In this document: positions 1 to 64,000 of the stretch, piece by piece | Layout: every line of letters starts with the position of its first letter | How positions within the stretch are numbered: position 1 is the first letter of the stretch | Notes under the pieces: model-generated | The model's input: only the letters and a program-made list of their open reading frames with translations | What the model was told of the DNA's origin: nothing | Database searches by the model: none | NCBI RefSeq assembly: GCF_002954405.1 | Contig: NZ_MQWC01000004.1 | Coordinates: forward strand, 1,787,909 to 1,851,908 | Origin: Salinibacter sp. 10B | GTDB taxonomy: Bacteria > Bacteroidota > Rhodothermia > Rhodothermales > Salinibacteraceae | Length of the DNA stretch: 64,000 nt | Direction of reading: 5' to 3' | Made by a program: the position numbers and the translations under genes

Positions 1-1148
1 AGCCCGGCTAGCGACAAAGCTGGAACCAGAAACAGCACAGCTAGCAGCGGACGGCTTCGGTAGAGGCCGCCCATCTGTCCAAGGTCGAAATGACCAACGA
101 TTCGCTCCGCCACCCCACCCACCAGAAAGAGATTCGTCTTCACCACGATGTGATGCACGATGTAGAAGATCGCGCCCAGCAGCGCCAGCGGGGTGAAGAG
201 GGCCAACCCCATCACCATGTAGCCAATCTGGCTCACGATGTGGAAGGACAGGATCTTCCGCACGTCGGCCTGTGCCACGGCCCCCAGCACCCCCGTTACC
301 ATCGTAAGACTGGCCACGACGAGGAGAATCGTATGCGTGTAGCCGACGTCCTGCGTAAAGAGCAGCGTGAACACCCGGATGAGGGCGTAGACGCCCACCT
401 TGGTGAGTAGTCCGGCAAACAGGGCCGAGATAGCAATGGGGGGCGTGTGATACGCCGCCGGGAGCCAGAAAAACAGCGGAAAGACCGCGGCCTTGATGCC
501 GAAGGCCACGAGGAACAGCATCGCAATGGCCGTTACGAGGCCCGGAGCGCCCACCTCCGGCAGCCGCACGGCCAGATCCGCAAGGTTGAGCGTCCCCGCC
601 ATGCCGTAGAGCAGCCCCACGGCGAGCAAGAAGCAGAGCGATGCCACCAGATTCACGAGCACGTACGTCACGCTGCCCCGCACCTGCGCCCGGTCGGTGC
701 CCAGCACCAGGAGGACGAACGAGGTGATCAGCAACACCTCGAACCAGACGTAGAGGTTGAAGAGGTCGCCCGCAAGAAAAGCCCCAGCAACTCCCATCAG
801 CAACAGATGGTAGAGTGCGTGGAACCCGCTGCGCTCCCGCCCGGCGTCGATGGTCCCCATAGCGTAGAGCAGCACGGCGACGCCCATGAGGCCCGTCACC
901 ACGAGCAGGACGGCACTCAAGAGATCAGCCACCAGCGTGATGCCGAACGGCGCCGTCCAGGTCCCCATTTGCACGTGCTGAATGCCGTGTCCCCACACGC
1001 CGTGGAGCAGGGCGATGGTCGCGGCGAGCAGGCCCACACTCCCGAGCAGACTCCACGTCCGCTGCAGCCGCGGCACGCGGGTGCTCAATAGCACCGCGAT
1101 GGCGGTCACGAGCGGAATCAGTATGGGAAGAACCAAAAGATGCATCAT
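1..1148 (-). CDS. mrpD: Na+/H+ antiporter subunit MrpD (3' end outside window)
   Basis: Membrane subunit of the Mrp (Mnh/Pha) multisubunit cation/proton antiporter, related to complex I NuoM/NuoN. The frame is open from the ATG at 1148 to the window edge, about 382 codons out of a usual ~500, so the C terminus is missing. The translation is nearly all transmembrane helices and has family features: a conserved acidic helix (LYVWFEVLL), a lysine helix ([15 protein letters not shown] followed by AYHTPP), GLLTKVGVY, and [14 protein letters not shown]. It lies 25 bp after mrpC and is the last gene of the antiporter operon inside the window. A NuoN-like complex I subunit is the alternative, but the mrpC-mrpD order favours Mrp. 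Confidence 0.93.
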
Positions 1149-1173
1149 TGCGAGCAGAGAACAGGGGTGAACG

Positions 1174-1542
1174 TCAGAAACCCACAGCATCGCCGTCCTC
1201 GGACTCCTCCGAAAGGACGTCCACATCCAGCGTGCCAAAGGTGGCGTAGGTGCGGTACAGGAGCACGAGGGCAAACGCGACCAGTCCGAACCCGATCACG
1301 ATGGCGGTGAGGACCAGGGCCTGGGGCAGCGGATTTGCCATGGTCGCCTCAGGGGCAGAGAGCCCCTCCGGCACAATGGGCGGCGCGGCCCGCAGTGTGC
1401 GCCCCGCCACCAGCACGACCAGGTTTACGGCGTTCGATAGCAGAATGACACCGAACAGCATCCGCAGCATTGATCGCTGGAGCAGCAGGTACACCCCTGC
1501 CGCCGTGAGCACGCCGACCAGAAGAGCAAGAAGCGTATCCAT
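1174..1542 (-). CDS. mrpC: Na+/H+ antiporter subunit MrpC
   Basis: Small NuoK-like subunit of the Mrp antiporter, 122 aa, the usual size. Three hydrophobic segments are visible. The N-terminal pair carries the family pattern with [20 protein letters not shown] and then a SNAVNLVVL helix. The C-terminal tail is short and acidic. The ATG at 1542 is 12 bp after the mrpA-mrpB stop, and mrpD follows 25 bp later, so these genes are almost certainly co-transcribed. Identification rests on both family features and gene order. Confidence 0.93.
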
Positions 1543-1554
1543 TTCAGAAGCGGG

Positions 1555-4383
1555 TTACAGTGAGGAAGAGGACGGAGCCCCTTCGATCTTGTGTGGAGAA
1601 GGAGGAACCGAACGACGGTCCGTTGGAGGGTCCGAGCCCCGCTCCTCCTCTGCCGGACGAGCATCAAGCACCCGATCCAGCGCCAGAATGATTGTGAGCG
1701 TGAAGCCCACGACGACACTGAACACGCCAATGTCGAACAGCAGCGGCGTGCCGAGTTTGATGCCGCCGAACGAAATCCACTGCCCCGTCAGGAACGGAAG
1801 GTTTGCAGTAAACACGCCGACGAGTCCGCTCGCGACGGCAATGGCGAGGCCCACGCCCAGCGCCGTTCGGGGCGATCCGCGCAACAGTCGCTCAGTGGCC
1901 GCCCGGCGGTGGGCCAGCAGGTAGAGCACGACGGCCGACGCCGCAAAGAGCCCACCGATGAAGCCGCCGCCCGGCTCGTTGTGGCCGCGCCAGAGCATGA
2001 ACAGAGAGGCCAAAATCAGGAGCGCCAGCAGCAGTCGCGCGCCCGTTCGCAGCACAATGGACGGCACCGCGATGGGCGGCAGGGACGGCCCGGCGACCCT
2101 CAGCCCGCGAAGAAGCACGAGGGCCCCAAGCGCCGCAATCGCGAGCACCGTAATCTCGCCGAGCGTGTCCAGCGCCCGGAAGTCCACCAGAATGACGTTT
2201 ACCACATTGCGGCCAAAGCCCTGCGGCACACTTTGGGTCAGGAAAAAGTCCGAGACCCGTCCGTCGAACGGCTGCTGCAACACCGCCAGTAACAGAAGCG
2301 TCACCGTCCCCCCCACACCCAGAGCAAGCGGAACGGCGTAGCGTCGTCGTTTTCGGGGCTCGCGCTGAGGCATCCGTCCCGTTGCCGCCAGCACCGCCAG
2401 CGCAATCACGACGAGGAGAATCTCCACCAGCACCTGCGTCATCGCGAGGTCCGGGGCACTCAGCAACACGTACAAAAGCGCCAGGCCGAGGCCCGCCACG
2501 CCCAGGCTGGGGAGCGCCACCAGTGGCGCGCGCGCCCACGCTGCCGCCAGCGCCGCCGCCGCGATGAGAAGAGCGAGTCCCGCCTCGTGCGGCAACACCT
2601 CCGACAGCCCCGAAAGAGACACGAATGTGCCGGTGCGTAGCACGAGCGTTCCGCCCACCAGCGCCACGATGACGCCAAAGAGGATCCCGAGATACCGGCG
2701 CACGCTGGACACCTCCACGAACCGGCGCAGCCTCCCACCGAGCGCGAATGCCCCCTCCAGCACCAGAGCATAGCCCCGCGCCGGCCCCGCCACGGTCAGC
2801 CGATCGAGCGTCGTCAGCCGCGCCCGAATCCGAGGCCACAGCAGGTACCCCCCCACGCCGAGCACCATCGTGGCGATGCTCAGATAGAAGGCCGTATTCA
2901 CGCCGTACCAGAGTGCAAGCTGAATCTCCACCGGCTCCCCCGCCACGACCGCCACCGCAGGCGCCACTAATTCTGCCATCAGCCCGGGCGCTATGCCGAA
3001 GAGCAGACCCGCCGCCCCAACGAGCAGCGGACCAATCCACATCGCCAGCGGGACCTCGTGCCCGTTTCTCCCCTCCGGCGTTCGTCGCGATCCGAAGAAC
3101 GGCCGCAGCACGAGCATCCCCGCTGCCACCACGGTGAGGGCATTTGCAGTTACGGCGATGGTGGGCAGCAACCAGTCCAGATTCTCCACGCCCAACTTTG
3201 CCTTGTAGGCCAGTTCTTTTCCCACGAAGCCAAAGAGCGGCGGCAGTCCAGCCATCGATAGCCCGGCCAGCACCGCCGCCAGGGCCGTCCACGGCAGCAC
3301 GGACCGAAGCCCACTCACCTGCAGGAGGTCGCGGGTGCCGGTGCCGTGCTCCACCGATCCGGCGACCAAAAACAGCCCACTCTTGTAGAGGGCGTGCACG
3401 AGCAGAAAAACGATCGCCGCCTTGATGCTCGCGTCGTAGCTGAGGCCGAGGAGCACTACAAGAGTGCCGAGCGCCGTAAGCGTCGAATACGCCAGTACCT
3501 TCTTCAGGTCGGTGTGGCGTAGCGCCCCGATCGCCCCGACGAGCATCGTCGCCCCGCCCACGACGGCCAGCGTCCAGATCCACGCGCCCGTGCCCCCCAA
3601 CACCGGGTCGAGGCGGGCCAGGAGGTACACGCCCGCCTTCACCATCGTCGCAGAGTGCAGGTACGCACTCACCGGCGTCGGCGCGGCCATCGCGTTCGGC
3701 AACCAGAAGTGAAACGGCACCTGGGCCGACTTCGCAAACGCCCCGATCGCGATGAGCACGAACGCCGGCAGATACAGCGGATGTGCCTGCACGTCCGCTC
3801 CCCGCGTCAGGAGCGTCGACAGTTCGAACGAGCCGCCGGCCGCGCCCAGCAGGAGAACCCCCGTGAGGAGCGCCAGTCCGCCGCCGCCCGTCACCAGGAG
3901 GGCCTGCAACGCCGCTTTTCGGGCCGTCTCGCTCTCGTGCTTAAAGCCGACGAGCAGATACGAGCAGAGGCTCGTCCCCTCCCAAAAGACAAACAGCAGG
4001 AGCAGGTTGTCCGCCAGCACCACCCCCAGCATCGACGCCAGGAACGCAAAGAGGATCGCAAAGAAGCGGCCGAGGTCGCGATGCCCGTCGAGGTACCGTC
4101 CCGCATACACCACGATGAGCGTTCCAAGGCCGGTAATGAGCAAAGCAAACAGCAGGCTGAGGCCATCCAGCAGAAAGGACAGTTCCACGTCAAGGGTGGG
4201 CACCCAGGAGACCGCCTCGCGAAGGCCCGTCCCTGCCGTGGCCTCGGGCAGATAGGCCAAAAACCAGACAAAGAGCCCCACGGGTCCGAGGGCGAGTGCC
4301 CAACCGGCCTGTCGACCCGCAACACGGACGAGGAGTGGAGCGGCCGAAGCCCAGAGCAATGTGAGAAGAAGTGCGAGCGCCAT
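1555..4383 (-). CDS. mrpA: Fused Na+/H+ antiporter subunit MrpA-MrpB
   Basis: Largest subunit of the Mrp antiporter, 942 aa. The N-terminal ~600 residues are a NuoL-like proton channel with [32 protein letters not shown] and [11 protein letters not shown] type motifs. A DUF4040-like part follows ([15 protein letters not shown], about residue 640). From about residue 770 to 905 there is a complete MrpB domain marked by [13 protein letters not shown]. Such an A-B fusion is known from the group 2 (Pha-type) Mrp operons. The ATG at 4383 was chosen because it opens directly into the first membrane helix and lies 46 bp beyond the mrpG stop; the longer open frame would run back through mrpG. The last ~35 residues are hydrophilic. 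Confidence 0.95.
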
Positions 4384-4429
4384 GAGGAATCGAAACGCGA
4401 GCGAAGGGGACGGAAACTGTGGAACGGAC

Positions 4430-4783
4430 TTACCGAGAAACAGGCATTGTGCGCGCTTCAGACTCGGCGAGATCGTCGGCAAGGTCGTCCACCTCCGTGT
4501 GCTCCCAGAGCTGTGCCTCTCCGGCATGGTAGGCCGCGTGGGCAATCACGTGGGCCGCGATGGGGGCCGTGAGCAGCAGGAAAATGAGCGTTGCCAGGGC
4601 ACGCGCCACCACGCTTGGCTCCGGCATCGCCACGGCGACGGCCACCAGGCACAGCCCAGCCCCCAGCGTACCCGCCTTGGTGGCGGCGTGCATGCGCATC
4701 AGGAGATCGGGAAGGCGAAGCAGGCCCACGGCCGTCACCAGTACGAAGAGCGCCCCAAGCAGAAGTAGAAGATTGGCAATCAT
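4430..4783 (-). CDS. mrpG: Na+/H+ antiporter subunit MrpG
   Basis: Small membrane subunit of the Mrp antiporter, 117 aa, with three predicted helices. The family signature [19 protein letters not shown] is present just after the first helix, followed by a second helix and a third ending in [12 protein letters not shown]. The ATG at 4783 gives the normal N terminus ([15 protein letters not shown]); an open frame extends 35 codons upstream but that part is not family-like and would crowd mrpF. It sits between mrpF and mrpA-mrpB in the same operon. Confidence 0.94.
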
Positions 4784-4817
4784 GAGCGAAGAACGAGAAT
4801 AGGAGAGCATCTCCGCC

Positions 4818-5099
4818 TCACCGGTGAACAGAACGCCGCTCGACGAAGTGACCGAACGCCACGGTGCCCACGAATGAGACGAGGGCAATCACGAGCGCCG
4901 CATCCAGCAGCGCCGTGGTGCCCGCCGCCACGGTGTAGGTGGCAATCAGTCCGATCGCAACCGCCGAAAGGACGTCCAGGGCTACTACGCGATCGGACAC
5001 GGTTGGCCCCCGAATCAACCGAACCAGAATCAGGCCCATCGCAGCAACCAGGAGGGTGAGCCCAATGAGGGGGACGAGGGGAAAAGACATCGGCAGCAT
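4818..5099 (-). CDS. mrpF: Na+/H+ antiporter subunit MrpF
   Basis: Small three-helix subunit of the Mrp antiporter, 93 aa from the ATG at 5099 or 90 aa from a second in-frame ATG at 5090; the choice is open. The conserved stretch RLIRGPTVSDRVVALDVLS after the first helix is diagnostic of MrpF. It follows the universal stress protein by 5 bp and precedes mrpG, so the operon order is usp-F-G-AB-C-D. No mrpE is seen in the window; it may lie beyond the left edge after mrpD. Confidence 0.94.
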   Translation of the reverse strand: MLPMSFPLVPLIGLTLLVAAMGLILVRLIRGPTVSDRVVALDVLSAVAIGLIATYTVAAGTTALLDAALVIALVSFVGTVAFGHFVERRSVHR

Positions 5100-5104
5100 C
5101 GAGA

Positions 5105-6736
5105 TTATTCCGTGGTCTCAGCTGCCTCAATCGGACGCCGATCCCTACGATCTGCGAGGCGTCGGGCCCGATCGATTACGGCGAGCACGGAGTATTGGCC
5201 CTGGGTTAGCACGGAACGGACGACTCGTGAAAGGGGGACGCGCCCGGCCCGACTCTCAGAGTGAGCGGCAACAATGACGAGATCCGCCCCCACCCGCGCC
5301 GCCACATTGGGAACAGCAAACCAGGGGTCCTGCAATCCCAGCATCACGTTGACGCGATCAACCGGCAGGCCGGTCAGACGCACGCGCTCCTCCAGCCAGG
5401 TCTCCATGGCCGGCACCACCGTTGCCTCCACGTTGTCCGTCCAGGCAGAAAATCCGGGGACAAATTCGCCCCCCGGCTCACGCCGCACGCGCCCCCGCAT
5501 CGACAGATCGATGGCATGGAAAATGGTTACCTCGGCGTCGTATCGCTCAAGCAGTAGCTTCGCCCAGCCGAACTTCTCGTACCAGATGTCGCCGGTGTCT
5601 ACTGCCACCAGGATGTGCCGAATGCCGTCGCTGGGGGGCTCGCGAAGGAGAAGTACCGGGATTGGCGTGCGCTCCAACAGACGCTCCACTGTGGACCGCT
5701 GCAACGCCTTGTCCTCGGGGGTCGACACAACCAGCAGGTCGGCCGCCATTTTGCGGATTTCCTGCACAAGGTCGACCTCTGGATTCACCGCAGTCAGGGA
5801 GAGTCCTTCTTGCAGCGTCGGCAGATGCCGAGTCATCCACTCCTGGAAGCGCCCGGTGGAATCTGAACCAAGGGCAGCCGTCGCCACGCGGCGCAGACGC
5901 AGGGGCGCTCGACGCCACAGTGCCGGCGGCACAAGGAGCGTTGGGCACGCCACCTGCAGCGTTAGTTCCGTCGCCGGACTGCCAGTCCAAAGCCGCTTGA
6001 GTCCTCGTCGGGCTTCCGCCGGAACCACCAGCAGGTCGACCGCCGCTGCAGCGGTCCACTCCGACACGGCCGTCACCGGATCGGGTCCGTCACACACCAC
6101 CGCCTCTACCCTCGTCTCCGCGATGAACGAGGCCTCGGGACCTGCCAACGTCACGATGCGATCCCACTCCATCGCGAGCCGGTCGCTCTCGTCGTCCTCG
6201 GACGACACGTAGACCAGCGAGAGATACGCCTCGGGGGCATTTGCACTGAGGAAGGGAAGCCACTCAGCCGCCAGCCACGCCGCGCCGCGGGTTGCCGGAG
6301 AAAAATCGACCGGAACGGCCACGTGTCGAAGCGGGAGGGCAAAGGGCTGCGACACTACGAGGCAGGGCACATCCGCAGAGCGGACGACCCGCTCGGCTGT
6401 GGTGCCGCGCCAGCGAGCGGTGGTGCCGGTGCCGCGGTGCGGCCCCATGACGATGAGATCGGCGTGCACGGCCGCGGCCCGGACCAAAATGCCGTGGAAC
6501 GGTCGATCAAACTCAACGGCCAGGTCGATTCCCTCGGCAGTGCCGAGGAGCTCGTGAACGTGCCTCTGCAGCGCATCGGCTAAGCGGTCTTCACTGGCAT
6601 CCTCCCCAAGTGGACCGACGTGCACAACGTGCAGTGAGGCGTCGAACGCACGCGAAAGGACAGCTGCAGCCTGAAGGGCAGAGGTGCACTGCTCGGTTAG
6701 ATCCGTCGCGGCGAGCACCGAACGAACAGCAATCAT
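5105..6736 (-). CDS. Universal stress protein with four tandem Usp domains
   Basis: Cytoplasmic UspA-superfamily protein, 543 aa. Four repeats of the Rossmann-like Usp fold can be traced by their recurring strand motifs: DLIVMGPHRGTG in repeat 1, DLLVVPAEARRG in 2, DLLVVSTPEDKA in 3, and DLVIVAAHSESRAG in 4, each followed by a short strand ending the repeat. Repeat 3 is the shortest. Repeats 1 and 4 keep glycines that fit an ATP-binding loop; 2 and 3 are more divergent. The ATG at 6736 has an unusually good ribosome binding site. It is the first gene before mrpF, only 5 bp away, so the protein may respond to or act on ion or pH stress handled by the antiporter (inference). Confidence 0.88.
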   Translation of the reverse strand: MIAVRSVLAATDLTEQCTSALQAAAVLSRAFDASLHVVHVGPLGEDASEDRLADALQRHVHELLGTAEGIDLAVEFDRPFHGILVRAAAVHADLIVMGPHRGTGTTARWRGTTAERVVRSADVPCLVVSQPFALPLRHVAVPVDFSPATRGAAWLAAEWLPFLSANAPEAYLSLVYVSSEDDESDRLAMEWDRIVTLAGPEASFIAETRVEAVVCDGPDPVTAVSEWTAAAAVDLLVVPAEARRGLKRLWTGSPATELTLQVACPTLLVPPALWRRAPLRLRRVATAALGSDSTGRFQEWMTRHLPTLQEGLSLTAVNPEVDLVQEIRKMAADLLVVSTPEDKALQRSTVERLLERTPIPVLLLREPPSDGIRHILVAVDTGDIWYEKFGWAKLLLERYDAEVTIFHAIDLSMRGRVRREPGGEFVPGFSAWTDNVEATVVPAMETWLEERVRLTGLPVDRVNVMLGLQDPWFAVPNVAARVGADLVIVAAHSESRAGRVPLSRVVRSVLTQGQYSVLAVIDRARRLADRRDRRPIEAAETTE

Positions 6737-7233
6737 AAAAATCTCCTCAGGAAAAGTGGTCCGTCGCTCGGCGATGGAAGCGGCCGATCCGGCCTCATTC
6801 CGAGAGCGACGCGGTTGAGAAACGCCCAATCCTCGACTGAGCAGGGCATACGGACCAAGAAGGACGTGACAGCCTCGCCATTACGTCCCTGCACGACGTT
6901 CAAGCAATACATGACTAACGGCCAAGCGCCATTGCCGCACATTCGCGCGGTCCCGATGTGTCATCCACGTGTTGTAGCGTCGGGTGCTCATCGTTCGTGC
7001 AAGAAGAGCCAAGAGAAGATTCTCCGCAGTGAATGTTCGAGCCGATTCAACCCCCAACCCATCCCCCGGTTGCCAACAGGGACCGACGTTTCCCCGAAAG
7101 ACTGCAACGGACATGACAATTCAGCAGAAGAGGGCGGGGCACGGAAACGTAACAAACCCATGGGGCGGAATTTGCATTTCTACTGTATGTTCTTCGCACC
7201 GCCACTTTCAGCTTCTCCTGTTTCTTCAGAGAC
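6737..7233. other. Divergent intergenic region, no gene seen
   Basis: About 500 bp between the minus-strand Usp-mrp operon and the plus-strand oxidoreductase. It should hold promoters for both directions. I found no convincing ORF, RNA gene or strong dyad; the open frames across it are low-quality and not protein-like. Confidence 0.6.
6743..6748 (-). promoter_or_regulatory. Ribosome binding site of the Usp-mrp operon
   Basis: GAGGAG on the minus strand, six bases before the ATG at 6736. It decides the start over the upstream open frame that begins at 6829. Clear Shine-Dalgarno sequences are rare at other genes in this window. Confidence 0.75.
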
Positions 7234-8484
7234 ATGGACACCCCCGACGTGCTCGTCATTGGGGCCGGCCTCGCCGGGCTGGCCTGCGCCCGCCATCTGC
7301 ATCGACGCGGCCGGTCGGTCCAGGTGTTAGAAGCATCCGATCGCGTTGGGGGACGCGTCCGCACCGAGCGAGTCGACGGGTTTCGGTTAGATCGGGGCTT
7401 TCAGGTGATGCTGACGGCCTACCCGGAGGCTCAGTTGGCCCTCGACTACGATGCGCTCGATTTCCATGCCTTCTACGATGGCGCATTAGTGCGGTACAAT
7501 GGCCGCTTCCACCGCATCGCCGATCCGTTCCGGCATCCCTTCGACGTGCCGCAAACCCTCTTCAGTCCCATCGGCACGGCAGCCGACAAGATTCGCGTGG
7601 CACGCATTCGCCGCCGCCTCATGCATCTTACGGTACCGGAAATCATGGAACGGGAGGAGCAAACCGCCCAAAAGGCACTGGAAGAGCGCTGGGGGTTTTC
7701 GTCGAGCATGATCGACCGGTTTTTCCGTCCGTTTTTCGGGGGCATCTTTTTTGACCGGACCCTGGGGGCGTCGAGTCGTATGTTCGAGTTCCTGTTCAAG
7801 ATGTTTGCGGAGGGGCGGACGGTGCTCCCGGCGGGCGGGATGGAACAGATTCCCAAGCAGATGCGCGCGCCTCTGCCCGACGAGGCCGTTCAGCTCCACA
7901 CGCAGGTCGAGGCGATTGACGACCAAACGGTCATCCTCGCGAACGGCAAGACGATGGAGGCCTCCTCCATCGTGGTCGCAACAGAGGCCCCGGAGGCCGA
8001 TCGGCTCGTGGGCGGGATCGAGACGAGAACGGGCCGCTCAACGGTGTGCCTTTACTATGCAGCCCCAACCTCCCCTCTCGACGACCCAATTCTCGTCCTC
8101 AACGGCGACGGCGTTGGTCCCCTTAACAACGTTGCCGTTCCGTCGGACGTGGCTCCCGGCTACGCCCCGAACGGGAGGACCCTCATCTCGGCTGTGGTGG
8201 TGGACCCTGCTTCGGAATCCGACGACAAACTGGAACGGGAGGTCCGGGCGCAGTTGATCGACTGGTTCGGGCTCGACGCCGGCGGATGGACACACCTCGA
8301 TACCATGCGCATTCCGTACGCCCTGCCCGATCAGTCCCCGCCCTTCCTCTCCACTCCCCAGCCCGAGCTGCGCCACCGTCCCGGCCTCTACGTCTGCGGC
8401 GACCACCGGCGCACCGGCTCCATCAACGGCGCCATTGCAGCGGGACGCGATGCCGGCCGGGCCGTGATTGCCGACCAATCGTGA
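7234..8484 (+). CDS. FAD-dependent amine oxidase / desaturase-like oxidoreductase
   Basis: Flavoprotein of 416 aa of the amine oxidase / phytoene desaturase / protoporphyrinogen oxidase superfamily. The N-terminal dinucleotide-binding motif is plain ([19 protein letters not shown], then [11 protein letters not shown] with the typical GGR), and the C-terminal FAD motif is [20 protein letters not shown]. The middle has an [12 protein letters not shown] segment seen in NAD(P)/FAD-dependent oxidoreductases of this type. The substrate cannot be read from the sequence. The downstream small membrane protein starts next to or inside its 3' end, suggesting co-expression. A role in carotenoid or isoprenoid metabolism is possible but unsupported. 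Confidence 0.88.
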
Positions 8485-8512
8485 TCGCTCTTCTCCGTCG
8501 TCCCACTTTGGA

Positions 8513-8944
8513 ATGATACTTCTCCTGGTGCACGCCGCTGCCACCCTCACCATGTGGGGCGTGATCCTGGTGGTGCAGCTGGTGCACTATCCGCTCTTCC
8601 GGCACGTAGGCCCCACGTCGTACGAGACCTACCAGTCCGAGCACATGCGGCGCATCACCTGGATTGTGGCTCCCGTCATGACGACCGAACTCGTTACGGC
8701 TGGGTGGCTGGCCTGGCAGGTCCCATCCGGCGTGCCGACAGGGTTGGCCTGGACGGGCCTTGGCCTCGTGCTTTTCATCTGGGCCACGACCGGCCTTCTG
8801 CAGGTTCCCCTCCACTCTCGTCTGCTCCACGGCTTCGACGCGGAGGCCCATCGCCGCCTCGTGCACTCCAATTGGCTCCGAACGGGGGCCTGGACGCTGC
8901 GGGCCGGCCTTGCACTGTGGATGCTCGGGCACGTCCTTCCCTGA
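8513..8944 (+). CDS. Small four-helix membrane protein of unknown function
   Basis: 143 aa with four clear hydrophobic segments: near residues 2-22, 50-70, 75-97 and 120-140. A conserved-looking loop HYPLFRHVGPTSYETYQSEHMRR follows helix 1, and histidines recur near helix ends (LVHAAATL, HYPLF, HSRLLHGF, HSNW). Such histidines could bind a cofactor, but no known family is recognised with confidence. The ATG at 8513 starts directly in helix 1; a longer frame from 8468 would overlap the oxidoreductase by 17 bp. It probably shares a transcript with that gene. Confidence 0.75.
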   Translation: MILLLVHAAATLTMWGVILVVQLVHYPLFRHVGPTSYETYQSEHMRRITWIVAPVMTTELVTAGWLAWQVPSGVPTGLAWTGLGLVLFIWATTGLLQVPLHSRLLHGFDAEAHRRLVHSNWLRTGAWTLRAGLALWMLGHVLP

Positions 8945-9018
8945 CGACCTACCGCCCCACCGTCAGCTTGCGGGTCTTCCAGTGAGACACGTTCTACGCA
9001 ACACGAGAATGGATCCAC

Positions 9019-12000
9019 TCACCCCACCGCCTCGACGTACTCGGAAGGGGGCTGTCCGAAGTGCTTGCGAAAGCTGCGGCTGAAATAGGAGAGACTACTG
9101 AAGCCAACCGCATAGGCAACCTCGCTGATCGTCCCCTCGCGTTCACGCAGCAGCCGGGCGCCATGCTCCATTCGCACCTCTTGGATGAACTGCGACGGCG
9201 TGCAATCAATCTGATCCTTGAGTCGCCGATAAAGCGTCGACCGGCTCACCGCCACGCTGCTCGCTAGCTGGTCGACACTGAAATCAGGGTCGGCCAGGTG
9301 TTCCTCAATCGCCTCGCGTACCTCGCGCACAAAAGCAGACTCGTTCGCCGTGGCCGTGGGAATCACGAGTTGCGGCGGATCGTCGTCGGCTCCCCTTTCT
9401 CCATCCCCCTCCGCCGAACCCCCTCCGTCCCCCCGTTGGTGCTGCAACTCCTCGCGAATGCGACGGCGAAGACGTCGACGTACGCTAATCATACCCGCAA
9501 CACGAGCCCGGAGAACATCGGCATCGAACGGTTTCGCAATATAGTCGTCGGCCCCCGCCTCCAGTCCTTTCTGCTCGTGCGCGGATTCGGCCCGGGCTGT
9601 AAGAAGCACAACAGGGATGGACTCGGTGGTTGCCTCTTGTTTGAGCTCTTGCACCATCGCAAGGCCGTCCATTCCAGGCATCATTACGTCGGCCACGATG
9701 CAGTCGGGAAGTACGTCACGGGCCGTTTCCAGGCCATCGGCCCCATTGGCGGCCCCGACAACCGTGTACTCCGGCTCCAACACGGTGCGCACGTAGCGGC
9801 GCACGTCGGCATTGTCATCAACGACGAGGACAACCGGCGAATCATGGGTATCGGACTCCGAGCGGGAATTGGGGGAACCAGTCGCCTCGGGAAACGAGGC
9901 TCCTTCCGGCGGCGAGGCCTCTGCGGAAGACGAACCGCTGTCCTCTGTCGTTTTCTCCTCAGTAATGTGCTCGTCGGGGAGATGATCGGAGCCATGGGGA
10001 AAGCATACTGTGAAGGTGGCTCCCGCCCCCTCTTCGCTGTCGACCCGGATGGTGCCTCCGTGCAACTCTACAAGGTCGTTCACGAACGACAGTCCGATCC
10101 CGGCGCCCGCGCGTTCGCGAGATGCAACTGAAGATCCGGCCTGTTCAAACCGATCAAAGATGGTGTCCTTCTCCTGCTCAGGGATGCCGGGCCCCGTATC
10201 GGAGACGGCGACACTCGTTTCCGCATCGGCCCGACGCACCGTTATCGTGACCCGCCCTCCCTCGGGGGCAAATTTGATGGCATTGGTGAGTAAATTGCGA
10301 AGGATGTGCTCCAGGGCCTCTCGGTCCACGTACACCGGTGAATCCGTCTCGGCCGCCCCCTCCCTCTCCGCCTCAATCGTAAGTGTAAGCCCCTCCCGCT
10401 CGGCCAACGGTTTAACGGAACGCGCAATGCGAGCCGCCGCGCCCCCCACGTCGGTCGGACGCGCGTTGAGGTCGTAGCGGCCGGCCTCCATCCGGGACAG
10501 ATCCAGAAGCTGGTCAATGAGACGCTGGAGACGATCGGTATTGCGTTCAGCCACTGCCAGCGGCGCCGGGTCCGGTGCATCGGACTGTCCGGAGAGGCGA
10601 TCTCGCATCTGCTGTACGGGACCGCGAATGAGCGTGAATGGTGTGCGAAACTCGTGACTAACATTGGCAAAGAAGCGACTCTTCGCCGCATCCAACTCCT
10701 TCAAGCGCTCAGCCTGCTCGGCCAGCTGCTGTTTTTGAGACTCGATTTCTTCCGTACGCTCGGCGACCGTTTCTTTCAGCCGTCGCTGTCGCTGACGGAG
10801 GCGACGCGTACGCCACTGCACGGCCCCCACTACAAGCCCAAGGGCACACAGGCCGTAGAGGCCATACGCCCACCAGGTGCGGTACCACGGAGGGAGCACT
10901 GACACCGTGTATCGAGCCGTTTGGGTTGTGTCCCCGTAGGCCGTACGGGCACGAACCTCAAAGGTATACGTGCCTGCTGCGAGATTTGCAACGGTCTGCT
11001 CTGTCCGATGCGTCCAGGAAGACCAGTCGGCCGTGCGTCCGCGAAGTCGATACTGATATTTGACGGCCGCCGGACGCGAAAGGCTCGGCGTTCCATAACG
11101 AATCCGAAGACCGTTCTGCTCAGTGGGTAGGACCGGCCCGCTCGCCTGCCCTCGGAGGGACAGCGCCGAATCTGCCTCAAGGGTAGAGGCCTGCCGGATG
11201 CGCACGCGCGGCGGCATGGGCGAACGAGACGCCTCGGGCACGTACCGGATGAGTTCATCCTGCATCCCAAACCAAAGGGTCCGCCCCTGATCTTCTGTCC
11301 AAATCACATTCGCCATACGGGATTGGAGGCGATGCAGCCCCCCCGGCGTCCACTGCCACGTTGTGTCGCGCTGCGTCCAGCGGCCCGGCCCTCGGCTCGT
11401 AACCCCCCACGTTCGTCCCCGTGCGTCTTGCGTGAGGCGCGTGATGCCGTTGCGCTCGGCGGGCGGGACCTCCACCGACGCGATCGGGGCAAACTGGGGC
11501 GTCGGAGCAGAAGAGAATTTCATCAGACCGGTACTCGTGCCAAAGACGAGACGCTCGTTCCACCGCAGCGGATCGACCCGATCCGGCGGAAGACCATGCT
11601 CGGGACCAAAATGGTCCACGACGGTCGAATCGCCCTCAACGGGCATACGAATCCGGTATACCCCATCAAAGCTCGTCCCGACCCAGAGCGTGCCATTATC
11701 GGCTTCCGCAAGCGTGCGCGCCTCCGTATCAAGCTTCGGCACACGCATCCCAACCCGCCATCCCGTCTGGGTGCGCGTGATCGTCTGCACACCTCGACCG
11801 GTTGCCACATAGACTCGTGACGAGTCCCGTCGCGACCGGAGCAGACTGTATACATGATTTGCCTCCAAAAGCGGACGCATCGTCCCGTCCAGGCCCCGTA
11901 CGCTGAGCCCATTCACCGTCCCGACAAGCAACTCTTTGCCCATCGAGAGCAGGGTCCAGCTCTGTGTATTGACGGCCGTCCTGGAAAATGTCGCCGTCGA

Positions 12001-13185
12001 GTCGTCCGACGGCTCCAGGCGGAACGTGCCCTCGAGGGTGGCAGCGTACAGCGTATCTCGGTGTCGCGTAATGTCCTCGACCGCCCCGTGTAGACCCACG
12101 GAGGCTCCATACTCCGTAAATGGGGCCGCAAGGTCGTAGCGCAGGAGCCCTCCGTCCATGAGTGCCCACAGCCCTCCCTCCCGATCAGCGTATACGCCGG
12201 GTACCGGCTGATTTCGTGCCCGCAGCCGCCGCCGGAGGTCGCCATCGGGACCCAACAAGAGCAGCCCCTTATCGATGGTCCCGATCGCGATGCTCCCATC
12301 GGGGCGCGTCGTCACCTTGCTGATCCACGCCGAACGGAGAAGGTCATCAGCAGTGGTCTCCAGGGACCGGAAGGTCCCTCCCTCCCGCACGAACATTTGC
12401 TCCGGCGTCCCGACAAGCAGGCCGTACCGCTCATGCCCCGTAACGTACGACACGGTTTTGTCGGCGAAAAAGGCCCCACCCGGCGCACGGCGAAGAGAAT
12501 CTCCCTGTACAGTCATGAGGCCACGCCCGGGCACTCCGACGAAGAACGTATCGCGGGCGACCCCGCCCATATCGAACGCCACCGAGTCGGGCGCCCACGA
12601 CTGCATTGTATTCGTGTCCGACTGCCAGCGAAAAAGACGACGATACGACTGAAAGTACACGCCCGTGCTCGTCGTCTCAGTCCGCCACACGTCCGTGAAG
12701 GTCCGGTGCGATTCAGGGACGTGGTCCAGCAGCGAAACGTAGCGAACCTGCCCGACAGAATCGCGCCGAAGCCGTCCAAAATCCCGCTGGGCCCCTACGT
12801 ACACCCGTCCCTCTTCATCCGCCGCAATTGAACGCGCGATGCTCCGGTTCGCTGTGGGCACCGACTGCCAGGTATGGCCGTCGTAGACAAGTATCCCCCC
12901 GGTGTTGGCGACGTAAAAGACTCCGCTCGAATCCTGGGTCGCGTCCCAGTTTTGACGGTGGGCCCCGTAGGTGTCCGGATCAACGTACCGACGGAAAAGG
13001 TGTCCCGCCTCGGGGACAAAGTGGGCCCGGGACATTTCAGCCCGCGTTGTATCGGGACCCCCCTGACCCCAAGACGGGGTCGGTAAGAGAACGGGCAACA
13101 GAAACAGCCCGAGCACAACGACCAGTGCAGTCCTCCTGCTTTCCCCTCTCCTCGTTGGTCGACGACGTCTGGCCTCACGGACCAT
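9019..13185 (-). CDS. Hybrid two-component sensor kinase/response regulator with AraC output (HTCS)
   Basis: One-polypeptide two-component system, 1388 aa, like the regulators of polysaccharide use in Bacteroidota. Order: signal peptide (about 1-41), periplasmic two-component propeller repeats (about 45-655), Y_Y_Y domain (about 690-790), one membrane helix (AYGLYGLCALGLVVGAVQW), coiled coil, HisKA with phospho-acceptor His in SHEFRTP (about 845), HATPase (RNLLTNAIKFAPEGG, DTGPGIP), receiver with Asp in VADVMMPGMDG (about 1165) and GADDYIAKPFD, and a C-terminal AraC helix-turn-helix pair (about 1290-1388; FSSLSYFSRSFRKHFG). All catalytic residues look intact. The ATG at 13185 is preferred to a TTG at 13200. 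No SusC/SusD or glycan enzymes are next to it, so its target is unknown. Confidence 0.95.
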   Translation of the reverse strand: MVREARRRRPTRRGESRRTALVVVLGLFLLPVLLPTPSWGQGGPDTTRAEMSRAHFVPEAGHLFRRYVDPDTYGAHRQNWDATQDSSGVFYVANTGGILVYDGHTWQSVPTANRSIARSIAADEEGRVYVGAQRDFGRLRRDSVGQVRYVSLLDHVPESHRTFTDVWRTETTSTGVYFQSYRRLFRWQSDTNTMQSWAPDSVAFDMGGVARDTFFVGVPGRGLMTVQGDSLRRAPGGAFFADKTVSYVTGHERYGLLVGTPEQMFVREGGTFRSLETTADDLLRSAWISKVTTRPDGSIAIGTIDKGLLLLGPDGDLRRRLRARNQPVPGVYADREGGLWALMDGGLLRYDLAAPFTEYGASVGLHGAVEDITRHRDTLYAATLEGTFRLEPSDDSTATFSRTAVNTQSWTLLSMGKELLVGTVNGLSVRGLDGTMRPLLEANHVYSLLRSRRDSSRVYVATGRGVQTITRTQTGWRVGMRVPKLDTEARTLAEADNGTLWVGTSFDGVYRIRMPVEGDSTVVDHFGPEHGLPPDRVDPLRWNERLVFGTSTGLMKFSSAPTPQFAPIASVEVPPAERNGITRLTQDARGRTWGVTSRGPGRWTQRDTTWQWTPGGLHRLQSRMANVIWTEDQGRTLWFGMQDELIRYVPEASRSPMPPRVRIRQASTLEADSALSLRGQASGPVLPTEQNGLRIRYGTPSLSRPAAVKYQYRLRGRTADWSSWTHRTEQTVANLAAGTYTFEVRARTAYGDTTQTARYTVSVLPPWYRTWWAYGLYGLCALGLVVGAVQWRTRRLRQRQRRLKETVAERTEEIESQKQQLAEQAERLKELDAAKSRFFANVSHEFRTPFTLIRGPVQQMRDRLSGQSDAPDPAPLAVAERNTDRLQRLIDQLLDLSRMEAGRYDLNARPTDVGGAAARIARSVKPLAEREGLTLTIEAEREGAAETDSPVYVDREALEHILRNLLTNAIKFAPEGGRVTITVRRADAETSVAVSDTGPGIPEQEKDTIFDRFEQAGSSVASRERAGAGIGLSFVNDLVELHGGTIRVDSEEGAGATFTVCFPHGSDHLPDEHITEEKTTEDSGSSSAEASPPEGASFPEATGSPNSRSESDTHDSPVVLVVDDNADVRRYVRTVLEPEYTVVGAANGADGLETARDVLPDCIVADVMMPGMDGLAMVQELKQEATTESIPVVLLTARAESAHEQKGLEAGADDYIAKPFDADVLRARVAGMISVRRRLRRRIREELQHQRGDGGGSAEGDGERGADDDPPQLVIPTATANESAFVREVREAIEEHLADPDFSVDQLASSVAVSRSTLYRRLKDQIDCTPSQFIQEVRMEHGARLLREREGTISEVAYAVGFSSLSYFSRSFRKHFGQPPSEYVEAVG

Positions 13186-13639
13186 GACACTACACGACAA
13201 TGGAAAGAGCGACAGCCCTTATCCTACAAAACCATTGCCTTCTTCGCCACCTTCTCCCTCACTGTGTAAAACTGAGCCCCATTTTCGTAATTTCTCCATT
13301 ATAACTCAGTACACCTCTCCGACACTTCGCTGCGGACAGAGGAGAACTCCTAAGAGGGGCGCGTGGTGCTTCTCCAAACGAATCCAAACGCACGGGAACC
13401 CTCCCCCAGTAGAGGCAAAAGGCTGAGGAGCATGTAAAAAATTAAGCTTAAAACAGAAATAAAAAAAACATTCAGGAGGGCGTGCTCCCCATAGGTAGCC
13501 CACTCTCGTCCGACCATTTTTTGCAAGAGGGAACGGCGCCTTCGACGGCCAATTCGAGAATGACAGTCATTTTTGGACCATAGCCTTGGGTTTTCGGCTG
13601 CGGATCCAGAAACGCATCTTCTTTCTCGAATTGTGCCTC
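13186..13639. other. Divergent intergenic region with an A/T-rich island
   Basis: About 450 bp between the HTCS gene and priA, much richer in A/T than its surroundings. It contains a 10-bp palindrome TTAAGCTTAA (13442-13451) and 8-bp arms GGAGCATG (13427-13434) and CGTGCTCC (13481-13488) that pair with one G-U, enclosing the A/T-rich part. I see no gene. It likely carries promoters for both neighbours. Confidence 0.6.
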
Positions 13640-16120
13640 GTGCCATTGACCGTTAATGTCGTCCTGCCCATCCCACTCGACCGGGCCTACACGTACCACC
13701 TCCCCGATCCCATGACCGATGCGGCACAGGTGGGCTGCCGCGTACTCGTCCCTCTTCGCAACCGGCGCCTGACCGGCGTGATTGTGGAAGAGGGGCCGCC
13801 CGCCGACACGCTCGACTTCCAGGTTAAGGACGTTATTGACGTACTAGACGACGTGCCTGCCTGCACGTCGGAGTTGCTCGACCTTACAAAGTGGATTGCC
13901 GACTACTACGTTTGTAGCTGGGGCGAAGCGCTCAAAACCGCCCTTCCCGCCGGTACCACCGTCGAAAGCCAGCGCAAGATTCGTCGCACCAACGCTGATC
14001 CCGGCGACTGGACTGGGCACGACGTGGGACGTCTCGTCCTCCAAGATTTGCACGAGCACCCCACCACCACTCTCTCCGCTGTCCGCAAGCGGCTCGGTCC
14101 CGCCGTGCCGCTGAGTCTTATCCGCCGCATGGCCGCAGACGATGTGATCGAGGTCGAAACGACCCTCTCCGACGAAGCAGTCAGTGCCAAGACGGAGACC
14201 CACCTGCGATTCGCCCCGGCGTTTCAGCACCGCGAGGCCGCCGCCGATCTGATCGAGCAGCTACGCGGCCACAAACAGCAGGCCGTCATTCGTGCTCTCG
14301 CGGGCTTCCGAGAAGAAGGCGTGGCCGAACCGCGTCAGGCCGACGTGGTCGAGCGCGCCGATGCCTCCTACTCCACCATCCGCAGCCTCGTGGACAAGGG
14401 CATGATCGAAAAGGTCGATAAAGAGGTGATGCGCTCTCCCCTCGACGACCTCCCCGACCCGGAGCCGCCCCCCGACCACGATTTGATGGCGGACCAGCAG
14501 GACGCCCTCAACGCAATCACCGACGCCGTCGACGCTCATCGCTACGGGACGTTTTTGCTTCACGGCATCACCGGCAGCGGCAAAACGGAAGTCTACATCC
14601 GTGCCCTCATGGCCGTGCTGAAACAGGGTCGCAGCGGCATCATCCTCGTTCCCGAGATCGCCCTTACCCCGCAAACGGTGCAGCGCTTCCGTTCTCACTT
14701 TGGCGACCAGATCGCCGTCCTGCACTCGCAGATGAGTATGGGGGAGCGCTACGACGCATGGCGGCAGTTGCGCACCGGTCGGGCCCGGATCGCCATCGGC
14801 CCGCGCTCCGCCGTCCTGGCCCCACTCGACGACCTTGGCCTCATTGTCGTCGACGAAGAGCACGAAACCTCGTACAAGCAGTTCGACCCAGCGCCGCGCT
14901 ACCACGCCCGGGATGTGGCCGTGATGCGGGCCCACCTCAACGAGGCAGTCTGCGTTCTGGGCTCGGCCACTCCCAGCCTAGAGAGCACGATGAACGCGCG
15001 CTGGGGCAAGTACGAGCGCCTGCCCTTGCCAGAGCGGGTGCCCGACTCGTCGGGCCGCACCGCCACGCTGCCGGAGGTGCGGGTGCTCGACCTCACCGTG
15101 CAGCGCAAGAAACATCAACTTGACGGGGCCCTCGCCGACCCGCTGCGCAACGCGATCCGACAACGAGTGGAACGGAATGAGCAAACCATTCTCCTCCAAA
15201 ACCGCCGCGGCTTTGCTCCGGTGCTGGAGTGCGAAGACTGTGGATGGGCCCCGCACTGCGACGACTGCTCCGTAACCCTGACGCTGCACCGGGGCGGCGG
15301 ACGCGGACAACTCCGCTGTCACTACTGTGGCCATGCCGCGCAGGTCCCCCGCCAGTGCCCACAGTGTGGCGGCCATGACATCAGCCAGATCGGCGTGGGC
15401 ACGCAGCGGGTGGAGAACGAACTGGAATCGGTCGTGCCCGAAGCCACCGTCCTCCGCATGGATCGGGACACCACGAGCCAGAAGCATGGGCACCATCAGA
15501 TCCTGCGACGATTTCGCAACGGTGCCGACATCCTGCTCGGCACGCAGATGATTGCGAAGGGACTCGACTTCAGCCGCGTGACGCTCGTGGGGGTGGTGGA
15601 CGCGGACGTGGGCCTCCTCTTTCCCGACTTTCGGGCCGAGGAGCGCACGTTCCAGCTTCTTACCCAGGTGGCGGGGCGAGCGGGCCGAGCCGACCTTCAG
15701 GGCGAGGTGATCCTACAAACGCGCAATCCCGACCACTCTGCCATCCGGTACGCTACGTCACACGACTACGAGGGCTTTGCCGAAGAGGCCCTCGCCGAAC
15801 GCCGTCAGTTAGGCTATCCCCCGTTCGGGCACGTAGCGACGGTCGAATTTCGAGGGCCACAGGAGGATCGCGTGGAGCGTCTGGCAGTGAACTGGACCAC
15901 CACGCTTCGCACTCACGCCGGCCCGGTCGAGGTGATGGGACCGGAGCCCGCCTTTATCCAGCGCGTGCAGAAGCAACACCGCTACCGTACCCTGCTCAAG
16001 TCACGAAGCGGCGGGGCCCAGCCGCTCCAAACAGCTCTCCGCCGTTCCCGCAAAGCCGAGGGAACGCCCCCCAACGGCTACCACGTGGCCATCGACATGG
16101 ATGCACTGGGACTACTCTAA
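13640..16120 (+). CDS. priA: Primosomal replication protein N' (PriA helicase)
   Basis: Superfamily 2 DNA helicase that restarts stalled replication forks, 826 aa. The N-terminal 3'-DNA-binding domain begins TVNVVLPIPLDRAYTYHLP. Walker A is GITGSGKTE (about residue 315), the DEAH-type box is VVDEEHETSYKQ, and GSATPSLES is motif III. The eight-cysteine zinc insert reads CEDCGWAPHCDDC, then CHYCGHA and CPQCGG, all present. Late helicase motifs include GTQMIAKGLDF and QVAGRAGRA. The GTG at 13640 is the best start because it gives the family N terminus; the longer frame would need a TTG at 13586 and adds non-homologous residues. It stands alone. Confidence 0.96.
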   Translation: MPLTVNVVLPIPLDRAYTYHLPDPMTDAAQVGCRVLVPLRNRRLTGVIVEEGPPADTLDFQVKDVIDVLDDVPACTSELLDLTKWIADYYVCSWGEALKTALPAGTTVESQRKIRRTNADPGDWTGHDVGRLVLQDLHEHPTTTLSAVRKRLGPAVPLSLIRRMAADDVIEVETTLSDEAVSAKTETHLRFAPAFQHREAAADLIEQLRGHKQQAVIRALAGFREEGVAEPRQADVVERADASYSTIRSLVDKGMIEKVDKEVMRSPLDDLPDPEPPPDHDLMADQQDALNAITDAVDAHRYGTFLLHGITGSGKTEVYIRALMAVLKQGRSGIILVPEIALTPQTVQRFRSHFGDQIAVLHSQMSMGERYDAWRQLRTGRARIAIGPRSAVLAPLDDLGLIVVDEEHETSYKQFDPAPRYHARDVAVMRAHLNEAVCVLGSATPSLESTMNARWGKYERLPLPERVPDSSGRTATLPEVRVLDLTVQRKKHQLDGALADPLRNAIRQRVERNEQTILLQNRRGFAPVLECEDCGWAPHCDDCSVTLTLHRGGGRGQLRCHYCGHAAQVPRQCPQCGGHDISQIGVGTQRVENELESVVPEATVLRMDRDTTSQKHGHHQILRRFRNGADILLGTQMIAKGLDFSRVTLVGVVDADVGLLFPDFRAEERTFQLLTQVAGRAGRADLQGEVILQTRNPDHSAIRYATSHDYEGFAEEALAERRQLGYPPFGHVATVEFRGPQEDRVERLAVNWTTTLRTHAGPVEVMGPEPAFIQRVQKQHRYRTLLKSRSGGAQPLQTALRRSRKAEGTPPNGYHVAIDMDALGLL

Positions 16121-16474
16121 GACGAATAGTGTTCGTGGAAGACGTGGATGCAGAGAGTTGAAGGAAATTGAGACCTCGAAATAATACGGCTTACCGAAGA
16201 TCATTGTGCATCTGATACCTGCTGCCGAGAATGGGTATGCACTTTGCCGGAAGAGTTTCGGAACCAATGGGTCACGCAGCGCGCTTCGTGACGGACTTCC
16301 GTTTTGAATGGAGGAGAAGGGGGGCAAAAGCCCATCGATCCTCCGAAGACAGTATTACTTCGAAACGCTGAACCTTCGTTTTTAATAGCCCCACTCGTTC
16401 TAATTGGCGAACAATCCTGCGATTCCCTGTCAGTATAGCGCGAAGGCTTTTGTCTCATCCATCTACTCCGTCCT
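16121..16474. other. Intergenic region without recognisable gene
   Basis: About 350 bp between priA and crcB. Base composition is more even than in the genes. A 71-codon minus-strand frame exists but has no family likeness or good codon pattern. I looked for a fluoride riboswitch upstream of crcB and did not find its conserved core. Confidence 0.5.
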
Positions 16475-16855
16475 ATGCCCCCCGTCGTATTCGTTGCCCT
16501 CGGCGGTGCCTGTGGCGCACTCGCCCGCTACGGCGCCGGCCGCCTCGTCGCCTCGCTGGTCGAGCATCCGTTTCCCTGGGGTACCTGGACGGTCAACCTG
16601 CTCGGATGCCTGCTTATCGGCATGACGGTGCCGCTCTTCGGAGCGCTGAGTGGAGCCGAGCGCGCACGGTTCTTTCTCGTCGTTGGCTTTCTCGGGTCAT
16701 TCACGACCTTCTCCACGTTCAGCCTCGACACAATGGCCCTCTGGAGCAGCGGCCACGGCCTGCTGGGCCTCGCCAATGCTGTGGGAAGTCTCGCCTGTGG
16801 CCTCGTCCTAGTGGCCGTAGGACGTGCGTGTAGCGCCTGGCTCCTCGGTCTGTAG
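16475..16855 (+). CDS. crcB: Fluoride ion channel CrcB/Fluc
   Basis: Inner-membrane fluoride exporter channel, 126 aa, the normal length, acting as a dual-topology dimer. Four helices are visible. Family motifs are present: GGACGALARYGAG near the N terminus, WGTWTVNLLGC for helix 2, and GFLGSFTTFSTFS for the broken helix 3 with the pore phenylalanines. The ATG at 16475 gives the usual N terminus. It is a single gene, with the convergent terminator of the next gene 8 bp after its stop. Confidence 0.95.
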   Translation: MPPVVFVALGGACGALARYGAGRLVASLVEHPFPWGTWTVNLLGCLLIGMTVPLFGALSGAERARFFLVVGFLGSFTTFSTFSLDTMALWSSGHGLLGLANAVGSLACGLVLVAVGRACSAWLLGL

Positions 16856-16862
16856 CCGCCAC

Positions 16863-16908
16863 AAAAAAAAGCCGAAGCCCAACGGATTGAATCCGCTAGG
16901 CCTCGGCT
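16863..16908 (-). terminator. Rho-independent terminator for the 17.1-17.8 kb gene
   Basis: Ten-base arms AGCCGAAGCC (16870-16879) and GGCCTCGGCT (16899-16908) pair with one mismatch. On the minus strand the stem is followed directly by eight T residues, so it ends minus-strand transcription. It also sits 15 bp after the crcB stop on the opposite strand. Confidence 0.8.
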
Positions 16909-17086
16909 CTATTGCTCCGAATCTCAACAAGACTCGGTACGCAAACCGTCAACTCCGGTCTCGACTAGTAGCAGGCACGCTGGGGGGGGTCGGGTGCTGA
17001 ATTACACGCTGTGTTGCGTACGGCATTCAGCAGCCTGAGCACAATCCACAAGCCAGCGTTCTACCCGACCTGCCCCCCCCGTCCCA

Positions 17087-17809
17087 CTAGCGCGGAGCGG
17101 GAAATGTAGTCGACAGGCGGCCCCACCCGGGATGCGCCGTCTGCTGACCGTCTTCCGTCACGTAGGCCGGGTTCCACTTCGTCTGCGTGGCCGCCTTCAT
17201 GACGATGGCGTCGAGGATGGGGTGCGTGCCGTCAATAACCTCTACGGCGTCGACCTGCCCGCTCGCCGTCACGTGGAGTTGAATTTCCACATCCCCGCTG
17301 TTCTCCTCAGTGCGGAGACTGTCCGGGTACGGAAGGCCGGTGATGCCCTCTTGAATGGCCGGCTGCTCGTAATGCTCGTCGATGGCCTTGAAAGCCGCGG
17401 ACTTGTGCTTATCGAGCAGCTTCTGCTTAAGCTTGCCACCCTGAACGGCATCGCTGCCCAGCTCCACATTTTCGAGCTCCGGCACAGCATACGTCTCAAA
17501 GAGAGAGTCAACAATGGTGGGATTGCTTCGATAGAGCTCCACCAAGCTCCGCTTAACGGCTTTTTGAAACTGTTCCTGGGTAATCGAGCCCCCACTCAAA
17601 GCAAACTCTTCGTCGAGAATGCCCATTTTCGACAGGCTCTGCATGTTTTGAAAGACCTGAGACGTATCAACGCCTTGCTTCCACATGCGGGCCTGGTTGC
17701 CCTCCCAGCCCGAGGGCGGCGCGGCAGGATTTCCACCGCCGCCCCCACATCCAGCAAGGGCAAGAAAAAGGCCGATGAGTGTGGGGACAATCCAGCGTGG
17801 TGCAACCAT
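17087..17809 (-). CDS. Lipoprotein with TonB C-terminal-like domain
   Basis: 240 aa exported lipoprotein. The signal peptide ends in a lipobox LALAGC (Cys about residue 21) followed by a glycine run. The middle (about 40-150) is polar and helical, with EQFQKAVKRSLVELYR. The last ~80 residues resemble the TonB C-terminal fold: GDVEIQLHVTASGQVDAVEV and then a conserved-type DAIVMKAATQTKWNPAY segment before the C terminus. Unlike TonB it has no membrane anchor helix plus proline-rich span, so it is more like the TonB_C-domain lipoproteins of Bacteroidota with unknown partners. A terminator follows about 180 bp downstream. Confidence 0.8.
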   Translation of the reverse strand: MVAPRWIVPTLIGLFLALAGCGGGGGNPAAPPSGWEGNQARMWKQGVDTSQVFQNMQSLSKMGILDEEFALSGGSITQEQFQKAVKRSLVELYRSNPTIVDSLFETYAVPELENVELGSDAVQGGKLKQKLLDKHKSAAFKAIDEHYEQPAIQEGITGLPYPDSLRTEENSGDVEIQLHVTASGQVDAVEVIDGTHPILDAIVMKAATQTKWNPAYVTEDGQQTAHPGWGRLSTTFPAPR

Positions 17810-17904
17810 GAGCGTATAGAATCAGTGGTAGTAGATCGAATGACAACGCCGAGCGGCCAACCATCGTCGGGCCGGTCGCAATGGGTCGTCAGCAACGGTT
17901 GTAA

Positions 17905-18738
17905 CTACTCAATCAGTACGGGCGTGCCGACCTCCACAATGGTCCAGAGCGTATTCATGACCTGATTCTCCACAGCAACGCAGCCCTGCGTCCAGTTGGT
18001 CTCCCCCCCGGTTCCTTCGCCGTGAATTTCGATCCAGCCTCCGAGTTTGGTATTCATCGGTGGCATCTGTGCCCGTTCTTGGGCCTGCACAATGGCCTCA
18101 TACTCGCTTTGGGAGATGAGCCCCTGCTTCAGCCCCCGCTCGGCGTCGGCGGTAGTAGGATAGTTGAGAACGAGCGCCTTGTAAAATTCGCTCTGTGGTT
18201 TTTTGGCGACGACGTAGAACGGCCCCTCCGGTGTACGCCAGTGATCTCGTCGGTCGGGGGACCCCCGTCGAATCTTGTCGGCGTACGTGTTGTACCCGAT
18301 GTCCATCTTGTAGGTCTCAACGAGGCGCGGCCCGCGATACACGTGCAGCTGTCCTTCTGCCTTTGAAATTCGGATCCAGACGTTGGACAATGCCGGAGCG
18401 GGCACGTAGCCGGTGCGCCCGCCGTCGGTTCGCACGCGGCACCAGTTCTGTTCGCACCCAAGACGACGAAGGGGCGTGCGAATGGGCAACTGCATGACGG
18501 GCGCCGTGGAATCGGAGCGGTTGTACAGGGTGGCCCCGCTTCCCACGACGTGCGCAAGGGAGGCGATGTCTGTCTCTTCTGCCCCCACCAGGGCAGCATT
18601 TTGAAATGGCGACGTCGCGCGCGCCTCCTCTGGAGCCGTCGCCACCGATCGCTGCGCAGAAGCGGGACGCCCGACTCCCATCATCGCTAGGCCAAGGAGA
18701 AAAACGCCGGTTGTGCGAATCCAAAAAGCAGGGGCCAT
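17905..18738 (-). CDS. L,D-transpeptidase (YkuD) with SH3-like domain
   Basis: Exported peptidoglycan cross-linking or modifying enzyme, 277 aa. The N-terminal signal segment (WIRTTGVFLLGLAMMGVG, ending PASAQ) is followed by a bacterial SH3-like region (about 80-125; TLYNRSDSTAPVMQLPIRTP, CRVRTDGGRTGYVP). The YkuD domain fills the rest. Its active site is complete: IEIHGEGTG, then QGCVAVEN with the catalytic cysteine and the upstream histidine. An insertion rich in glutamine and glutamate lies before the active site. The ATG at 18738 is preferred to a TTG 15 codons upstream. About 95 bp separate it from the next gene. Confidence 0.92.
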   Translation of the reverse strand: MAPAFWIRTTGVFLLGLAMMGVGRPASAQRSVATAPEEARATSPFQNAALVGAEETDIASLAHVVGSGATLYNRSDSTAPVMQLPIRTPLRRLGCEQNWCRVRTDGGRTGYVPAPALSNVWIRISKAEGQLHVYRGPRLVETYKMDIGYNTYADKIRRGSPDRRDHWRTPEGPFYVVAKKPQSEFYKALVLNYPTTADAERGLKQGLISQSEYEAIVQAQERAQMPPMNTKLGGWIEIHGEGTGGETNWTQGCVAVENQVMNTLWTIVEVGTPVLIE

Positions 18739-18869
18739 GACGAAGAGTGCTGCGTGCAATACGGTAACAGTATTTGTTGCCAAAGCTCAATTTCTAGCGT
18801 ATGGGAATGCCCTCCCACAAGCAAGATAGGGACTTCTCGCTGCAAAAGGAAGTTTGAACGCCGCTGCCG

Positions 18870-19622
18870 TCATCCTTCGTTCAGGTCGAGGCAGTGCTGG
18901 TACGCCTCCAACGTCCCGTCGAGCACCGTGCCATCGGTAACGTGATCCACAGCTTTGAGCACCTCCTCGTCGGCGTTGGCCGGGGCAAAGGACGTACCGA
19001 CCGCAGAAAGGGCACCAAGATCGGAATCGGTGTCGCCGATATAGGCCACCTCCGCCATTTCAACCCCCAGATGCTCGGTCAGCCACTCCAGGCCGTTCCG
19101 CTTCGTGATGCCCGGCGGCACCACGTCGACGGACACATCCGTCGAGAAGACGCGAAGGTCCGGCACGCGCGCCTCTACGAATCGCTCCGTCTCCGCGCGC
19201 GCCTCTACGATCTCGTCAGGGTCGGGAGAGATGATGCCGGCCTGCGTCCGCTTGGCATGATCGATCGACATCTTGCTGCCGGGAATGCACTCGGTCACGA
19301 ACCAGTGGTGCACCTCTTCGACCTCCGTCGCGATCTCGTCGGTAAACCGGGGATTCCAGGTCGTCTGGGCCTCGACCGGATCGAAGCGCCCGCCGCCCCC
19401 CTCAAACAGCACCGGGACCGTCAGGTCCAGCGCCTGTGTCATCGCCTCAACGTAGGGATAGGGCCGTCCGGAGCAGATCGACACGGCAGGGGTCGGGTGC
19501 TCGGCCGTAGGCCGCCCGGCCTCGGCCGCATGGCGCTGGAGCGCCGCCAGTCCCTCCAAGTCATATCCGGTATAGGGTTGGGCCAGGCAGCCGTCAATGT
19601 CGGTGACGAAAAGCTTGATCAT
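18870..19622 (-). CDS. HAD-superfamily hydrolase (IIB type, sugar- or glycerate-phosphatase-like)
   Basis: 250 aa cytoplasmic phosphatase of the haloacid dehalogenase superfamily. Motif I is VTDIDGCL with both aspartates; motif II is SICSGR; motif III/IV is the late lysine (ITKRNG) and YIGDTDSDLGAL with acidic metal ligands. The cap between motifs II and III is of the C2 type, as in mannosyl-3-phosphoglycerate phosphatase, sucrose-phosphatase and archaeal phosphoglycolate phosphatase. The substrate cannot be chosen from the sequence. A role in compatible-solute synthesis would suit a halophile but is only a guess. It lies 53 bp after fabI. Confidence 0.85.
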   Translation of the reverse strand: MIKLFVTDIDGCLAQPYTGYDLEGLAALQRHAAEAGRPTAEHPTPAVSICSGRPYPYVEAMTQALDLTVPVLFEGGGGRFDPVEAQTTWNPRFTDEIATEVEEVHHWFVTECIPGSKMSIDHAKRTQAGIISPDPDEIVEARAETERFVEARVPDLRVFSTDVSVDVVPPGITKRNGLEWLTEHLGVEMAEVAYIGDTDSDLGALSAVGTSFAPANADEEVLKAVDHVTDGTVLDGTLEAYQHCLDLNEG

Positions 19623-19675
19623 GAAGACGGGAATGACAGATCATCAAAGCGCGGAGTCGTCCTGCCGGGACGACG

Positions 19676-20515
19676 TTACTCTTCCTCTTCCACTTCCTCC
19701 GCAAAGGAATCCTCCATTGCCTCCACAATCTGGTCAGAGATGCCCATGCTGGAGAAGCCCCCGTCGTGATAGAGCGTCTGCATGGTAACCATGCGCGTGA
19801 GGTCGCTGAGGAGCGTCACGGCGTAGTCGGCACACTCGTCGGCGCTGGCGTTGCCGAGGGGCGACACACGCTCGGCAAACTCATACATCGCGTCGAAGCC
19901 CTCAATGCCGGACCCGGCTGTGGTCTTCGTCGGGCTCTGCGAAATCGCATTGATGCGAATGTCGCGCTCGCCCAGCCGGTAGCCGAACGAGCGGACGATG
20001 CTTTCCAGCAGCGCCTTGGCGTCGCCCATCTCCGAGTACTTCGAAAAGATGCGCTGCGCGCCGATGTAGGTCATGGCCAGAATGGACCCGCCGTCGGCAA
20101 TGGCCTCAGTGTCGAGCGCATGCTTGACGATGCGATGCAGGCTCACGGCCGAGACGTCGAGCGTCTGCTCATACCAGTTGTAGTTGAGATCTTCGTACGG
20201 CACGTCCTTCCGTACATTCACGCCCATGCCGATGGAGTGGACGATGAAGTCGATCTGTCCGTACTCGTCCTTGACTTCTTCGAAGAGCGCCGCGATCTCC
20301 TCCTCGTCGGTGGCGTCGGCCCAGATGATGGAGCTCCCGGTCTCGTCGGCCAGTTCGTCGAGATCCCCGAAGCGGCGAGCGACGGGGGCATTCGAGAGCA
20401 CAAAGTCCGCACCCTCCCGATCGCAGGCCTGCGCAATGGACCAGGCAATGCTTTCCTCGTTGAGGGCCCCGAAGATAACGCCGGTCTTTCCGTCGAGCAG
20501 ATCGTGTCCAGCCAT
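19676..20515 (-). CDS. fabI: Enoyl-[acyl-carrier-protein] reductase (NADH) FabI
   Basis: Short-chain dehydrogenase that performs the last reduction of fatty acid elongation, 279 aa. The FabI-type cofactor motif is GALNEESIAWSIA, the SIG segment is IVHSIGMG, and the active-site pair is Tyr-X6-Lys in YSEMGDAK. Usual FabI C-terminal features NAISQSPTKTTAGSGI and DGGFSSMG are present, where classical FabI has a GPIKTLAASGI-like stretch. The C-terminal tail is very acidic (EEVEEEE), fitting a salt-adapted proteome. The ATG at 20515 is clear. It runs in the same direction as the HAD phosphatase downstream. Confidence 0.95.
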   Translation of the reverse strand: MAGHDLLDGKTGVIFGALNEESIAWSIAQACDREGADFVLSNAPVARRFGDLDELADETGSSIIWADATDEEEIAALFEEVKDEYGQIDFIVHSIGMGVNVRKDVPYEDLNYNWYEQTLDVSAVSLHRIVKHALDTEAIADGGSILAMTYIGAQRIFSKYSEMGDAKALLESIVRSFGYRLGERDIRINAISQSPTKTTAGSGIEGFDAMYEFAERVSPLGNASADECADYAVTLLSDLTRMVTMQTLYHDGGFSSMGISDQIVEAMEDSFAEEVEEEE

Positions 20516-20602
20516 GGTAGAAAATTGGTCGCTTAGAAAGTTGAAAGACGAATTGCGGGTCGGTCGTGAAAATATGGGCTCGGGCCCCGACGGGGACTCC
20601 CT

Positions 20603-21439
20603 CTACAGTCGCACGTCCTTCATGGAAGACAGATGGGCGAGGAGAGAGCGATGCACCGAGCCGTTGGTCGCACAGACTTGCTGATCGAAGAGGGGCGCGA
20701 GGCCGCTGCCGTCGTCGCGGTAGTCGGTAATCCGCCCCCCGCCCTCCCGTACGAGCACAATGCCCGCCGCCACGTCCCAGGGCGACAGTCCCGTTTCAAA
20801 GAAGCCATCGAACCGTCCACAGGCCAACCACGCCAGATCGACGGCCGCCGCCCCGTGCCGACGCACACTTCGTGCGTCCCTCAGGATCGTCCCCAGCACG
20901 TCCAGGTACTGCTCGGTATGCTCAAAGCGGCGGTACGGAAAGCCCGTCGCCAAAAACGCATCCGAAAAGTCAGATGTGTCTGACACGCCTGCAGGGGCTC
21001 CGTTCCGCTGCAGGCCGTGTCCCGCCACAGCAGTAAAGAGTTCGTCGTGCGAAACGTCGAGCACAACCCCACTCACCAGAGCATCGTCCTCCTGCAGCGC
21101 GATACTGACGGCGTAGGGGGGAACCTGATGCATGAAGTTTGTCGTGCCGTCAATTGGGTCCACGATCCAGCGCCGCCCGTCTACGGACTCGGAATATGCA
21201 TCCGGCCCGGATCCCTCTTCCGCGAGCACCGGGACCTCTGGGGTCGCGTCATTGAGCGTTTCCAGGATCGCCTCCTGCGCCGCTTCGTCGGCTTCGGTCA
21301 CGAAGTCGTTCGTGGTCTTCGCACGCACCCGGTGGTGTTGCCCCACATATTCTCGGATGACCGCCGCCCCGCGCCGGGCCGCCGCCACGGCCACTTCGAG
21401 CACAGCGTCATACGGCGAATTGTGTACAGGTTGGTTCAT
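20603..21439 (-). CDS. Inositol-1-monophosphatase family protein
   Basis: Mg2+-dependent sugar-phosphate phosphatase of the FIG superfamily, 278 aa. Metal-binding motifs are all there: TEADEAAQ, AEEGSG, WIVDPIDGTTNF and the C-terminal SPWDVAAGIVLVREGGG. The length is typical. The family acts on inositol phosphates, fructose bisphosphate, 3'-phosphoadenosine phosphate or histidinol phosphate; the WIVDPIDGTTNF form favours an inositol-monophosphatase-like enzyme. The ATG at 21439 is chosen over a TTG two codons upstream. It is 87 bp upstream of fabI on the same strand. Confidence 0.9.
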   Translation of the reverse strand: MNQPVHNSPYDAVLEVAVAAARRGAAVIREYVGQHHRVRAKTTNDFVTEADEAAQEAILETLNDATPEVPVLAEEGSGPDAYSESVDGRRWIVDPIDGTTNFMHQVPPYAVSIALQEDDALVSGVVLDVSHDELFTAVAGHGLQRNGAPAGVSDTSDFSDAFLATGFPYRRFEHTEQYLDVLGTILRDARSVRRHGAAAVDLAWLACGRFDGFFETGLSPWDVAAGIVLVREGGGRITDYRDDGSGLAPLFDQQVCATNGSVHRSLLAHLSSMKDVRL

Positions 21440-21670
21440 GCGCAAGGCGGAGTGTCATTCGTCCGAGGATCGAAAATCGGCGTGCTGTGCCGACAGGGGC
21501 GAAGACTTCACGAAGCCGGTTTGGGAAACCGAAACTTTTGGTCCGGTTCTGGCTAGCGGTACATCCCGGTCTGTCGCAACCACGGAGGTCCATTGATTCT
21601 TTTCCTCCCCCTTATATCGTGGGGGCGACCCGGATGTGCTGCGTCCAAACATATAAATCGACGGCCAGTG

Positions 21671-22501
21671 ATGCATCCGCCACGGTCCGAACACGCTCGT
21701 TCTTTACACATCCTCGTGGCGATGCTCCTTCTTTCGGGCAGCCTTCTCGGCTGCTCCTCATCGCCTCGCCCGACCTCTCCGTTTCTGCCTGCCGATACGA
21801 TCGCGACCACTGTTGATCGCGACTCGGCACTCGCCGTACTGTCCTCAATGCGCCGGACGGCCTTCGACTCGGCCTTCACGGCCCTGAACGAGTACGCCGT
21901 CACGCGCTCCGTGCGCACCGAACAGATGGATCCCTCCGGGGCCGTCACGGCAATGCAGTCGTACGTGCTTCGCTACCCCCCTGGTAGTGGACAGGGTACC
22001 ATTCAGGAACGCGACTCGATGGGCACGTTCCGAAGCGGCGGAATTCTGGAATGGTCGACCCCGGCCCAGACGCCCACGGCTCGTCCCAGCAACGTAGCCG
22101 AGCAGGTGCTCTCCGACGAGCCGGCCTTCATCGAGCCTCGCACCCGAGAGGGCTACCGGTACGCCCTGCGTGCCGACACGCTCCGAGGGAAAACGCCGGT
22201 GTACCTGCTCGAAGCCTTCGCTCGGAACCAAGGAACGGGACGTGATCAAAGTGTGCGGTACGTGCGCCTCGTGCTGCATCGCGGCACGCGCGAGCTGATT
22301 GGGCTCCGGATGGTGCGCGCCGGTCGAGTGCTGCTCTTTGAGGAAAACAGCCGGATGAGCGTGCGTCTTCGGCGTGCGCCCGACGGGCAATGGGTGCCGC
22401 ACGTGACTCGGGTTCGCGCCCTGGTGGACGTCCCATTCCGTACGCCCCGCCAGTTCCGTACGGCGTCGGACTACTACGCGTACGAGTCGTCCCCGGCGTG
22501 A
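21671..22501 (+). CDS. Lipoprotein of unknown function, possibly LolA/LolB-like
   Basis: 276 aa exported lipoprotein: the signal peptide LHILVAMLLLSGSLLGCSSS has a clean lipobox with Cys at about residue 27. The mature part alternates short beta-like segments (QSYVLRYPP, GYRYALRADTLRGKTPVYLLEAF, VRYVRLVLHRGTRELIGLRMVRAG) much like the half-barrel of outer-membrane lipoprotein-sorting proteins or DUF4292-like lipoproteins. That likeness is structural inference, not a firm family call. The ATG at 21671 gives a normal signal peptide; an upstream open frame of 26 codons is ignored. It is 127 bp before birA. Confidence 0.75.
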   Translation: MHPPRSEHARSLHILVAMLLLSGSLLGCSSSPRPTSPFLPADTIATTVDRDSALAVLSSMRRTAFDSAFTALNEYAVTRSVRTEQMDPSGAVTAMQSYVLRYPPGSGQGTIQERDSMGTFRSGGILEWSTPAQTPTARPSNVAEQVLSDEPAFIEPRTREGYRYALRADTLRGKTPVYLLEAFARNQGTGRDQSVRYVRLVLHRGTRELIGLRMVRAGRVLLFEENSRMSVRLRRAPDGQWVPHVTRVRALVDVPFRTPRQFRTASDYYAYESSPA

Positions 22502-22628
22502 GCGGCACCGGCTCAACGAAGGGCTCTGCCCCCTCGCTCCTACCTTCCGTGTGGCATCGTATGCTGCATGGAAACGATCCGGAAAATGCTGGTTTTATCT
22601 CGCTTCTATCCACCGACGATGTTCCCCA

Positions 22629-23429
22629 ATGCCACTTCCGCTCGTCAATGACGTGCAGACGATGCTCGACACCGACCGCTTCGGGCAGTCGATGCGCGGG
22701 TTCAAAACGGTGGGCTCCACCAACACGGAGGCCGCCGATTGGGCCCGCAACGGCGCGTCGGAGGGAAGCGTGATTGTTACGGAGTACCAGTCGGAGGGGC
22801 GTGGCCGGCACGGTCGTACCTGGAACGCGGAGAAGGGACAGAACCTCATGTTTTCGGTCGTCCTCCGTCCGGCGCTGGACGCCGACCGGTTGGGGCTCAT
22901 CACTGTGGCAGCCAGCGTGGCGGTAGCGGAGGCGATCGATGCCTTCGTATCGCCTCATCGGGCTGCCCTCAAATGGCCAAACGACGTATTGCTTGAGGGG
23001 CGAAAGACGTGCGGTATGCTTCTGGAATCATCTATTTCGTCGCCCCAAAACGCCGAGGTCGTGATTCTCGGGGTGGGCCTCAACGTAAACCAGACGCACT
23101 TCGGCAAGGACCTTGCCGAAACGGCAACGTCGCTCCGCCTCACGACGGGCCGCGCCGTACCACGTGCTCCTCTGTTTGCTCGCCTCTTGGATCGACTGGA
23201 AGTCCGGTACGACGCCATACAGGCCGGGGATGACCCGTCCGTGCGCAACGCCTTCCACAAGCGCCTCACCCAACACGATGACCCAGTGACCTTCCAAGTG
23301 CCGGACACAGGTCGTACGGTATCCGGCGTGGTCCGCGGCATCACCAACACGGGGGCGCTTCGCCTCGACACTGCCGACGGCCCAAAAGTCGTCCACGCAG
23401 GGGACGTAACGACACGACGGGAAGCATAA
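22629..23429 (+). CDS. birA: Biotin--[acetyl-CoA-carboxylase] ligase
   Basis: 266 aa enzyme that attaches biotin to the carboxyl carrier protein of acetyl-CoA carboxylase. It carries the ligase motifs GSTNTEAADWA, the biotinyl-AMP loop EGRGRHGRTW, and LKWPNDVLLEGRKTCGMLLE, followed by a C-terminal SH3-like domain. There is no N-terminal helix-turn-helix, so it is the monofunctional type and not a repressor. The ATG at 22629 opens the conserved region; the longer frame adds 26 non-homologous residues. coaX follows 65 bp after its stop, so the two cofactor genes are probably co-transcribed. AccD is encoded elsewhere in the window. Confidence 0.95.
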   Translation: MPLPLVNDVQTMLDTDRFGQSMRGFKTVGSTNTEAADWARNGASEGSVIVTEYQSEGRGRHGRTWNAEKGQNLMFSVVLRPALDADRLGLITVAASVAVAEAIDAFVSPHRAALKWPNDVLLEGRKTCGMLLESSISSPQNAEVVILGVGLNVNQTHFGKDLAETATSLRLTTGRAVPRAPLFARLLDRLEVRYDAIQAGDDPSVRNAFHKRLTQHDDPVTFQVPDTGRTVSGVVRGITNTGALRLDTADGPKVVHAGDVTTRREA

Positions 23430-23494
23430 CTGCCTCCCCCAGGCTCCCCATCGTGGAGCACAAACACGCCTCCCCCACGAATTCGCACTCGGGC

Positions 23495-24277
23495 ATGCTT
23501 CTCGCGCTCGACATTGGAAACAGCGCCGTCAAGGGCGGCCTGTTCAACGACACTGAGCTCGTCCACGTCTTCACGGTATCGACGAATGAGGAGGACCTCC
23601 CTGCCTCTGACGCCGACGCCTGGACGCGCGCCCTGCGCCCCCACCTTCGCACGGCCTCCATTCAGCAGATTGGCCTTGCCTCGGTCGTCCCCTCCACCGC
23701 CCGTGTCCTGACAGAGGCCCTTGAACGCCTCACACAGGCCCCGATCGCACGGATCCGCCCCAACATGCCCCTTCCATTCACGATGACGTATGAAACGCCC
23801 GACACGCTGGGCGCCGATCGATTGGCGGCAGCTGCGGCAGGATGGGTACAGTACGGCCGGTCGGCCTCGTCCCCCCAGAGCATACTCGTCGTAGACGCGG
23901 GCACCGCGGTGACGTGTGAAGTCATCCATCGCGACGGCATCTACCAGGGCGGCGTGATTGGGGCCGGCCCCGCCCTCGTCCGCAACGCCCTGCAAAGGGA
24001 CACGGCCCAGCTCCCGGAGGTGCCCCTCTCGCTGCCCGAAGACCTAGTGGGACAGTCCACCCAGTCCGCCCTGCAAAGTGGCATCATGTGGGGACTGGTC
24101 GACGGCGTACGCGGAATGATTTCTCGTCTTTCAACCTCCCTTCCGGACCCGCCCCGCATCATTCTGACGGGCGGATGGAGCGCACTTCTAGCTCCTCACC
24201 TCGACCGCGTCGACCACACCGCCCCTCATCTCGTCCTGGAGGGCATTCGCATTCTGGGAACCGGGGCCGTGGACTGA
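23495..24277 (+). CDS. coaX: Type III pantothenate kinase
   Basis: First enzyme of coenzyme A synthesis, acetate/sugar kinase fold, 260 aa. Motifs: LLALDIGNSAVKGG (phosphate 1, with the catalytic Asp), TLGADRLAAAA, LVVDAGTAVTCEVI (phosphate 2) and GGVIGAGPALVRNAL, then a C-terminal LTGGWSALL. In most relatives the first motif reads DIGNT; here it is DIGNS, a mild change. The ATG at 23495 gives the normal N terminus; a GTG at 23453 would add 14 residues. It follows birA and converges on udk with only 9 bp between stops. Confidence 0.94.
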   Translation: MLLALDIGNSAVKGGLFNDTELVHVFTVSTNEEDLPASDADAWTRALRPHLRTASIQQIGLASVVPSTARVLTEALERLTQAPIARIRPNMPLPFTMTYETPDTLGADRLAAAAAGWVQYGRSASSPQSILVVDAGTAVTCEVIHRDGIYQGGVIGAGPALVRNALQRDTAQLPEVPLSLPEDLVGQSTQSALQSGIMWGLVDGVRGMISRLSTSLPDPPRIILTGGWSALLAPHLDRVDHTAPHLVLEGIRILGTGAVD

Positions 24278-24286
24278 TGAGCGCGC

Positions 24287-24922
24287 CTACGCTTCCTGCT
24301 CTACCCCCGAGAGCAAATCCTGAATTCGGGACATCACCATCTGAATGGCCACGCGGTTGTGCCCCCCACGCGGGATAATCACGTCGGCCTCCCGCTTTGA
24401 GGGCTCCACAAATTCGAGGTGCATGGGGCGCACGGTGCGCTCGTACTGCTCTAGGATTCCCTCGATGGAACGATCCCGTTCCTCAAGGTCCCGGCGAATG
24501 CGGCGCATGAGCCGAATGTCGTCCGCCGCGTCTACAAAAATCCGGATGTCCATCCGCTCTTCCAGCAGCGCCTCAGCCAGCACCAGAATGCCTTCGATGA
24601 TGATAACAGGCCGCGGCTCCACGGTCTCCGTTTCCTCTCGGCGCGTGTGGGTGGTAAAATCGTACACCGGCTTTTCAACAGCCTCTCCCGCAATGAGGCG
24701 ATCAAGGTGCTCGCGCATCAGGTTCGTTTCCAGCGCGTCGGGATGATCAAAATTGAATTGCCCCCGCTCCTCCGGGGGAAGATGGGACAGGTCCTGATAG
24801 TACGCGTCGTGGTCGAGGACGGCTATTGGATCGGCGCCAAACTCCTCAATGATCTGTTCCAGCACCGTGGTTTTTCCAGACCCCGACCCGCCCGCAATGC
24901 CAATGACAACCGGCAAATCCAT
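24287..24922 (-). CDS. udk: Uridine kinase
   Basis: P-loop kinase of pyrimidine salvage phosphorylating uridine and cytidine, 211 aa, the family length. Walker A is GIAGGSGSGKTT at the N terminus; LDHDAYYQDLSHLPPEER is the substrate motif, followed by NFDHPDALE, then YDFTTHTR and the lid-like RIRRDLEERDRS. PSKREADVIIPRGG near the C terminus is also typical. The ATG at 24922 is unambiguous. It converges with coaX at a 9-bp gap with no visible terminator there. Confidence 0.95.
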   Translation of the reverse strand: MDLPVVIGIAGGSGSGKTTVLEQIIEEFGADPIAVLDHDAYYQDLSHLPPEERGQFNFDHPDALETNLMREHLDRLIAGEAVEKPVYDFTTHTRREETETVEPRPVIIIEGILVLAEALLEERMDIRIFVDAADDIRLMRRIRRDLEERDRSIEGILEQYERTVRPMHLEFVEPSKREADVIIPRGGHNRVAIQMVMSRIQDLLSGVEQEA

Positions 24923-25068
24923 AACTATGCGCGCGCTGGGGATGAGGCAAAAATGTCCATGGGCGTGCTCGGCCGCCCGGGGCTAGCGACTCGACACAGG
25001 CAACGCCGACGAACAACAGCCGGCAGACTCTGCAGTCTCGTCAGTGCCCACTGCAAGCGTGAGGAGCC

Positions 25069-25893
25069 CTATTCCTGCACCATTACGATCGACCACGTCT
25101 TCGTCTCCTCGTCGTAGGTAGAGGCCGCCTCATCGAACGAAAGGTCGTCCGACTCCTCCTCCGCCCACTCGCGCAGATCCTCCATCTCCTCGGCGGTCTC
25201 CTGCACGATGAAGTTTACGAATTGCCCGCGTTGCACCTCCAAGTCCTCGCCGGTAATCTCCACGCGTTCCCCTTCTTCCTCACGCTCGAAGGTCACCTCC
25301 ACCCGCGCCTCGTAGGTGTGCTCATCGGTCCACGCATTGCGGTGCACCTCAGGCAACAGGTCCCACACCCAACGGTCTTCGAGGCTATCGTTGAGGATGG
25401 GACTCACCACCGGCCGCCAATAATCAGCGACCGGTCCAAGGTCCGGAATCGACGCTTTCATTCCGAGCTGGTAGTTCGGAATGAGATCGTCGGGCCGGAG
25501 CAGCCCGAAGAGGCCCGACAAAATGACCCCGTTTTCCAAAAGGCGGCGCTGCGCTCCCGTCGGGAGATTCGCAAAATCCATGGCGGCGTACATGACGCCG
25601 GGACTATACCGGTCGAGAGCCGACATGAGCGGAGCGTCATAAATCTCGGAGTTGACCCGAACGGCCTCTTCGAGCTCGTAGCCCTCAAGCCCAAACAGGT
25701 CCGCAAGGGCGTCCTCTTCTTCTTCGTCAATCACCTCTTGCAACGTATCGATGAGCTCTCGACGCTCCGGATTGAGGTCATCAAAATAGTTAAACGTCCC
25801 GGACGTTCGGTAATCGAACATGTCTGGGGCGAAGGGATTGCCTCCGGGTTGCTTGCGATCGGCCGGAGACAGAAGAACAGTGAGGTTCGGCAT
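25069..25893 (-). CDS. yaaA: Peroxide stress protein YaaA family
   Basis: 274 aa YaaA/DUF328 protein. In E. coli YaaA lowers free iron and protects DNA during peroxide stress. Conserved parts are LTVLLSPADRK at the N terminus, PGVMYAAMDFANLP, NGVILSGLFGLLRPDDLIPNYQLGMK and a late ETAEEMEDLREWA region. Several stretches are very acidic (EEEEDALADLF, AEEESDDLSFDEA), which suits a halophile. The ATG at 25893 is clear. About 145 bp separate it from udk downstream on the same strand. Confidence 0.9.
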   Translation of the reverse strand: MPNLTVLLSPADRKQPGGNPFAPDMFDYRTSGTFNYFDDLNPERRELIDTLQEVIDEEEEDALADLFGLEGYELEEAVRVNSEIYDAPLMSALDRYSPGVMYAAMDFANLPTGAQRRLLENGVILSGLFGLLRPDDLIPNYQLGMKASIPDLGPVADYWRPVVSPILNDSLEDRWVWDLLPEVHRNAWTDEHTYEARVEVTFEREEEGERVEITGEDLEVQRGQFVNFIVQETAEEMEDLREWAEEESDDLSFDEAASTYDEETKTWSIVMVQE

Positions 25894-25967
25894 GTAGGCG
25901 GGAGGCGATCAGTAGACGTGCGAGTAATGGAGTAGAGGGGTGCCGTTGACACGCGGGAGCAACAGCG

Positions 25968-26309
25968 TTAGTCGGTATCACCATTTTTTGCCGACGCAGC
26001 GCTCTGCTTTCGAAGCTCTTCTAGCAGGGCGTCAATGTCGTCGCGAATGTGGTCGGCCCGGGCCTGTGCATCAGCCACAAGTTCCTCTCCCGACTGGTCG
26101 GCTCCCCCTTTCGGGGCTGATTCCAGAAAGCGACGGAGGAGGTCTTCTGTCTGGGCGGCCAAGTGCTCAAGCTGGTAGGCGAGCCGGCGACGCGTATCGG
26201 GGCCGCGCTGGGGCGCGAACATCATTCCGAGCGTAAACCCGAGGGCGCCCCCGGCCAGGGCACTCCATAGCCCGACGTGTACGGTGCGTTTTCGTGACGT
26301 ATTCTCCAT
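25968..26309 (-). CDS. YtxH domain-containing small membrane protein
   Basis: 113 aa. One N-terminal membrane helix (GLWSALAGGALGFTLGMMFA) is followed by the YtxH hallmark APQRGPDTRRRL and then about 65 polar, helical residues probably forming a coiled coil (ADHIRDDIDALLEELRKQ). YtxH proteins are general-stress-associated in Bacillus, but their activity is unknown. The ATG at 26309 was chosen because everything upstream in the long open frame lacks protein-like features. It lies 74 bp upstream of yaaA on the same strand, so both may be stress-linked. Confidence 0.85.
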   Translation of the reverse strand: MENTSRKRTVHVGLWSALAGGALGFTLGMMFAPQRGPDTRRRLAYQLEHLAAQTEDLLRRFLESAPKGGADQSGEELVADAQARADHIRDDIDALLEELRKQSAASAKNGDTD

Positions 26310-26809
26310 GGAGGTCGTATGGTATTGGACGAAAGAGCCCGTGAAACATACCTCTAAACGTACCGAGCGAGTAGAATCCGGTTTCTCGTTGCAGTCGGGA
26401 CCGTCGCAATCTGCAAGAAGCATCGCTGCTCTTTCTCGGGGATGCCCTCCGGACCGAGAAAGCACCTCCCCCACGCGAGGGAGAAGGGAATCGCACGGCT
26501 TGACGTATCTTTCGACGGAACCGCTTTGAATGTTACCGACCTCGTACGTTTCTTGCAACATGCTCACGCGAAATGTACGAGTCCTTTCCGTACTGCTTAC
26601 TGAAGCCTCGAGCTTCGTAGCCGTGCACGGATCTGTTTTGGCGCCTCGTACGCCTCGCCACGAGCGAACAGGCCTGCCTCCTTGCATTGTCGGATGCCGC
26701 CTCCACACTGCTCCGGCCTTGGGGACAGTTCCTGTAACGCCTCGTGTCGCCGTACGAGCCCGGCAGATCGGTGCCGCACCGCCGGCTCCCACTGACGACG
26801 CGTCCTTTC
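26310..26809. other. Divergent intergenic region with a strong hairpin
   Basis: About 500 bp between the YtxH gene and the hydrolase. A perfect 9-bp inverted repeat CTTTCTCGG / CCGAGAAAG spans 26431-26462, with further pairing inside and a smaller CTCCC/GGGAG dyad right after. No T run follows, so it is not a simple terminator. The open frames through this region look random. Confidence 0.55.
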
Positions 26810-27625
26810 ATGCATGACACTCCTTTTCCCGTCCACGAGACGGGTGACTTTCAGTATAACGACGAAGGGCCGAAGGATTCCCCAGTGCCCCCCATCGTGC
26901 TTTTGCACGGCATGCTGGGTGACCTGAGCAATTGGGTCGATACGGTGGATCGTCTTTCCAACAATGGATATCGGGTCTTGGCTCCGATTATCCCGGTATA
27001 CGACTTTCCGATTTCGGAAACGGGCGTGCCCCGCCTCACCCAGCACGTGCACGAGTTTGTGGAGGCCATGGGCCTCGATCGCACAATTCTCGTGGGCAAC
27101 TCTCTGGGAGGACACATCGCTCTGCTCTACGCCCTTGACCACCCGAATCGCGTAGAAGCGATGGTCCTGTCCGGCTCGTCCGGCATCTACGAAACGACCA
27201 TGGGGACCACCTTCTTCAAGCGGCAGGATCGGGAGTTCATCCGTGAACGCACCGAGATGACCTTCTACGACCCGGAGCACGCCACCGAGGAGCTGGTCGA
27301 CGAAATGTTTGCGATCGTGAACGATCGCCCCCGCGCCCTCCGGCTGCTCAAGATTGCTCGCTCGGCCGACGAGGAAACGGTGACCGATCAGCTTTCTGAA
27401 CTCGAGATGCCGACGCTCCTGATTTGGGGTCAGGACGATGTCATCACGCCCCCGGATGTGGCCGAGGAATTTCGTGATCGGATGCCCAATGCCCGTCTTC
27501 ACTTCATCGAGGAGTGTGGGCATGCCCCTATGATTGAACACCCGGAGGCGTTCAACAACCTGACGCTCGACTTTCTGAGCGAACGGGCCGAGTTGACCCA
27601 CGCCCCGTCGCCCTCCAACCGATAA
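26810..27625 (+). CDS. Alpha/beta hydrolase
   Basis: 271 aa cytoplasmic hydrolase with a full catalytic triad: nucleophile Ser in LVGNSLGGH, acid in LIWGQDDVITPP, and His in IEECGHAPMIEHP. The oxyanion segment LLHGMLGD comes before the first helix. It is close to the esterase/lipase and meta-cleavage-product hydrolase branch, but the natural substrate is unknown. The ATG at 26810 opens the conserved region; the frame extends 22 codons further upstream without likeness. It is a single gene. Confidence 0.88.
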   Translation: MHDTPFPVHETGDFQYNDEGPKDSPVPPIVLLHGMLGDLSNWVDTVDRLSNNGYRVLAPIIPVYDFPISETGVPRLTQHVHEFVEAMGLDRTILVGNSLGGHIALLYALDHPNRVEAMVLSGSSGIYETTMGTTFFKRQDREFIRERTEMTFYDPEHATEELVDEMFAIVNDRPRALRLLKIARSADEETVTDQLSELEMPTLLIWGQDDVITPPDVAEEFRDRMPNARLHFIEECGHAPMIEHPEAFNNLTLDFLSERAELTHAPSPSNR

Positions 27626-28129
27626 CCTCGGATGGCAAAGACGGGCCCGTGGATGTCCACTACCCCCAACACCTGTGTGGAGCAGCCCACGCCGCTCGAT
27701 GGGGGGCTCCGAAGTATGGGACGTCACGCCCCATCTATCGACGACTGGCACACCTGTTGCCGCTCGTACGACCACGGTGGTGAGCCTGATTTTGGGTTCA
27801 CACTGTCCCCGGGGACCTGTAGCACCACGGGGGCCTCCGTTTCGGCCGGGCAGGTGCGTCCTCTGGGTGAGCGCGCCTGTCCGGCATCTTTATGTCTCCC
27901 GCCTCCGTACGCCAGCGAGATGAAGCCTCTTTAAGCTTCACGTTATATTTTCCTGCCTCAAGTGTCTATGGGGACGAACGGCGCAATGACGTCTCGACCG
28001 AGACGTCGTCCCTGCTCTTCTCCTTTCCCATCCCGGACCAGGGATACACTTCCGTTCTGAGACGTATCCGTACAGGCAACAGAGGCATCGCCCTCAATTG
28101 CACTCCCTTTCCTAACTACGCTTAGTACC
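27626..28129. other. ssb upstream region with a perfect dyad
   Basis: About 500 bp without a gene between the hydrolase and ssb. It contains the 20-bp dyad listed separately (27988-28007), a small stem TGAAGC/GCTTCA (27921-27940), and an A/T-rich TATATTTT at 27944-27951 that could be part of a promoter. No RNA gene was recognised. Confidence 0.55.
27988..28007. promoter_or_regulatory. Perfect dyad upstream of ssb, candidate operator
   Basis: GACGTCTCG and CGAGACGTC form a perfect 9-bp inverted repeat with a 2-bp centre (AC), 122 bp before the ssb start. The symmetry and short centre look like a site for a dimeric repressor. ssb is a damage-response gene in several bacteria, but no known LexA box of this form is claimed. 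Confidence 0.45.
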
Positions 28130-28657
28130 ATGGCACGCGGTGTCAACAAAGTCATCCTCATTGGCAACCTCGGGCAGGAGCCCGAACTGCGATACACCGG
28201 CAGCGGCACGGCCGTCTGCAACATGCGGCTGGCCACGAACGAATCGTACACCAACCGCGACGGCGAAGAAGTCCAGAAAACGGAGTGGCACAACGTCGTG
28301 GCCTGGGGACGACTCGGCGAGGTCTGCAACGAATACCTGGACAAGGGGTCGCAGGTCTACTTCGAAGGCTCCCTCCAGACGCGCTCCTGGGAAGATCGCG
28401 ACGGCAACACTCGCTACACCACCGAGGTGAAGGCCCGCGAGATGATGTTCCTCGACAGCAACCGGCAGGGCGCCCCAGACGGCGGCTTCGATCAGGAGCA
28501 GGGCTACCAGGACGACGACTTCGATCAGCGCCCCCCTCAACAGCAACCGGCCGGACCGGGTCCGAAGCAATCCGGCCAGGGAGGACAATCTGGCGGAGGA
28601 CAATCCGGCGGGAACGACGAGGAAACGTTCGAGCCGGACGATGAACTCCCGTTCTAG
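28130..28657 (+). CDS. ssb: Single-stranded DNA-binding protein
   Basis: 175 aa SSB that coats single strands in replication and repair. The OB fold covers about residues 1-110: [46 protein letters not shown] and [20 protein letters not shown] flexible linker rich in glutamine, glycine and proline follows. The last residues DDELPF are the conserved acidic tip that recruits partners such as PriA, which is encoded in this window. The ATG at 28130 is clear, in a GTACCATGG context. It ends at a strong hairpin shared with the convergent gene. Confidence 0.96.
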
Positions 28658-28688
28658 CTCACCTCCCCGACGTTTTGCCCCCAGTGGA

Positions 28689-28731
28689 ACGCCGAAGGAG
28701 CGCCCCGGACGGCCGGTCGCCCCTTCGGCGT
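28689..28731. terminator. Bidirectional-type hairpin between ssb and the convergent gene
   Basis: Long stem: ACGCCGAAGG plus GCG (28689-28702) pairs with CGC plus CCTTCGGCGT (28718-28731), with one unpaired base on each side. A weak T-rich stretch follows on the plus strand. It lies between two convergent genes whose stops are about 105 bp apart. Confidence 0.65.
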
Positions 28732-28762
28732 GTTCTGCTTTCGCCCCGATGACGGCGGCACT

Positions 28763-31516
28763 CTACAGCCCAAGCCGGTTGGCCGCGTATTGCGCCGCCG
28801 CTTTTACGTCTGCAGTGCGTCCATCTTCCAGGTGCTGGCGCACCTGCGCGGCATAGCCCTCCATTTGTGTGTATCCAATTGCCCAGAGGAGCGACGCAGA
28901 CTGCACCGGATCGTTCCACCCGTCCTGAATGGCCGTCTGGACGACCGTTTGCGCAGACTCGTCGATCTCATCGGTATTGGCGAGATGAAGAAGGATCGCA
29001 AAGGCCAGCTTTCGCTCGGACGCTGTTCCCGCAGCGGCCTTCTCCGCATACCAATTGGCCTGCTCTCCGTGCGCCCCCCCTCCCACGTAGTCGCGAATGG
29101 CCTCGGCAACCGGAGCAGAATGCCCCCCCTCATTGAGCACGCGAGCATAAACGGTCGTCACGTCCGCTCGCGTTTCCTTTCCCAAAAGGCTCGCAAGCGT
29201 CCGGAGGGCGTCTGCCCGTGCCGTTGGCCGAAGGGCAGTCTCACGCGCTGCCTCCCCGAGCAGAGACACGCTGGCCGCCGGCAATTTGCGCTGAACCGTC
29301 AGTAGATCGGTGACGGCACGCTGGAGGGCAAAAGACTGGCCCGCGAGAGTGTCGAGGGATGGCAGCATGTCTTCTGTCACCCGCGCATTGCCGAGAAGAG
29401 CGTCAACGGCCTGTGCCCGCACACTGTCGGAGGCCACCGTCAGAAGCCCGGCCGCGCCATCCGGTACGACCCGATTACGCTCAACCAGCTGAACGCGACG
29501 CCGGTACTCGTAGCCTTCACTGTCAAGAAGGGCCGTGCGAAGCAGTGGTCGTATGCGATCGCTTCCGGCCCACTCAACCGGTTCATGATACGGACCGCGT
29601 GGGCTCGGGGTCGTCCCCCACCAATCGTCCTCCGTCCATGTCGCCGCCTCCTTGTGGTAGAGGCGTGCCAGCCCTCCAATCACTTGCCGCCGCGTGAAGG
29701 GATCCGGCGTGCGGTCCAGCACCTTCCGCAGTCCCTCGACCGTCTCGTCCCGATGCAATCGCACGAGCACCTTCATTCCGCCCCGAATGAGGCCGGGCGA
29801 GCCGTGTCGCACAGCCCGGAGGGCAGCCGACACGGCCTCAAGCTCAACCAGCGTCCGCACGGCCACGTGCGAGACCGTACGATCGGGATCGGCCACAAGT
29901 GGCACGATGTCGCCTGCCGCGCCCGAAGCCCCTAGCCGAGCCAATCCATTCACGGCGTGAAGACGCACCCGTGGATCCTCAGCAGAAAGCGCCTTGACGA
30001 ACGGCGCCGTCGACACGGCATCGGTCTGCGGCCGTCGGTCAGCAAGGGCGCGAAGGGCAAATTCGCGAAGTTCCGGATCCCCTGTGAGCTCCATGAGCAC
30101 CGCGTGGCTGTCGGCTCCTTGCCACTGTTTCAGCGTAAAAAGCGCCGCTACCCGTACGTCCGTCGGCCCGTCTTCTCGGGCCAGGGCCGCCACCTCTTCG
30201 ACCGCATCCGGGGTGGGGGATCGACGCAACAGCTCCCGCTGGGCATGCAAACGAAGACGACTGTGCTCCCCCGCAAGCACCGTCAGCAACTGCTTCGTGC
30301 TCGCCTCCTGAAAATGAGGAACCCTCGGCGGATCAGCATCCTTCCGGCCTAGTCGAACGATAAAGCCCACATCCTCCCCGGCGTACGTAAAGCTTGCCCC
30401 CATCCAACTGCTCACATAGAGATTCGAGCGTCCGTCGATCGTCAGGTCGGTCGGCTGGGGCATCCGCAGAACAAGCTCCTGCGTCGGCTCGTAGCTCGCG
30501 CCCTGCGCCGTGAGCTGGTGTCGGAAAACCGCGCTCCGTCCCCAATCGACGGTGTAGAGCGACTGCTGAAGCGAATCGGGCAGTCCGGGAGCATCCACGT
30601 AAAGAGCCCCGGTGCCCGACCCTCCCCCGTAGTCCGCCAGGGGCGGTTTCACCTCATCGGCGAAGTGGTGAAACTGGCTTGGGTACCCGAAGTGGGCCTG
30701 CGGCACCACGTGTTGCAGGCGCGTGCGCCACCGGTACCCGTCGTTCGTATTCCCGCGCACAAACCCGTCAAGCGTGGGATTGAGGGCGATGTCATAGGAA
30801 TTGCGGAGCCCCGTCGCATAGATTTCCAACTCCGATCCGTCCGGCCGCACGCGAACGATTCCGCCCCCTCGGTTGCTGATCTGCCGTCCATCCGTCCCGG
30901 TCGCGTTCAAAAAGCCGTAGTCGCCGACGGAAACGTAGAGCCACCCGTCAATGCCCATCTGCATGCCGTTGGTGGTGTGGTCTGCCCCCCGAAAGTCGAG
31001 CCCAAAACCCAGTCCGTCTACCAGGGTCTTGCGACGATCCGCTACCCCGTCGCCATCCGTATCCGTGAAGGCCGTGAGCGTCGGCGGGTGCATCACGTAC
31101 AGGGTGTTCCCGTCGTAGACGAGGCCGCGGGGGCTGTCCAGGCTGTCAACGAACACCGAGTAATGGTCGGCCTGCCCGTCGTTGTCGGTATCCAGTACTT
31201 TCAGAATCTCGCCGCGGCCTGGCTTGCGGTCCAGCGAGCCGTTTCGATCTACCCCGACGAACAGATTCCCCTGTGGGGTTGCGGTGATGGCAGCGGGGTA
31301 GTTGACTTCCGGGGGGGCAGCGAAAAGCGAAAGCGTCAGCCCCTCCGCCCCTTGTACCAGGCGCGTTTTTTGCTCTACCTCGTTCGTAGAGAGATCGATG
31401 GGACGCGCCTCGGATGGCACCTGAGCCTGAACGGGCAGGCAGACCGCCCCTCCAACAACGATGAGCGCGATCGAGAAGAAGTGGTGGAAACGAGTCAAAG
31501 GAGAAGGAGTCGTCAA
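28763..31516 (-). CDS. Secreted sorbosone/glucose-dehydrogenase-like propeller with HEAT repeats
   Basis: About 917 aa exported protein. After a signal peptide (HHFFSIALIVVGGAV, ending VQAQ) comes a beta-propeller of the PQQ sugar-dehydrogenase-like / membrane-bound dehydrogenase type (about residues 50-400): LDTDNDGQADHY, DTDGDGVADRRK (calcium-like loops), MQMGIDGWLYVSVGD, GLRNSYDIALNP and YVSSWMGASFTY. The second half (about 410-917) is alpha-helical HEAT-like repeats (DPRVRLHAVNGLARLG is one). Relatives often end in a cytochrome c with CXXCH; none is seen here. No ATG is available; TTG at 31516 or 31498 fits the signal peptide, while a TTG at 31582 gives a longer form. The function is probably carbohydrate-related but unknown. 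Confidence 0.78.
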   Translation of the reverse strand: MTTPSPLTRFHHFFSIALIVVGGAVCLPVQAQVPSEARPIDLSTNEVEQKTRLVQGAEGLTLSLFAAPPEVNYPAAITATPQGNLFVGVDRNGSLDRKPGRGEILKVLDTDNDGQADHYSVFVDSLDSPRGLVYDGNTLYVMHPPTLTAFTDTDGDGVADRRKTLVDGLGFGLDFRGADHTTNGMQMGIDGWLYVSVGDYGFLNATGTDGRQISNRGGGIVRVRPDGSELEIYATGLRNSYDIALNPTLDGFVRGNTNDGYRWRTRLQHVVPQAHFGYPSQFHHFADEVKPPLADYGGGSGTGALYVDAPGLPDSLQQSLYTVDWGRSAVFRHQLTAQGASYEPTQELVLRMPQPTDLTIDGRSNLYVSSWMGASFTYAGEDVGFIVRLGRKDADPPRVPHFQEASTKQLLTVLAGEHSRLRLHAQRELLRRSPTPDAVEEVAALAREDGPTDVRVAALFTLKQWQGADSHAVLMELTGDPELREFALRALADRRPQTDAVSTAPFVKALSAEDPRVRLHAVNGLARLGASGAAGDIVPLVADPDRTVSHVAVRTLVELEAVSAALRAVRHGSPGLIRGGMKVLVRLHRDETVEGLRKVLDRTPDPFTRRQVIGGLARLYHKEAATWTEDDWWGTTPSPRGPYHEPVEWAGSDRIRPLLRTALLDSEGYEYRRRVQLVERNRVVPDGAAGLLTVASDSVRAQAVDALLGNARVTEDMLPSLDTLAGQSFALQRAVTDLLTVQRKLPAASVSLLGEAARETALRPTARADALRTLASLLGKETRADVTTVYARVLNEGGHSAPVAEAIRDYVGGGAHGEQANWYAEKAAAGTASERKLAFAILLHLANTDEIDESAQTVVQTAIQDGWNDPVQSASLLWAIGYTQMEGYAAQVRQHLEDGRTADVKAAAQYAANRLGL

Positions 31517-31868
31517 TGCAGGGAAAAGAGGACCGTCCTCAAGTGAGCGGATTCCCCCAACGGAAGCCCCCGTACCCGTCAAACTTGAGTCGGCCCGGTA
31601 AAATCATCATTCTCAGTATTGATCCCTCCTCTTTTCCTTCCTCGCCTGCGTCGGGACTTCCCCCACCGGGCCGCCCGGTTTCTTTCCGAGCTGTCATTCT
31701 CCGTGTTCGTATTGCCAATTTGTTTCAGTTTCGTTTGCAGATCCCCGACGCACGCTTGATCTTTTATTGTTCTCGCCCGTTACGGCAGCACCTACACAAT
31801 CGACGGCTACGGTTTATTCCCTGCGGGACCCCGTAGCCCTGCTGTTTCGCTGAGACCCTCCCCGTGTC
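31517..31868. other. Divergent intergenic region with leader hairpin
   Basis: About 350 bp upstream of the acyl-CoA dehydrogenase. It holds the hairpin listed at 31805-31838 and otherwise nothing I can name. Its left part may code for the N terminus of the propeller protein if the TTG at 31582 is used. Confidence 0.5.
31805..31838 (+). promoter_or_regulatory. Leader hairpin of the acyl-CoA dehydrogenase gene
   Basis: Perfect 8-bp arms GGCTACGG and CCGTAGCC, with an additional CCC/GGG pairing inside, end 30 bp before the ATG at 31869. It could be an attenuator or a protein-binding site; there is no long T run after it. Confidence 0.45.
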
Positions 31869-33401
31869 ATGAGCATTGCCTCGTATTTGTCCGAAGAGCT
31901 TGGTGCCTCGGTCGAGTTTGAAACGTTCCGGGACGCCTTTCGCGAGAAGCTGCGCACCGTCTTTTCCCAGCGGGCCGACTTCAACGAATTAAGTACGCAG
32001 CGGGGGCTTCCGCCCTTTGTGATGCGCGAGATTCAGTCGCTCACCCCTCTCTCGGTCTTTATTCCGGAGGAGTACGGCGGACGGGGAGGACACGTCCACG
32101 AGTGCCAGGCCATTCTTGCCACCGCCTCCTACGAGTCGCTCGCGCTCTCGCTCACCCTCGGCATCAATGGCGCGCTCTTTCTGCAGCCCCTCACCAAATA
32201 CGGGCACGAGGCCATTAAAGGCCCGGTGTTCGAGCGTTTCATTGAGGACAAAAACATGGGCGGGCTCATGATCACCGAGCCCGACTATGGCACCGATGCC
32301 CTCAACATGAAAACCTCCTACACCAAGGAGAACGGGACCTATCATGTGGAGGGCACAAAGCACTGGGCCGGCCTCACCGGCTGGGCGGACTTCTGGCTGA
32401 TCACGGCCCGCCGACAAGGCAAAAACGGCGACCTTGGACGGGACATCGATTTTTTCGTGGCGGACATGAACCAGTCCGAGCAGATGGTCGAAGTCGAGGA
32501 GTTCTACGAAAACCTCGGCCTCTACATGATCCCATACGGGCGCAACAACGTGGACATCCGGGTGCCGGAGGAGCACCGCCTCCAACCCGAAAGCACCGGC
32601 ATCAAGATGATGCTGGATACGCTGCATCGCAGCCGCATCGAGTTTCCGGGCATGGGCATGGGATTCCTGCAACGCATGCTCGACGAGGCCCTGGAGCACT
32701 GTAAGAAACGCTTCGTCGGAGGGAAGCCGCTCCTCGACTACGACCAGGTGGAGCGCCGCATCGCAGAGATCCAGGCGGCGTTCACGGCGTGCTCGGCCAT
32801 GTGCCTCCACACAAGTGAGCATGCGGGCACGGAGAACAACTTGGCCGGCGCCACGCTGACGGCCAACTCCATCAAGGCGGTCGTCACCGACCTCATGCAG
32901 GACGCCTCACAGTCGCTCCTCCAGTTGATGGGCGGCAAAGGCTACCGGCTCGACCACGTGGCCGGGCGCTCGGTCGTCGACAGCCGCCCCTTTCAAATCT
33001 TCGAGGGCTCGAACGACGTGCTCTACCAGCAGATTTCAGAGTCCGTCCTCAAGTCGATGCGGCAAATGAAGGAGAGAAACCTGCGCTCCTTCCTTGCCGA
33101 TCACGACCTCACCGCCCGGGCGGTAGAGTATTTCAACGACTCCCTCAACTTCGAGGTTGACCAATCGCTACCGCAACGCAAGCTCGTGGAACTCGGGCGC
33201 ATCCTTGGGCGCGTGGTGACAATGGAGATGGTAATCGAACTCGGTGATCGTGGCTTCCGCAGTGATCTGATTTCGAACTGTCTCCAGGTCTTTCGCAAAA
33301 ACGCGCAGGGCCTACTGACCACCTACCGCAACGACGAGCCCGCAACGGTCATCGAGGATTACGTAGAGGGCAGTGCCTGGATTGATTTTGTGAAGGCGTA
33401 A
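31869..33401 (+). CDS. Acyl-CoA dehydrogenase family protein
   Basis: 510 aa FAD enzyme for the first oxidation of acyl-CoAs. It is longer than the classic ~380-aa enzymes, with ~100 extra C-terminal residues. The N-terminal helical domain has [11 protein letters not shown]; the central beta domain has [35 protein letters not shown]; the C-terminal helical domain has [10 protein letters not shown] and [12 protein letters not shown], where the Glu of FEGSND is in the usual catalytic-base position. The substrate chain length cannot be told. The ATG at 31869 is clear. It is a single gene with a stable leader hairpin. Confidence 0.9.
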
Positions 33402-33470
33402 CGGAGACACGTTCTCCCGACCGAGCAGCCAATTTCCCTTTCTTGGTCGCCTTCGATTTTTCATCGGCGG

Positions 33471-33528
33471 TACGTATTGCGTGTTGCGTAATTTCTTACC
33501 CGCACCGGTCACGAAATACGCAATACGT
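33471..33528. repeat. Inverted repeat of the TACGTATTGCGTG family before purQ
   Basis: The left arm (33471-33495) begins TACGTATTGCGTG and continues TTGCGTAATTTC. The right arm (33513-33528) is GAAATACGCAATACGT, the reverse complement of a shortened version of the left arm. A related copy lies after purQ at 34317-34345. Confidence 0.7.
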
Positions 33529-33595
33529 TCCCGTGAGTAGGACAGCCGCGGCACAACCATCTGTCCCCTTTTCATCCACTCAACTTCTTTCTCCC

Positions 33596-34309
33596 ATGCC
33601 CGTCCGTTTCGGAGTTGTCGTCTTCCCTGGGTCGAACTGCGACCACGACGCCTACCACGCCGCCAAACACGTCTGTGAACAGGACGCCCGTTTTATCTGG
33701 CATGAGGAGGAAAGCGTCGGGGACGTGGATGTCGTGATCGTGCCCGGCGGATTCTCGTACGGCGACTACCTGCGGTCCGGTGCCATCGCCCGCTTCTCGC
33801 CCATCATGCAGGACGTGGTGCGGTTTGCCAACGAGGGCGGGCTCGTGCTCGGCATTTGCAACGGCTTTCAGATTTTGTGCGAAGCTGGACTGTTGCCGGG
33901 CACCCTCCTGCGCAACGAGTCGCTCCGTTTTGTAAGCAAGCCGGCGACACTCCGCGTGGAAAATGCTGAGACCCCGTTCACCGGGGCACTGCAGGCCGGA
34001 CAGGTCGTCACGTTCCCGGTGGCGCACGGCGAGGGCCGGTACTTTGCGGAGGACGACGTGCTAGATCAGTTGGAGACCAACAACCAGATCCTCTTCCGCT
34101 ACAGCACGCCCGACGGCGACCTCACAAATGACGCCAACCCGAACGGCTCGGTGCGCAACATCGGGGGCCTCATCAACGAGGAGGGAAACGTCTGCGGCCT
34201 CATGCCCCACCCCGAGCGCTGCGTTGAAGCAATGATCGGCGGCACGGACGGGCGCTTTCTCTTCCAGTCGCTCATCGAGCACGTGGAGGCCGAGCACGCG
34301 GTTGCGTGA
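33596..34309 (+). CDS. purQ: Phosphoribosylformylglycinamidine synthase, glutaminase subunit PurQ
   Basis: Class I glutamine amidotransferase that feeds ammonia to PurL in purine synthesis, 237 aa. [14 protein letters not shown] opens the protein; [18 protein letters not shown] is the oxyanion region; the nucleophilic Cys is in LGICNGFQ; the His/Glu pair is in [16 protein letters not shown] is also diagnostic. The ATG at 33596 is right: the open frame extends 51 codons upstream through a repeat but has no likeness. purL is not nearby. Related short repeats flank the gene. Confidence 0.96.
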
Positions 34310-34316
34310 GGTACGG

Positions 34317-34345
34317 TACGTATCGCGTGATGCGTATTGCGTGAT
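34317..34345. repeat. Copy of the TACGTATTGCGTG repeat after purQ
   Basis: Begins TACGTATCGCGTGATGCGTA and runs on with TTGCGTGAT. Over its first 20 bases it matches the left arm before purQ at 18 positions. It lies 7 bp after the purQ stop. Confidence 0.65.
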
Positions 34346-34348
34346 GGC

Positions 34349-34567
34349 ATGCGGAAAGGACTGGAGAACCAGCATTCCATTTCCATGCTGGGCGATGCCT
34401 TTCCGCAGACAGATGATCTGCTGAAGCAGGACTTCGAAGCCATGATGGCGGAGGATGCAGACCGTACCGATGTGCTCCAGGAAATCCTCAAGCACTTCGA
34501 TATGGGCCGTGCACGGTACAAAAACAACTCCTTCGACTCCTTCTGCTCTGCCGTCTTCGACGAATAG
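34349..34567 (+). CDS. Small acidic hypothetical protein
   Basis: 72 aa from the ATG at 34349 (a TTG at 34337 is possible). Its codons are GC-rich at third positions and the protein is acidic and probably helical (DDLLKQDFEAMMAEDADRTDVLQEILKHFD). No family is recognised. It begins at the edge of the repeat after purQ, so it could also be the remnant of a longer gene. Its reality rests on composition only. Confidence 0.42.
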   Translation: MRKGLENQHSISMLGDAFPQTDDLLKQDFEAMMAEDADRTDVLQEILKHFDMGRARYKNNSFDSFCSAVFDE

Positions 34568-34694
34568 CGGCGTCACCCTTCTTTGAAAGACGGGTCTCAA
34601 CCGTCAAATCTCTCCTCGTCTCCCCTTGACGCTTCCCCGTCTCGCAGGGGACCAGAGGACGTGCCGTTAGATTTGCGGGCGCGAAGGTGTCTAC

Positions 34695-34720
34695 TCGGTA
34701 GACCTCAATTCGTCTACCGA
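34695..34720 (+). promoter_or_regulatory. Perfect dyad just before the DUF2851 gene
   Basis: TCGGTAGAC (34695-34703) and GTCTACCGA (34712-34720) are perfect 9-bp inverted arms around an 8-bp centre, ending 13 bp before the start codon. A third partial copy, GTCTAC at 34689-34694, lies just upstream and could pair alternatively. This could be an operator or a hairpin that hides the start. Confidence 0.5.
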
Positions 34721-34733
34721 CTTCACGTCCGTC

Positions 34734-36158
34734 ATGTCCTCCTCTTCGTCCTCCGTCTCCGCCCCCCGCGACCAGTACGAGATTGACGACCAAACCGTGG
34801 CCGTCTCGTTGCAGGAGCCGCGCCCCGATGTCCAAGTGCCCGAGGCTCTCGTCCACGACCTCTGGCAGCACCAGCGCTTCGACACAAGCGGCCTGACCAC
34901 CACAGACGACGAGCCGGTGCGCATCCTCGACCCCGGACGCCCAAACGCCGATGCCGGACCCGACTTTCAGAATGTGCACGTCCGGATCGGCGCGATGGAC
35001 TGGCGCGGGCACGTGGAAATCCACACGGCGTCTGGCGACTGGTTCGAGCACGACCACCACACCGATCCGCGGTACGAAAGTGTCGTTCTCCACGTCGCCC
35101 TCCACACGGACATGTGGACCGGCGGCCTCCTCCGCTCCGATGAGTCCGCCATCCCGGAAATCGTCCTCTATCCGCGCCTTGATGCGCCGCTGCGCGAGCT
35201 GCTGCACGCCTATCACACCCGCCCCGACGACGACACGCTGCCCTGCGCCGCACGCTGGGACAAGGTGCCCGAACAGCACAAGCGAACCTGGATCGCTGCG
35301 CTTGCCCGCGAACGTCTGGCCGTGAAACGGGACCGGCTGGCACAAGCCTCCGACGCAGACCTGGAGGCCCGCTTGCAGGAGCGGCTGTACGCGGGTCTCG
35401 GCTACGCAAAAAACGATACCCCGATGGCCACGCTGGCCGAGCGCCTGCCCCCAGAGACCATTCGATCCGTAGCGGAGCCGCGGAACCGGGAGGCGCTCCA
35501 CTTGGGCGTGGCCGGGCTTTTGCCAGAGCCGAAAGATCTACTGGACGCGGATCGGGAAACGGCCGACTACGCAATGAGTCTGCGCGACCGCTTCCGGCGT
35601 CTGCAGGTACAACACGACATTCCCGAGATGGCGTCTACGAGCTGGACCTTCTTCCGTCTGCGTCCCAACAACTTTCCGCCACTGCGCATCGCCCAGGCCG
35701 CTGCCTGGTACGACGAAAATGCCCTCCTCGCCTCCGACCCGATCCCTCTCCTCCGCACAGCCCTCACCGGCGATGATCCCGTCGCCGACCTTCAAACGGC
35801 GCTCGCAACGACGCCGCCCCCGTTCTGGCGTACCCATTACCATCTCAAGAAGCGCGCCTCGGAGCACGACCCGAGCCTCGGAACCTCCCGCCGCAATACA
35901 CTTCTTGTCAACGCTGTCCTCCCCATCCTCCTACTTGATGCGAAACGCCGGGAGGATTCTGCCCAGGCCGACGCGGCCATCGATGTACTGCACTCTCTTT
36001 CTGCCGCTCATGACAAAATCATTCGCCGCTTCCGCAACCTTGGCCTGAATGCCCGCTCGGCCTTTGAAGCGCAAGGAATGCATCAACTCTACCGCGAGTA
36101 CTGTATGGAAGGCGGATGCCTCGACTGCCAAATCGGCCAGTATCTTCTGAACTCTTAG
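34734..36158 (+). CDS. DUF2851 family protein
   Basis: 474 aa protein of a family found mostly in Bacteroidota and relatives and not characterised. Conserved-looking parts are VHDLWQHQRFD, NADAGPDFQNVHVRIGAMDWRGHVEIH, HHTDPRYESVVLHVALH and, in the middle, YAGLGYAKNDTPMATLAERLP. The C terminus holds a compact set of cysteines, YCMEGGCLDCQIG, which could bind a metal or form disulfides. No signal peptide or membrane helix is seen, so it is probably cytoplasmic. The ATG at 34734 lies 13 bp after the dyad noted separately. Confidence 0.88.
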   Translation: MSSSSSSVSAPRDQYEIDDQTVAVSLQEPRPDVQVPEALVHDLWQHQRFDTSGLTTTDDEPVRILDPGRPNADAGPDFQNVHVRIGAMDWRGHVEIHTASGDWFEHDHHTDPRYESVVLHVALHTDMWTGGLLRSDESAIPEIVLYPRLDAPLRELLHAYHTRPDDDTLPCAARWDKVPEQHKRTWIAALARERLAVKRDRLAQASDADLEARLQERLYAGLGYAKNDTPMATLAERLPPETIRSVAEPRNREALHLGVAGLLPEPKDLLDADRETADYAMSLRDRFRRLQVQHDIPEMASTSWTFFRLRPNNFPPLRIAQAAAWYDENALLASDPIPLLRTALTGDDPVADLQTALATTPPPFWRTHYHLKKRASEHDPSLGTSRRNTLLVNAVLPILLLDAKRREDSAQADAAIDVLHSLSAAHDKIIRRFRNLGLNARSAFEAQGMHQLYREYCMEGGCLDCQIGQYLLNS

Positions 36159-36376
36159 GGGGCCTATGCCTATTTTCTCCTCTATCTTTTAACCCGCCTG
36201 GTGCTTGAGTCCGCATGGAATAGCTCTCCAAACGTAATGCGACCCGTCCTCATCGCTCCTGGACATCTTTGTGAAACTGTGAGTGTAATCGTAGGCCGTT
36301 GGACTGGCCTGTTCGGCTCTTGAAGAGGACTGTCCCTCCCCCGTAGCACCAATCGCTCTCACCGTCCAACCGCTCC

Positions 36377-36709
36377 ATGCTTATCCGGATTGTGCGCATG
36401 ACCTTCGCCGAGGATACCCTAACGGTGTTCCTCGACCACTTCGACGAGGTGTCTCCAAACATCCGACAGTTTCCGGGCTGCCAGCACCTAGCGCTCTGGC
36501 AAGACGCGGACGCGCCGACTGTCTGCACCACCTACAGCCACTGGGACAGTGCCGCGGCCCTGGACCGTTACCGCGACAGCGAGCTTTTCCGAGACGCATG
36601 GGCCACCGTCAAGCCTCTCTTCGCAGATCGTCCCGAAGCCCACAGCTACACCGTTGCGCGCTCGGCCGAAGCAATCGAGCAGCTCCCCCGCCCCAATTCC
36701 TCTCGCTGA
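36377..36709 (+). CDS. Antibiotic biosynthesis monooxygenase (ABM) domain protein
   Basis: 110 aa, a single dimeric alpha+beta barrel domain. The first strand (MLIRIVRMTF), the middle strand around HLALWQDADAP and the third strand (CTTYSHWDSAAALDRYRDSELFRDAW) match the ABM/quinol monooxygenase layout, with the WDS...YRDSE stretch typical of small Bacteroidota members. The activity is unknown; many relatives are not monooxygenases. The ATG at 36377 is clear. It is 69 bp before the RAM-domain gene on the same strand. Confidence 0.8.
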   Translation: MLIRIVRMTFAEDTLTVFLDHFDEVSPNIRQFPGCQHLALWQDADAPTVCTTYSHWDSAAALDRYRDSELFRDAWATVKPLFADRPEAHSYTVARSAEAIEQLPRPNSSR

Positions 36710-36778
36710 ATGCGGTTGTGATCCATCGGACATCACCGTATTTTTGGGCGTATCCTCTTCCCACAAATATACATTCTC

Positions 36779-37057
36779 ATGGTCACCGCGATCGTCCTCC
36801 TCAACACCAAGCGCGACAAGGTGAACGATGTGGCCGACGAGATGGCGGCCCTCGACGGCGTAAGCGAAGTGCACTCCGTAGCCGGGCGCGTCGATCTCGT
36901 CGCGATTCTCCGCGTCGCCGAAAACGATGCCCTCGCCACCCTCGTCACGAGCGAAATTCGGCAGATCGACGGCATCACAGATACGGAGACCCTCATCGGC
37001 TTCCGCGTTCACTCCAGCCACGATCTGGAGCAGATGTTCTCGATTGGGATGGACTGA
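36779..37057 (+). CDS. Free-standing Lrp/AsnC ligand-binding (RAM) domain protein
   Basis: 92 aa: only the effector-binding alpha/beta domain of Lrp/AsnC regulators, without a DNA-binding helix-turn-helix. The domain pattern is DVADEMAALDGVSEVHSVAGRVDLVAILRV, with the GRVDLVAIL strand in the usual place of the ligand loop. Such stand-alone RAM proteins bind amino acids in some archaea and bacteria and can modulate full-length Lrp paralogs. A full-length Lrp is encoded at 63 kb in this window. The ATG at 36779 is clear. Confidence 0.88.
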   Translation: MVTAIVLLNTKRDKVNDVADEMAALDGVSEVHSVAGRVDLVAILRVAENDALATLVTSEIRQIDGITDTETLIGFRVHSSHDLEQMFSIGMD

Positions 37058-37219
37058 GAGACGGGGCCCCTCGGGAAAAGAGTATCTTCCCGACCTTGTC
37101 GGAAATGATCCGAGAACGCTCGGATGGGGAGCAGGACGCCATTTTCCCCTCATGCATATCCTCCTGCTGAGCCCCACCCACCGCGCCGCTACGGTCCCAG
37201 GCGCCGCTCAGCCTGCACC

Positions 37220-37903
37220 TCACGACGGCGTCCCAAGAAGAGGGCTCCACATGCCCCCGATCCCCAACCCGCGCAGGACGAGGAGAAGTCCCACCACCAC
37301 CAACCCCACCGGCACGAATCGCTGGAGGCGCGCTCGCCACGTGCTGCTCGCCACGCGACCGACCAGACTCACCGCCAGAAGGGCAGGCCCTGTGCCCAGC
37401 CCAAACGCTGCCATAAACGCCATGCTACGAGGCACCGTGCCGGCCGTGAGAGCCGTTGCGAGGGCCGCGTAGACGAAACCACAGGGCAGAAGGCCATTCA
37501 GAAGTCCGATCAGAAGCATAGCACCTGCCCCACCTGAACGATACAGCTGACTCAGCGGCGTCATCACACGTCCAAGCAGTGCGGAGGGGGCCTGTTCGAG
37601 ACGGCTCACCTGCCGACTGACCCACGGCACGAGGGCCGTGAGGATCATTAGGATCCCGATGGTCACAGACAGGCCTTGCTGAAATCCCGCAATCGACACA
37701 ACACGACCGACCCCCCCCACAAGTCCCCCGAGAAAGGTATACGTCAGGGCCCGCCCAAGATTATAGAGCCCCCGATCGACCAAAAACCGCCCGGGCAACT
37801 GATCTGCCCCTGGGAGGCTAAGCGCAAGCGGTCCACACATGCCCACGCAGTGCACACTTCCCAAAAAGCCGAACGCGAGGCCGCCAAGAATCCAGCTCGT
37901 CAT
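37220..37903 (-). CDS. SafE/TauE-type membrane protein with HCVGMCGP motif
   Basis: 227 aa membrane protein with six or more helices. HCVGMCGPLAL in helix 1 and LLPCGFVYAAL in a later helix form cysteine motifs like those of DsbD/CcdA-type and cytochrome-oxidase-associated 'sulfite exporter TauE/SafE' proteins, which in Bacteroidota are linked to copper supply for oxidases. The annotation as a sulfite exporter is therefore doubtful. It is third in the minus-strand run SCO1, PCuAC-like protein, SafE, 82 bp after the PCuAC stop. The ATG at 37903 is clear. Confidence 0.85.
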   Translation of the reverse strand: MTSWILGGLAFGFLGSVHCVGMCGPLALSLPGADQLPGRFLVDRGLYNLGRALTYTFLGGLVGGVGRVVSIAGFQQGLSVTIGILMILTALVPWVSRQVSRLEQAPSALLGRVMTPLSQLYRSGGAGAMLLIGLLNGLLPCGFVYAALATALTAGTVPRSMAFMAAFGLGTGPALLAVSLVGRVASSTWRARLQRFVPVGLVVVGLLLVLRGLGIGGMWSPLLGTPS

Positions 37904-37985
37904 AACGAAAGGCCTGAACTACACCCGAGTACTCGGGATTGTCCAGGCCCACCTTCTATGAGACGGAAATCGTACATTTCTCTCA

Positions 37986-38480
37986 TCACTGCTGGCCGGG
38001 AGGCGAGGATTGCACAGGCACCCGTACCCGTTGGAGCCCACTCTGGGCAAACTCAAGATTGAGAATCAAGGTGCTATTCTCGTCAAGCGATTGTCCCAGA
38101 TTGACAAGCTTCACGTGGGTACTTCCGGGCGCAAGCGTCACTCGCGTGCGGGCCGGCACAGGCAGTCCGCTCCTGCTGCTGGTATCCGCGGCCGTGATGC
38201 GATGCACCTCTGAACTGTCGATGATTGGGGCACTGGCTTCCACAAGCGTGTCGGCCCCCTGACGCCCATTCGCGATGGTCATGTAGAGGGCACTCGTGCT
38301 CCCGGCGGAGGCGGGCTGAGCCCAGGGATTCTCGATGGCGAGTTCATCGTCCGGTAGGGGCGGAGGCCCAGATGCCTCCTGCTCATCCTGCGATCCCGAC
38401 TGGCACCCAGCCCCCAGGAGCAGCGCAACACAAAGGGTGAACGTCCCAAAAACAGATCGAACCTCCAGTGAACGCAACAT
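37986..38480 (-). CDS. PCu(A)C-like copper chaperone lipoprotein lacking Met ligands
   Basis: 164 aa lipoprotein (lipobox LLLGAGC, Cys about residue 26) with the PCuAC fold: ENPWAQPASAGSTSALYMTIAN, EVHRI and STHVKLVNLGQSL. PCuAC proteins hand Cu(I) to cytochrome oxidase with help from SCO1, using H-X10-M-X21-H-X-M. Here both histidines remain, but the two methionine positions are Ser and Lys, so copper binding may be weak or different. It starts 2 bp after the SCO1 stop, so the two are translationally linked. Family assignment is good; function as a copper donor is uncertain. Confidence 0.85.
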   Translation of the reverse strand: MLRSLEVRSVFGTFTLCVALLLGAGCQSGSQDEQEASGPPPLPDDELAIENPWAQPASAGSTSALYMTIANGRQGADTLVEASAPIIDSSEVHRITAADTSSRSGLPVPARTRVTLAPGSTHVKLVNLGQSLDENSTLILNLEFAQSGLQRVRVPVQSSPPGQQ

Positions 38481-38482
38481 GG

Positions 38483-39112
38483 TTACGACTGAATTTTTTG
38501 GAGATCGCTGATAATGAGTTTCGGAGGAGTCTGGCTCCCGCCATATGTGGCCCGCATCCGGCCCTCTGCGTCAATCAGCGTGATCTGATTTGAGTGCGTG
38601 AAAATGTAGGAGGAGTCTGTGTCCGGCGTTGGAAACTCACGATCGGTCCCCTTGATCGTATGGCGCACGCCGAGCCGATCCATGAGTCCACCAATCGTGG
38701 CAGAATCGCCTGTCAAAAACTGCCAGGATGAATTTTCAATCCCAAAGCGAGCCCGGTAGTCCGAAAGTCGGGCGGGCGTGTCTCGATGGGGATCGAACGT
38801 CACCGTAACAAACTGTACGGATGACGAGTCCGCAATTTCGGACCGGATGTCTTTCATATTGGCGGTAATCTTCGAGCACACGTTCGGGCAATGCGTGTAG
38901 ATGGTCCCCAGCACAACCGGCGTCCCCACAAACGCGTCCGGAAATTGAATGTCCGCCCGATCCTGATTTACGAGCGTGTAGGACGTGTCCGTAAGCACCG
39001 TGTCTACGTCGAGCGACAGCGTGTTCTTGGCCCCTCGGTTCGATTTCGACTCGCCTCCACAGCCCGCCGTGAACAGCAGGAGGCCGAGACAAACGAGCGC
39101 CACGACGTGCAT
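38483..39112 (-). CDS. SCO1/SenC family copper-delivery lipoprotein
   Basis: 209 aa thioredoxin-fold protein that helps build the CuA site of cytochrome c oxidase. The N terminus is a lipoprotein signal (MHVVALVCLGLLLFTAGC). Copper ligands are present: CPNVC in THCPNVCSKI and His in FTHSNQITLID; TFDPHRDTPARL is also typical. The ATG at 39112 gives the clean signal peptide; another ATG at 39151 is possible, while the longer frame is not. It leads the minus-strand set SCO1, PCuAC-like, SafE and faces the DUF411 gene across a ~220-bp promoter region. Confidence 0.92.
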   Translation of the reverse strand: MHVVALVCLGLLLFTAGCGGESKSNRGAKNTLSLDVDTVLTDTSYTLVNQDRADIQFPDAFVGTPVVLGTIYTHCPNVCSKITANMKDIRSEIADSSSVQFVTVTFDPHRDTPARLSDYRARFGIENSSWQFLTGDSATIGGLMDRLGVRHTIKGTDREFPTPDTDSSYIFTHSNQITLIDAEGRMRATYGGSQTPPKLIISDLQKIQS

Positions 39113-39334
39113 TTGCCTGCCCGAATGCCAAACATAGAGACCAGACCCCATATCGCTGTCTATTAGGAACACGAAAACGAGATAACGGCAATGCTTGGCG
39201 CCGCCGAGCGATGACTCAGACGGCACAGTGGATTTTCTTTTACCCGTCAGTACCTGTACTTCCAGAGCGAGGCATCGTTCAAGCCTCCGCTGGCATGAAC
39301 GAGGAACCAGGCATCGAAGATACAGGTTTGCCGC

Positions 39335-39865
39335 ATGTCGTACTCTCCCCACTGTTCTCCCACTCTCGTGTCCACGTTTCCCTCCTGGAGTACCCACGCA
39401 AAGGCCTTCGGTCTCGGCATTCTCCTGGCCGCTATCGGCATTGGAGCGTACCTGCAATGGGGATCAAACGCCTCCGCTGACCTGCCCCCCGTCACGGTCT
39501 ACAAGAGCCCCACCTGTGGTTGCTGTACCGAGTGGGTCAGCCACCTCCGAGAGCGGGGATTTCAGGTAAAGGTGGAAGATCGCGTAAACGTGCAACCCGT
39601 GAAGCGCCAACTGGGCGTTCCGAACGGCCTTGCGTCGTGCCACACCGCTACGGTGGGCAATTACGTCGTAGAGGGACACGTGCCCGCCGAACAGATCAAG
39701 CGCCTTCTGCAAAACAAACCGAACCTGAAGGGCATCAGTGTGCCCGGAATGCCCATCGGATCGCCGGGCATGGAGCGGGGCGACCGTGTGGAACCATACG
39801 CCGTGGTTGGTTTCACGGGGTCGGGCGACACGACCACTGTTGCCCAGTACGGCCCGCGCAAATAA
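39335..39865 (+). CDS. DUF411 metal-binding protein
   Basis: 176 aa with one N-terminal membrane segment (AFGLGILLAAIGIGAYLQW), probably an anchor or signal. The DUF411 domain shows VTVYKSPTCGCCTEWV with a CXCC centre, LASCHTATVGNYVVEGHVP, and GISVPGMPIGSPGME. Related proteins are found in copper and silver resistance regions and bind or sense copper. Its position back to back with SCO1/PCuAC supports a copper role. A DUF1684 lipoprotein follows 19 bp later. The ATG at 39335 is reasonable. Confidence 0.88.
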   Translation: MSYSPHCSPTLVSTFPSWSTHAKAFGLGILLAAIGIGAYLQWGSNASADLPPVTVYKSPTCGCCTEWVSHLRERGFQVKVEDRVNVQPVKRQLGVPNGLASCHTATVGNYVVEGHVPAEQIKRLLQNKPNLKGISVPGMPIGSPGMERGDRVEPYAVVGFTGSGDTTTVAQYGPRK

Positions 39866-39884
39866 ATCGACACCGCCCCGCGTT

Positions 39885-40517
39885 ATGTCCTGTTCCTCCT
39901 CGCTCCAAACTGGTCTTGGCGGCCTGCTGCTTGTCCTCCTGCTGAGTGGCTGCGGTGACGGATCGGCCTCGCAAAGTTACGAGCAGCGAATCATGCAGGC
40001 CCGCGTGCAACGCGACATGCAGATGCGGGAGAAGGAAAGCGTGCTTCCCCCCAACCGTCGTGCGGATTTTCGGGGACTTGACTACTACGGCGTGGACTCC
40101 ACGTATCGCTTCGTTACGCCCCTCCAACGGCTGGAACAGCCCGACACGATGATGCTCGCCGAAAACACGGGCCGCATCCGTGCTCAGGTGCGCATTGGAC
40201 GCGTGACGATTCCTCTACCGTCCGGCAACAAAACCCTGACGGTGTTTCGGGGCGCGAGTGACGACCCGCGCGGACGGTTCTGGATTCCCTTTGCGGACGA
40301 GACGAATGGAAACGGAACGTACGAGGCCGGCCGGTATGTCGACCTCGCCCAGGCCCCCAACGACTCTGTGGTCGTGGACTTCAACCGCGCCTATAATCCC
40401 ACCTGTGCCTACAATCCGGAATTCGCCTGTCCGCTCCCGCCGGACGGCAATCGGATCGATGCCCCCATTCCCGTCGGGGAAAAGACCCCGAAGTTTGGGC
40501 AAAGTGCCTCATCGTAG
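39885..40517 (+). CDS. DUF1684 family lipoprotein
   Basis: 210 aa lipoprotein (signal GLLLVLLLSGC) of the DUF1684 family. The domain has DYYGVDSTYRFVTPLQRL, LTVFRGASDDPRGRFWIPFADETNGNGTYEAGRY and VDFNRAYNPTCAYNPEFACPLPP, all hallmark stretches, the last with two cysteines. No activity is known. It is 19 bp after the DUF411 gene and probably in the same transcript. The ATG at 39885 yields a proper lipoprotein signal; the longer frame overlaps DUF411 and lacks one. Confidence 0.9.
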   Translation: MSCSSSLQTGLGGLLLVLLLSGCGDGSASQSYEQRIMQARVQRDMQMREKESVLPPNRRADFRGLDYYGVDSTYRFVTPLQRLEQPDTMMLAENTGRIRAQVRIGRVTIPLPSGNKTLTVFRGASDDPRGRFWIPFADETNGNGTYEAGRYVDLAQAPNDSVVVDFNRAYNPTCAYNPEFACPLPPDGNRIDAPIPVGEKTPKFGQSASS

Positions 40518-40659
40518 CACGGCAGAAGCACTGGGATGGATGCCCGACTCCGCCTCCGGGTGCTCACTGCTCACGCTTTCCGGGCAATGGGAAGACGAGC
40601 CCAAAAGAACAGCGAGTGAACACAGTCCGCAACGCTTCTTTTGACCAACCGCTATTGTC

Positions 40660-41364
40660 GTGACGCTGCTCGCCCTCGAAACGGCCACCTCCACCTGCGG
40701 TGTGGCGCTGTTGCACGACGACACGGTCGTGGCAGAAGCCCATCTGCATCGCCCCCGCATTCATTCCGAGCGCCTTACGCCCCTCATCGAAGACGTGCTG
40801 GCCCACAGTGGCGTGGAGGCGTCCACACTGGACACGGTGGCGGTCTCGATGGGACCGGGCTCGTACACCGGCCTCCGAATCGGCGTGAGCACGGCGAAAG
40901 GGTGGGCTCTTTCTACGGGCGCCAACCTGATCGGCGTGCCGACGCTGGACGCCTACGCAGCCCAGCTCCGCCCCGTTGCCCAACCGGGAGACGTGGTCTG
41001 CGCCCTGCTCGACGCCCGCCGCGATGAGGTGTATGCCGGGGCCTTCTGCTGGACGGAGGGACGGATCGAGCCCCACGCTCAGACGAAAGCCCTGACGGTC
41101 GATGTTCTTCCTGATTGGATCGGCGAGGTGAGCGGTCAACTCTGGCTCGTCGGTGATGGAGCGGCGAAGAGCGCGGACGCTCTTTCCAACGTTGGCTCTG
41201 CACACACGATGATTTCTCCCACCGACCTTCCTCCCTCCGCTGCCTGGGTGGGCCGCCGCGGTCGCGCCCGCATTGCCACCGACGGTCCCGACGACGTCGC
41301 GTCCTTCGAGCCGTTCTACGTGAAGGACGTCCACGCCACCCCTGCTCCGTCTCCGTTTGCGTAA
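40660..41364 (+). CDS. tsaB: tRNA threonylcarbamoyladenosine synthesis protein TsaB
   Basis: 234 aa ASKHA-fold partner of TsaD in t6A37 tRNA modification. LLALETATSTCGVALLHDD opens the protein, followed by HSERLTPLIEDVL and the signature SMGPGSYTGLRIGVSTAKGWAL. LLDARRDEVYAG is also conserved. The start is a GTG at 40660, giving the normal N terminus. A cytoplasmic housekeeping gene, it stands between the DUF1684 lipoprotein and accD. tsaD and tsaE are not in the window. Confidence 0.94.
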   Translation: MTLLALETATSTCGVALLHDDTVVAEAHLHRPRIHSERLTPLIEDVLAHSGVEASTLDTVAVSMGPGSYTGLRIGVSTAKGWALSTGANLIGVPTLDAYAAQLRPVAQPGDVVCALLDARRDEVYAGAFCWTEGRIEPHAQTKALTVDVLPDWIGEVSGQLWLVGDGAAKSADALSNVGSAHTMISPTDLPPSAAWVGRRGRARIATDGPDDVASFEPFYVKDVHATPAPSPFA

Positions 41365-41596
41365 TGCCGCTGCACGGGCCGTTCGCCGGGCCGCCTCCGT
41401 CGACGTCGACGACCTCGGCACGTAACTACGCCAGACAGGCCCATTAGCGGTGGAGATTGTGTACGGATTTGGACTTTGCGCTCGCCGTTTCGGATCTTCA
41501 GCGAGCCTATGGGGCCTGCAGGAGAGACGATTTTCCTGATCCACGGGCTCCGCGGGTACATTCGTCATTCGCCACTCGCAATTCGACCCTGTTTGT

Positions 41597-42442
41597 ATGC
41601 CTTGGTTTCGGCGCGAGAAGGCCGGCATTCGCACCACGCGCGAAGAGCAAAATGAAATGCCCGAAGGGCAGTGGGTGAAGTGTCCCGACACGGGCGAAAT
41701 CATCAACCGGCGGGAGTTGGAGGAAAATCTCCTCGTCTTCCCCAGCTCGGGGTACCACTTCGGGATGGACAGCCACAAGTACTTCGACTTCCTCTTCGAC
41801 GACGGGGACTACACGCTCCACGATACGGACCTTCGGTCGGTGGACGCCCTTGAGTTTACCGACCGGAAGGCGTACGCGGACCGACTCGAAAAAGCCCGTG
41901 AAGAGACGGGGCAAAACGAGGCCGCACAGGCCGCCACCGGAGCCTTGGGGGGACACGAGGTGTCGATGGTGGGCATGGACTTTAGCTTCATCGGCGGCTC
42001 GATGGGATCGGTCGTGGGGGAAATCGTGGCGCGGGGCATCAAACGAGCCTATACGGAAGATCGCCCCCTCATCACGATTGCTCAGAGCGGCGGTGCTCGA
42101 ATGATGGAAGGAGCTCTTAGCCTGATGCAGATGGCCAAAACGAGCGCGCATCTCACGCGCCTGGACGAGGCTGGCCTACCCTATATTTCCATCTTCACCC
42201 ACCCTACCACCGGAGGGGTCACGGCCTCGTTCGCAATGCTGGGCGACATTCACATTGCCGAGCCGGAGGCCCTCATTGGGTTCGCGGGCCCTCGTGTCAT
42301 CCGGGAAACGATTGGATCGGACCTACCGGAGGGCTTCCAGCGATCTGAGTTTCTGCTGGAGCACGGCTTCCTAGACATGATCGTGGACCGCCGGCGCCTG
42401 CGTCATCGCCTCATCCATCTGCTGAACCTGCTGATGGAGTAG
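41597..42442 (+). CDS. accD: Acetyl-CoA carboxylase carboxyltransferase subunit beta
   Basis: 281 aa beta half of the carboxyltransferase making malonyl-CoA for fatty acid synthesis, with AccA as partner. The N terminus is MPWFRREKAG and GQWVKCPDTGEIINRRELEENL. The four-cysteine zinc ribbon is reduced to one Cys, as in other Bacteroidota AccD proteins. The crotonase-fold core is complete: MDFSFIGGSMGSVVGE, ITIAQSGGARMMEG, THPTTGGVTASFAMLGDIHIAEP, and IGFAGPRVIRETIG. The ATG at 41597 is clear. birA, which biotinylates the carrier, is at 22.6 kb. Confidence 0.95.
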   Translation: MPWFRREKAGIRTTREEQNEMPEGQWVKCPDTGEIINRRELEENLLVFPSSGYHFGMDSHKYFDFLFDDGDYTLHDTDLRSVDALEFTDRKAYADRLEKAREETGQNEAAQAATGALGGHEVSMVGMDFSFIGGSMGSVVGEIVARGIKRAYTEDRPLITIAQSGGARMMEGALSLMQMAKTSAHLTRLDEAGLPYISIFTHPTTGGVTASFAMLGDIHIAEPEALIGFAGPRVIRETIGSDLPEGFQRSEFLLEHGFLDMIVDRRRLRHRLIHLLNLLME

Positions 42443-42502
42443 GGCCCCTGAAGCGGCCGAGCCTCCACGTCCCGGGCTGAACGGCCCCACGGACTCTCTC
42501 GG

Positions 42503-43273
42503 TTATATGTCCCCAAGTGCCTGTGCCGAGACCCAACCGGTAGTCCCATCGCGCAGCCGCACCTTACTCCACTGTACTCGACGCGACCGCACCTCTAGCA
42601 GTGCCCCCTCCGGCAGGGTCGTGTCGGATATCGCTTCGGGACTTGGAGCCGCGCGGAGCGGGGCCTCGCCGGCCACCACCACCGCCCGGTGGTCGAGCGA
42701 CTGGACGTAGGCGGTCCCGAACGCCGTGGCAATGCCCAGCAGCCCAACAAGAACCCCTCCCCCCACGAGCAGGAGACGCCCTCTTTGCCCCAGGACCGAT
42801 GCCCCCCAGGCTACCGCTGCCACCAGTCCGCCGATCAGCACCCCCCATCCTCCCCAGAATATCGCCCGGGGCGACCAGCCTCGCACAATGCTCTGGAATC
42901 TTCCCGGGAAAGGACGCTGAACGGGGGAATACACGCCAGCACGGCGACGGACCTGCTCCAGATTGTGCCCTACACGCGGATCGGCAGGGCGGAGCCGACG
43001 TGCTTTCTCGTAGTAACGAATGGCCTCGCCCCATTGATTGAGCCGGACATACGCGTTTCCGAGATTGTAGTACAGCGCTCCGCTCTCCCAGTCGCGGCCC
43101 AGAAGCCGCTCGTACAGATCCACCGCCCGGCCGTACTGCCCCTGAGCATAGGCCGCATTGGCCGCCTGGAGCCCCCGCGAGAGGGAGTCGGGCTGGGCCC
43201 ACACCGATGTGCAGCAAATCCCCATCCCTGCGACCAGAAGAAAAAGCCAGCGCAGAGGAGGCCGGTGTGTCAT
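42503..43273 (-). CDS. BatE-like protein with TPR repeats and SH3-like C terminus
   Basis: 256 aa exported/membrane protein. After a signal peptide (LRWLFLLVAGMG, ending VWAQ) there are two TPRs (about 30-95; NAAYAQGQYGRAVDLYERLL and GNAYVRLNQWGEAIRYYEKA), then two membrane helices (FWGGWGVLIGGLVAAVAWG, LLLVGGGVLVGLLGIATAF), and a C-terminal bacterial SH3-like domain. This layout matches BatE of the Bacteroides aerotolerance operon, but BatA-D and MoxR are not next to it. The ATG at 43273 is set 23 bp from the divergent GIY-YIG region. Confidence 0.85.
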   Translation of the reverse strand: MTHRPPLRWLFLLVAGMGICCTSVWAQPDSLSRGLQAANAAYAQGQYGRAVDLYERLLGRDWESGALYYNLGNAYVRLNQWGEAIRYYEKARRLRPADPRVGHNLEQVRRRAGVYSPVQRPFPGRFQSIVRGWSPRAIFWGGWGVLIGGLVAAVAWGASVLGQRGRLLLVGGGVLVGLLGIATAFGTAYVQSLDHRAVVVAGEAPLRAAPSPEAISDTTLPEGALLEVRSRRVQWSKVRLRDGTTGWVSAQALGDI

Positions 43274-43313
43274 AATCTCATTTCGTGTTTCAAGGATGGA
43301 CGCTCTTCCCGTC

Positions 43314-43568
43314 ATGGCCGACGCTAATCACTACGTCTACGTTGTTGAGTGCACCGACGGTACCTATTACACGGGCTACACAACGGACGTGGAGCGGCGC
43401 ATCACAGAACACAACGACGGCACCGGCGCCCGATACACACGAGGGCGGCGCCCCGTTGAGCTGGTACACGTCGAATCGTTCGACACGCAGTCCGACGCCA
43501 TGCAGCGCGAGTACGCCATCAAGCAGCTGCGTCGGTCGGCCAAGGAAGCCCTGGTGAAGGACAGCTGA
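43314..43568 (+). CDS. GIY-YIG domain endonuclease family protein (UPF0213 type)
   Basis: 84 aa, a single GIY-YIG domain. NHYVYVVECTDGTYYTGYTTDVERRITEHNDG shows the paired Tyr motif (YVY...YTG) and the catalytic Arg, and ARYTRGRRPVELVHVE continues the domain. The Glu comes in the QREYAIKQL helix. Members of this short family are common and poorly characterised; a repair nuclease is likely. An ATG at 43296 would add six residues. The gene is divergent from the BatE-like gene with ~40 bp between starts. Confidence 0.88.
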   Translation: MADANHYVYVVECTDGTYYTGYTTDVERRITEHNDGTGARYTRGRRPVELVHVESFDTQSDAMQREYAIKQLRRSAKEALVKDS

Positions 43569-43598
43569 TCTTCTTGAGCTCCGGAGCACGCCGCGGGG

Positions 43599-43964
43599 TC
43601 AGAAGTAGCCGTGGAGTTGATCGTGCCCTTCAGGCTTGACGCTGAGCTCGGCCTCGTTCTGCTCGCCGAGATGCGGCACTTTGCTTACCCCGACAGGCAC
43701 GTCCGATATCACCTCGTCTACGTCGTCGAGTCGAATCGTGACCGTAGGGGGGTCAAGGTCGAGCATGGCCTCCTGGAGCGCGTCTGCGAATGCAGCCCCG
43801 TCGGGGCGAAGCGTCAACTTTACGGAGTAGCCTTTCGGGTGATCGATATTGTCGTCGGGGTGCGGGGTGGCGGACACGACGCCCGCTGCGATCGCATCGG
43901 TCACGTCGGTAGGCGCGTCGTCGTCCGCTCGCTTCCACTCAAGCGCTCGAATAGAATGATCCAT
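43599..43964 (-). CDS. Acidic hypothetical protein
   Basis: 121 aa, rich in Asp and Glu, without signal peptide or membrane helices. Beta-like stretches (YSVKLTLRPDG, PTVTIRLDDVDEVI) alternate with acidic loops. No family is recognised. The ATG at 43964 is clear. It follows the zinc-ribbon gene by 20 bp, so the pair is likely co-transcribed and may work together. Confidence 0.65.
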   Translation of the reverse strand: MDHSIRALEWKRADDDAPTDVTDAIAAGVVSATPHPDDNIDHPKGYSVKLTLRPDGAAFADALQEAMLDLDPPTVTIRLDDVDEVISDVPVGVSKVPHLGEQNEAELSVKPEGHDQLHGYF

Positions 43965-43984
43965 GACGAGCGTGGACTGTGTGA

Positions 43985-44248
43985 CTATTCGTTCGTTTCG
44001 ACACCGAGGGTAAACTCCGCTCCGCAGTGGTCACACCGAAGCTCGATTGCCTTCTGTGGCCCATCGTCGAGACCGGTTTCCCGAAACTCCGGCGTCCCGT
44101 CGGGACTGCTCGAAATCGGCGTGACGTCCTCAAAGGTGAAGTCTCCCGTGAGTACGTTTGCGCGGCCAACGGTACGGTCGCACTCAGGACACGAAAAGGG
44201 CTGCTCGGCAGCCCCGTCTCCGGATACAGGTTGGGTGGGTTCGTCCAT
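43985..44248 (-). CDS. Small zinc-ribbon protein
   Basis: 87 aa from the ATG at 44248. Two CXXC pairs, FSCPECDRT and LRCDHCGAEF, about 50 residues apart, are expected to bind one zinc as in zinc-ribbon proteins; the rest is acidic. The frame is open back to an ATG at 44434, which would add 62 residues beginning MDYIPEWVRRFPQDP; that extension has plausible codons, so the longer form (149 aa) cannot be excluded. The function is unknown. It precedes the acidic hypothetical gene by 20 bp. Confidence 0.65.
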   Translation of the reverse strand: MDEPTQPVSGDGAAEQPFSCPECDRTVGRANVLTGDFTFEDVTPISSSPDGTPEFRETGLDDGPQKAIELRCDHCGAEFTLGVETNE

Positions 44249-44474
44249 GCGTAAGGGGCAAAAAGCGTGAGTGAGAATCGGTGGCAGTGCAGCAGCATAG
44301 GGCATTGTGTACGCAGAGCCACCATTCAGTTCTCCATGAAAGGGGCGTAGGGAGACGGCTTCTTCAATGTTCACGTTTTCGATACGACGGGGGTCCTGAG
44401 GGAAACGGCGGACCCACTCCGGAATATAGTCCATCGTCTTTTTGTTCTATCGCATCCAACGCCCCTGATTTCTC

Positions 44475-45494
44475 ATGTCCACCATGCACGCTGTTCAGGT
44501 TCCCGAGGCCGGCGGTGACTTCGAAACAGTTGAACGCCCGATCCCCACCCCTGCCCCCAACGAGATCCGCGTTCAGGTGGACGCCTGTGGCATCTGCCAC
44601 AGCGACGCCTTCGTGAAAGAGGGGACCTTTCCTGGCATCGACTATCCCCGCGTCCCGGGTCATGAGGTCGCTGGAGTTGTGGACGCCATCGGTGAGAACG
44701 TCTCCCAGTGGCAAGAGGGGGACCGCGTGGGCGTGGGCTGGCACGGCGGCCACTGCTTCACCTGCGATGCGTGCCGCGAAGGCGACTTTGTAAACTGCGA
44801 AAACGCGCTCATCACCGGCATCAGCTTTGACGGGGGATACGCCGAGTACATGACGGCCCCGGCCGAGGCCGTCGCAAAAATGCCCGACGATCTGTCCGCA
44901 GAAGAGGCAGCCCCACTTCTCTGCGCTGGCATTACAACCTACAATGCGCTTCGCAACCAGGGCCTCCGCCCGGGCGACCTCGTGGCCGTGCAGGGCATTG
45001 GCGGACTGGGCCACCTGGGAGTCCAGTACGCAGCGGCGATGGGCTGTGAGGTGGCTGCCCTTTCGACGAGCGCGGACAAGGAGGACCTCGCCCTCACCCT
45101 CGGGGCCTCGCACTTTATCGACGCCTCGTCGGACGACGCCGCAGAGGCCCTTCAGGCGCTCGGGGGCGCCGACCTCATTCTCGCGACCGCGCCCAATTCG
45201 GATGCGATCACATCCGTCGTTGGCGGGCTTGGCCGGGACGGCTCGCTCGTTATCGTAGCCGCAACTGGAGACCCCGTAGAGGTGCCTCCGATGGCGCTTA
45301 TTCAAGGCCGAAAGTCTGTCTCGGGCTGGCCTAGCGGCAGCGCCAATGACTCGGAGGACACGCTCGACTTCAGCGCGCTCACCGGCGTCACGCCTGAGAT
45401 TGAAACCTTTCCCCTCAACGAGGCGGGCACAGCCTACGACCGTATGATGACGAACGAGGCTCGCTTCCGCGCTGTGCTCACAATGAATCATTAA
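44475..45494 (+). CDS. Zinc-dependent alcohol dehydrogenase
   Basis: 339 aa medium-chain dehydrogenase. Catalytic zinc ligands: Cys in DACGICHSD, His/Glu in VPGHEVAG, and Cys in PLLCAGITTYNAL. Structural zinc ligands: four cysteines in HCFTCDACREGDFVNC. The Rossmann motif is VQGIGGLGHLGVQYA, and an Asp-like acceptor is replaced by STSADK, suggesting NADP or a mixed preference (weak inference). The closest class is the AdhA/propanol-preferring alcohol dehydrogenase family. The ATG at 44475 is accepted; ATG at 44484 is possible. It is a single gene. Confidence 0.93.
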   Translation: MSTMHAVQVPEAGGDFETVERPIPTPAPNEIRVQVDACGICHSDAFVKEGTFPGIDYPRVPGHEVAGVVDAIGENVSQWQEGDRVGVGWHGGHCFTCDACREGDFVNCENALITGISFDGGYAEYMTAPAEAVAKMPDDLSAEEAAPLLCAGITTYNALRNQGLRPGDLVAVQGIGGLGHLGVQYAAAMGCEVAALSTSADKEDLALTLGASHFIDASSDDAAEALQALGGADLILATAPNSDAITSVVGGLGRDGSLVIVAATGDPVEVPPMALIQGRKSVSGWPSGSANDSEDTLDFSALTGVTPEIETFPLNEAGTAYDRMMTNEARFRAVLTMNH

Positions 45495-45524
45495 ACGAGT
45501 CCTCGCCCGGCTTCCGCCCACCCA

Positions 45525-46373
45525 TTAAAGGTAGTCGCGCGGCTCTACAAGGGTCATATTCGGGTGGCCCCGAACAAACTGCCGAAGAAAGGCGGAATGG
45601 CCGGCCCCGAAGAGGACGATTGCCCGGTCGCCGGGGGCCGTGACGGCGGTCAGATTGGCAAAAATGTGCAGGTTGCGGTTGTAGTACGCCCGCACGGGAC
45701 GAACCCCGATGTTCGTCGAGTCGGCTCCCACTTCTAACATGCGCATGTACGGCGCGTAGAGGGTTTGGATGACATCGGGGTCGTTCAGGTGCCGCAGCAT
45801 GCTCCCGATCGGGGCCTGCCCGATACTGTCGAACTCGGCCACCAATCGGCGGCCGTACCGTTTGTAGTATTGGAGGAAAGAGGGCCTGTGCGTCTGCGCG
45901 TAGGCCCTCACCGTATCGATCGGAAACGAACGATCATGATGGTCAACTGGGTGGATGTAGTCGTGGTCGGCCCTGTCAGCGAGGCGAAAGCCGAGCTGCT
46001 GCCGCTCATTGGGCGTCAACTCATGCCCCCCCGTCCGGTAGGCCTGGTACACGCTATCGAGCGTCGCTGCCTCACGCTCCGGCCACTCGACAGCGATCAC
46101 TGTCGGCCGGAAATCCAGCAGAGAATCGACCACCGTCTGGATCTGGTTCTGCCGCTCCGGGGTGGTCACGTCCCCGACGCGAGGATTGAACGTGTCCTGT
46201 CCCGGATTGGCAAAGTGCAAGGACCCAAGCACCATGACGTGGATCGTGGAGTCGGGCGCCGGGGACGCACGGCCAGCCTTCCCTTGTCCCCTTGCGGATA
46301 ACTCCCCCGATACGGCCCCTCCCCCTGCCACAATCCACAGAGCGACAAACACACGGAGGATCGTATGATGCAT
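45525..46373 (-). CDS. DUF5694 domain-containing exported protein
   Basis: 282 aa with a signal peptide (LRVFVALWIVAGGGAV). The rest resembles DUF5694 and is distantly like the TraB/ChaN/Tiki fold: VMVLGSLHFANPGQD near the start, VIAVEWPEREAATLD, and IVLFGAGHSAFLRQFV near the end, where the His of LGSLHF and of GAGHS could bind metal. The activity is unknown; a metal-dependent hydrolase is possible. It converges with the alcohol dehydrogenase across 30 bp. Confidence 0.82.
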   Translation of the reverse strand: MHHTILRVFVALWIVAGGGAVSGELSARGQGKAGRASPAPDSTIHVMVLGSLHFANPGQDTFNPRVGDVTTPERQNQIQTVVDSLLDFRPTVIAVEWPEREAATLDSVYQAYRTGGHELTPNERQQLGFRLADRADHDYIHPVDHHDRSFPIDTVRAYAQTHRPSFLQYYKRYGRRLVAEFDSIGQAPIGSMLRHLNDPDVIQTLYAPYMRMLEVGADSTNIGVRPVRAYYNRNLHIFANLTAVTAPGDRAIVLFGAGHSAFLRQFVRGHPNMTLVEPRDYL

Positions 46374-46464
46374 TGATCAGCGATTCTTTCGTTACGATTA
46401 TCGGATGGGAAAAACGTAACGGCCGCGAAGGGAGGATAAAAGTCCCACCAAGACATCTTGAGGG

Positions 46465-46507
46465 CTCCTCAACACAGTAACCCGGGGTCCCAGATGCCGT
46501 TGAGGAG
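46465..46507 (+). promoter_or_regulatory. Leader hairpin of the MFS transporter gene
   Basis: Perfect 9-bp arms CTCCTCAAC (46465-46473) and GTTGAGGAG (46499-46507) enclose a 25-nt loop, ending 33 bp before the ATG at 46541. The right arm contains GAGGAG, a Shine-Dalgarno-like sequence but too far upstream to serve this start. Confidence 0.4.
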
Positions 46508-46540
46508 GCGAGCGCTGGACTTTTCTCTGCTTCCGTGCCC

Positions 46541-47833
46541 ATGGCGTCCTCGCCCAACCCTGCTGTTTCGTCTGCGCTGATTCGCCGAAGTCCTGTCTAC
46601 TACGGCTGGATTGTCCTGGCCATCTCGACGCTCGGCATGGCAGCGACCCTTCCGGGCCAGACGGCAGGGGTCTCGCTCTTCATCGATGCCTTTATCGAAG
46701 ACCTTGGCCTCTCACGGTCGGCCGTCTCCTGGTTCTACACGGCGGCTACGGTGCTCGGCTCTCTCGCCCTGCCCCTCGTGGGACGGCTGCTGGACCGCTT
46801 CGGACCGCGTCGCATGGCGGTGGGCATTATTGCATGCTTTGCCGCTAGCTGCGTAGGAATGAGTTGGGTAAGCGGATGGATCGGCGTGTTTGTGGGCTTC
46901 GTGTGCCTGCGTGGATTCGGACAGGGAGCGCTCGGCCTCATCAACAACCACTCGGTCAACCTGTGGTTTGAGCGGCGGCGCGGACTGGCTGTTGGCATCC
47001 TGGGCCTTGGAATGGCCGGAGCCACAGCGCTCTTTCCTCCGCTCATTGACGAAGGCATTCAGGCCTACGGCTGGCAAACAACCTACCTCATCATGGGCGG
47101 CCTCTTGGCGGTCACCATGCTGCCGCTCGGGGCACTGCTCTACCGCGACGCCCCGGAACGCTACGGCCTCTCGGCCGACGAGCCGGCGGCCCCCGCAGAG
47201 TCGTCGTCCGAGGACGAGGCAACTGTGCGCGGGGTGAAGCCGGACACGGCCTATCGAACGTGGACCTTCTGGCTCTTCACCGTGGCTGGAGTGTGCACGG
47301 CGGGCTTCGGCACCGGTCTTCTCTTCCATCATTTCTCGATTCTGGAGGAGGTCGGCGTGGGCCGCGACTTGGCCGCGCAGTTCTTCATTCCGCTCGGCGT
47401 GGTCACGGCCGCCTTCAACGTCGGCACGGGCTGGCTCGTGGACCGCTACCCGCCCCGCTTCCTGCTGGGATTGCAGCTCACCCTCTTCGGCGCCATGATG
47501 GGCCTTCTCCCGGTCGTGAACACGACGGTCGAGGTCTGGGCCTACGGCAGTGTCTTCGGGGTCGCACAGGGCATGCAGCAGGCCCTTCTGGGGAGCGCAT
47601 ACGCCTACTACTTCGGGCGCCTGCACCACGGCACGATCCGCGGCCTCGCCAATACCGTCTTTATCGGCGGCACGGCCATCGGCCCGGCGGTATTGGCCCT
47701 GGGCCCCGATTTCATGAGCGGCTTTGCCCCAATCCTCTGGATCATTACGCCCATCCCCCTCCTGCTTGCCCTTGCGTCTTTTGGGGCATGGGTCCTGAAC
47801 TGGGACGCGTCGGTGCTGGTAGAAACAGACTAA
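46541..47833 (+). CDS. MFS transporter (OFA / monocarboxylate-porter-like)
   Basis: 430 aa with twelve helices. The first half has the loop 2-3 motif GRLLDRFGPRR and a GFGQGALGLINNHSVNLWF stretch; a polar acidic loop (SSSEDEATVRG) divides the halves; the second half has GWLVDRYPPRF and GVAQGMQQALLGSAYAYYFGR. The pattern fits oxalate/formate antiporter or monocarboxylate porter families, substrate unknown. The ATG at 46541 is preferred to a GTG two codons upstream. queE follows 67 bp later on the same strand. Confidence 0.9.
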   Translation: MASSPNPAVSSALIRRSPVYYGWIVLAISTLGMAATLPGQTAGVSLFIDAFIEDLGLSRSAVSWFYTAATVLGSLALPLVGRLLDRFGPRRMAVGIIACFAASCVGMSWVSGWIGVFVGFVCLRGFGQGALGLINNHSVNLWFERRRGLAVGILGLGMAGATALFPPLIDEGIQAYGWQTTYLIMGGLLAVTMLPLGALLYRDAPERYGLSADEPAAPAESSSEDEATVRGVKPDTAYRTWTFWLFTVAGVCTAGFGTGLLFHHFSILEEVGVGRDLAAQFFIPLGVVTAAFNVGTGWLVDRYPPRFLLGLQLTLFGAMMGLLPVVNTTVEVWAYGSVFGVAQGMQQALLGSAYAYYFGRLHHGTIRGLANTVFIGGTAIGPAVLALGPDFMSGFAPILWIITPIPLLLALASFGAWVLNWDASVLVETD

Positions 47834-47900
47834 CAGCCTCTGTGCCGTTCCCGAGCGCAGGGGCCTCGCACATGTCCCTTCCCAATCGGCCTCTGTCTCC

Positions 47901-48623
47901 ATGCCTCGTCCGTTTTCTGCCCCCTCCTACCGGGTAAAGCACGTCTTCCAAACGGTGCAGGGAGAAGGCTTTTGGGTGGGGCGGCCTGCTCTGTTCGTCC
48001 GGCTGGTGAGCTGCAACATGTGGAGCGGCTACGAGGCTGACCGCGCCCGTGACGCCGACCGCACCGGGGCCGACTGCCCGCGCTGGTGCGACACGGATTT
48101 TACCAAGGAGGGCGCCTCGACCCTCACGGCCGACCAGTTGACCGATCAAATGCGTGAGATTGGAGGCCCTGCCATTGACTTCTGTGTGCTGACGGGCGGA
48201 GAGCCGCTTCTCCAGGCCGACGCTGCGCTCGTTCATGCCCTGCACGAGGCCGGATACGAGGTCGCCCTTGAAACCAACGGCACGGTCCCGCTCGCCGACG
48301 CGTTCGGCAACGACAATTCCGAACAGTTGCATACGCCGGACTGGGTCACGTGCAGCCCGAAACGTCCGGAAGACCAACTCGCGCTGGAGCGGTACGACGA
48401 ACTTAAGCTCATCGTCCCCGACTATCGACCGTCCAACTACGCTCAGTTCGCCGAGCACGCAACACCCCATTCCATCAACGGTCGGGAACGACGACTGCTC
48501 TGGCTCCAGCCGGAGGACGGCCCGCGGTTGGAGGAGGCACAAGCAATGGCCGTTGACCTCGCACTGAAGCACCCCGAGTGGCGTGTAAGCACGCAGACGC
48601 ACAAGGTATTGAACGTGAAGTAG
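47901..48623 (+). CDS. queE: 7-carboxy-7-deazaguanine synthase QueE (unusual cluster motif)
   Basis: 240 aa radical SAM enzyme turning 6-carboxytetrahydropterin into CDG on the way to queuosine. KHVFQTVQGEGFWVGRPALFVRL, LTGGEPLLQ, ALETNGT and the late SPKRP segment are family hallmarks. The iron-sulfur cysteines are spaced CX20CX3C (SCNMW...DCPRWCDTDF), while typical QueE has CX3CX2C, and some members CX14CX2C. CDTDF after the last Cys is retained. The ATG at 47901 is clear. queC, queD and queF are not in the window. Confidence 0.92.
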   Translation: MPRPFSAPSYRVKHVFQTVQGEGFWVGRPALFVRLVSCNMWSGYEADRARDADRTGADCPRWCDTDFTKEGASTLTADQLTDQMREIGGPAIDFCVLTGGEPLLQADAALVHALHEAGYEVALETNGTVPLADAFGNDNSEQLHTPDWVTCSPKRPEDQLALERYDELKLIVPDYRPSNYAQFAEHATPHSINGRERRLLWLQPEDGPRLEEAQAMAVDLALKHPEWRVSTQTHKVLNVK

Positions 48624-48762
48624 GGCCCCGTCCGCCCGCCGTTCTCGTGTGTGATTTCCTGTTCTTGAAGCGTGATGCGTGTGAGCGCGACGGACGTCCG
48701 ATCACGCCCTCCCGGTCCCGCATTTCGATCCCTCCGTGCTCGCGTCCGACAGAGGAGATCCT

Positions 48763-50217
48763 CTACCGCGGGGTATGCGCCTCGTTCATGAGCGTAGTCA
48801 TGCGCGTCACGATGTCGGGATGGGCATCCGCCACGTTCTCCGACTCCGCCGGATCCGCATTGAGATTATAGAGCTCCGGTGTGCCTCCCCCAATCGAGTC
48901 GCGCACGGCCTTCCAGGGCCCCTGCCGGACGGCCTGCCTCCCCCGAAATTCCCAGTAGAGGTGATCGTGGGCGGCCTGTTGGGCAGAGTCGCCCACCAGC
49001 GTGGGAACGAGCGAGATGCTGTCGATCCCATCCGGCGGGGGAGTGCCGGCAAGAGCCGCGAAGGTGCGCATGTAATCGCCGAAGTAGCTGGGAAGGGCGG
49101 TGGTCCGTCCCGCGGGCACGCGTCCCGGCCACCAGGCAATTTGGGGAACCCGAATGCCCCCCTCGTACAGATCGCGTTTGCTGCCGCGCAGCGGTCCATT
49201 GGAGTTGAAATACGCTGGTTGGTATCCGCCTTCCTCGTGCGGCCCGTTGTCGGACGTAAAGAGAACCAGTGTATTCTCCGCCACTCCGTTCGACTCGACC
49301 CGGTCCAGAAGCCGTCCTACCCCCTGATCCAGACGCGAAATCATTGCGGCGTAGGCTGCCTTCGGGGTCGGCTGGGCGGTGTAGTGATTTCCCGAAAACG
49401 GCGTTTCGTCGAAGACGCTGTTCCCGTCAGCATTCAGGTACGGCGCGAGTGCATCGTCGGGCACCGATAAGGACGCATGCGGAATCGTTACCGGCAAATA
49501 TGCAAAGAATGGGCTGTCGCTCTGGCTATGCGTATCGATAAACGAAAGCGCCTGCTCTATGATGGCATCATGACTGTAGGTTGCCCGACGAAGAGGAGGC
49601 CCCGATCCGGGATGCTGAAAATTTGGGGGTGCGGAATCGTCGACCTCGTTCCCCTGCAGCGGAACGCGCCGGAGCGAGTCTCGGCTGCTCTCGAACAGAA
49701 ATTCCGGCCAATAAAAGTGCGCCCGGCGCTGTCCAATATATCCGTAGAAGCGGTCGAACCCCTGCCGATGGGGAACGCCAACACTTCCAGGCGCCCCGAG
49801 TCCCCACTTGCCGAACGCCCCGGTCGTGTACCCCGCCTCCTGAAGCACCTCGGCCACCGTGATCGTCGAGTCGGGAAGCGGCTGCTGACCGATCGGCATT
49901 ACCTCTTCGTTTCCCCGAATGGGCGTGCGGCCTGTGTGCTGCCCCGTCATGAGCACGCTGCGGGACGGGGCACAGACCGTCGACCCGGAATAGAACTGGG
50001 TAAACCGGAGCCCCTCTTCTGCCATCTGATCGAGGTGGGGCGTTTGAATGTGGTCCTGCCCATAGCTGCCAAGATCTCCGTACCCGAGGTCGTCGGCTAC
50101 AATGAGTATAATGTTAGGCCGAGGGGGGGCATTGCTTGCTTCCTCCTGTCCTGAACACCCACTCAAAATTAAGGCCGTGAGGAGAAATACGGGGACGGTT
50201 CGGCAAAGGTGTGACAT
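48763..50217 (-). CDS. Sulfatase (arylsulfatase family) lipoprotein
   Basis: 484 aa S1-family sulfatase. Signal peptide with a lipobox LILSGC. Metal and active-site motifs: LIVADDLGYGDLGSYG, the formylglycine motif CAPSR (Cys to be converted to formylglycine) in STVCAPSRSVLMTGQH, and GKWGLG, then FTSDNGPH and GPLRGSKRDLYEGGIRVP. An intact CXPXR suggests activity if a maturase is present. It is the last gene of the three-gene operon (sulfatase, DUF6807, sulfatase). The ATG at 50217 is used, not an upstream TTG. Confidence 0.94.
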   Translation of the reverse strand: MSHLCRTVPVFLLTALILSGCSGQEEASNAPPRPNIILIVADDLGYGDLGSYGQDHIQTPHLDQMAEEGLRFTQFYSGSTVCAPSRSVLMTGQHTGRTPIRGNEEVMPIGQQPLPDSTITVAEVLQEAGYTTGAFGKWGLGAPGSVGVPHRQGFDRFYGYIGQRRAHFYWPEFLFESSRDSLRRVPLQGNEVDDSAPPNFQHPGSGPPLRRATYSHDAIIEQALSFIDTHSQSDSPFFAYLPVTIPHASLSVPDDALAPYLNADGNSVFDETPFSGNHYTAQPTPKAAYAAMISRLDQGVGRLLDRVESNGVAENTLVLFTSDNGPHEEGGYQPAYFNSNGPLRGSKRDLYEGGIRVPQIAWWPGRVPAGRTTALPSYFGDYMRTFAALAGTPPPDGIDSISLVPTLVGDSAQQAAHDHLYWEFRGRQAVRQGPWKAVRDSIGGGTPELYNLNADPAESENVADAHPDIVTRMTTLMNEAHTPR

Positions 50218-50248
50218 GGAAATCAACAGTTCCGAAAGAAATTGGCTG

Positions 50249-51478
50249 TTAGTGATCGATGCGGGTGACGGTCACCGCAGGTGGATAGGCGTAATCGGTC
50301 CAGAGGCGGTCGAGTGCTTTCGGGTTCGGCGGGCCGTCGAAGACCACGAACCGATACCGGGCCTCGTAGGGCTCCCCGGGCCGAATGGACCAGCGACCGA
50401 GTTGGGAGGGCGCGTAACAAAAGTACGGCATCTCGGGATGAATGCGCACGGGCTGGGGAGAACGCACGTTGGTAGGATGGCTCAGCATGGCGAGCCCCGC
50501 ACGCCGGCCGTCCACCTCGCCCCCGATGTACGTCCAACGCGCCCGCGTCTCATTGCCGTTCGACCGGTCTTTTCCCGCCGACGTTTGGAAGTGGGCCCCA
50601 TCGGGCCCATACCAGGCATCCCGCCCGCGCACGGCCACGCCACCGTAGTGATAAGGCGGAAGCACAAGCGGACTTTCCGATGCGGTTGCCTGTACGACGG
50701 TGAGGTCAAAGAGACGGTAGGAAAACTCTTCTGCTTCCGATTCCACGTCGTACACCCGAAGGGTCCACTGTTCATACAGAGCCGTCACCGGCTCGGCGGC
50801 TGCGTAGTCGACGTAGCGGTGCCGTGCCCGGAGCCCCGCCTGTACGGGCCCACTCCAGGTCGAATCGAGGGCCATAGGCACCACCGCCCCGGTGCCCTTC
50901 TGCATATTCCAAAAGTCGGGTGTGCGCCCCCGGAATTCAGTATTCGTCCAGGCCGACCAGAGCCCGTGATGGTGCGGATGTCCCTCCGCATAGTCGCCCG
51001 TCACGACGCGCCCCGATGGGGTGCGAACGGGATGTACGTATCCTCCTCGTAGGTAAACGGAATCCAATTCCGGACGTGGAAGCGGCCGCTCTTCGGTCCA
51101 GTACCGAAGTACTGGCTGGCCGTCCACTGACACAGCAAGCGAACGGGGGTGGGAGCGAAGGGAAACGCTGTCCGCCGCCATACGGCCCCGCTCCAGCCGG
51201 TAGGTCCGCCGTGTACCGGCCGCCAGCCGATCGAGCACGAACCAGGCCCGATTGTCCCCAACCTGAAGAGGAACAGCCTCTCCGCCGCGCGTCTCCAGAT
51301 GATAGGAGGAAGCCGGTAGATTCGGGGGCAGAGAAAAGGACACGAGCGTCTGACGCCGCTCCACGTCGCCCGCAGCAACCGTCACCTCGTACGACACGTC
51401 TGCGTCCTGCGCAAAAGCGGAACCAGGGCCCAAGAAAAGAAGGAGCGGAAGGAGCGCCCACGTGGGTACGTATTGCAT
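50249..51478 (-). CDS. DUF6807 (PmoA-like) exported protein
   Basis: 409 aa exported protein with signal peptide (TWALLPLLLFLGPGSAFAQ). It belongs to the DUF6807 / 'PmoA family' group, which are beta-sandwich proteins unrelated to methane monooxygenase. The hallmark is GDYAEGHPHHHGLWSAWTN, with the His cluster; other typical stretches are LPPYHYGGVAVRG, YIGGEVDGRRAGLAMLSHPTN and YEARYRFVVFDG. Such genes sit with glycoside hydrolases and sulfatases, so a role in glycan degradation is likely. It lies 29 bp after one sulfatase and 31 bp before the other. Confidence 0.88.
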   Translation of the reverse strand: MQYVPTWALLPLLLFLGPGSAFAQDADVSYEVTVAAGDVERRQTLVSFSLPPNLPASSYHLETRGGEAVPLQVGDNRAWFVLDRLAAGTRRTYRLERGRMAADSVSLRSHPRSLAVSVDGQPVLRYWTEERPLPRPELDSVYLRGGYVHPVRTPSGRVVTGDYAEGHPHHHGLWSAWTNTEFRGRTPDFWNMQKGTGAVVPMALDSTWSGPVQAGLRARHRYVDYAAAEPVTALYEQWTLRVYDVESEAEEFSYRLFDLTVVQATASESPLVLPPYHYGGVAVRGRDAWYGPDGAHFQTSAGKDRSNGNETRARWTYIGGEVDGRRAGLAMLSHPTNVRSPQPVRIHPEMPYFCYAPSQLGRWSIRPGEPYEARYRFVVFDGPPNPKALDRLWTDYAYPPAVTVTRIDH

Positions 51479-51507
51479 GCCTCACCAAGCCGACGAGTAC
51501 GGAGGAA

Positions 51508-52989
51508 TTACTGATGGGTGGAGCCGTCAGGGATTTTCCGTTCGTCCTGCTGCCCCCCACGCGGACGCTTGAGAGGAATGCTCATGCCCCCCGTCGCCTC
51601 CAGCCGATCAAAGAGCCGATTGCGCAGGCTGTCGGCCAGTTCCGAGCGTACATTGATGAGGTTGTGCATCTCTTCCGGATCACGCTGGACATTGTAGAGC
51701 TCGTTTTTATCCCAAAGGCCGTAGTAGAAGACGTACTTCCACCGATCAGTCCGAAGACCAAACATGGTGGGGGTGTGCGGGAAATTCCACTCCCAGTAAT
51801 ACTCGTACAGAATCGACTCGCGCCAGTCCACGTCCGGCTGCCCCTGTAGAAGCGGCAGCGCAGACCGTCCGTCGATCTTGTTGACTGGCTCGGCGTCGGC
51901 TACGTCCAGGATCGTCGGCGCGACATCGATATTCTGCACCATCTCCTCAATCGTGCGTCCCTCCTCGATGAAGCCCGGCGCCCAGGCCAGCATCGGTACG
52001 CGCACGGACGGTGCGTACATCTGGCGCTTGTCGATGAGGCCGTGCTCTCCCCACATAAAGCCGTTGTCGCCCATGTAGATGACGAGTGTATTGTCCGCCT
52101 GCCCACTCTCCTCCAAATAATCGAGCACCCGTCCAATCTGCCGGTCCATCGAATAGAGCGACTCGCAGTAGTTGCGCAGCCGCCGGTCAAAGGAGTCCAT
52201 TCCGAGGTGATACATGTGCTCCACCCCGTGCCAGCCGTAGCGCTGTTCCTGCACCCAGTCCGGCTTCATCAGATAGTTCTCCCGGATGTTTTTCATGGAC
52301 TGCGGATGCGGCATTGTCTCGTCCGCATAGCGCTCCTCGTCCTTCGGGTGCGGCGTGAAGGGGCTGTGGACGTTCTTGTGCGAGAGGTACATAAAGAAGG
52401 GCTCTTCGCCCTCCCGCTCCGTCAGCCACTGCAGGGCCTGGTCGGTAATTACGTTGGCCGTGTAGCCCTCGAAGTCCCGCTCAGTGCCGTTGATATTGAG
52501 GGTGGGATCAAAGTACGGCCCCTGCCCCCGAAAGCTGGCCCACTGATCAAAGCCGCGGCGCGGCTCGGCACTGGCGCGGCCCATGTGCCATTTGCCAAAG
52601 AAAGCCGTCTGGTAGCCTCTCTCTTGTAGAGTCTCCGGAAAAAAGTGGGTCGTGTCTGGCACCATGCGCTGGTTGTCAACCACACCGTGACGGTGGGCGT
52701 GCTGCCCCGTGAGGATCGAGGCGCGGCTCGGGGAGCACAGGCTGGTTCCCACGAAGGCATTGGCCAGGTGGACGCCCTCTCGGCGCATTCGGTCCAGGTT
52801 GGGAGTCTCAAGAAAGTCGGGGGCGCGATCGTGAAAGCCCATGAAATCGTACCGGTGATCGTCGCTGAAGATAAACACGACGTTTTCTGGCACATCGCTC
52901 GACTGGGCCGGGGCGAGCCGCGGCCCGACGAAGAGCAGAAGACAAAAGATGAGGAGACGCACCTGGAAACGAGATTTGGAAACAGGCAC
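51508..52989 (-). CDS. Sulfatase (arylsulfatase family), secreted
   Basis: 493 aa S1-family sulfatase, first in the operon. Signal peptide RLLIFCLLLFVGPRLAPAQ. Motifs: VFIFSDDHRYDFMGFH, the CSPSR formylglycine motif in TSLCSPSRASILTGQHAHRHG, FGKWHMG, and YMGDNGFMWGEHGLIDKRQMYAPSVRVPML. Sequence features such as SHKNVHSPF and the C-terminal DRWKYVFYYG fit heparan/N-acetylglucosamine-type or iduronate-like sulfatases, but the substrate is open. It starts with a GTG at 52989. katG is divergent upstream. Confidence 0.93.
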   Translation of the reverse strand: MPVSKSRFQVRLLIFCLLLFVGPRLAPAQSSDVPENVVFIFSDDHRYDFMGFHDRAPDFLETPNLDRMRREGVHLANAFVGTSLCSPSRASILTGQHAHRHGVVDNQRMVPDTTHFFPETLQERGYQTAFFGKWHMGRASAEPRRGFDQWASFRGQGPYFDPTLNINGTERDFEGYTANVITDQALQWLTEREGEEPFFMYLSHKNVHSPFTPHPKDEERYADETMPHPQSMKNIRENYLMKPDWVQEQRYGWHGVEHMYHLGMDSFDRRLRNYCESLYSMDRQIGRVLDYLEESGQADNTLVIYMGDNGFMWGEHGLIDKRQMYAPSVRVPMLAWAPGFIEEGRTIEEMVQNIDVAPTILDVADAEPVNKIDGRSALPLLQGQPDVDWRESILYEYYWEWNFPHTPTMFGLRTDRWKYVFYYGLWDKNELYNVQRDPEEMHNLINVRSELADSLRNRLFDRLEATGGMSIPLKRPRGGQQDERKIPDGSTHQ

Positions 52990-55685
<2,696 letters not shown>

Positions 55686-55756
55686 CTCTGTCCCTCCACG
55701 GCACATGGGGCCTCGGCCCCTCCGCCGAGGAGCGAAGAAACCCATACGTCGACGAC

Positions 55757-55793
55757 GAAAGGCAGTCCGGAAACGGGCTGCCTTTCTTATTTT
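55757..55793 (+). terminator. Rho-independent terminator of katG
   Basis: Arms GAAAGGCAG (55757-55765) and CTGCCTTTC (55778-55786) pair perfectly, with extra CC/GG pairing inside, followed by TTATTTT. It lies about 70 bp after the katG stop. Confidence 0.9.
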
Positions 55794-55958
55794 CGATTGG
55801 GACTTCCCGAGCCACAGAGAGTTGGGAAATGGGCCGTCCCGTCGAAACCGGGGTCCCAAAGAAATCAACGACAAGACCCAGCAAGGCTTAACGATCCGCG
55901 CACTGGTATGTCCTCATTCAAACGTGCCGGACACGTGTACGTGACAGCTCCCGCCCCC

Positions 55959-57173
55959 CTACTTGCACTCGGTACTCACCACGTTCCCGTCATCAATGAC
56001 GGTGCACACATGCGTCGTGTACTCGAAGGGGTCGCCGTCGAAGAGGACAAGATCGGCGGCCTGGCCGGACGCGATTGTGCCGATCCTGTCCAACCCAAGG
56101 ATCTCGGCGGGGGCGCTCGTTATGCTCTCCAGCGCCGCCCGACGGGGCAGCCCGTTGGCCATTGCAATCGCGGCTTCGTAGAGCACAATGCGCGTCTTCG
56201 GAACGTACGGTTCCCATCCGCTCTGGATGGCCACCGGGATGCCGGCCTCGTGTAGCCGTCCAGCAGTCGTAAAGGCCGCGTTCTGCGTCGTGCCGCTCGG
56301 CCGCGTCATGGTGGGATGTAGAATCACCGGCACGTCGGCCTCCTCGATCTCATCAGCAACGAGGTACGCCTCCGACGCCCCGTCCAGAATCATGTCGAAC
56401 CCAAACTCCTCCTGTAGCCGCAGAGCCGCCTGAATGTCATGCGCGCGGTGGGCCGTCACGAGAGCCGGGACCTCTCCGCGAAGCACCTTTTGCAACACCC
56501 TCGTACCAAGATCCGTCGTCGGCTCCTCCGTATCCATTGCGGCCCGGGCGTCGAGCAACTGTTGTCGGAGCATGGCCACCCCTTTGCCCCGAGTATCGGG
56601 CGACTCGAAGCGGGCCTGTGCGTCCGGCCCCAGCGTCATGGCGACGGTCGTGAGCGAGTCCATGACGGATGACGCCACAGTCTCCCCTGCAGTCGAAAAC
56701 GTGGCCGTCTGGCCACTGATGAGAGCACCGGGGGCATGTCCTGTGTGGACGGTGGTGATGCCCAGCTGACGAACGAACGACACCAATTGCTCGCGCGGAT
56801 TGTAGGCGTCAATCGCCCGCAGGGCGGGCTGCATGGGCTCGGAAGTGTCGAGCTGATCCTGATCGGCGGGCACGTTGTGAATGCCGGAGAGTCCCACGGT
56901 GCCCCGGGGATCAATGAGGCCCGGGGTGGCAACCGTCGCTTCGTGCACCGTGGCATCTGACGGCACAGACACCTCCGTTGCCGGCCCCACTTCGGCAATC
57001 GTGCCCTCCTCAATAAGAACGACGCCGTTCACAATCGGGCCCTGGTCGGTCATGGTGTAGAGCGTATCGGCCTGTACCGCGTGCTGGGCATACCCCGCCT
57101 GTGAAACGAGACCGATACAAAGAAGAGCGACGAGCGCCAGATTGTAGCGGCGGATAGAGCGAAAAGTCAGCAT
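55959..57173 (-). CDS. Amidohydrolase-family exported protein with degraded metal site
   Basis: 404 aa exported paralog of the upstream amidohydrolase. Signal peptide LALVALLCIGLVSQAGYAQ. The typical opening of the barrel should read GLID-H-x-H; here it is PGLIDPRGTVGLSG, so both histidines are gone. Further on, the expected His of the second metal motif is Asp (MILDGASEAY), and the late Asp motif of the paralog (YHTDDP) is IQSGWEP. One His motif survives (VTAHRAHD). It is therefore probably not a normal metal hydrolase. It follows its paralog by 47 bp in the same transcript. Confidence 0.85.
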   Translation of the reverse strand: MLTFRSIRRYNLALVALLCIGLVSQAGYAQHAVQADTLYTMTDQGPIVNGVVLIEEGTIAEVGPATEVSVPSDATVHEATVATPGLIDPRGTVGLSGIHNVPADQDQLDTSEPMQPALRAIDAYNPREQLVSFVRQLGITTVHTGHAPGALISGQTATFSTAGETVASSVMDSLTTVAMTLGPDAQARFESPDTRGKGVAMLRQQLLDARAAMDTEEPTTDLGTRVLQKVLRGEVPALVTAHRAHDIQAALRLQEEFGFDMILDGASEAYLVADEIEEADVPVILHPTMTRPSGTTQNAAFTTAGRLHEAGIPVAIQSGWEPYVPKTRIVLYEAAIAMANGLPRRAALESITSAPAEILGLDRIGTIASGQAADLVLFDGDPFEYTTHVCTVIDDGNVVSTECK

Positions 57174-57220
57174 GTTGGAATCGGATCGGGCGTGAAACAA
57201 GGCAACGGGAGGGCCAAAAC

Positions 57221-58513
57221 TCAGTTGTGGACGTGCTGGACAGCATCATCATAGACCCGATAGCCTCCAGTGGCGAAGTCGCGGTCCTCCGGATTCGACC
57301 GATCAAACACAACCGTTCCCTCCACCCAGGTCTGCTGAATATTGGTGTAGACACTCAAAGGATCGCCGGAAAGAACGACGAAGTCGGCGTCTTTTCCTTC
57401 GTCGAGCGAGCCGATTTCGTCTTCCATCCCCAGCATGCGCGCTCCCGCCAAGGTGACCGATTCGAGGGCCGCCTCGCGCGACATTCCCGCCCGCACCCCG
57501 ATGGCCGGCTGGCGTAGGAGCAGCCGTGAATCGGTGATCGGGTCGTCCGTGTGGTAGGCCACGTCGACCCCGGCTTCGTTGAGCACCCGACCCGTACGGT
57601 AGACGAGTTCATCCGCCTCTTTCTTGCCACCGGGCGAATCGAGCACAATGATGGAGGCCGGCACGTTCGCCTCGGCAATCTCCTCGGCCACCTTCCAGCC
57701 TTCGCTCACGTGATGGAGGACTAAATCAAAGTCAAATTCGTCACTGAGCCGGATGGCCGTGAGAATGTCGTCGTGGCGGTGCGTGTGGAAGTGAACGGCG
57801 CGCTCCCCCTCCAGAACATCCACGAGCCCCTCCATCCGCAAATCGCGGTCCGGCATGTCGGCCTCCGTCTCGGCCTGCTGCTTCTTGCGCCGGTACGCCT
57901 GCGCTTCTACGAAGGCCTCGCGCGCCATTGCAGCGGCGCGGGCCCGTGTGCCCGGAAACGATCCGCTCTCGCGCTGCGGATTGGTGCCGTTGGCCATCTT
58001 CATGCCCCCGCACTCTTCAACGGGACGATCGTCGCACGCATTGAGCTCGCCGACGGTCCCTCCATCGCGCAGTTTGAGAAAGGTCGTCTGCCCACTCATC
58101 AGGTGACCGGAGCCCGACAGTACTTGCACAGTGGTGATGCCCCCGGCACGGGCGCGGTCCATTGAGGGATGCCGGACATTAATCGCATCGATGGTGCGAA
58201 CGTCCGGATGGAGAGCCGCCGACCCGTCCCCGCCACTCACCTGCCCGATGTGGGAGTGCGTGTCCACGAGGCCCGGCATAATGACCTTCCCTGCCACGTC
58301 GTGCGTCACAGCCCCGTCCGGCACGTCGACCGCTCCCGCTTCCCCGACAGCCTGGATGGTGCCCCCTTGCACGACCATCGTTCCATTTTCAATGGGGTCG
58401 GACGAGATGGGATACAAAGTAGCATTGCGGAAGACGTGGGGCTGCTCCTGTGCCTGCACCGGCAGCGTGAGGCACAGGCACAGAACAGCGAACAAGAGAA
58501 TCCGAGGACGCAT
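57221..58513 (-). CDS. Amidohydrolase (imidazolonepropionase-like), secreted
   Basis: 430 aa metal-dependent hydrolase with signal peptide (RILLFAVLCLCLTLPVQAQ). Metal motifs look intact: PGLVDTHSHIGQ (HxH), HFHTHRHDDI, LVLHHVSEG, and YHTDDP with the late Asp. MEDEIGSLDEGKDADFVVLSGDPL is the family C-terminal strand region. Such secreted amidohydrolases often act on peptides or cyclic amides; the substrate is unknown. The ATG at 58513 gives the signal peptide. It leads the pair with the degraded paralog and follows the carboxypeptidase gene by ~250 bp. Confidence 0.88.
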   Translation of the reverse strand: MRPRILLFAVLCLCLTLPVQAQEQPHVFRNATLYPISSDPIENGTMVVQGGTIQAVGEAGAVDVPDGAVTHDVAGKVIMPGLVDTHSHIGQVSGGDGSAALHPDVRTIDAINVRHPSMDRARAGGITTVQVLSGSGHLMSGQTTFLKLRDGGTVGELNACDDRPVEECGGMKMANGTNPQRESGSFPGTRARAAAMAREAFVEAQAYRRKKQQAETEADMPDRDLRMEGLVDVLEGERAVHFHTHRHDDILTAIRLSDEFDFDLVLHHVSEGWKVAEEIAEANVPASIIVLDSPGGKKEADELVYRTGRVLNEAGVDVAYHTDDPITDSRLLLRQPAIGVRAGMSREAALESVTLAGARMLGMEDEIGSLDEGKDADFVVLSGDPLSVYTNIQQTWVEGTVVFDRSNPEDRDFATGGYRVYDDAVQHVHN

Positions 58514-58761
58514 GAGCGAGGGGCGAACGGTCCAAAAAAAACGGCGCACCAAGAAGAGTAGGAGCTGGAACCGAAAGGCGCAAGCAACCCCTCGTACGTC
58601 AATAATCGAATCCTCCCAACTGAAGGCGTGGCTGCTCTCTCCGCACAATTTGTGCTGTCGCGCACGGCAGAGCGAGCAAGAGGACGCGTGCGCGCCCCCC
58701 GTGTACCCAACGTCCGAAAAATGCTCCCCCTCATCTGCGGCATTCCACGATTCGAGACCCG

Positions 58762-60303
58762 CTACTCCCGGGGCCCGTACCGCGCCGAGGTGCCCGCCTC
58801 CGGTATCGACTCCTCAATAAATGAGCGGATGTGCTCGTTGGCCGTCTCCAGGTCCTCTTCGCGCAAGTACATCATGTGCCCACTCCGGTACCCCTCGAAG
58901 CGCAGGCGGTCGCGCATCGTCTCGCGCGTGCCGAGATTCCACATCACGTACTTGGCCGAAAAGTAGTCGGTCGCTCCGTCGAAGTAACCGGACTGGACCA
59001 TGACGTGCAGGTAGGGATTCTGCGCCATGGCGTCCCGCAGCTGCTCGCCGGTGTCGTTGTTCTCTTCATTCCACGGATGAACCGGACCAAAGACGTTGTA
59101 CTTGAGGTCAGTCTCGAAGCCCAACTCATCGCGGAGGTAGTGGTTGGCAGCCGGCGTAAAGGCGTGGTTCCAGGCAGCGAGTTCAGGGGGATAGTCGTAC
59201 TCACTGCCCGCATTCTTCCGATCGACGCCCCGATAGCGGGAGTCAAGCCGGCCCACGGTGCGCCCCTCCTCTTGTAGAAGCTGCTTCCAGAAAGCATCGG
59301 ACGGGACGGCGAGGTTGTGGTTGAGCACGAACTGCTCGGAAAGACCGGAGTAGCGCGCCACCTCCTGTGCCACCGTCTGCCGCCGCGTGCTGTCGATGAA
59401 GCCGCCGCGCGTAAGCGCAGGGACGTACTCCTCAACCGTGTAGTCTTCCACCTCCGAGAGAAGGGCCTGCAGATCGCGGCTCTGCAAGTCGCTCGGCAAC
59501 TGGTCGTGATACCATGCCGTAGCGGCGTAGTAGGGCAGCTTCAGCGCCTCGGAGCGGGGCGACGGCCCGGCCGGCTCCATCCCGAGCCCGGTGGGCGACA
59601 CGAGGATGACCCCATTCAGGTACATCCAGTGGCTGTTTTGAAGCTCACCCGCGAGCCCCGACACACGCGTCGTGCCGTAACTCTCCCCGATCAGATACTT
59701 CGGCGAACGCCAGCGATCATGACGGGAGACAAACGTATCGATCCAGCTCGCCAGATAGTCGACGTCGGCATTGACCCCGAAGAATTCCTCGCGGTCTACG
59801 CTGTCATCGAGGATGCGGGAGAAGCCCGTATTGACGGGATTCACGTACACGATGTCCGCCACGTCCAGAATCGAATGCTCGTTGTCCTCCACGCCGTACG
59901 GCTGCACGGGATAGCCCTCATCGCTGATTTTGAGGTGCTTCGGGCTCGTGTAGCCCAAATGCATCCAGAGAGAGCCCGAGCCCGGACCGCCGTTGAACGA
60001 CACGACGAGGGGCCGCCGGGTGCGATCGTCCACGTCGGAGCGGCGGTAGTAGGTGTAGTGGAGCGACGCAATGGCCGTATCGTCGTCGCCGTACACCGGC
60101 TGCGTGCCCGTCGTCACCTCGTAGGGCACCGATTCGCCCTGGATGGTCACCTGATCGGTCGCTGTTATGGTCGTGTCGGGCGGCAGGCTGCGCTCTAGCT
60201 GCGAATCACTTTTCTCCTGGGCGAGGACCACCCCGCTCCCAAACAGCAGTACGAAGACACTGAGAACGAGCGTTCGGAATCGGGTCGTCGAAAGAATGTG
60301 CAT
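58762..60303 (-). CDS. S10 family serine carboxypeptidase, secreted
   Basis: 513 aa exported peptidase related to serine carboxypeptidases. Signal peptide near residues 8-28 (TLVLSVFVLLFGSGVVLAQ). The oxyanion motif is VSFNGGPGSGSLWMHLG, the nucleophile Ser is in LIGESYGTTR, the Asp is in QSGYFDGATD, and the His is in EGYRSGHMMYL, so the triad is complete. It removes C-terminal residues from peptides and may work with the neighbouring exported amidohydrolases in peptide use (inference). The ATG at 60303 is used; the longer frame is not needed. Confidence 0.9.
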   Translation of the reverse strand: MHILSTTRFRTLVLSVFVLLFGSGVVLAQEKSDSQLERSLPPDTTITATDQVTIQGESVPYEVTTGTQPVYGDDDTAIASLHYTYYRRSDVDDRTRRPLVVSFNGGPGSGSLWMHLGYTSPKHLKISDEGYPVQPYGVEDNEHSILDVADIVYVNPVNTGFSRILDDSVDREEFFGVNADVDYLASWIDTFVSRHDRWRSPKYLIGESYGTTRVSGLAGELQNSHWMYLNGVILVSPTGLGMEPAGPSPRSEALKLPYYAATAWYHDQLPSDLQSRDLQALLSEVEDYTVEEYVPALTRGGFIDSTRRQTVAQEVARYSGLSEQFVLNHNLAVPSDAFWKQLLQEEGRTVGRLDSRYRGVDRKNAGSEYDYPPELAAWNHAFTPAANHYLRDELGFETDLKYNVFGPVHPWNEENNDTGEQLRDAMAQNPYLHVMVQSGYFDGATDYFSAKYVMWNLGTRETMRDRLRFEGYRSGHMMYLREEDLETANEHIRSFIEESIPEAGTSARYGPRE

Positions 60304-60410
60304 GTGGTACGGGGAATCGGACAACAACGTGCAGGCGAAAGAGGAAGGGAAGCCAGTGAAAAACCTATGCTCCACCATCCCAAGCTTCAACCTTCCAAGG
60401 ATCGATCGAA

Positions 60411-61607
60411 TTACTCAATGACGTCATGCTCACGCGCCACCTCGGCAAACGCGTCGATGGCACGGTCGAGCTGCTCCTTCGAGTGCGCCGCCGACATCTG
60501 TACGCGGATGCGGGCCTCCCCCTTCGGCACCACGGGGTAGCTGAAGCTGATGACGTAGATGCCGCGGTCGAGCAGCTCCTCGGCGATGGCCCCGCTCGTC
60601 TTCGCGTCGTACAGCATGATCGGCACGATGGGGTGGTCGCCCGGCTTGATGTCGAAGCCCCGCTCCTGCATCTCACTCCGGAAGTAGCGTGCATTCTCCC
60701 AAATTGTCTCCCGCCGGTCATCATTCTCCTGCAGCATCTCCAACACCTTAAGCCCGGCGTTCGCGATGGAGGGCGCAATCGCGTTGGAAAAGAGGTATGG
60801 GCGCGACTCTTGCCGGAGGAGATCAATGATTTCTTGTCGTCCCGTCGTGAAGCCGCCCGTCGCTCCCCCCAGCGCCTTCCCGAGCGTCGAGGTGATGATG
60901 TCAACCTGATCAAGAACGCCCTTGGCCTCGCTCGCGCCGCGACCGCCTTCCCCCATGAATCCGGTGGCGTGGCACTCGTCCACCATCACGAGCGCACCAT
61001 ACTCCTCGGCCAGACGGCAGATCTCATCGAGCTTCGCCACATCCCCGTCCATCGAAAATACGCCGTCGGTGCAAATCATCCGCGTCTCGGCGTCCTGAGC
61101 ATCCTGTAGCTTCGCCTCCAGGTCGGCCATGTCGCTGTGCTCAAAGACGTGCAGGTCGGCCTTACAAAGCCGGATGCCGTCGATGATGGAAGCGTGGTTC
61201 AACTCATCGCTGATGATGGCATCGTCCGGGCCCAACAGGGTTTCGAAGAGGCCCGTATTGGCATCGAAGCACGAATTGTAGAGGATCGTGTCGTCCGTCT
61301 CGTGAAAGTCGGAGAGGGCGTGCTCCAAGTCTTTGTGGACGCTCTGCGTACCGCAGATGAAACGGACGCTGGCGACTCCGAAGCCGTAGCGATCCACGCC
61401 GTTCTTGGCGGCGTCCATGATCTCCGGGTGGTTGGCGAGGCCCAGATAGTTGTTCGCACAGAAGTTGATGACGTGATCGCCGGACTCGACTTCAATGTCG
61501 GCATCCTGCTGGGAGGTAATAACCCGCTCCTCTTTGTAGGTGCCGGCGTCCTTGATGTCTTGCAGTTTCTGCTGAAATGCCTCAGCAGTTTCCTCGGTCA
61601 TGGACAT
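60411..61607 (-). CDS. kbl: Glycine C-acetyltransferase (2-amino-3-ketobutyrate CoA ligase)
   Basis: 398 aa PLP enzyme that splits 2-amino-3-oxobutanoate with CoA into glycine and acetyl-CoA. [56 protein letters not shown] and the PLP lysine motif [13 protein letters not shown] are all present. The ATG at 61607 is clear. Together with the SDR-type tdh upstream it forms the threonine-to-glycine pathway, and the divergent Lrp gene may regulate both. Confidence 0.95.
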
Positions 61608-61712
61608 AGTGGCGTTTGAGGGTTGATTCTTCTTCTATGTGAGAGATCAGATTAGAGCGACGTGCGCCAAAAAGGCAAGCGGTGGACGAGGGCGAAAGAG
61701 CGAAAAGAACAC

Positions 61713-61751
61713 AGGGAGGGGCACCCGTCCCAACCGGCAGACGCCCTCCCT
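61713..61751 (-). terminator. Possible terminator between tdh and kbl
   Basis: AGGGAGGGGC (61713-61722) pairs with GCCCTCCCT (61743-61751) with one extra G. Reading the minus strand, the stem is followed by GTGTTCTTTTC, a weak T stretch. If active it would partly separate kbl from tdh. Confidence 0.4.
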
Positions 61752-61759
61752 CTTCGGAA

Positions 61760-61862
61760 TTATCTCAAAGGGCGGGGACGTATGAATTCAAACGGGCGCT
61801 GAGAACATTCCCGTGCGGTAATCGCTGTTTCTGAGCAGGCCCAGACCGGCGTTTTGAGATAA
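61760..61862. repeat. 103-bp segment bounded by terminal inverted repeats (MITE-like)
   Basis: TTATCTCAAA at 61760-61769 and TTTGAGATAA at 61853-61862 are perfect 10-bp inverted repeats facing each other, 83 bp apart, ending 3 bp before the tdh stop. The inside has no gene. No target-site duplication is visible. It could be a small transposon remnant or just a long-range stem. Confidence 0.4.
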
Positions 61863-61865
61863 CCC

Positions 61866-62837
61866 TCATGCCCCCACGCTTCCGCTCTCCCATTCCTCTT
61901 CGCGCAGGTGCTCGAGCATGTCCTCCGTCATCGCCGCCAGGTCGTACGCCGGCGCCCAGCCCCAGTCCCGACGAGCCGCCCCATCGTCGACCGACGACGG
62001 CCACGCCTCGGCAATCTGCTGACGCTCGTCCGGCGCGTAGCTGCAACGGAATCCCGGCACGTGCCCACGGATCGACTCCGCCAACTCCTCCGGCGTAAAA
62101 CTGAACGCCCCCACGTTGTACCCCTCCCGCACCGTGAGCCCCTCCCCCTCCGCCCCCATCAGGTCCAGGGTCGCCCCAATCGCATCCGGCATGTACATCA
62201 TCGGCAGCCGCGCCCCCCGATCCAGAAAACACGTGTAGTCCTCCCCCTCCGCCGCTCGCCTCAGCATCTCGACCGCGTAGTCGGTCGTCCCGCCCCCCGG
62301 CGCCGTCTTGTAGCTGATTAACCCCGGATACCGCAGGCTCCGCACGTCTACCCCGAACCGGCGGTGATAGTACCGGCACAACAGCTCCCCGCTGCGCTTG
62401 GTCACCCCGTAGATCGTCGTCGGGTCCAACACCGTCTGCTGCGGGGTGTTCTCCTTCGGCGTCGACGGCCCGAACACCGCAATCGAAGAGGGCCAAAACA
62501 CCCGCAGCCCCTCCCCCCGAGCCAGATCAAGCACATTTTTGAGCCCGCCCATGTTGACCTCCCACGTCCGGTCGGGCTGCTGCTCTCCGGTCGCCGACAG
62601 CAGGCTCGCCAGGTGGTAGACCGTCCCGACGTCGTAGGCAGAGATTACCTCCGCAAGGGCCGCCCGGTCCCGCACGTCCGCCTCCTCAAAGGGCCCCTCC
62701 CGCGGCTGCCCATTCGACGCCGGCGGCGGCTTCAGGTCCAGGCCCACCACCTGCCGCGCCCCGTGGCGCTCGCGCAGCGCCGCAACCAGCTCGCTGCCAA
62801 TCTGACCGTTGGCGCCGGTGACCAGAAAGCGGGACAT
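61866..62837 (-). CDS. tdh: L-threonine 3-dehydrogenase, SDR (epimerase-like) type
   Basis: 323 aa NAD-dependent enzyme of the extended short-chain dehydrogenase family. The cofactor motif is FLVTGANGQIGSELV; the active site has WPSSIAVFGP and Tyr-X3-Lys in IYGVTKRSGELL; LRYPGLISYKTAPGGGTTDYAVEML is a hallmark of this GalE-like threonine dehydrogenase type. It oxidises threonine to 2-amino-3-oxobutanoate for kbl, which follows after about 260 bp. The ATG at 62837 gives the right N terminus; the longer frame has no likeness. A general NAD-epimerase is the alternative, but kbl makes this call likely. Confidence 0.9.
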   Translation of the reverse strand: MSRFLVTGANGQIGSELVAALRERHGARQVVGLDLKPPPASNGQPREGPFEEADVRDRAALAEVISAYDVGTVYHLASLLSATGEQQPDRTWEVNMGGLKNVLDLARGEGLRVFWPSSIAVFGPSTPKENTPQQTVLDPTTIYGVTKRSGELLCRYYHRRFGVDVRSLRYPGLISYKTAPGGGTTDYAVEMLRRAAEGEDYTCFLDRGARLPMMYMPDAIGATLDLMGAEGEGLTVREGYNVGAFSFTPEELAESIRGHVPGFRCSYAPDERQQIAEAWPSSVDDGAARRDWGWAPAYDLAAMTEDMLEHLREEEWESGSVGA

Positions 62838-63006
62838 ACAGTCGAGGAAGATCCATTTGGAAAAACGATTCTCGGATACTCCCTCTACGTGTTCTTCCCC
62901 CCCTCGTTCGGAACCGCTTCCACCCCGAGGCGGCATTAATTCCGATTTCGGAAAGCGCTTCCATCCAGATCTTTACGCGTTCTCCAAAAATATTTTCAGT
63001 TTTCGC

Positions 63007-63035
63007 TTGACAAACCAAAGAAAGTAGAGTAGGAT
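63007..63035 (+). promoter_or_regulatory. Sigma-70-type promoter of the Lrp-family gene
   Basis: TTGACA (63007-63012) and TAGGAT (63030-63035) are exactly 17 bp apart. The expected transcript start near 63042 is 30 bp before the GTG. This is the cleanest promoter I could see in the window. Confidence 0.75.
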
Positions 63036-63063
63036 AGGGTCGAGTCAAAAAGAAATAGCAATC

Positions 63064-63068
63064 GGAGG
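63064..63068 (+). promoter_or_regulatory. Ribosome binding site deciding the GTG start of the Lrp gene
   Basis: GGAGG lies three bases before the GTG at 63072. The spacing is short, but no other start is in reach and the protein N terminus fits the family. Confidence 0.55.
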
Positions 63069-63071
63069 ACA

Positions 63072-63572
63072 GTGGCACACAGCATTGACGAAATTGACAC
63101 CAAAATCCTCGAGCTTCTTCAGCAGGACGGTCGCATGAAGCGCAGCGACGTCGCCGACGAAGTCGACCTATCGATCTCCGCCGTGAGTGAGCGGATGCGA
63201 AAGTTGGAGGAGCGCGGTGTCATTCAGGGATACAAAGCCATCGTCGATGCCAAGCGCCTGCGTCTCGACATCACGGCGTTCATCCGCGTCTCGGTTGATG
63301 GATCGGAGCACTACTCCACCTTCATCGACCGCGTGACCAGCATGGAACAGGTCCTGGAGGTGCATTCCATCACGGGCGCCGGTTCGCATGTGTTGAAAGT
63401 GCGGACCAAGAATACGACCACGCTGGAGCATTTCCTGTCGGAGATTCAGGCGATTCCGGGAATTACGCAGACCACCACCAGCATTGTGCTGAGCACCTTT
63501 AAGGAGTCGCGCGCAGTTCCCGCCGAACCGATGGAGCTCTACGACTACGAAGAGGTCACGTCGGAGTCGTAG
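63072..63572 (+). CDS. Lrp/AsnC family transcriptional regulator
   Basis: 166 aa DNA-binding regulator responding to an amino acid. The N-terminal helix-turn-helix is [18 protein letters not shown] and then [25 protein letters not shown]; the C-terminal RAM domain (about 70-145) has [18 protein letters not shown]. The tail is acidic and a little longer than usual. It is divergent from tdh/kbl (about 230 bp) and 85 bp before glnA, so threonine breakdown and nitrogen assimilation are natural candidate targets (inference). The GTG start has a sigma-70 promoter and GGAGG upstream. Confidence 0.93.
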
Positions 63573-63657
63573 TCATAAGCTCGACGAGATCAGCCGCCTA
63601 CCAAGCGAGGGCATCCCGTTCGAGCGTATCCACTCACTTAGACCCAACACTCAACAC

Positions 63658-64000
63658 ATGGCCACAAAAGACGACGTCCTGAACCAGATCGAGTCGGAGG
63701 ATGTAGATTTTCTGCGTCTGCAGTTCACCGACATCCTCGGAACGGTTAAGAACGTTTCGATCCCGGCGAGCCAAGCCAAAAAAGCCTTCCACGAAGGAAT
63801 ATACTTCGACGGGTCCTCAATCGAGGGCTTTGTGCGAATCCAAGAATCGGATATGCGGTTGGAGCCGGACCCGGACACCTTCGCCGTTTTGCCATGGCGA
63901 AGCCGACGCGAAGATGATACCGTCACCGCTCGCCTCATTTGCGACGTCATTAATACCTCGACGGGCGAGCCGTTTGAGGGAGACCCTCGATTCGTGCTGA
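63658..64000 (+). CDS. glnA: Glutamine synthetase (5' part, cut by window edge)
   Basis: The first 114 codons of type I glutamine synthetase, which makes glutamine from glutamate, ammonia and [23 protein letters not shown] and [35 protein letters not shown] are the classic beta-grasp N-terminal motifs, with the Asp/Ser/Glu region of the active site. GDPRFVL comes just before the edge, as expected (the usual sequence is CDPRxVL). The ATG at 63658 is clear. It follows the Lrp-family gene by 85 bp on the same strand. Confidence 0.95.

Follow-up and report, generated by a model that had tools for sequence, protein, structure and literature searches.

A probable 7-carboxy-7-deazaguanine synthase (QueE) of Salinibacter with a clade-specific CX20CX3C cluster loop

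Introduction

The cluster motifs on record for QueE, the 7-carboxy-7-deazaguanine (CDG) synthase, are CX3CX2C and CX14CX2C, according to the accessible part of PMC4389238. The closest described system to the protein reported here is the Burkholderia multivorans enzyme (4njg, 4njh-4njk), which has a CX14CX2C loop and falls under the family model TIGR04508. The Escherichia coli and Bacillus subtilis QueEs (6nhl, 5tgs, 5th5) share family and fold with it, and we take their cluster loop to be the canonical short one. Annotation of radical SAM enzymes by motif relies largely on CX3CX2C and a small number of listed exceptions. The DNA analysed here, hereafter the window, is a whole stretch of 64,000 nucleotides from Salinibacter sp. 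10B (contig NZ_MQWC01000004.1), in which a preliminary description had pointed out a QueE with CX20CX3C spacing and an Arg/Asp-rich insertion. No report of a CX20CX3C spacing was found in the open-access literature that we searched, and the strings CX20CX3C and CX16CX3C were absent from it, a search that a differently written motif would escape.

Results

A QueE with a CX20CX3C motif

The open reading frame at 47901-48623 (+) starts with ATG, has no internal stops and encodes 240 amino acids. Its features are:

47901..48623, + strand: queE, predicted CDG synthase with CX20CX3C, 240 aa, assigned by TIGR04508, the 4njg match and the fold match
48000..48002, + strand: R34, which pairs with Arg27 of B. 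multivorans QueE in the 4njg alignment; invariant in alignment A1
48012..48014, + strand: C38, cluster cysteine 1 (putative ligand), invariant
48015..48074, + strand: 20-residue Arg/Asp-rich span, residues 39-58, with helix 45-55 in the model
48075..48077, + strand: C59, cluster cysteine 2 (putative ligand), invariant
48078..48086, + strand: three-residue spacer P-R-W, which keeps an aromatic residue adjoining Cys3
48087..48089, + strand: C63 of C-D-T, cluster cysteine 3 (putative ligand), invariant
48093..48095, + strand: T65, which pairs with Thr51 (CDT) of B. multivorans QueE in the 4njg alignment; invariant in A1
48600..48620, + strand: C-terminal H-K plus exactly five residues, a tail of equal length in 85/85 CX14-CX20 sequences

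C38, C59 and C63 read C-X20-C-X3-C and the span between the first two, NMWSGYEADRARDADRTGAD, is rich in Arg and Asp, so that both elements of the preliminary description are borne out by the letters themselves. The protein fits neither the CX14CX2C nor the canonical radical SAM CX3CX2C spacing. The other motifs, described earlier as intact, are indeed so: QGEG, TGGEP, ETNGT, CSPK, CDT and QTHK are kept in the window protein, and QGEG, TGGEP, ETNG, SPK and QxHK are invariant or nearly so in A1 (38 rows), in which C38, C59, C63 and R34 are invariant in 38/38 rows. Thr51, the partner of T65, is presumably the Mg2+ ligand of the B. multivorans enzyme. We also take the C-terminal end of QueE to be a substrate contact; among the CX14-CX20 sequences it reads HK in 84/85 and HR in 1/85, always with five further residues to the C-terminus. 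A review mentions this tail (PMC8124187, in its accessible part), and Arg27, the partner of R34, holds the substrate carboxylate according to the portion of PMC5347944 available.

The best NCBIfam model for the protein is TIGR04508 (queE_Cx14CxxC; 175.7 bits, E 1e-51), which matches 38/38 A1 members with the lowest E among all families. Note that 175.7 bits lies under the curated cut-off of 240 bits, which we counted against our reading; the other QueE models rank next, likewise below their own cut-offs. Among solved structures, B. multivorans QueE is the nearest in sequence (4njg, E 9.8e-39).

Predicted structure of the cluster loop

Modeling of the loop, which the preliminary description had proposed, was performed with AlphaFold2 from the 38-row alignment A1 (pLDDT 94.2, pTM 0.90). 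The model places a helix at residues 45-55 inside the cluster loop, and block mean pLDDT values for residues 41-70 are 91-95. The top match in both Foldseek and VIA-align is 4njg (Z 25.1, rmsd 1.8 A, 201 aligned, 44% identical), followed among QueE structures by 6nhl (Z 18.8) and by 5tgs and 5th5 (Z 18.7); the best non-QueE structure is the pyruvate formate-lyase activating enzyme (Z 13.8). Identity to the E. coli and B. subtilis enzymes is 28-30% in the structural alignment. Family models, solved-structure match and fold agree on the QueE identity first proposed from the sequence.

The predicted fold is like that of B. multivorans QueE, and the two proteins have in common the CN-x-WSG-x-E-x-DRA loop opening, CDTDF, TGGEP and the C-terminal tail. 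They differ in the first gap, longer by six residues in the window QueE, and in the Cys2-Cys3 spacing, three rather than two; the 4njg alignment places seven extra residues from Cys1 to Cys3. Before Cys3 the window QueE has W where the B. multivorans enzyme has F, the Cys before SPK is shifted by one, and insertions occur at about 133-143 and 173-192.

Putting together sequence, conservation, clade, fold prediction and pathway genes, we consider it very likely that the window protein is a working CDG synthase with C38, C59 and C63 as its cluster ligands, and the most likely reading overall is that of an ordinary CDG synthase with an unlisted, clade-specific long cluster-loop variant. The three cysteines would hold a normal site-differentiated [4Fe-4S] cluster, SAM would bind its fourth iron, and 6-carboxytetrahydropterin would be contracted to CDG. 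The six extra Cys1-Cys2 residues would lengthen the surface helix at model residues 45-55, and one added residue, between Cys2 and the aromatic position preceding Cys3, would let Cys2 reach the cluster from this longer helix. More tentatively, the charged helix could cover the cluster and shape the docking face for an electron donor. This guess about partner docking and cluster shielding was prompted by a title that raises the flavodoxin question, that of a 2019 study of E. coli QueE by Grell et al. listed among the references of PMC11994313.

Pathway genes in the window genome and its relatives

The window queE adjoins no que genes, which we also counted against this reading. Its downstream neighbor, on the other strand, is a sulfatase gene, and upstream lies:

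window 46535-47833: MFS transporter gene, directly upstream of queE

In another member of the genus, queE likewise has an MFS transporter gene upstream (L063:1543-2847).

Elsewhere in the same genome, QueC (220.7 bits), Tgt (482.1 bits) and QueF (97.5 bits) each score over the curated cut-off. For QueD, two PTPS-like hits of 70.1 and 43 bits were obtained, both below cut-off; a same-genus genome that lacks a QueE match (G003) also has two such hits. The DpdA model (PDLC02807, E <= 0.001) gave zero matches in the window genome. In the 14 control genomes, matches were obtained for QueC in 12, Tgt in 14, QueD in 9, QueF in 9 and DpdA in 3. As QueC, Tgt and QueF are present and DpdA is unmatched, the likely role of the window QueE is CDG synthesis for queuosine, with QueC, QueF and Tgt carrying CDG on to tRNA queuosine in its own genome. 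A protein whose motifs, predicted fold and pathway genes say QueE is in this case found under the curated family cut-off.

QueC exceeds its cut-off in 18 of the 19 CX20CX3C genomes and Tgt likewise in 18; the exceptions are G036, with zero QueC matches, and G012, in which Tgt is not over cut-off. A 578-aa frame of G036 (L052), a candidate QueC-QueE fusion, has zero Pfam matches at E <= 0.001, its radical SAM part included. Ten of the 12 same-genus relatives lack a QueE match and also lack a Tgt match and QueC over cut-off, which indicates that the queuosine pathway tends to be all present or all absent, with the reading that some absences may be gaps, three of these 12 genomes being 62-83% complete. 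In seven other loci queC lies near queE, and in two a QueD-like gene, below cut-off, does. Among the 11 relatives with CX14CX2C (L020-L030), 8 have no QueC over the TIGR00364 cut-off (G049, G058, G020 and G046 included; G049 and G058 are single-contig genomes) and 10 have Tgt over cut-off.

CX20CX3C marks one side of a tree branch

We aligned QueE from Salinibacter relatives, as had been suggested beforehand. The sample comprised 60 genomes including the window genome, of which 42 encode a QueE match; the 30 of these loci that were fetched comprise 19 CX20CX3C (own included) and 11 CX14CX2C. All 18 closest relatives, at 77-56% identity, have CX20CX3C, whereas the 11 sequences with CX14CX2C belong to the same family and order, are 44-50% identical and lie on the opposite side of the tree branch. 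The alternative raised beforehand, that relatives would show CX14CX2C, therefore does not hold for the gene's own lineage. Altogether, CX20CX3C was found in 30 distinct sequences, from same-order relatives and from Pontibacter, Hymenobacter and another Cytophagales bacterium. A sequencing or assembly error, which the preliminary description had kept in view, was rejected and has a practically negligible probability, given the equal spacing in 30 distinct sequences from separate genomes.

That the Arg/Asp span reflects adaptation to salt is unlikely, as loci labelled Rhodothermus, Pontibacter and Hymenobacter carry the span too, an argument from what we take the habitats of these genera to be.

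In a sample of the phylum (394 genomes), 369 genomes match, 13 of them at or above 357 bits with the next best at 176 bits. CX20CX3C is present in 13/13 of the former, and the 17 further loci fetched from this sample are all CX14CX2C, weaker matches falling outside this count. A Myxococcota sample of 112 genomes, centred on a genome chosen for its CX16CX3C, gave 110 matches, and the 16 best are 4 CX16CX3C and 12 CX14CX2C. Finally, a one-genome-per-species scan for CX3C-type loops, which selects X3 by design, returned 42 stretches, all read as QueE: 20 CX16CX3C, 18 CX20CX3C, 2 CX18CX3C, 1 CX15CX3C and 1 CX19CX3C. The 37 stretches that were scored all match TIGR04508. The CX15-19CX3C forms, 24/42 of the scan loci, come from bins labelled Myxococcales, Kofleriaceae, deltaproteobacterial, acidobacterial, gammaproteobacterial and planctomycete. 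They share with the window QueE the CX3C end, the W or F before Cys3 and the loop opening, but their first gap is 15-19 residues with a mostly glycine-rich insert, and the tree places them with CX14CX2C.

Trees were computed on 90 distinct sequences (33 X14X2, 30 X20X3, 18 X16X3, 5 X3X2, 2 X18X3, 1 X19X3 and 1 X15X3), with short or cut-off sequences left out and loop columns excluded. With the CX3CX2C sequences as outgroup, X20X3 forms one side of a branch with support 79/86, in a tree with some extremely long branches (L150, 7.47) whose bootstrap had not settled. A quick tree of 82 rows, from which the outgroup's five CX3CX2C sequences and the long rows L034, L041 and L043 had been removed, gives the same branch an SH-aLRT of 99. 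X16X3 is interspersed among X14X2 sequences in the outgroup tree, with 8 changes, and the AU test does not reject uniting every X3 form in a single clade (p-AU 0.531); the CX3C forms may or may not share a single origin. Across the sequences compared, CX20CX3C is the mark of a clade and belongs to a set of roughly a dozen spacings. The proposal of a further cluster-loop variation is supported in that the window QueE departs from both forms first listed, yet it is not unique.

The same sequences bear on the identity of the ligands. A Cys lies directly before SPK in 30/30 X20X3 sequences (C151 in the window QueE) and one position earlier in 33/33 X14X2, which could suggest that a residue outside the motif, C151 for instance, serves as cluster ligand in place of C38, C59 or C63. 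This is very improbable: C38, C59 and C63 are all invariant, and since a nearby Cys also occurs in the CX14CX2C forms, the Cys beside SPK is not tied to the odd spacing.

First-gap length and Cys2-Cys3 spacing covary, in genomes and viruses

In the genomic set, X2 occurs in 33/33 sequences with X14 and X3 in 52/52 with a first gap of 15-20, many of the latter taken from the scan that selects X3. That one-genome-per-species scan would also have admitted X14 with X3, which was found in 0/42. All 90 genomic sequences have F or W before Cys3, with F in 33/33 X14X2 and W in 50/52 X15-20X3.

We then turned to viral contigs. A first search used patterns blind to the loop, and the 80 best of 364 contig matches comprise 26 X3X2, 25 X14X2, 9 X16X3, 7 X3X13, 3 X20X3, 3 X3X8, 2 X25X3, and X22X3, X18X3, X8X3, X3X9 and X27X9 once each (77 rows parsed; L209, L229, L231 and the odd L226 by eye). 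In a second search, with one pattern that favours X3 and some contigs in common with the first, the best 80 of 109 are 44 X14X2, 17 X20X3, 5 X18X3, 5 X16X3, 4 X25X3, 4 X15X3 and 1 X22X3. Ten unusual viral proteins were compared with TIGR04508: nine match at E <= 2e-37 and L201 (X8X3) at 1e-19, all ten below the cut-off. By tblastn, 189 phage and 151 plasmid records were obtained, all under 60% identity.

The viral CX20-25CX3C QueEs (e.g. L153-L156, L161, L176, L233-L248) are up to 50% identical to the window QueE and most share its loop type, CN-[ML]-W...R.RDA...CP-x-WCDT, the first gap extending up to 25 residues. Viruses also insert after Cys2, giving CX3CX8-13C. These CX3CX8C, CX3CX9C and CX3CX13C proteins (L183, L185, L189, L195, L198, L202-L204, L210, L211, L214) have Cys3 in the context GFDC or GFTC. 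One viral QueE among the matches listed, L226:3001-3693, has C-X27-C-X9-C.

Over the genomic and viral matches listed, counted as sequences and not as independent events, every first gap of 14 is paired with X2, and first gaps extended to any other length are paired with X3, X27X9 being the sole exception. The earlier statement that known QueEs are CX3CX2C or CX14CX2C agrees with the accessible part of PMC4389238 and with the name of TIGR04508, but the sequences depart from it, as CX15-25CX3C and CX3CX8-13C recur in genomes and viral contigs.

The first gaps found across QueEs in genomes and the viral matches listed (3, 8, 14, 15, 16, 18, 19, 20, 22, 25 and 27), with the other motifs kept, would be in line with the long loop having arisen by drift in an exposed, tolerant loop, the protein then being an ordinary QueE whose insert has no function of its own. 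We think this unlikely, though it is the strongest of the competing explanations: the gap is 20 in 30/30 clade members, conservation inside the span (A2, 17 rows) is complete at R48 and D51 and nearly complete at R54 and A57, and the covariation of first-gap length with Cys2-Cys3 spacing is not predicted by drift alone.

Beyond an ordinary CDG synthase with a clade-specific loop, a broader and rather doubtful proposal is that the QueE cluster loop is an insertion hotspot on either side of Cys2 under a length rule, with CX2C at gaps of 3 or 14 and CX3C at nearly every other extended gap. The electron donor that meets the [4Fe-4S] cluster would then differ from one length class to the next, and loops and donors (bacterial, Dpd-island and viral) would have co-evolved. 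If so, this would be a radical SAM family whose choice of redox partner is readable from cysteine spacing. In any case, such varied spacings offer a way to ask how much of a cluster loop can be rebuilt before its chemistry is lost, and whether the loop sets the electron donor.

CX20CX3C QueE beside Dpd genes

By gene context, the product of the CX20CX3C enzyme goes into tRNA queuosine in certain bacteria and into DNA modification in others. In Salinivenus iranica CB7 (G012, L050), after a queD-queC-queE run come a gene that by eye is folE2-like, a DpdC-like gene and DpdA, and then DpdJ, K, E, F, G and H. Scores are 78 bits for queD (below cut-off), 219.5 for queC, 24.9 for the DpdC-like gene and 377.9 for DpdA; Tgt (26.1 bits) and QueF (27 bits) are far under their cut-offs. 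In Hymenobacter sp. BT559, the CX20CX3C queE adjoins a DpdC-DpdA fusion, and the genome has a second QueE match elsewhere (121.8 bits), its own Tgt and two DpdA places.

These two loci, together with viral contigs that carry CX20CX3C and CX25CX3C QueE with QueC, FolE or PTPS genes (adjoining in four of the contigs looked at), raise the idea that CX20CX3C is at root a Dpd DNA-modification or phage preQ0 enzyme that entered housekeeping genomes. We regard this as improbable. A DpdA search over 11 CX20CX3C carriers gave strong matches in S. iranica and Hymenobacter BT559 only, zero matches in the window genome and 7 other carriers, and a match of only 21.6 bits, inside the Tgt gene, in G016; moreover, Tgt is found in 18/19 carriers.

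Two genes are kept downstream of a viral queE (L153:5188-5991 and L153:5975-6580, also in L154). The L153 copies of both have zero Pfam matches, and the product of the second is a YhhQ-like membrane protein by eye. The fusion near the Hymenobacter queE (L038:4255-6354) is a 700-aa protein with a DpdC-like N-terminal part and DpdA. The S. iranica Dpd island (L050, L081-L083; G012:C90) is large, with two DpdA places in the genome.
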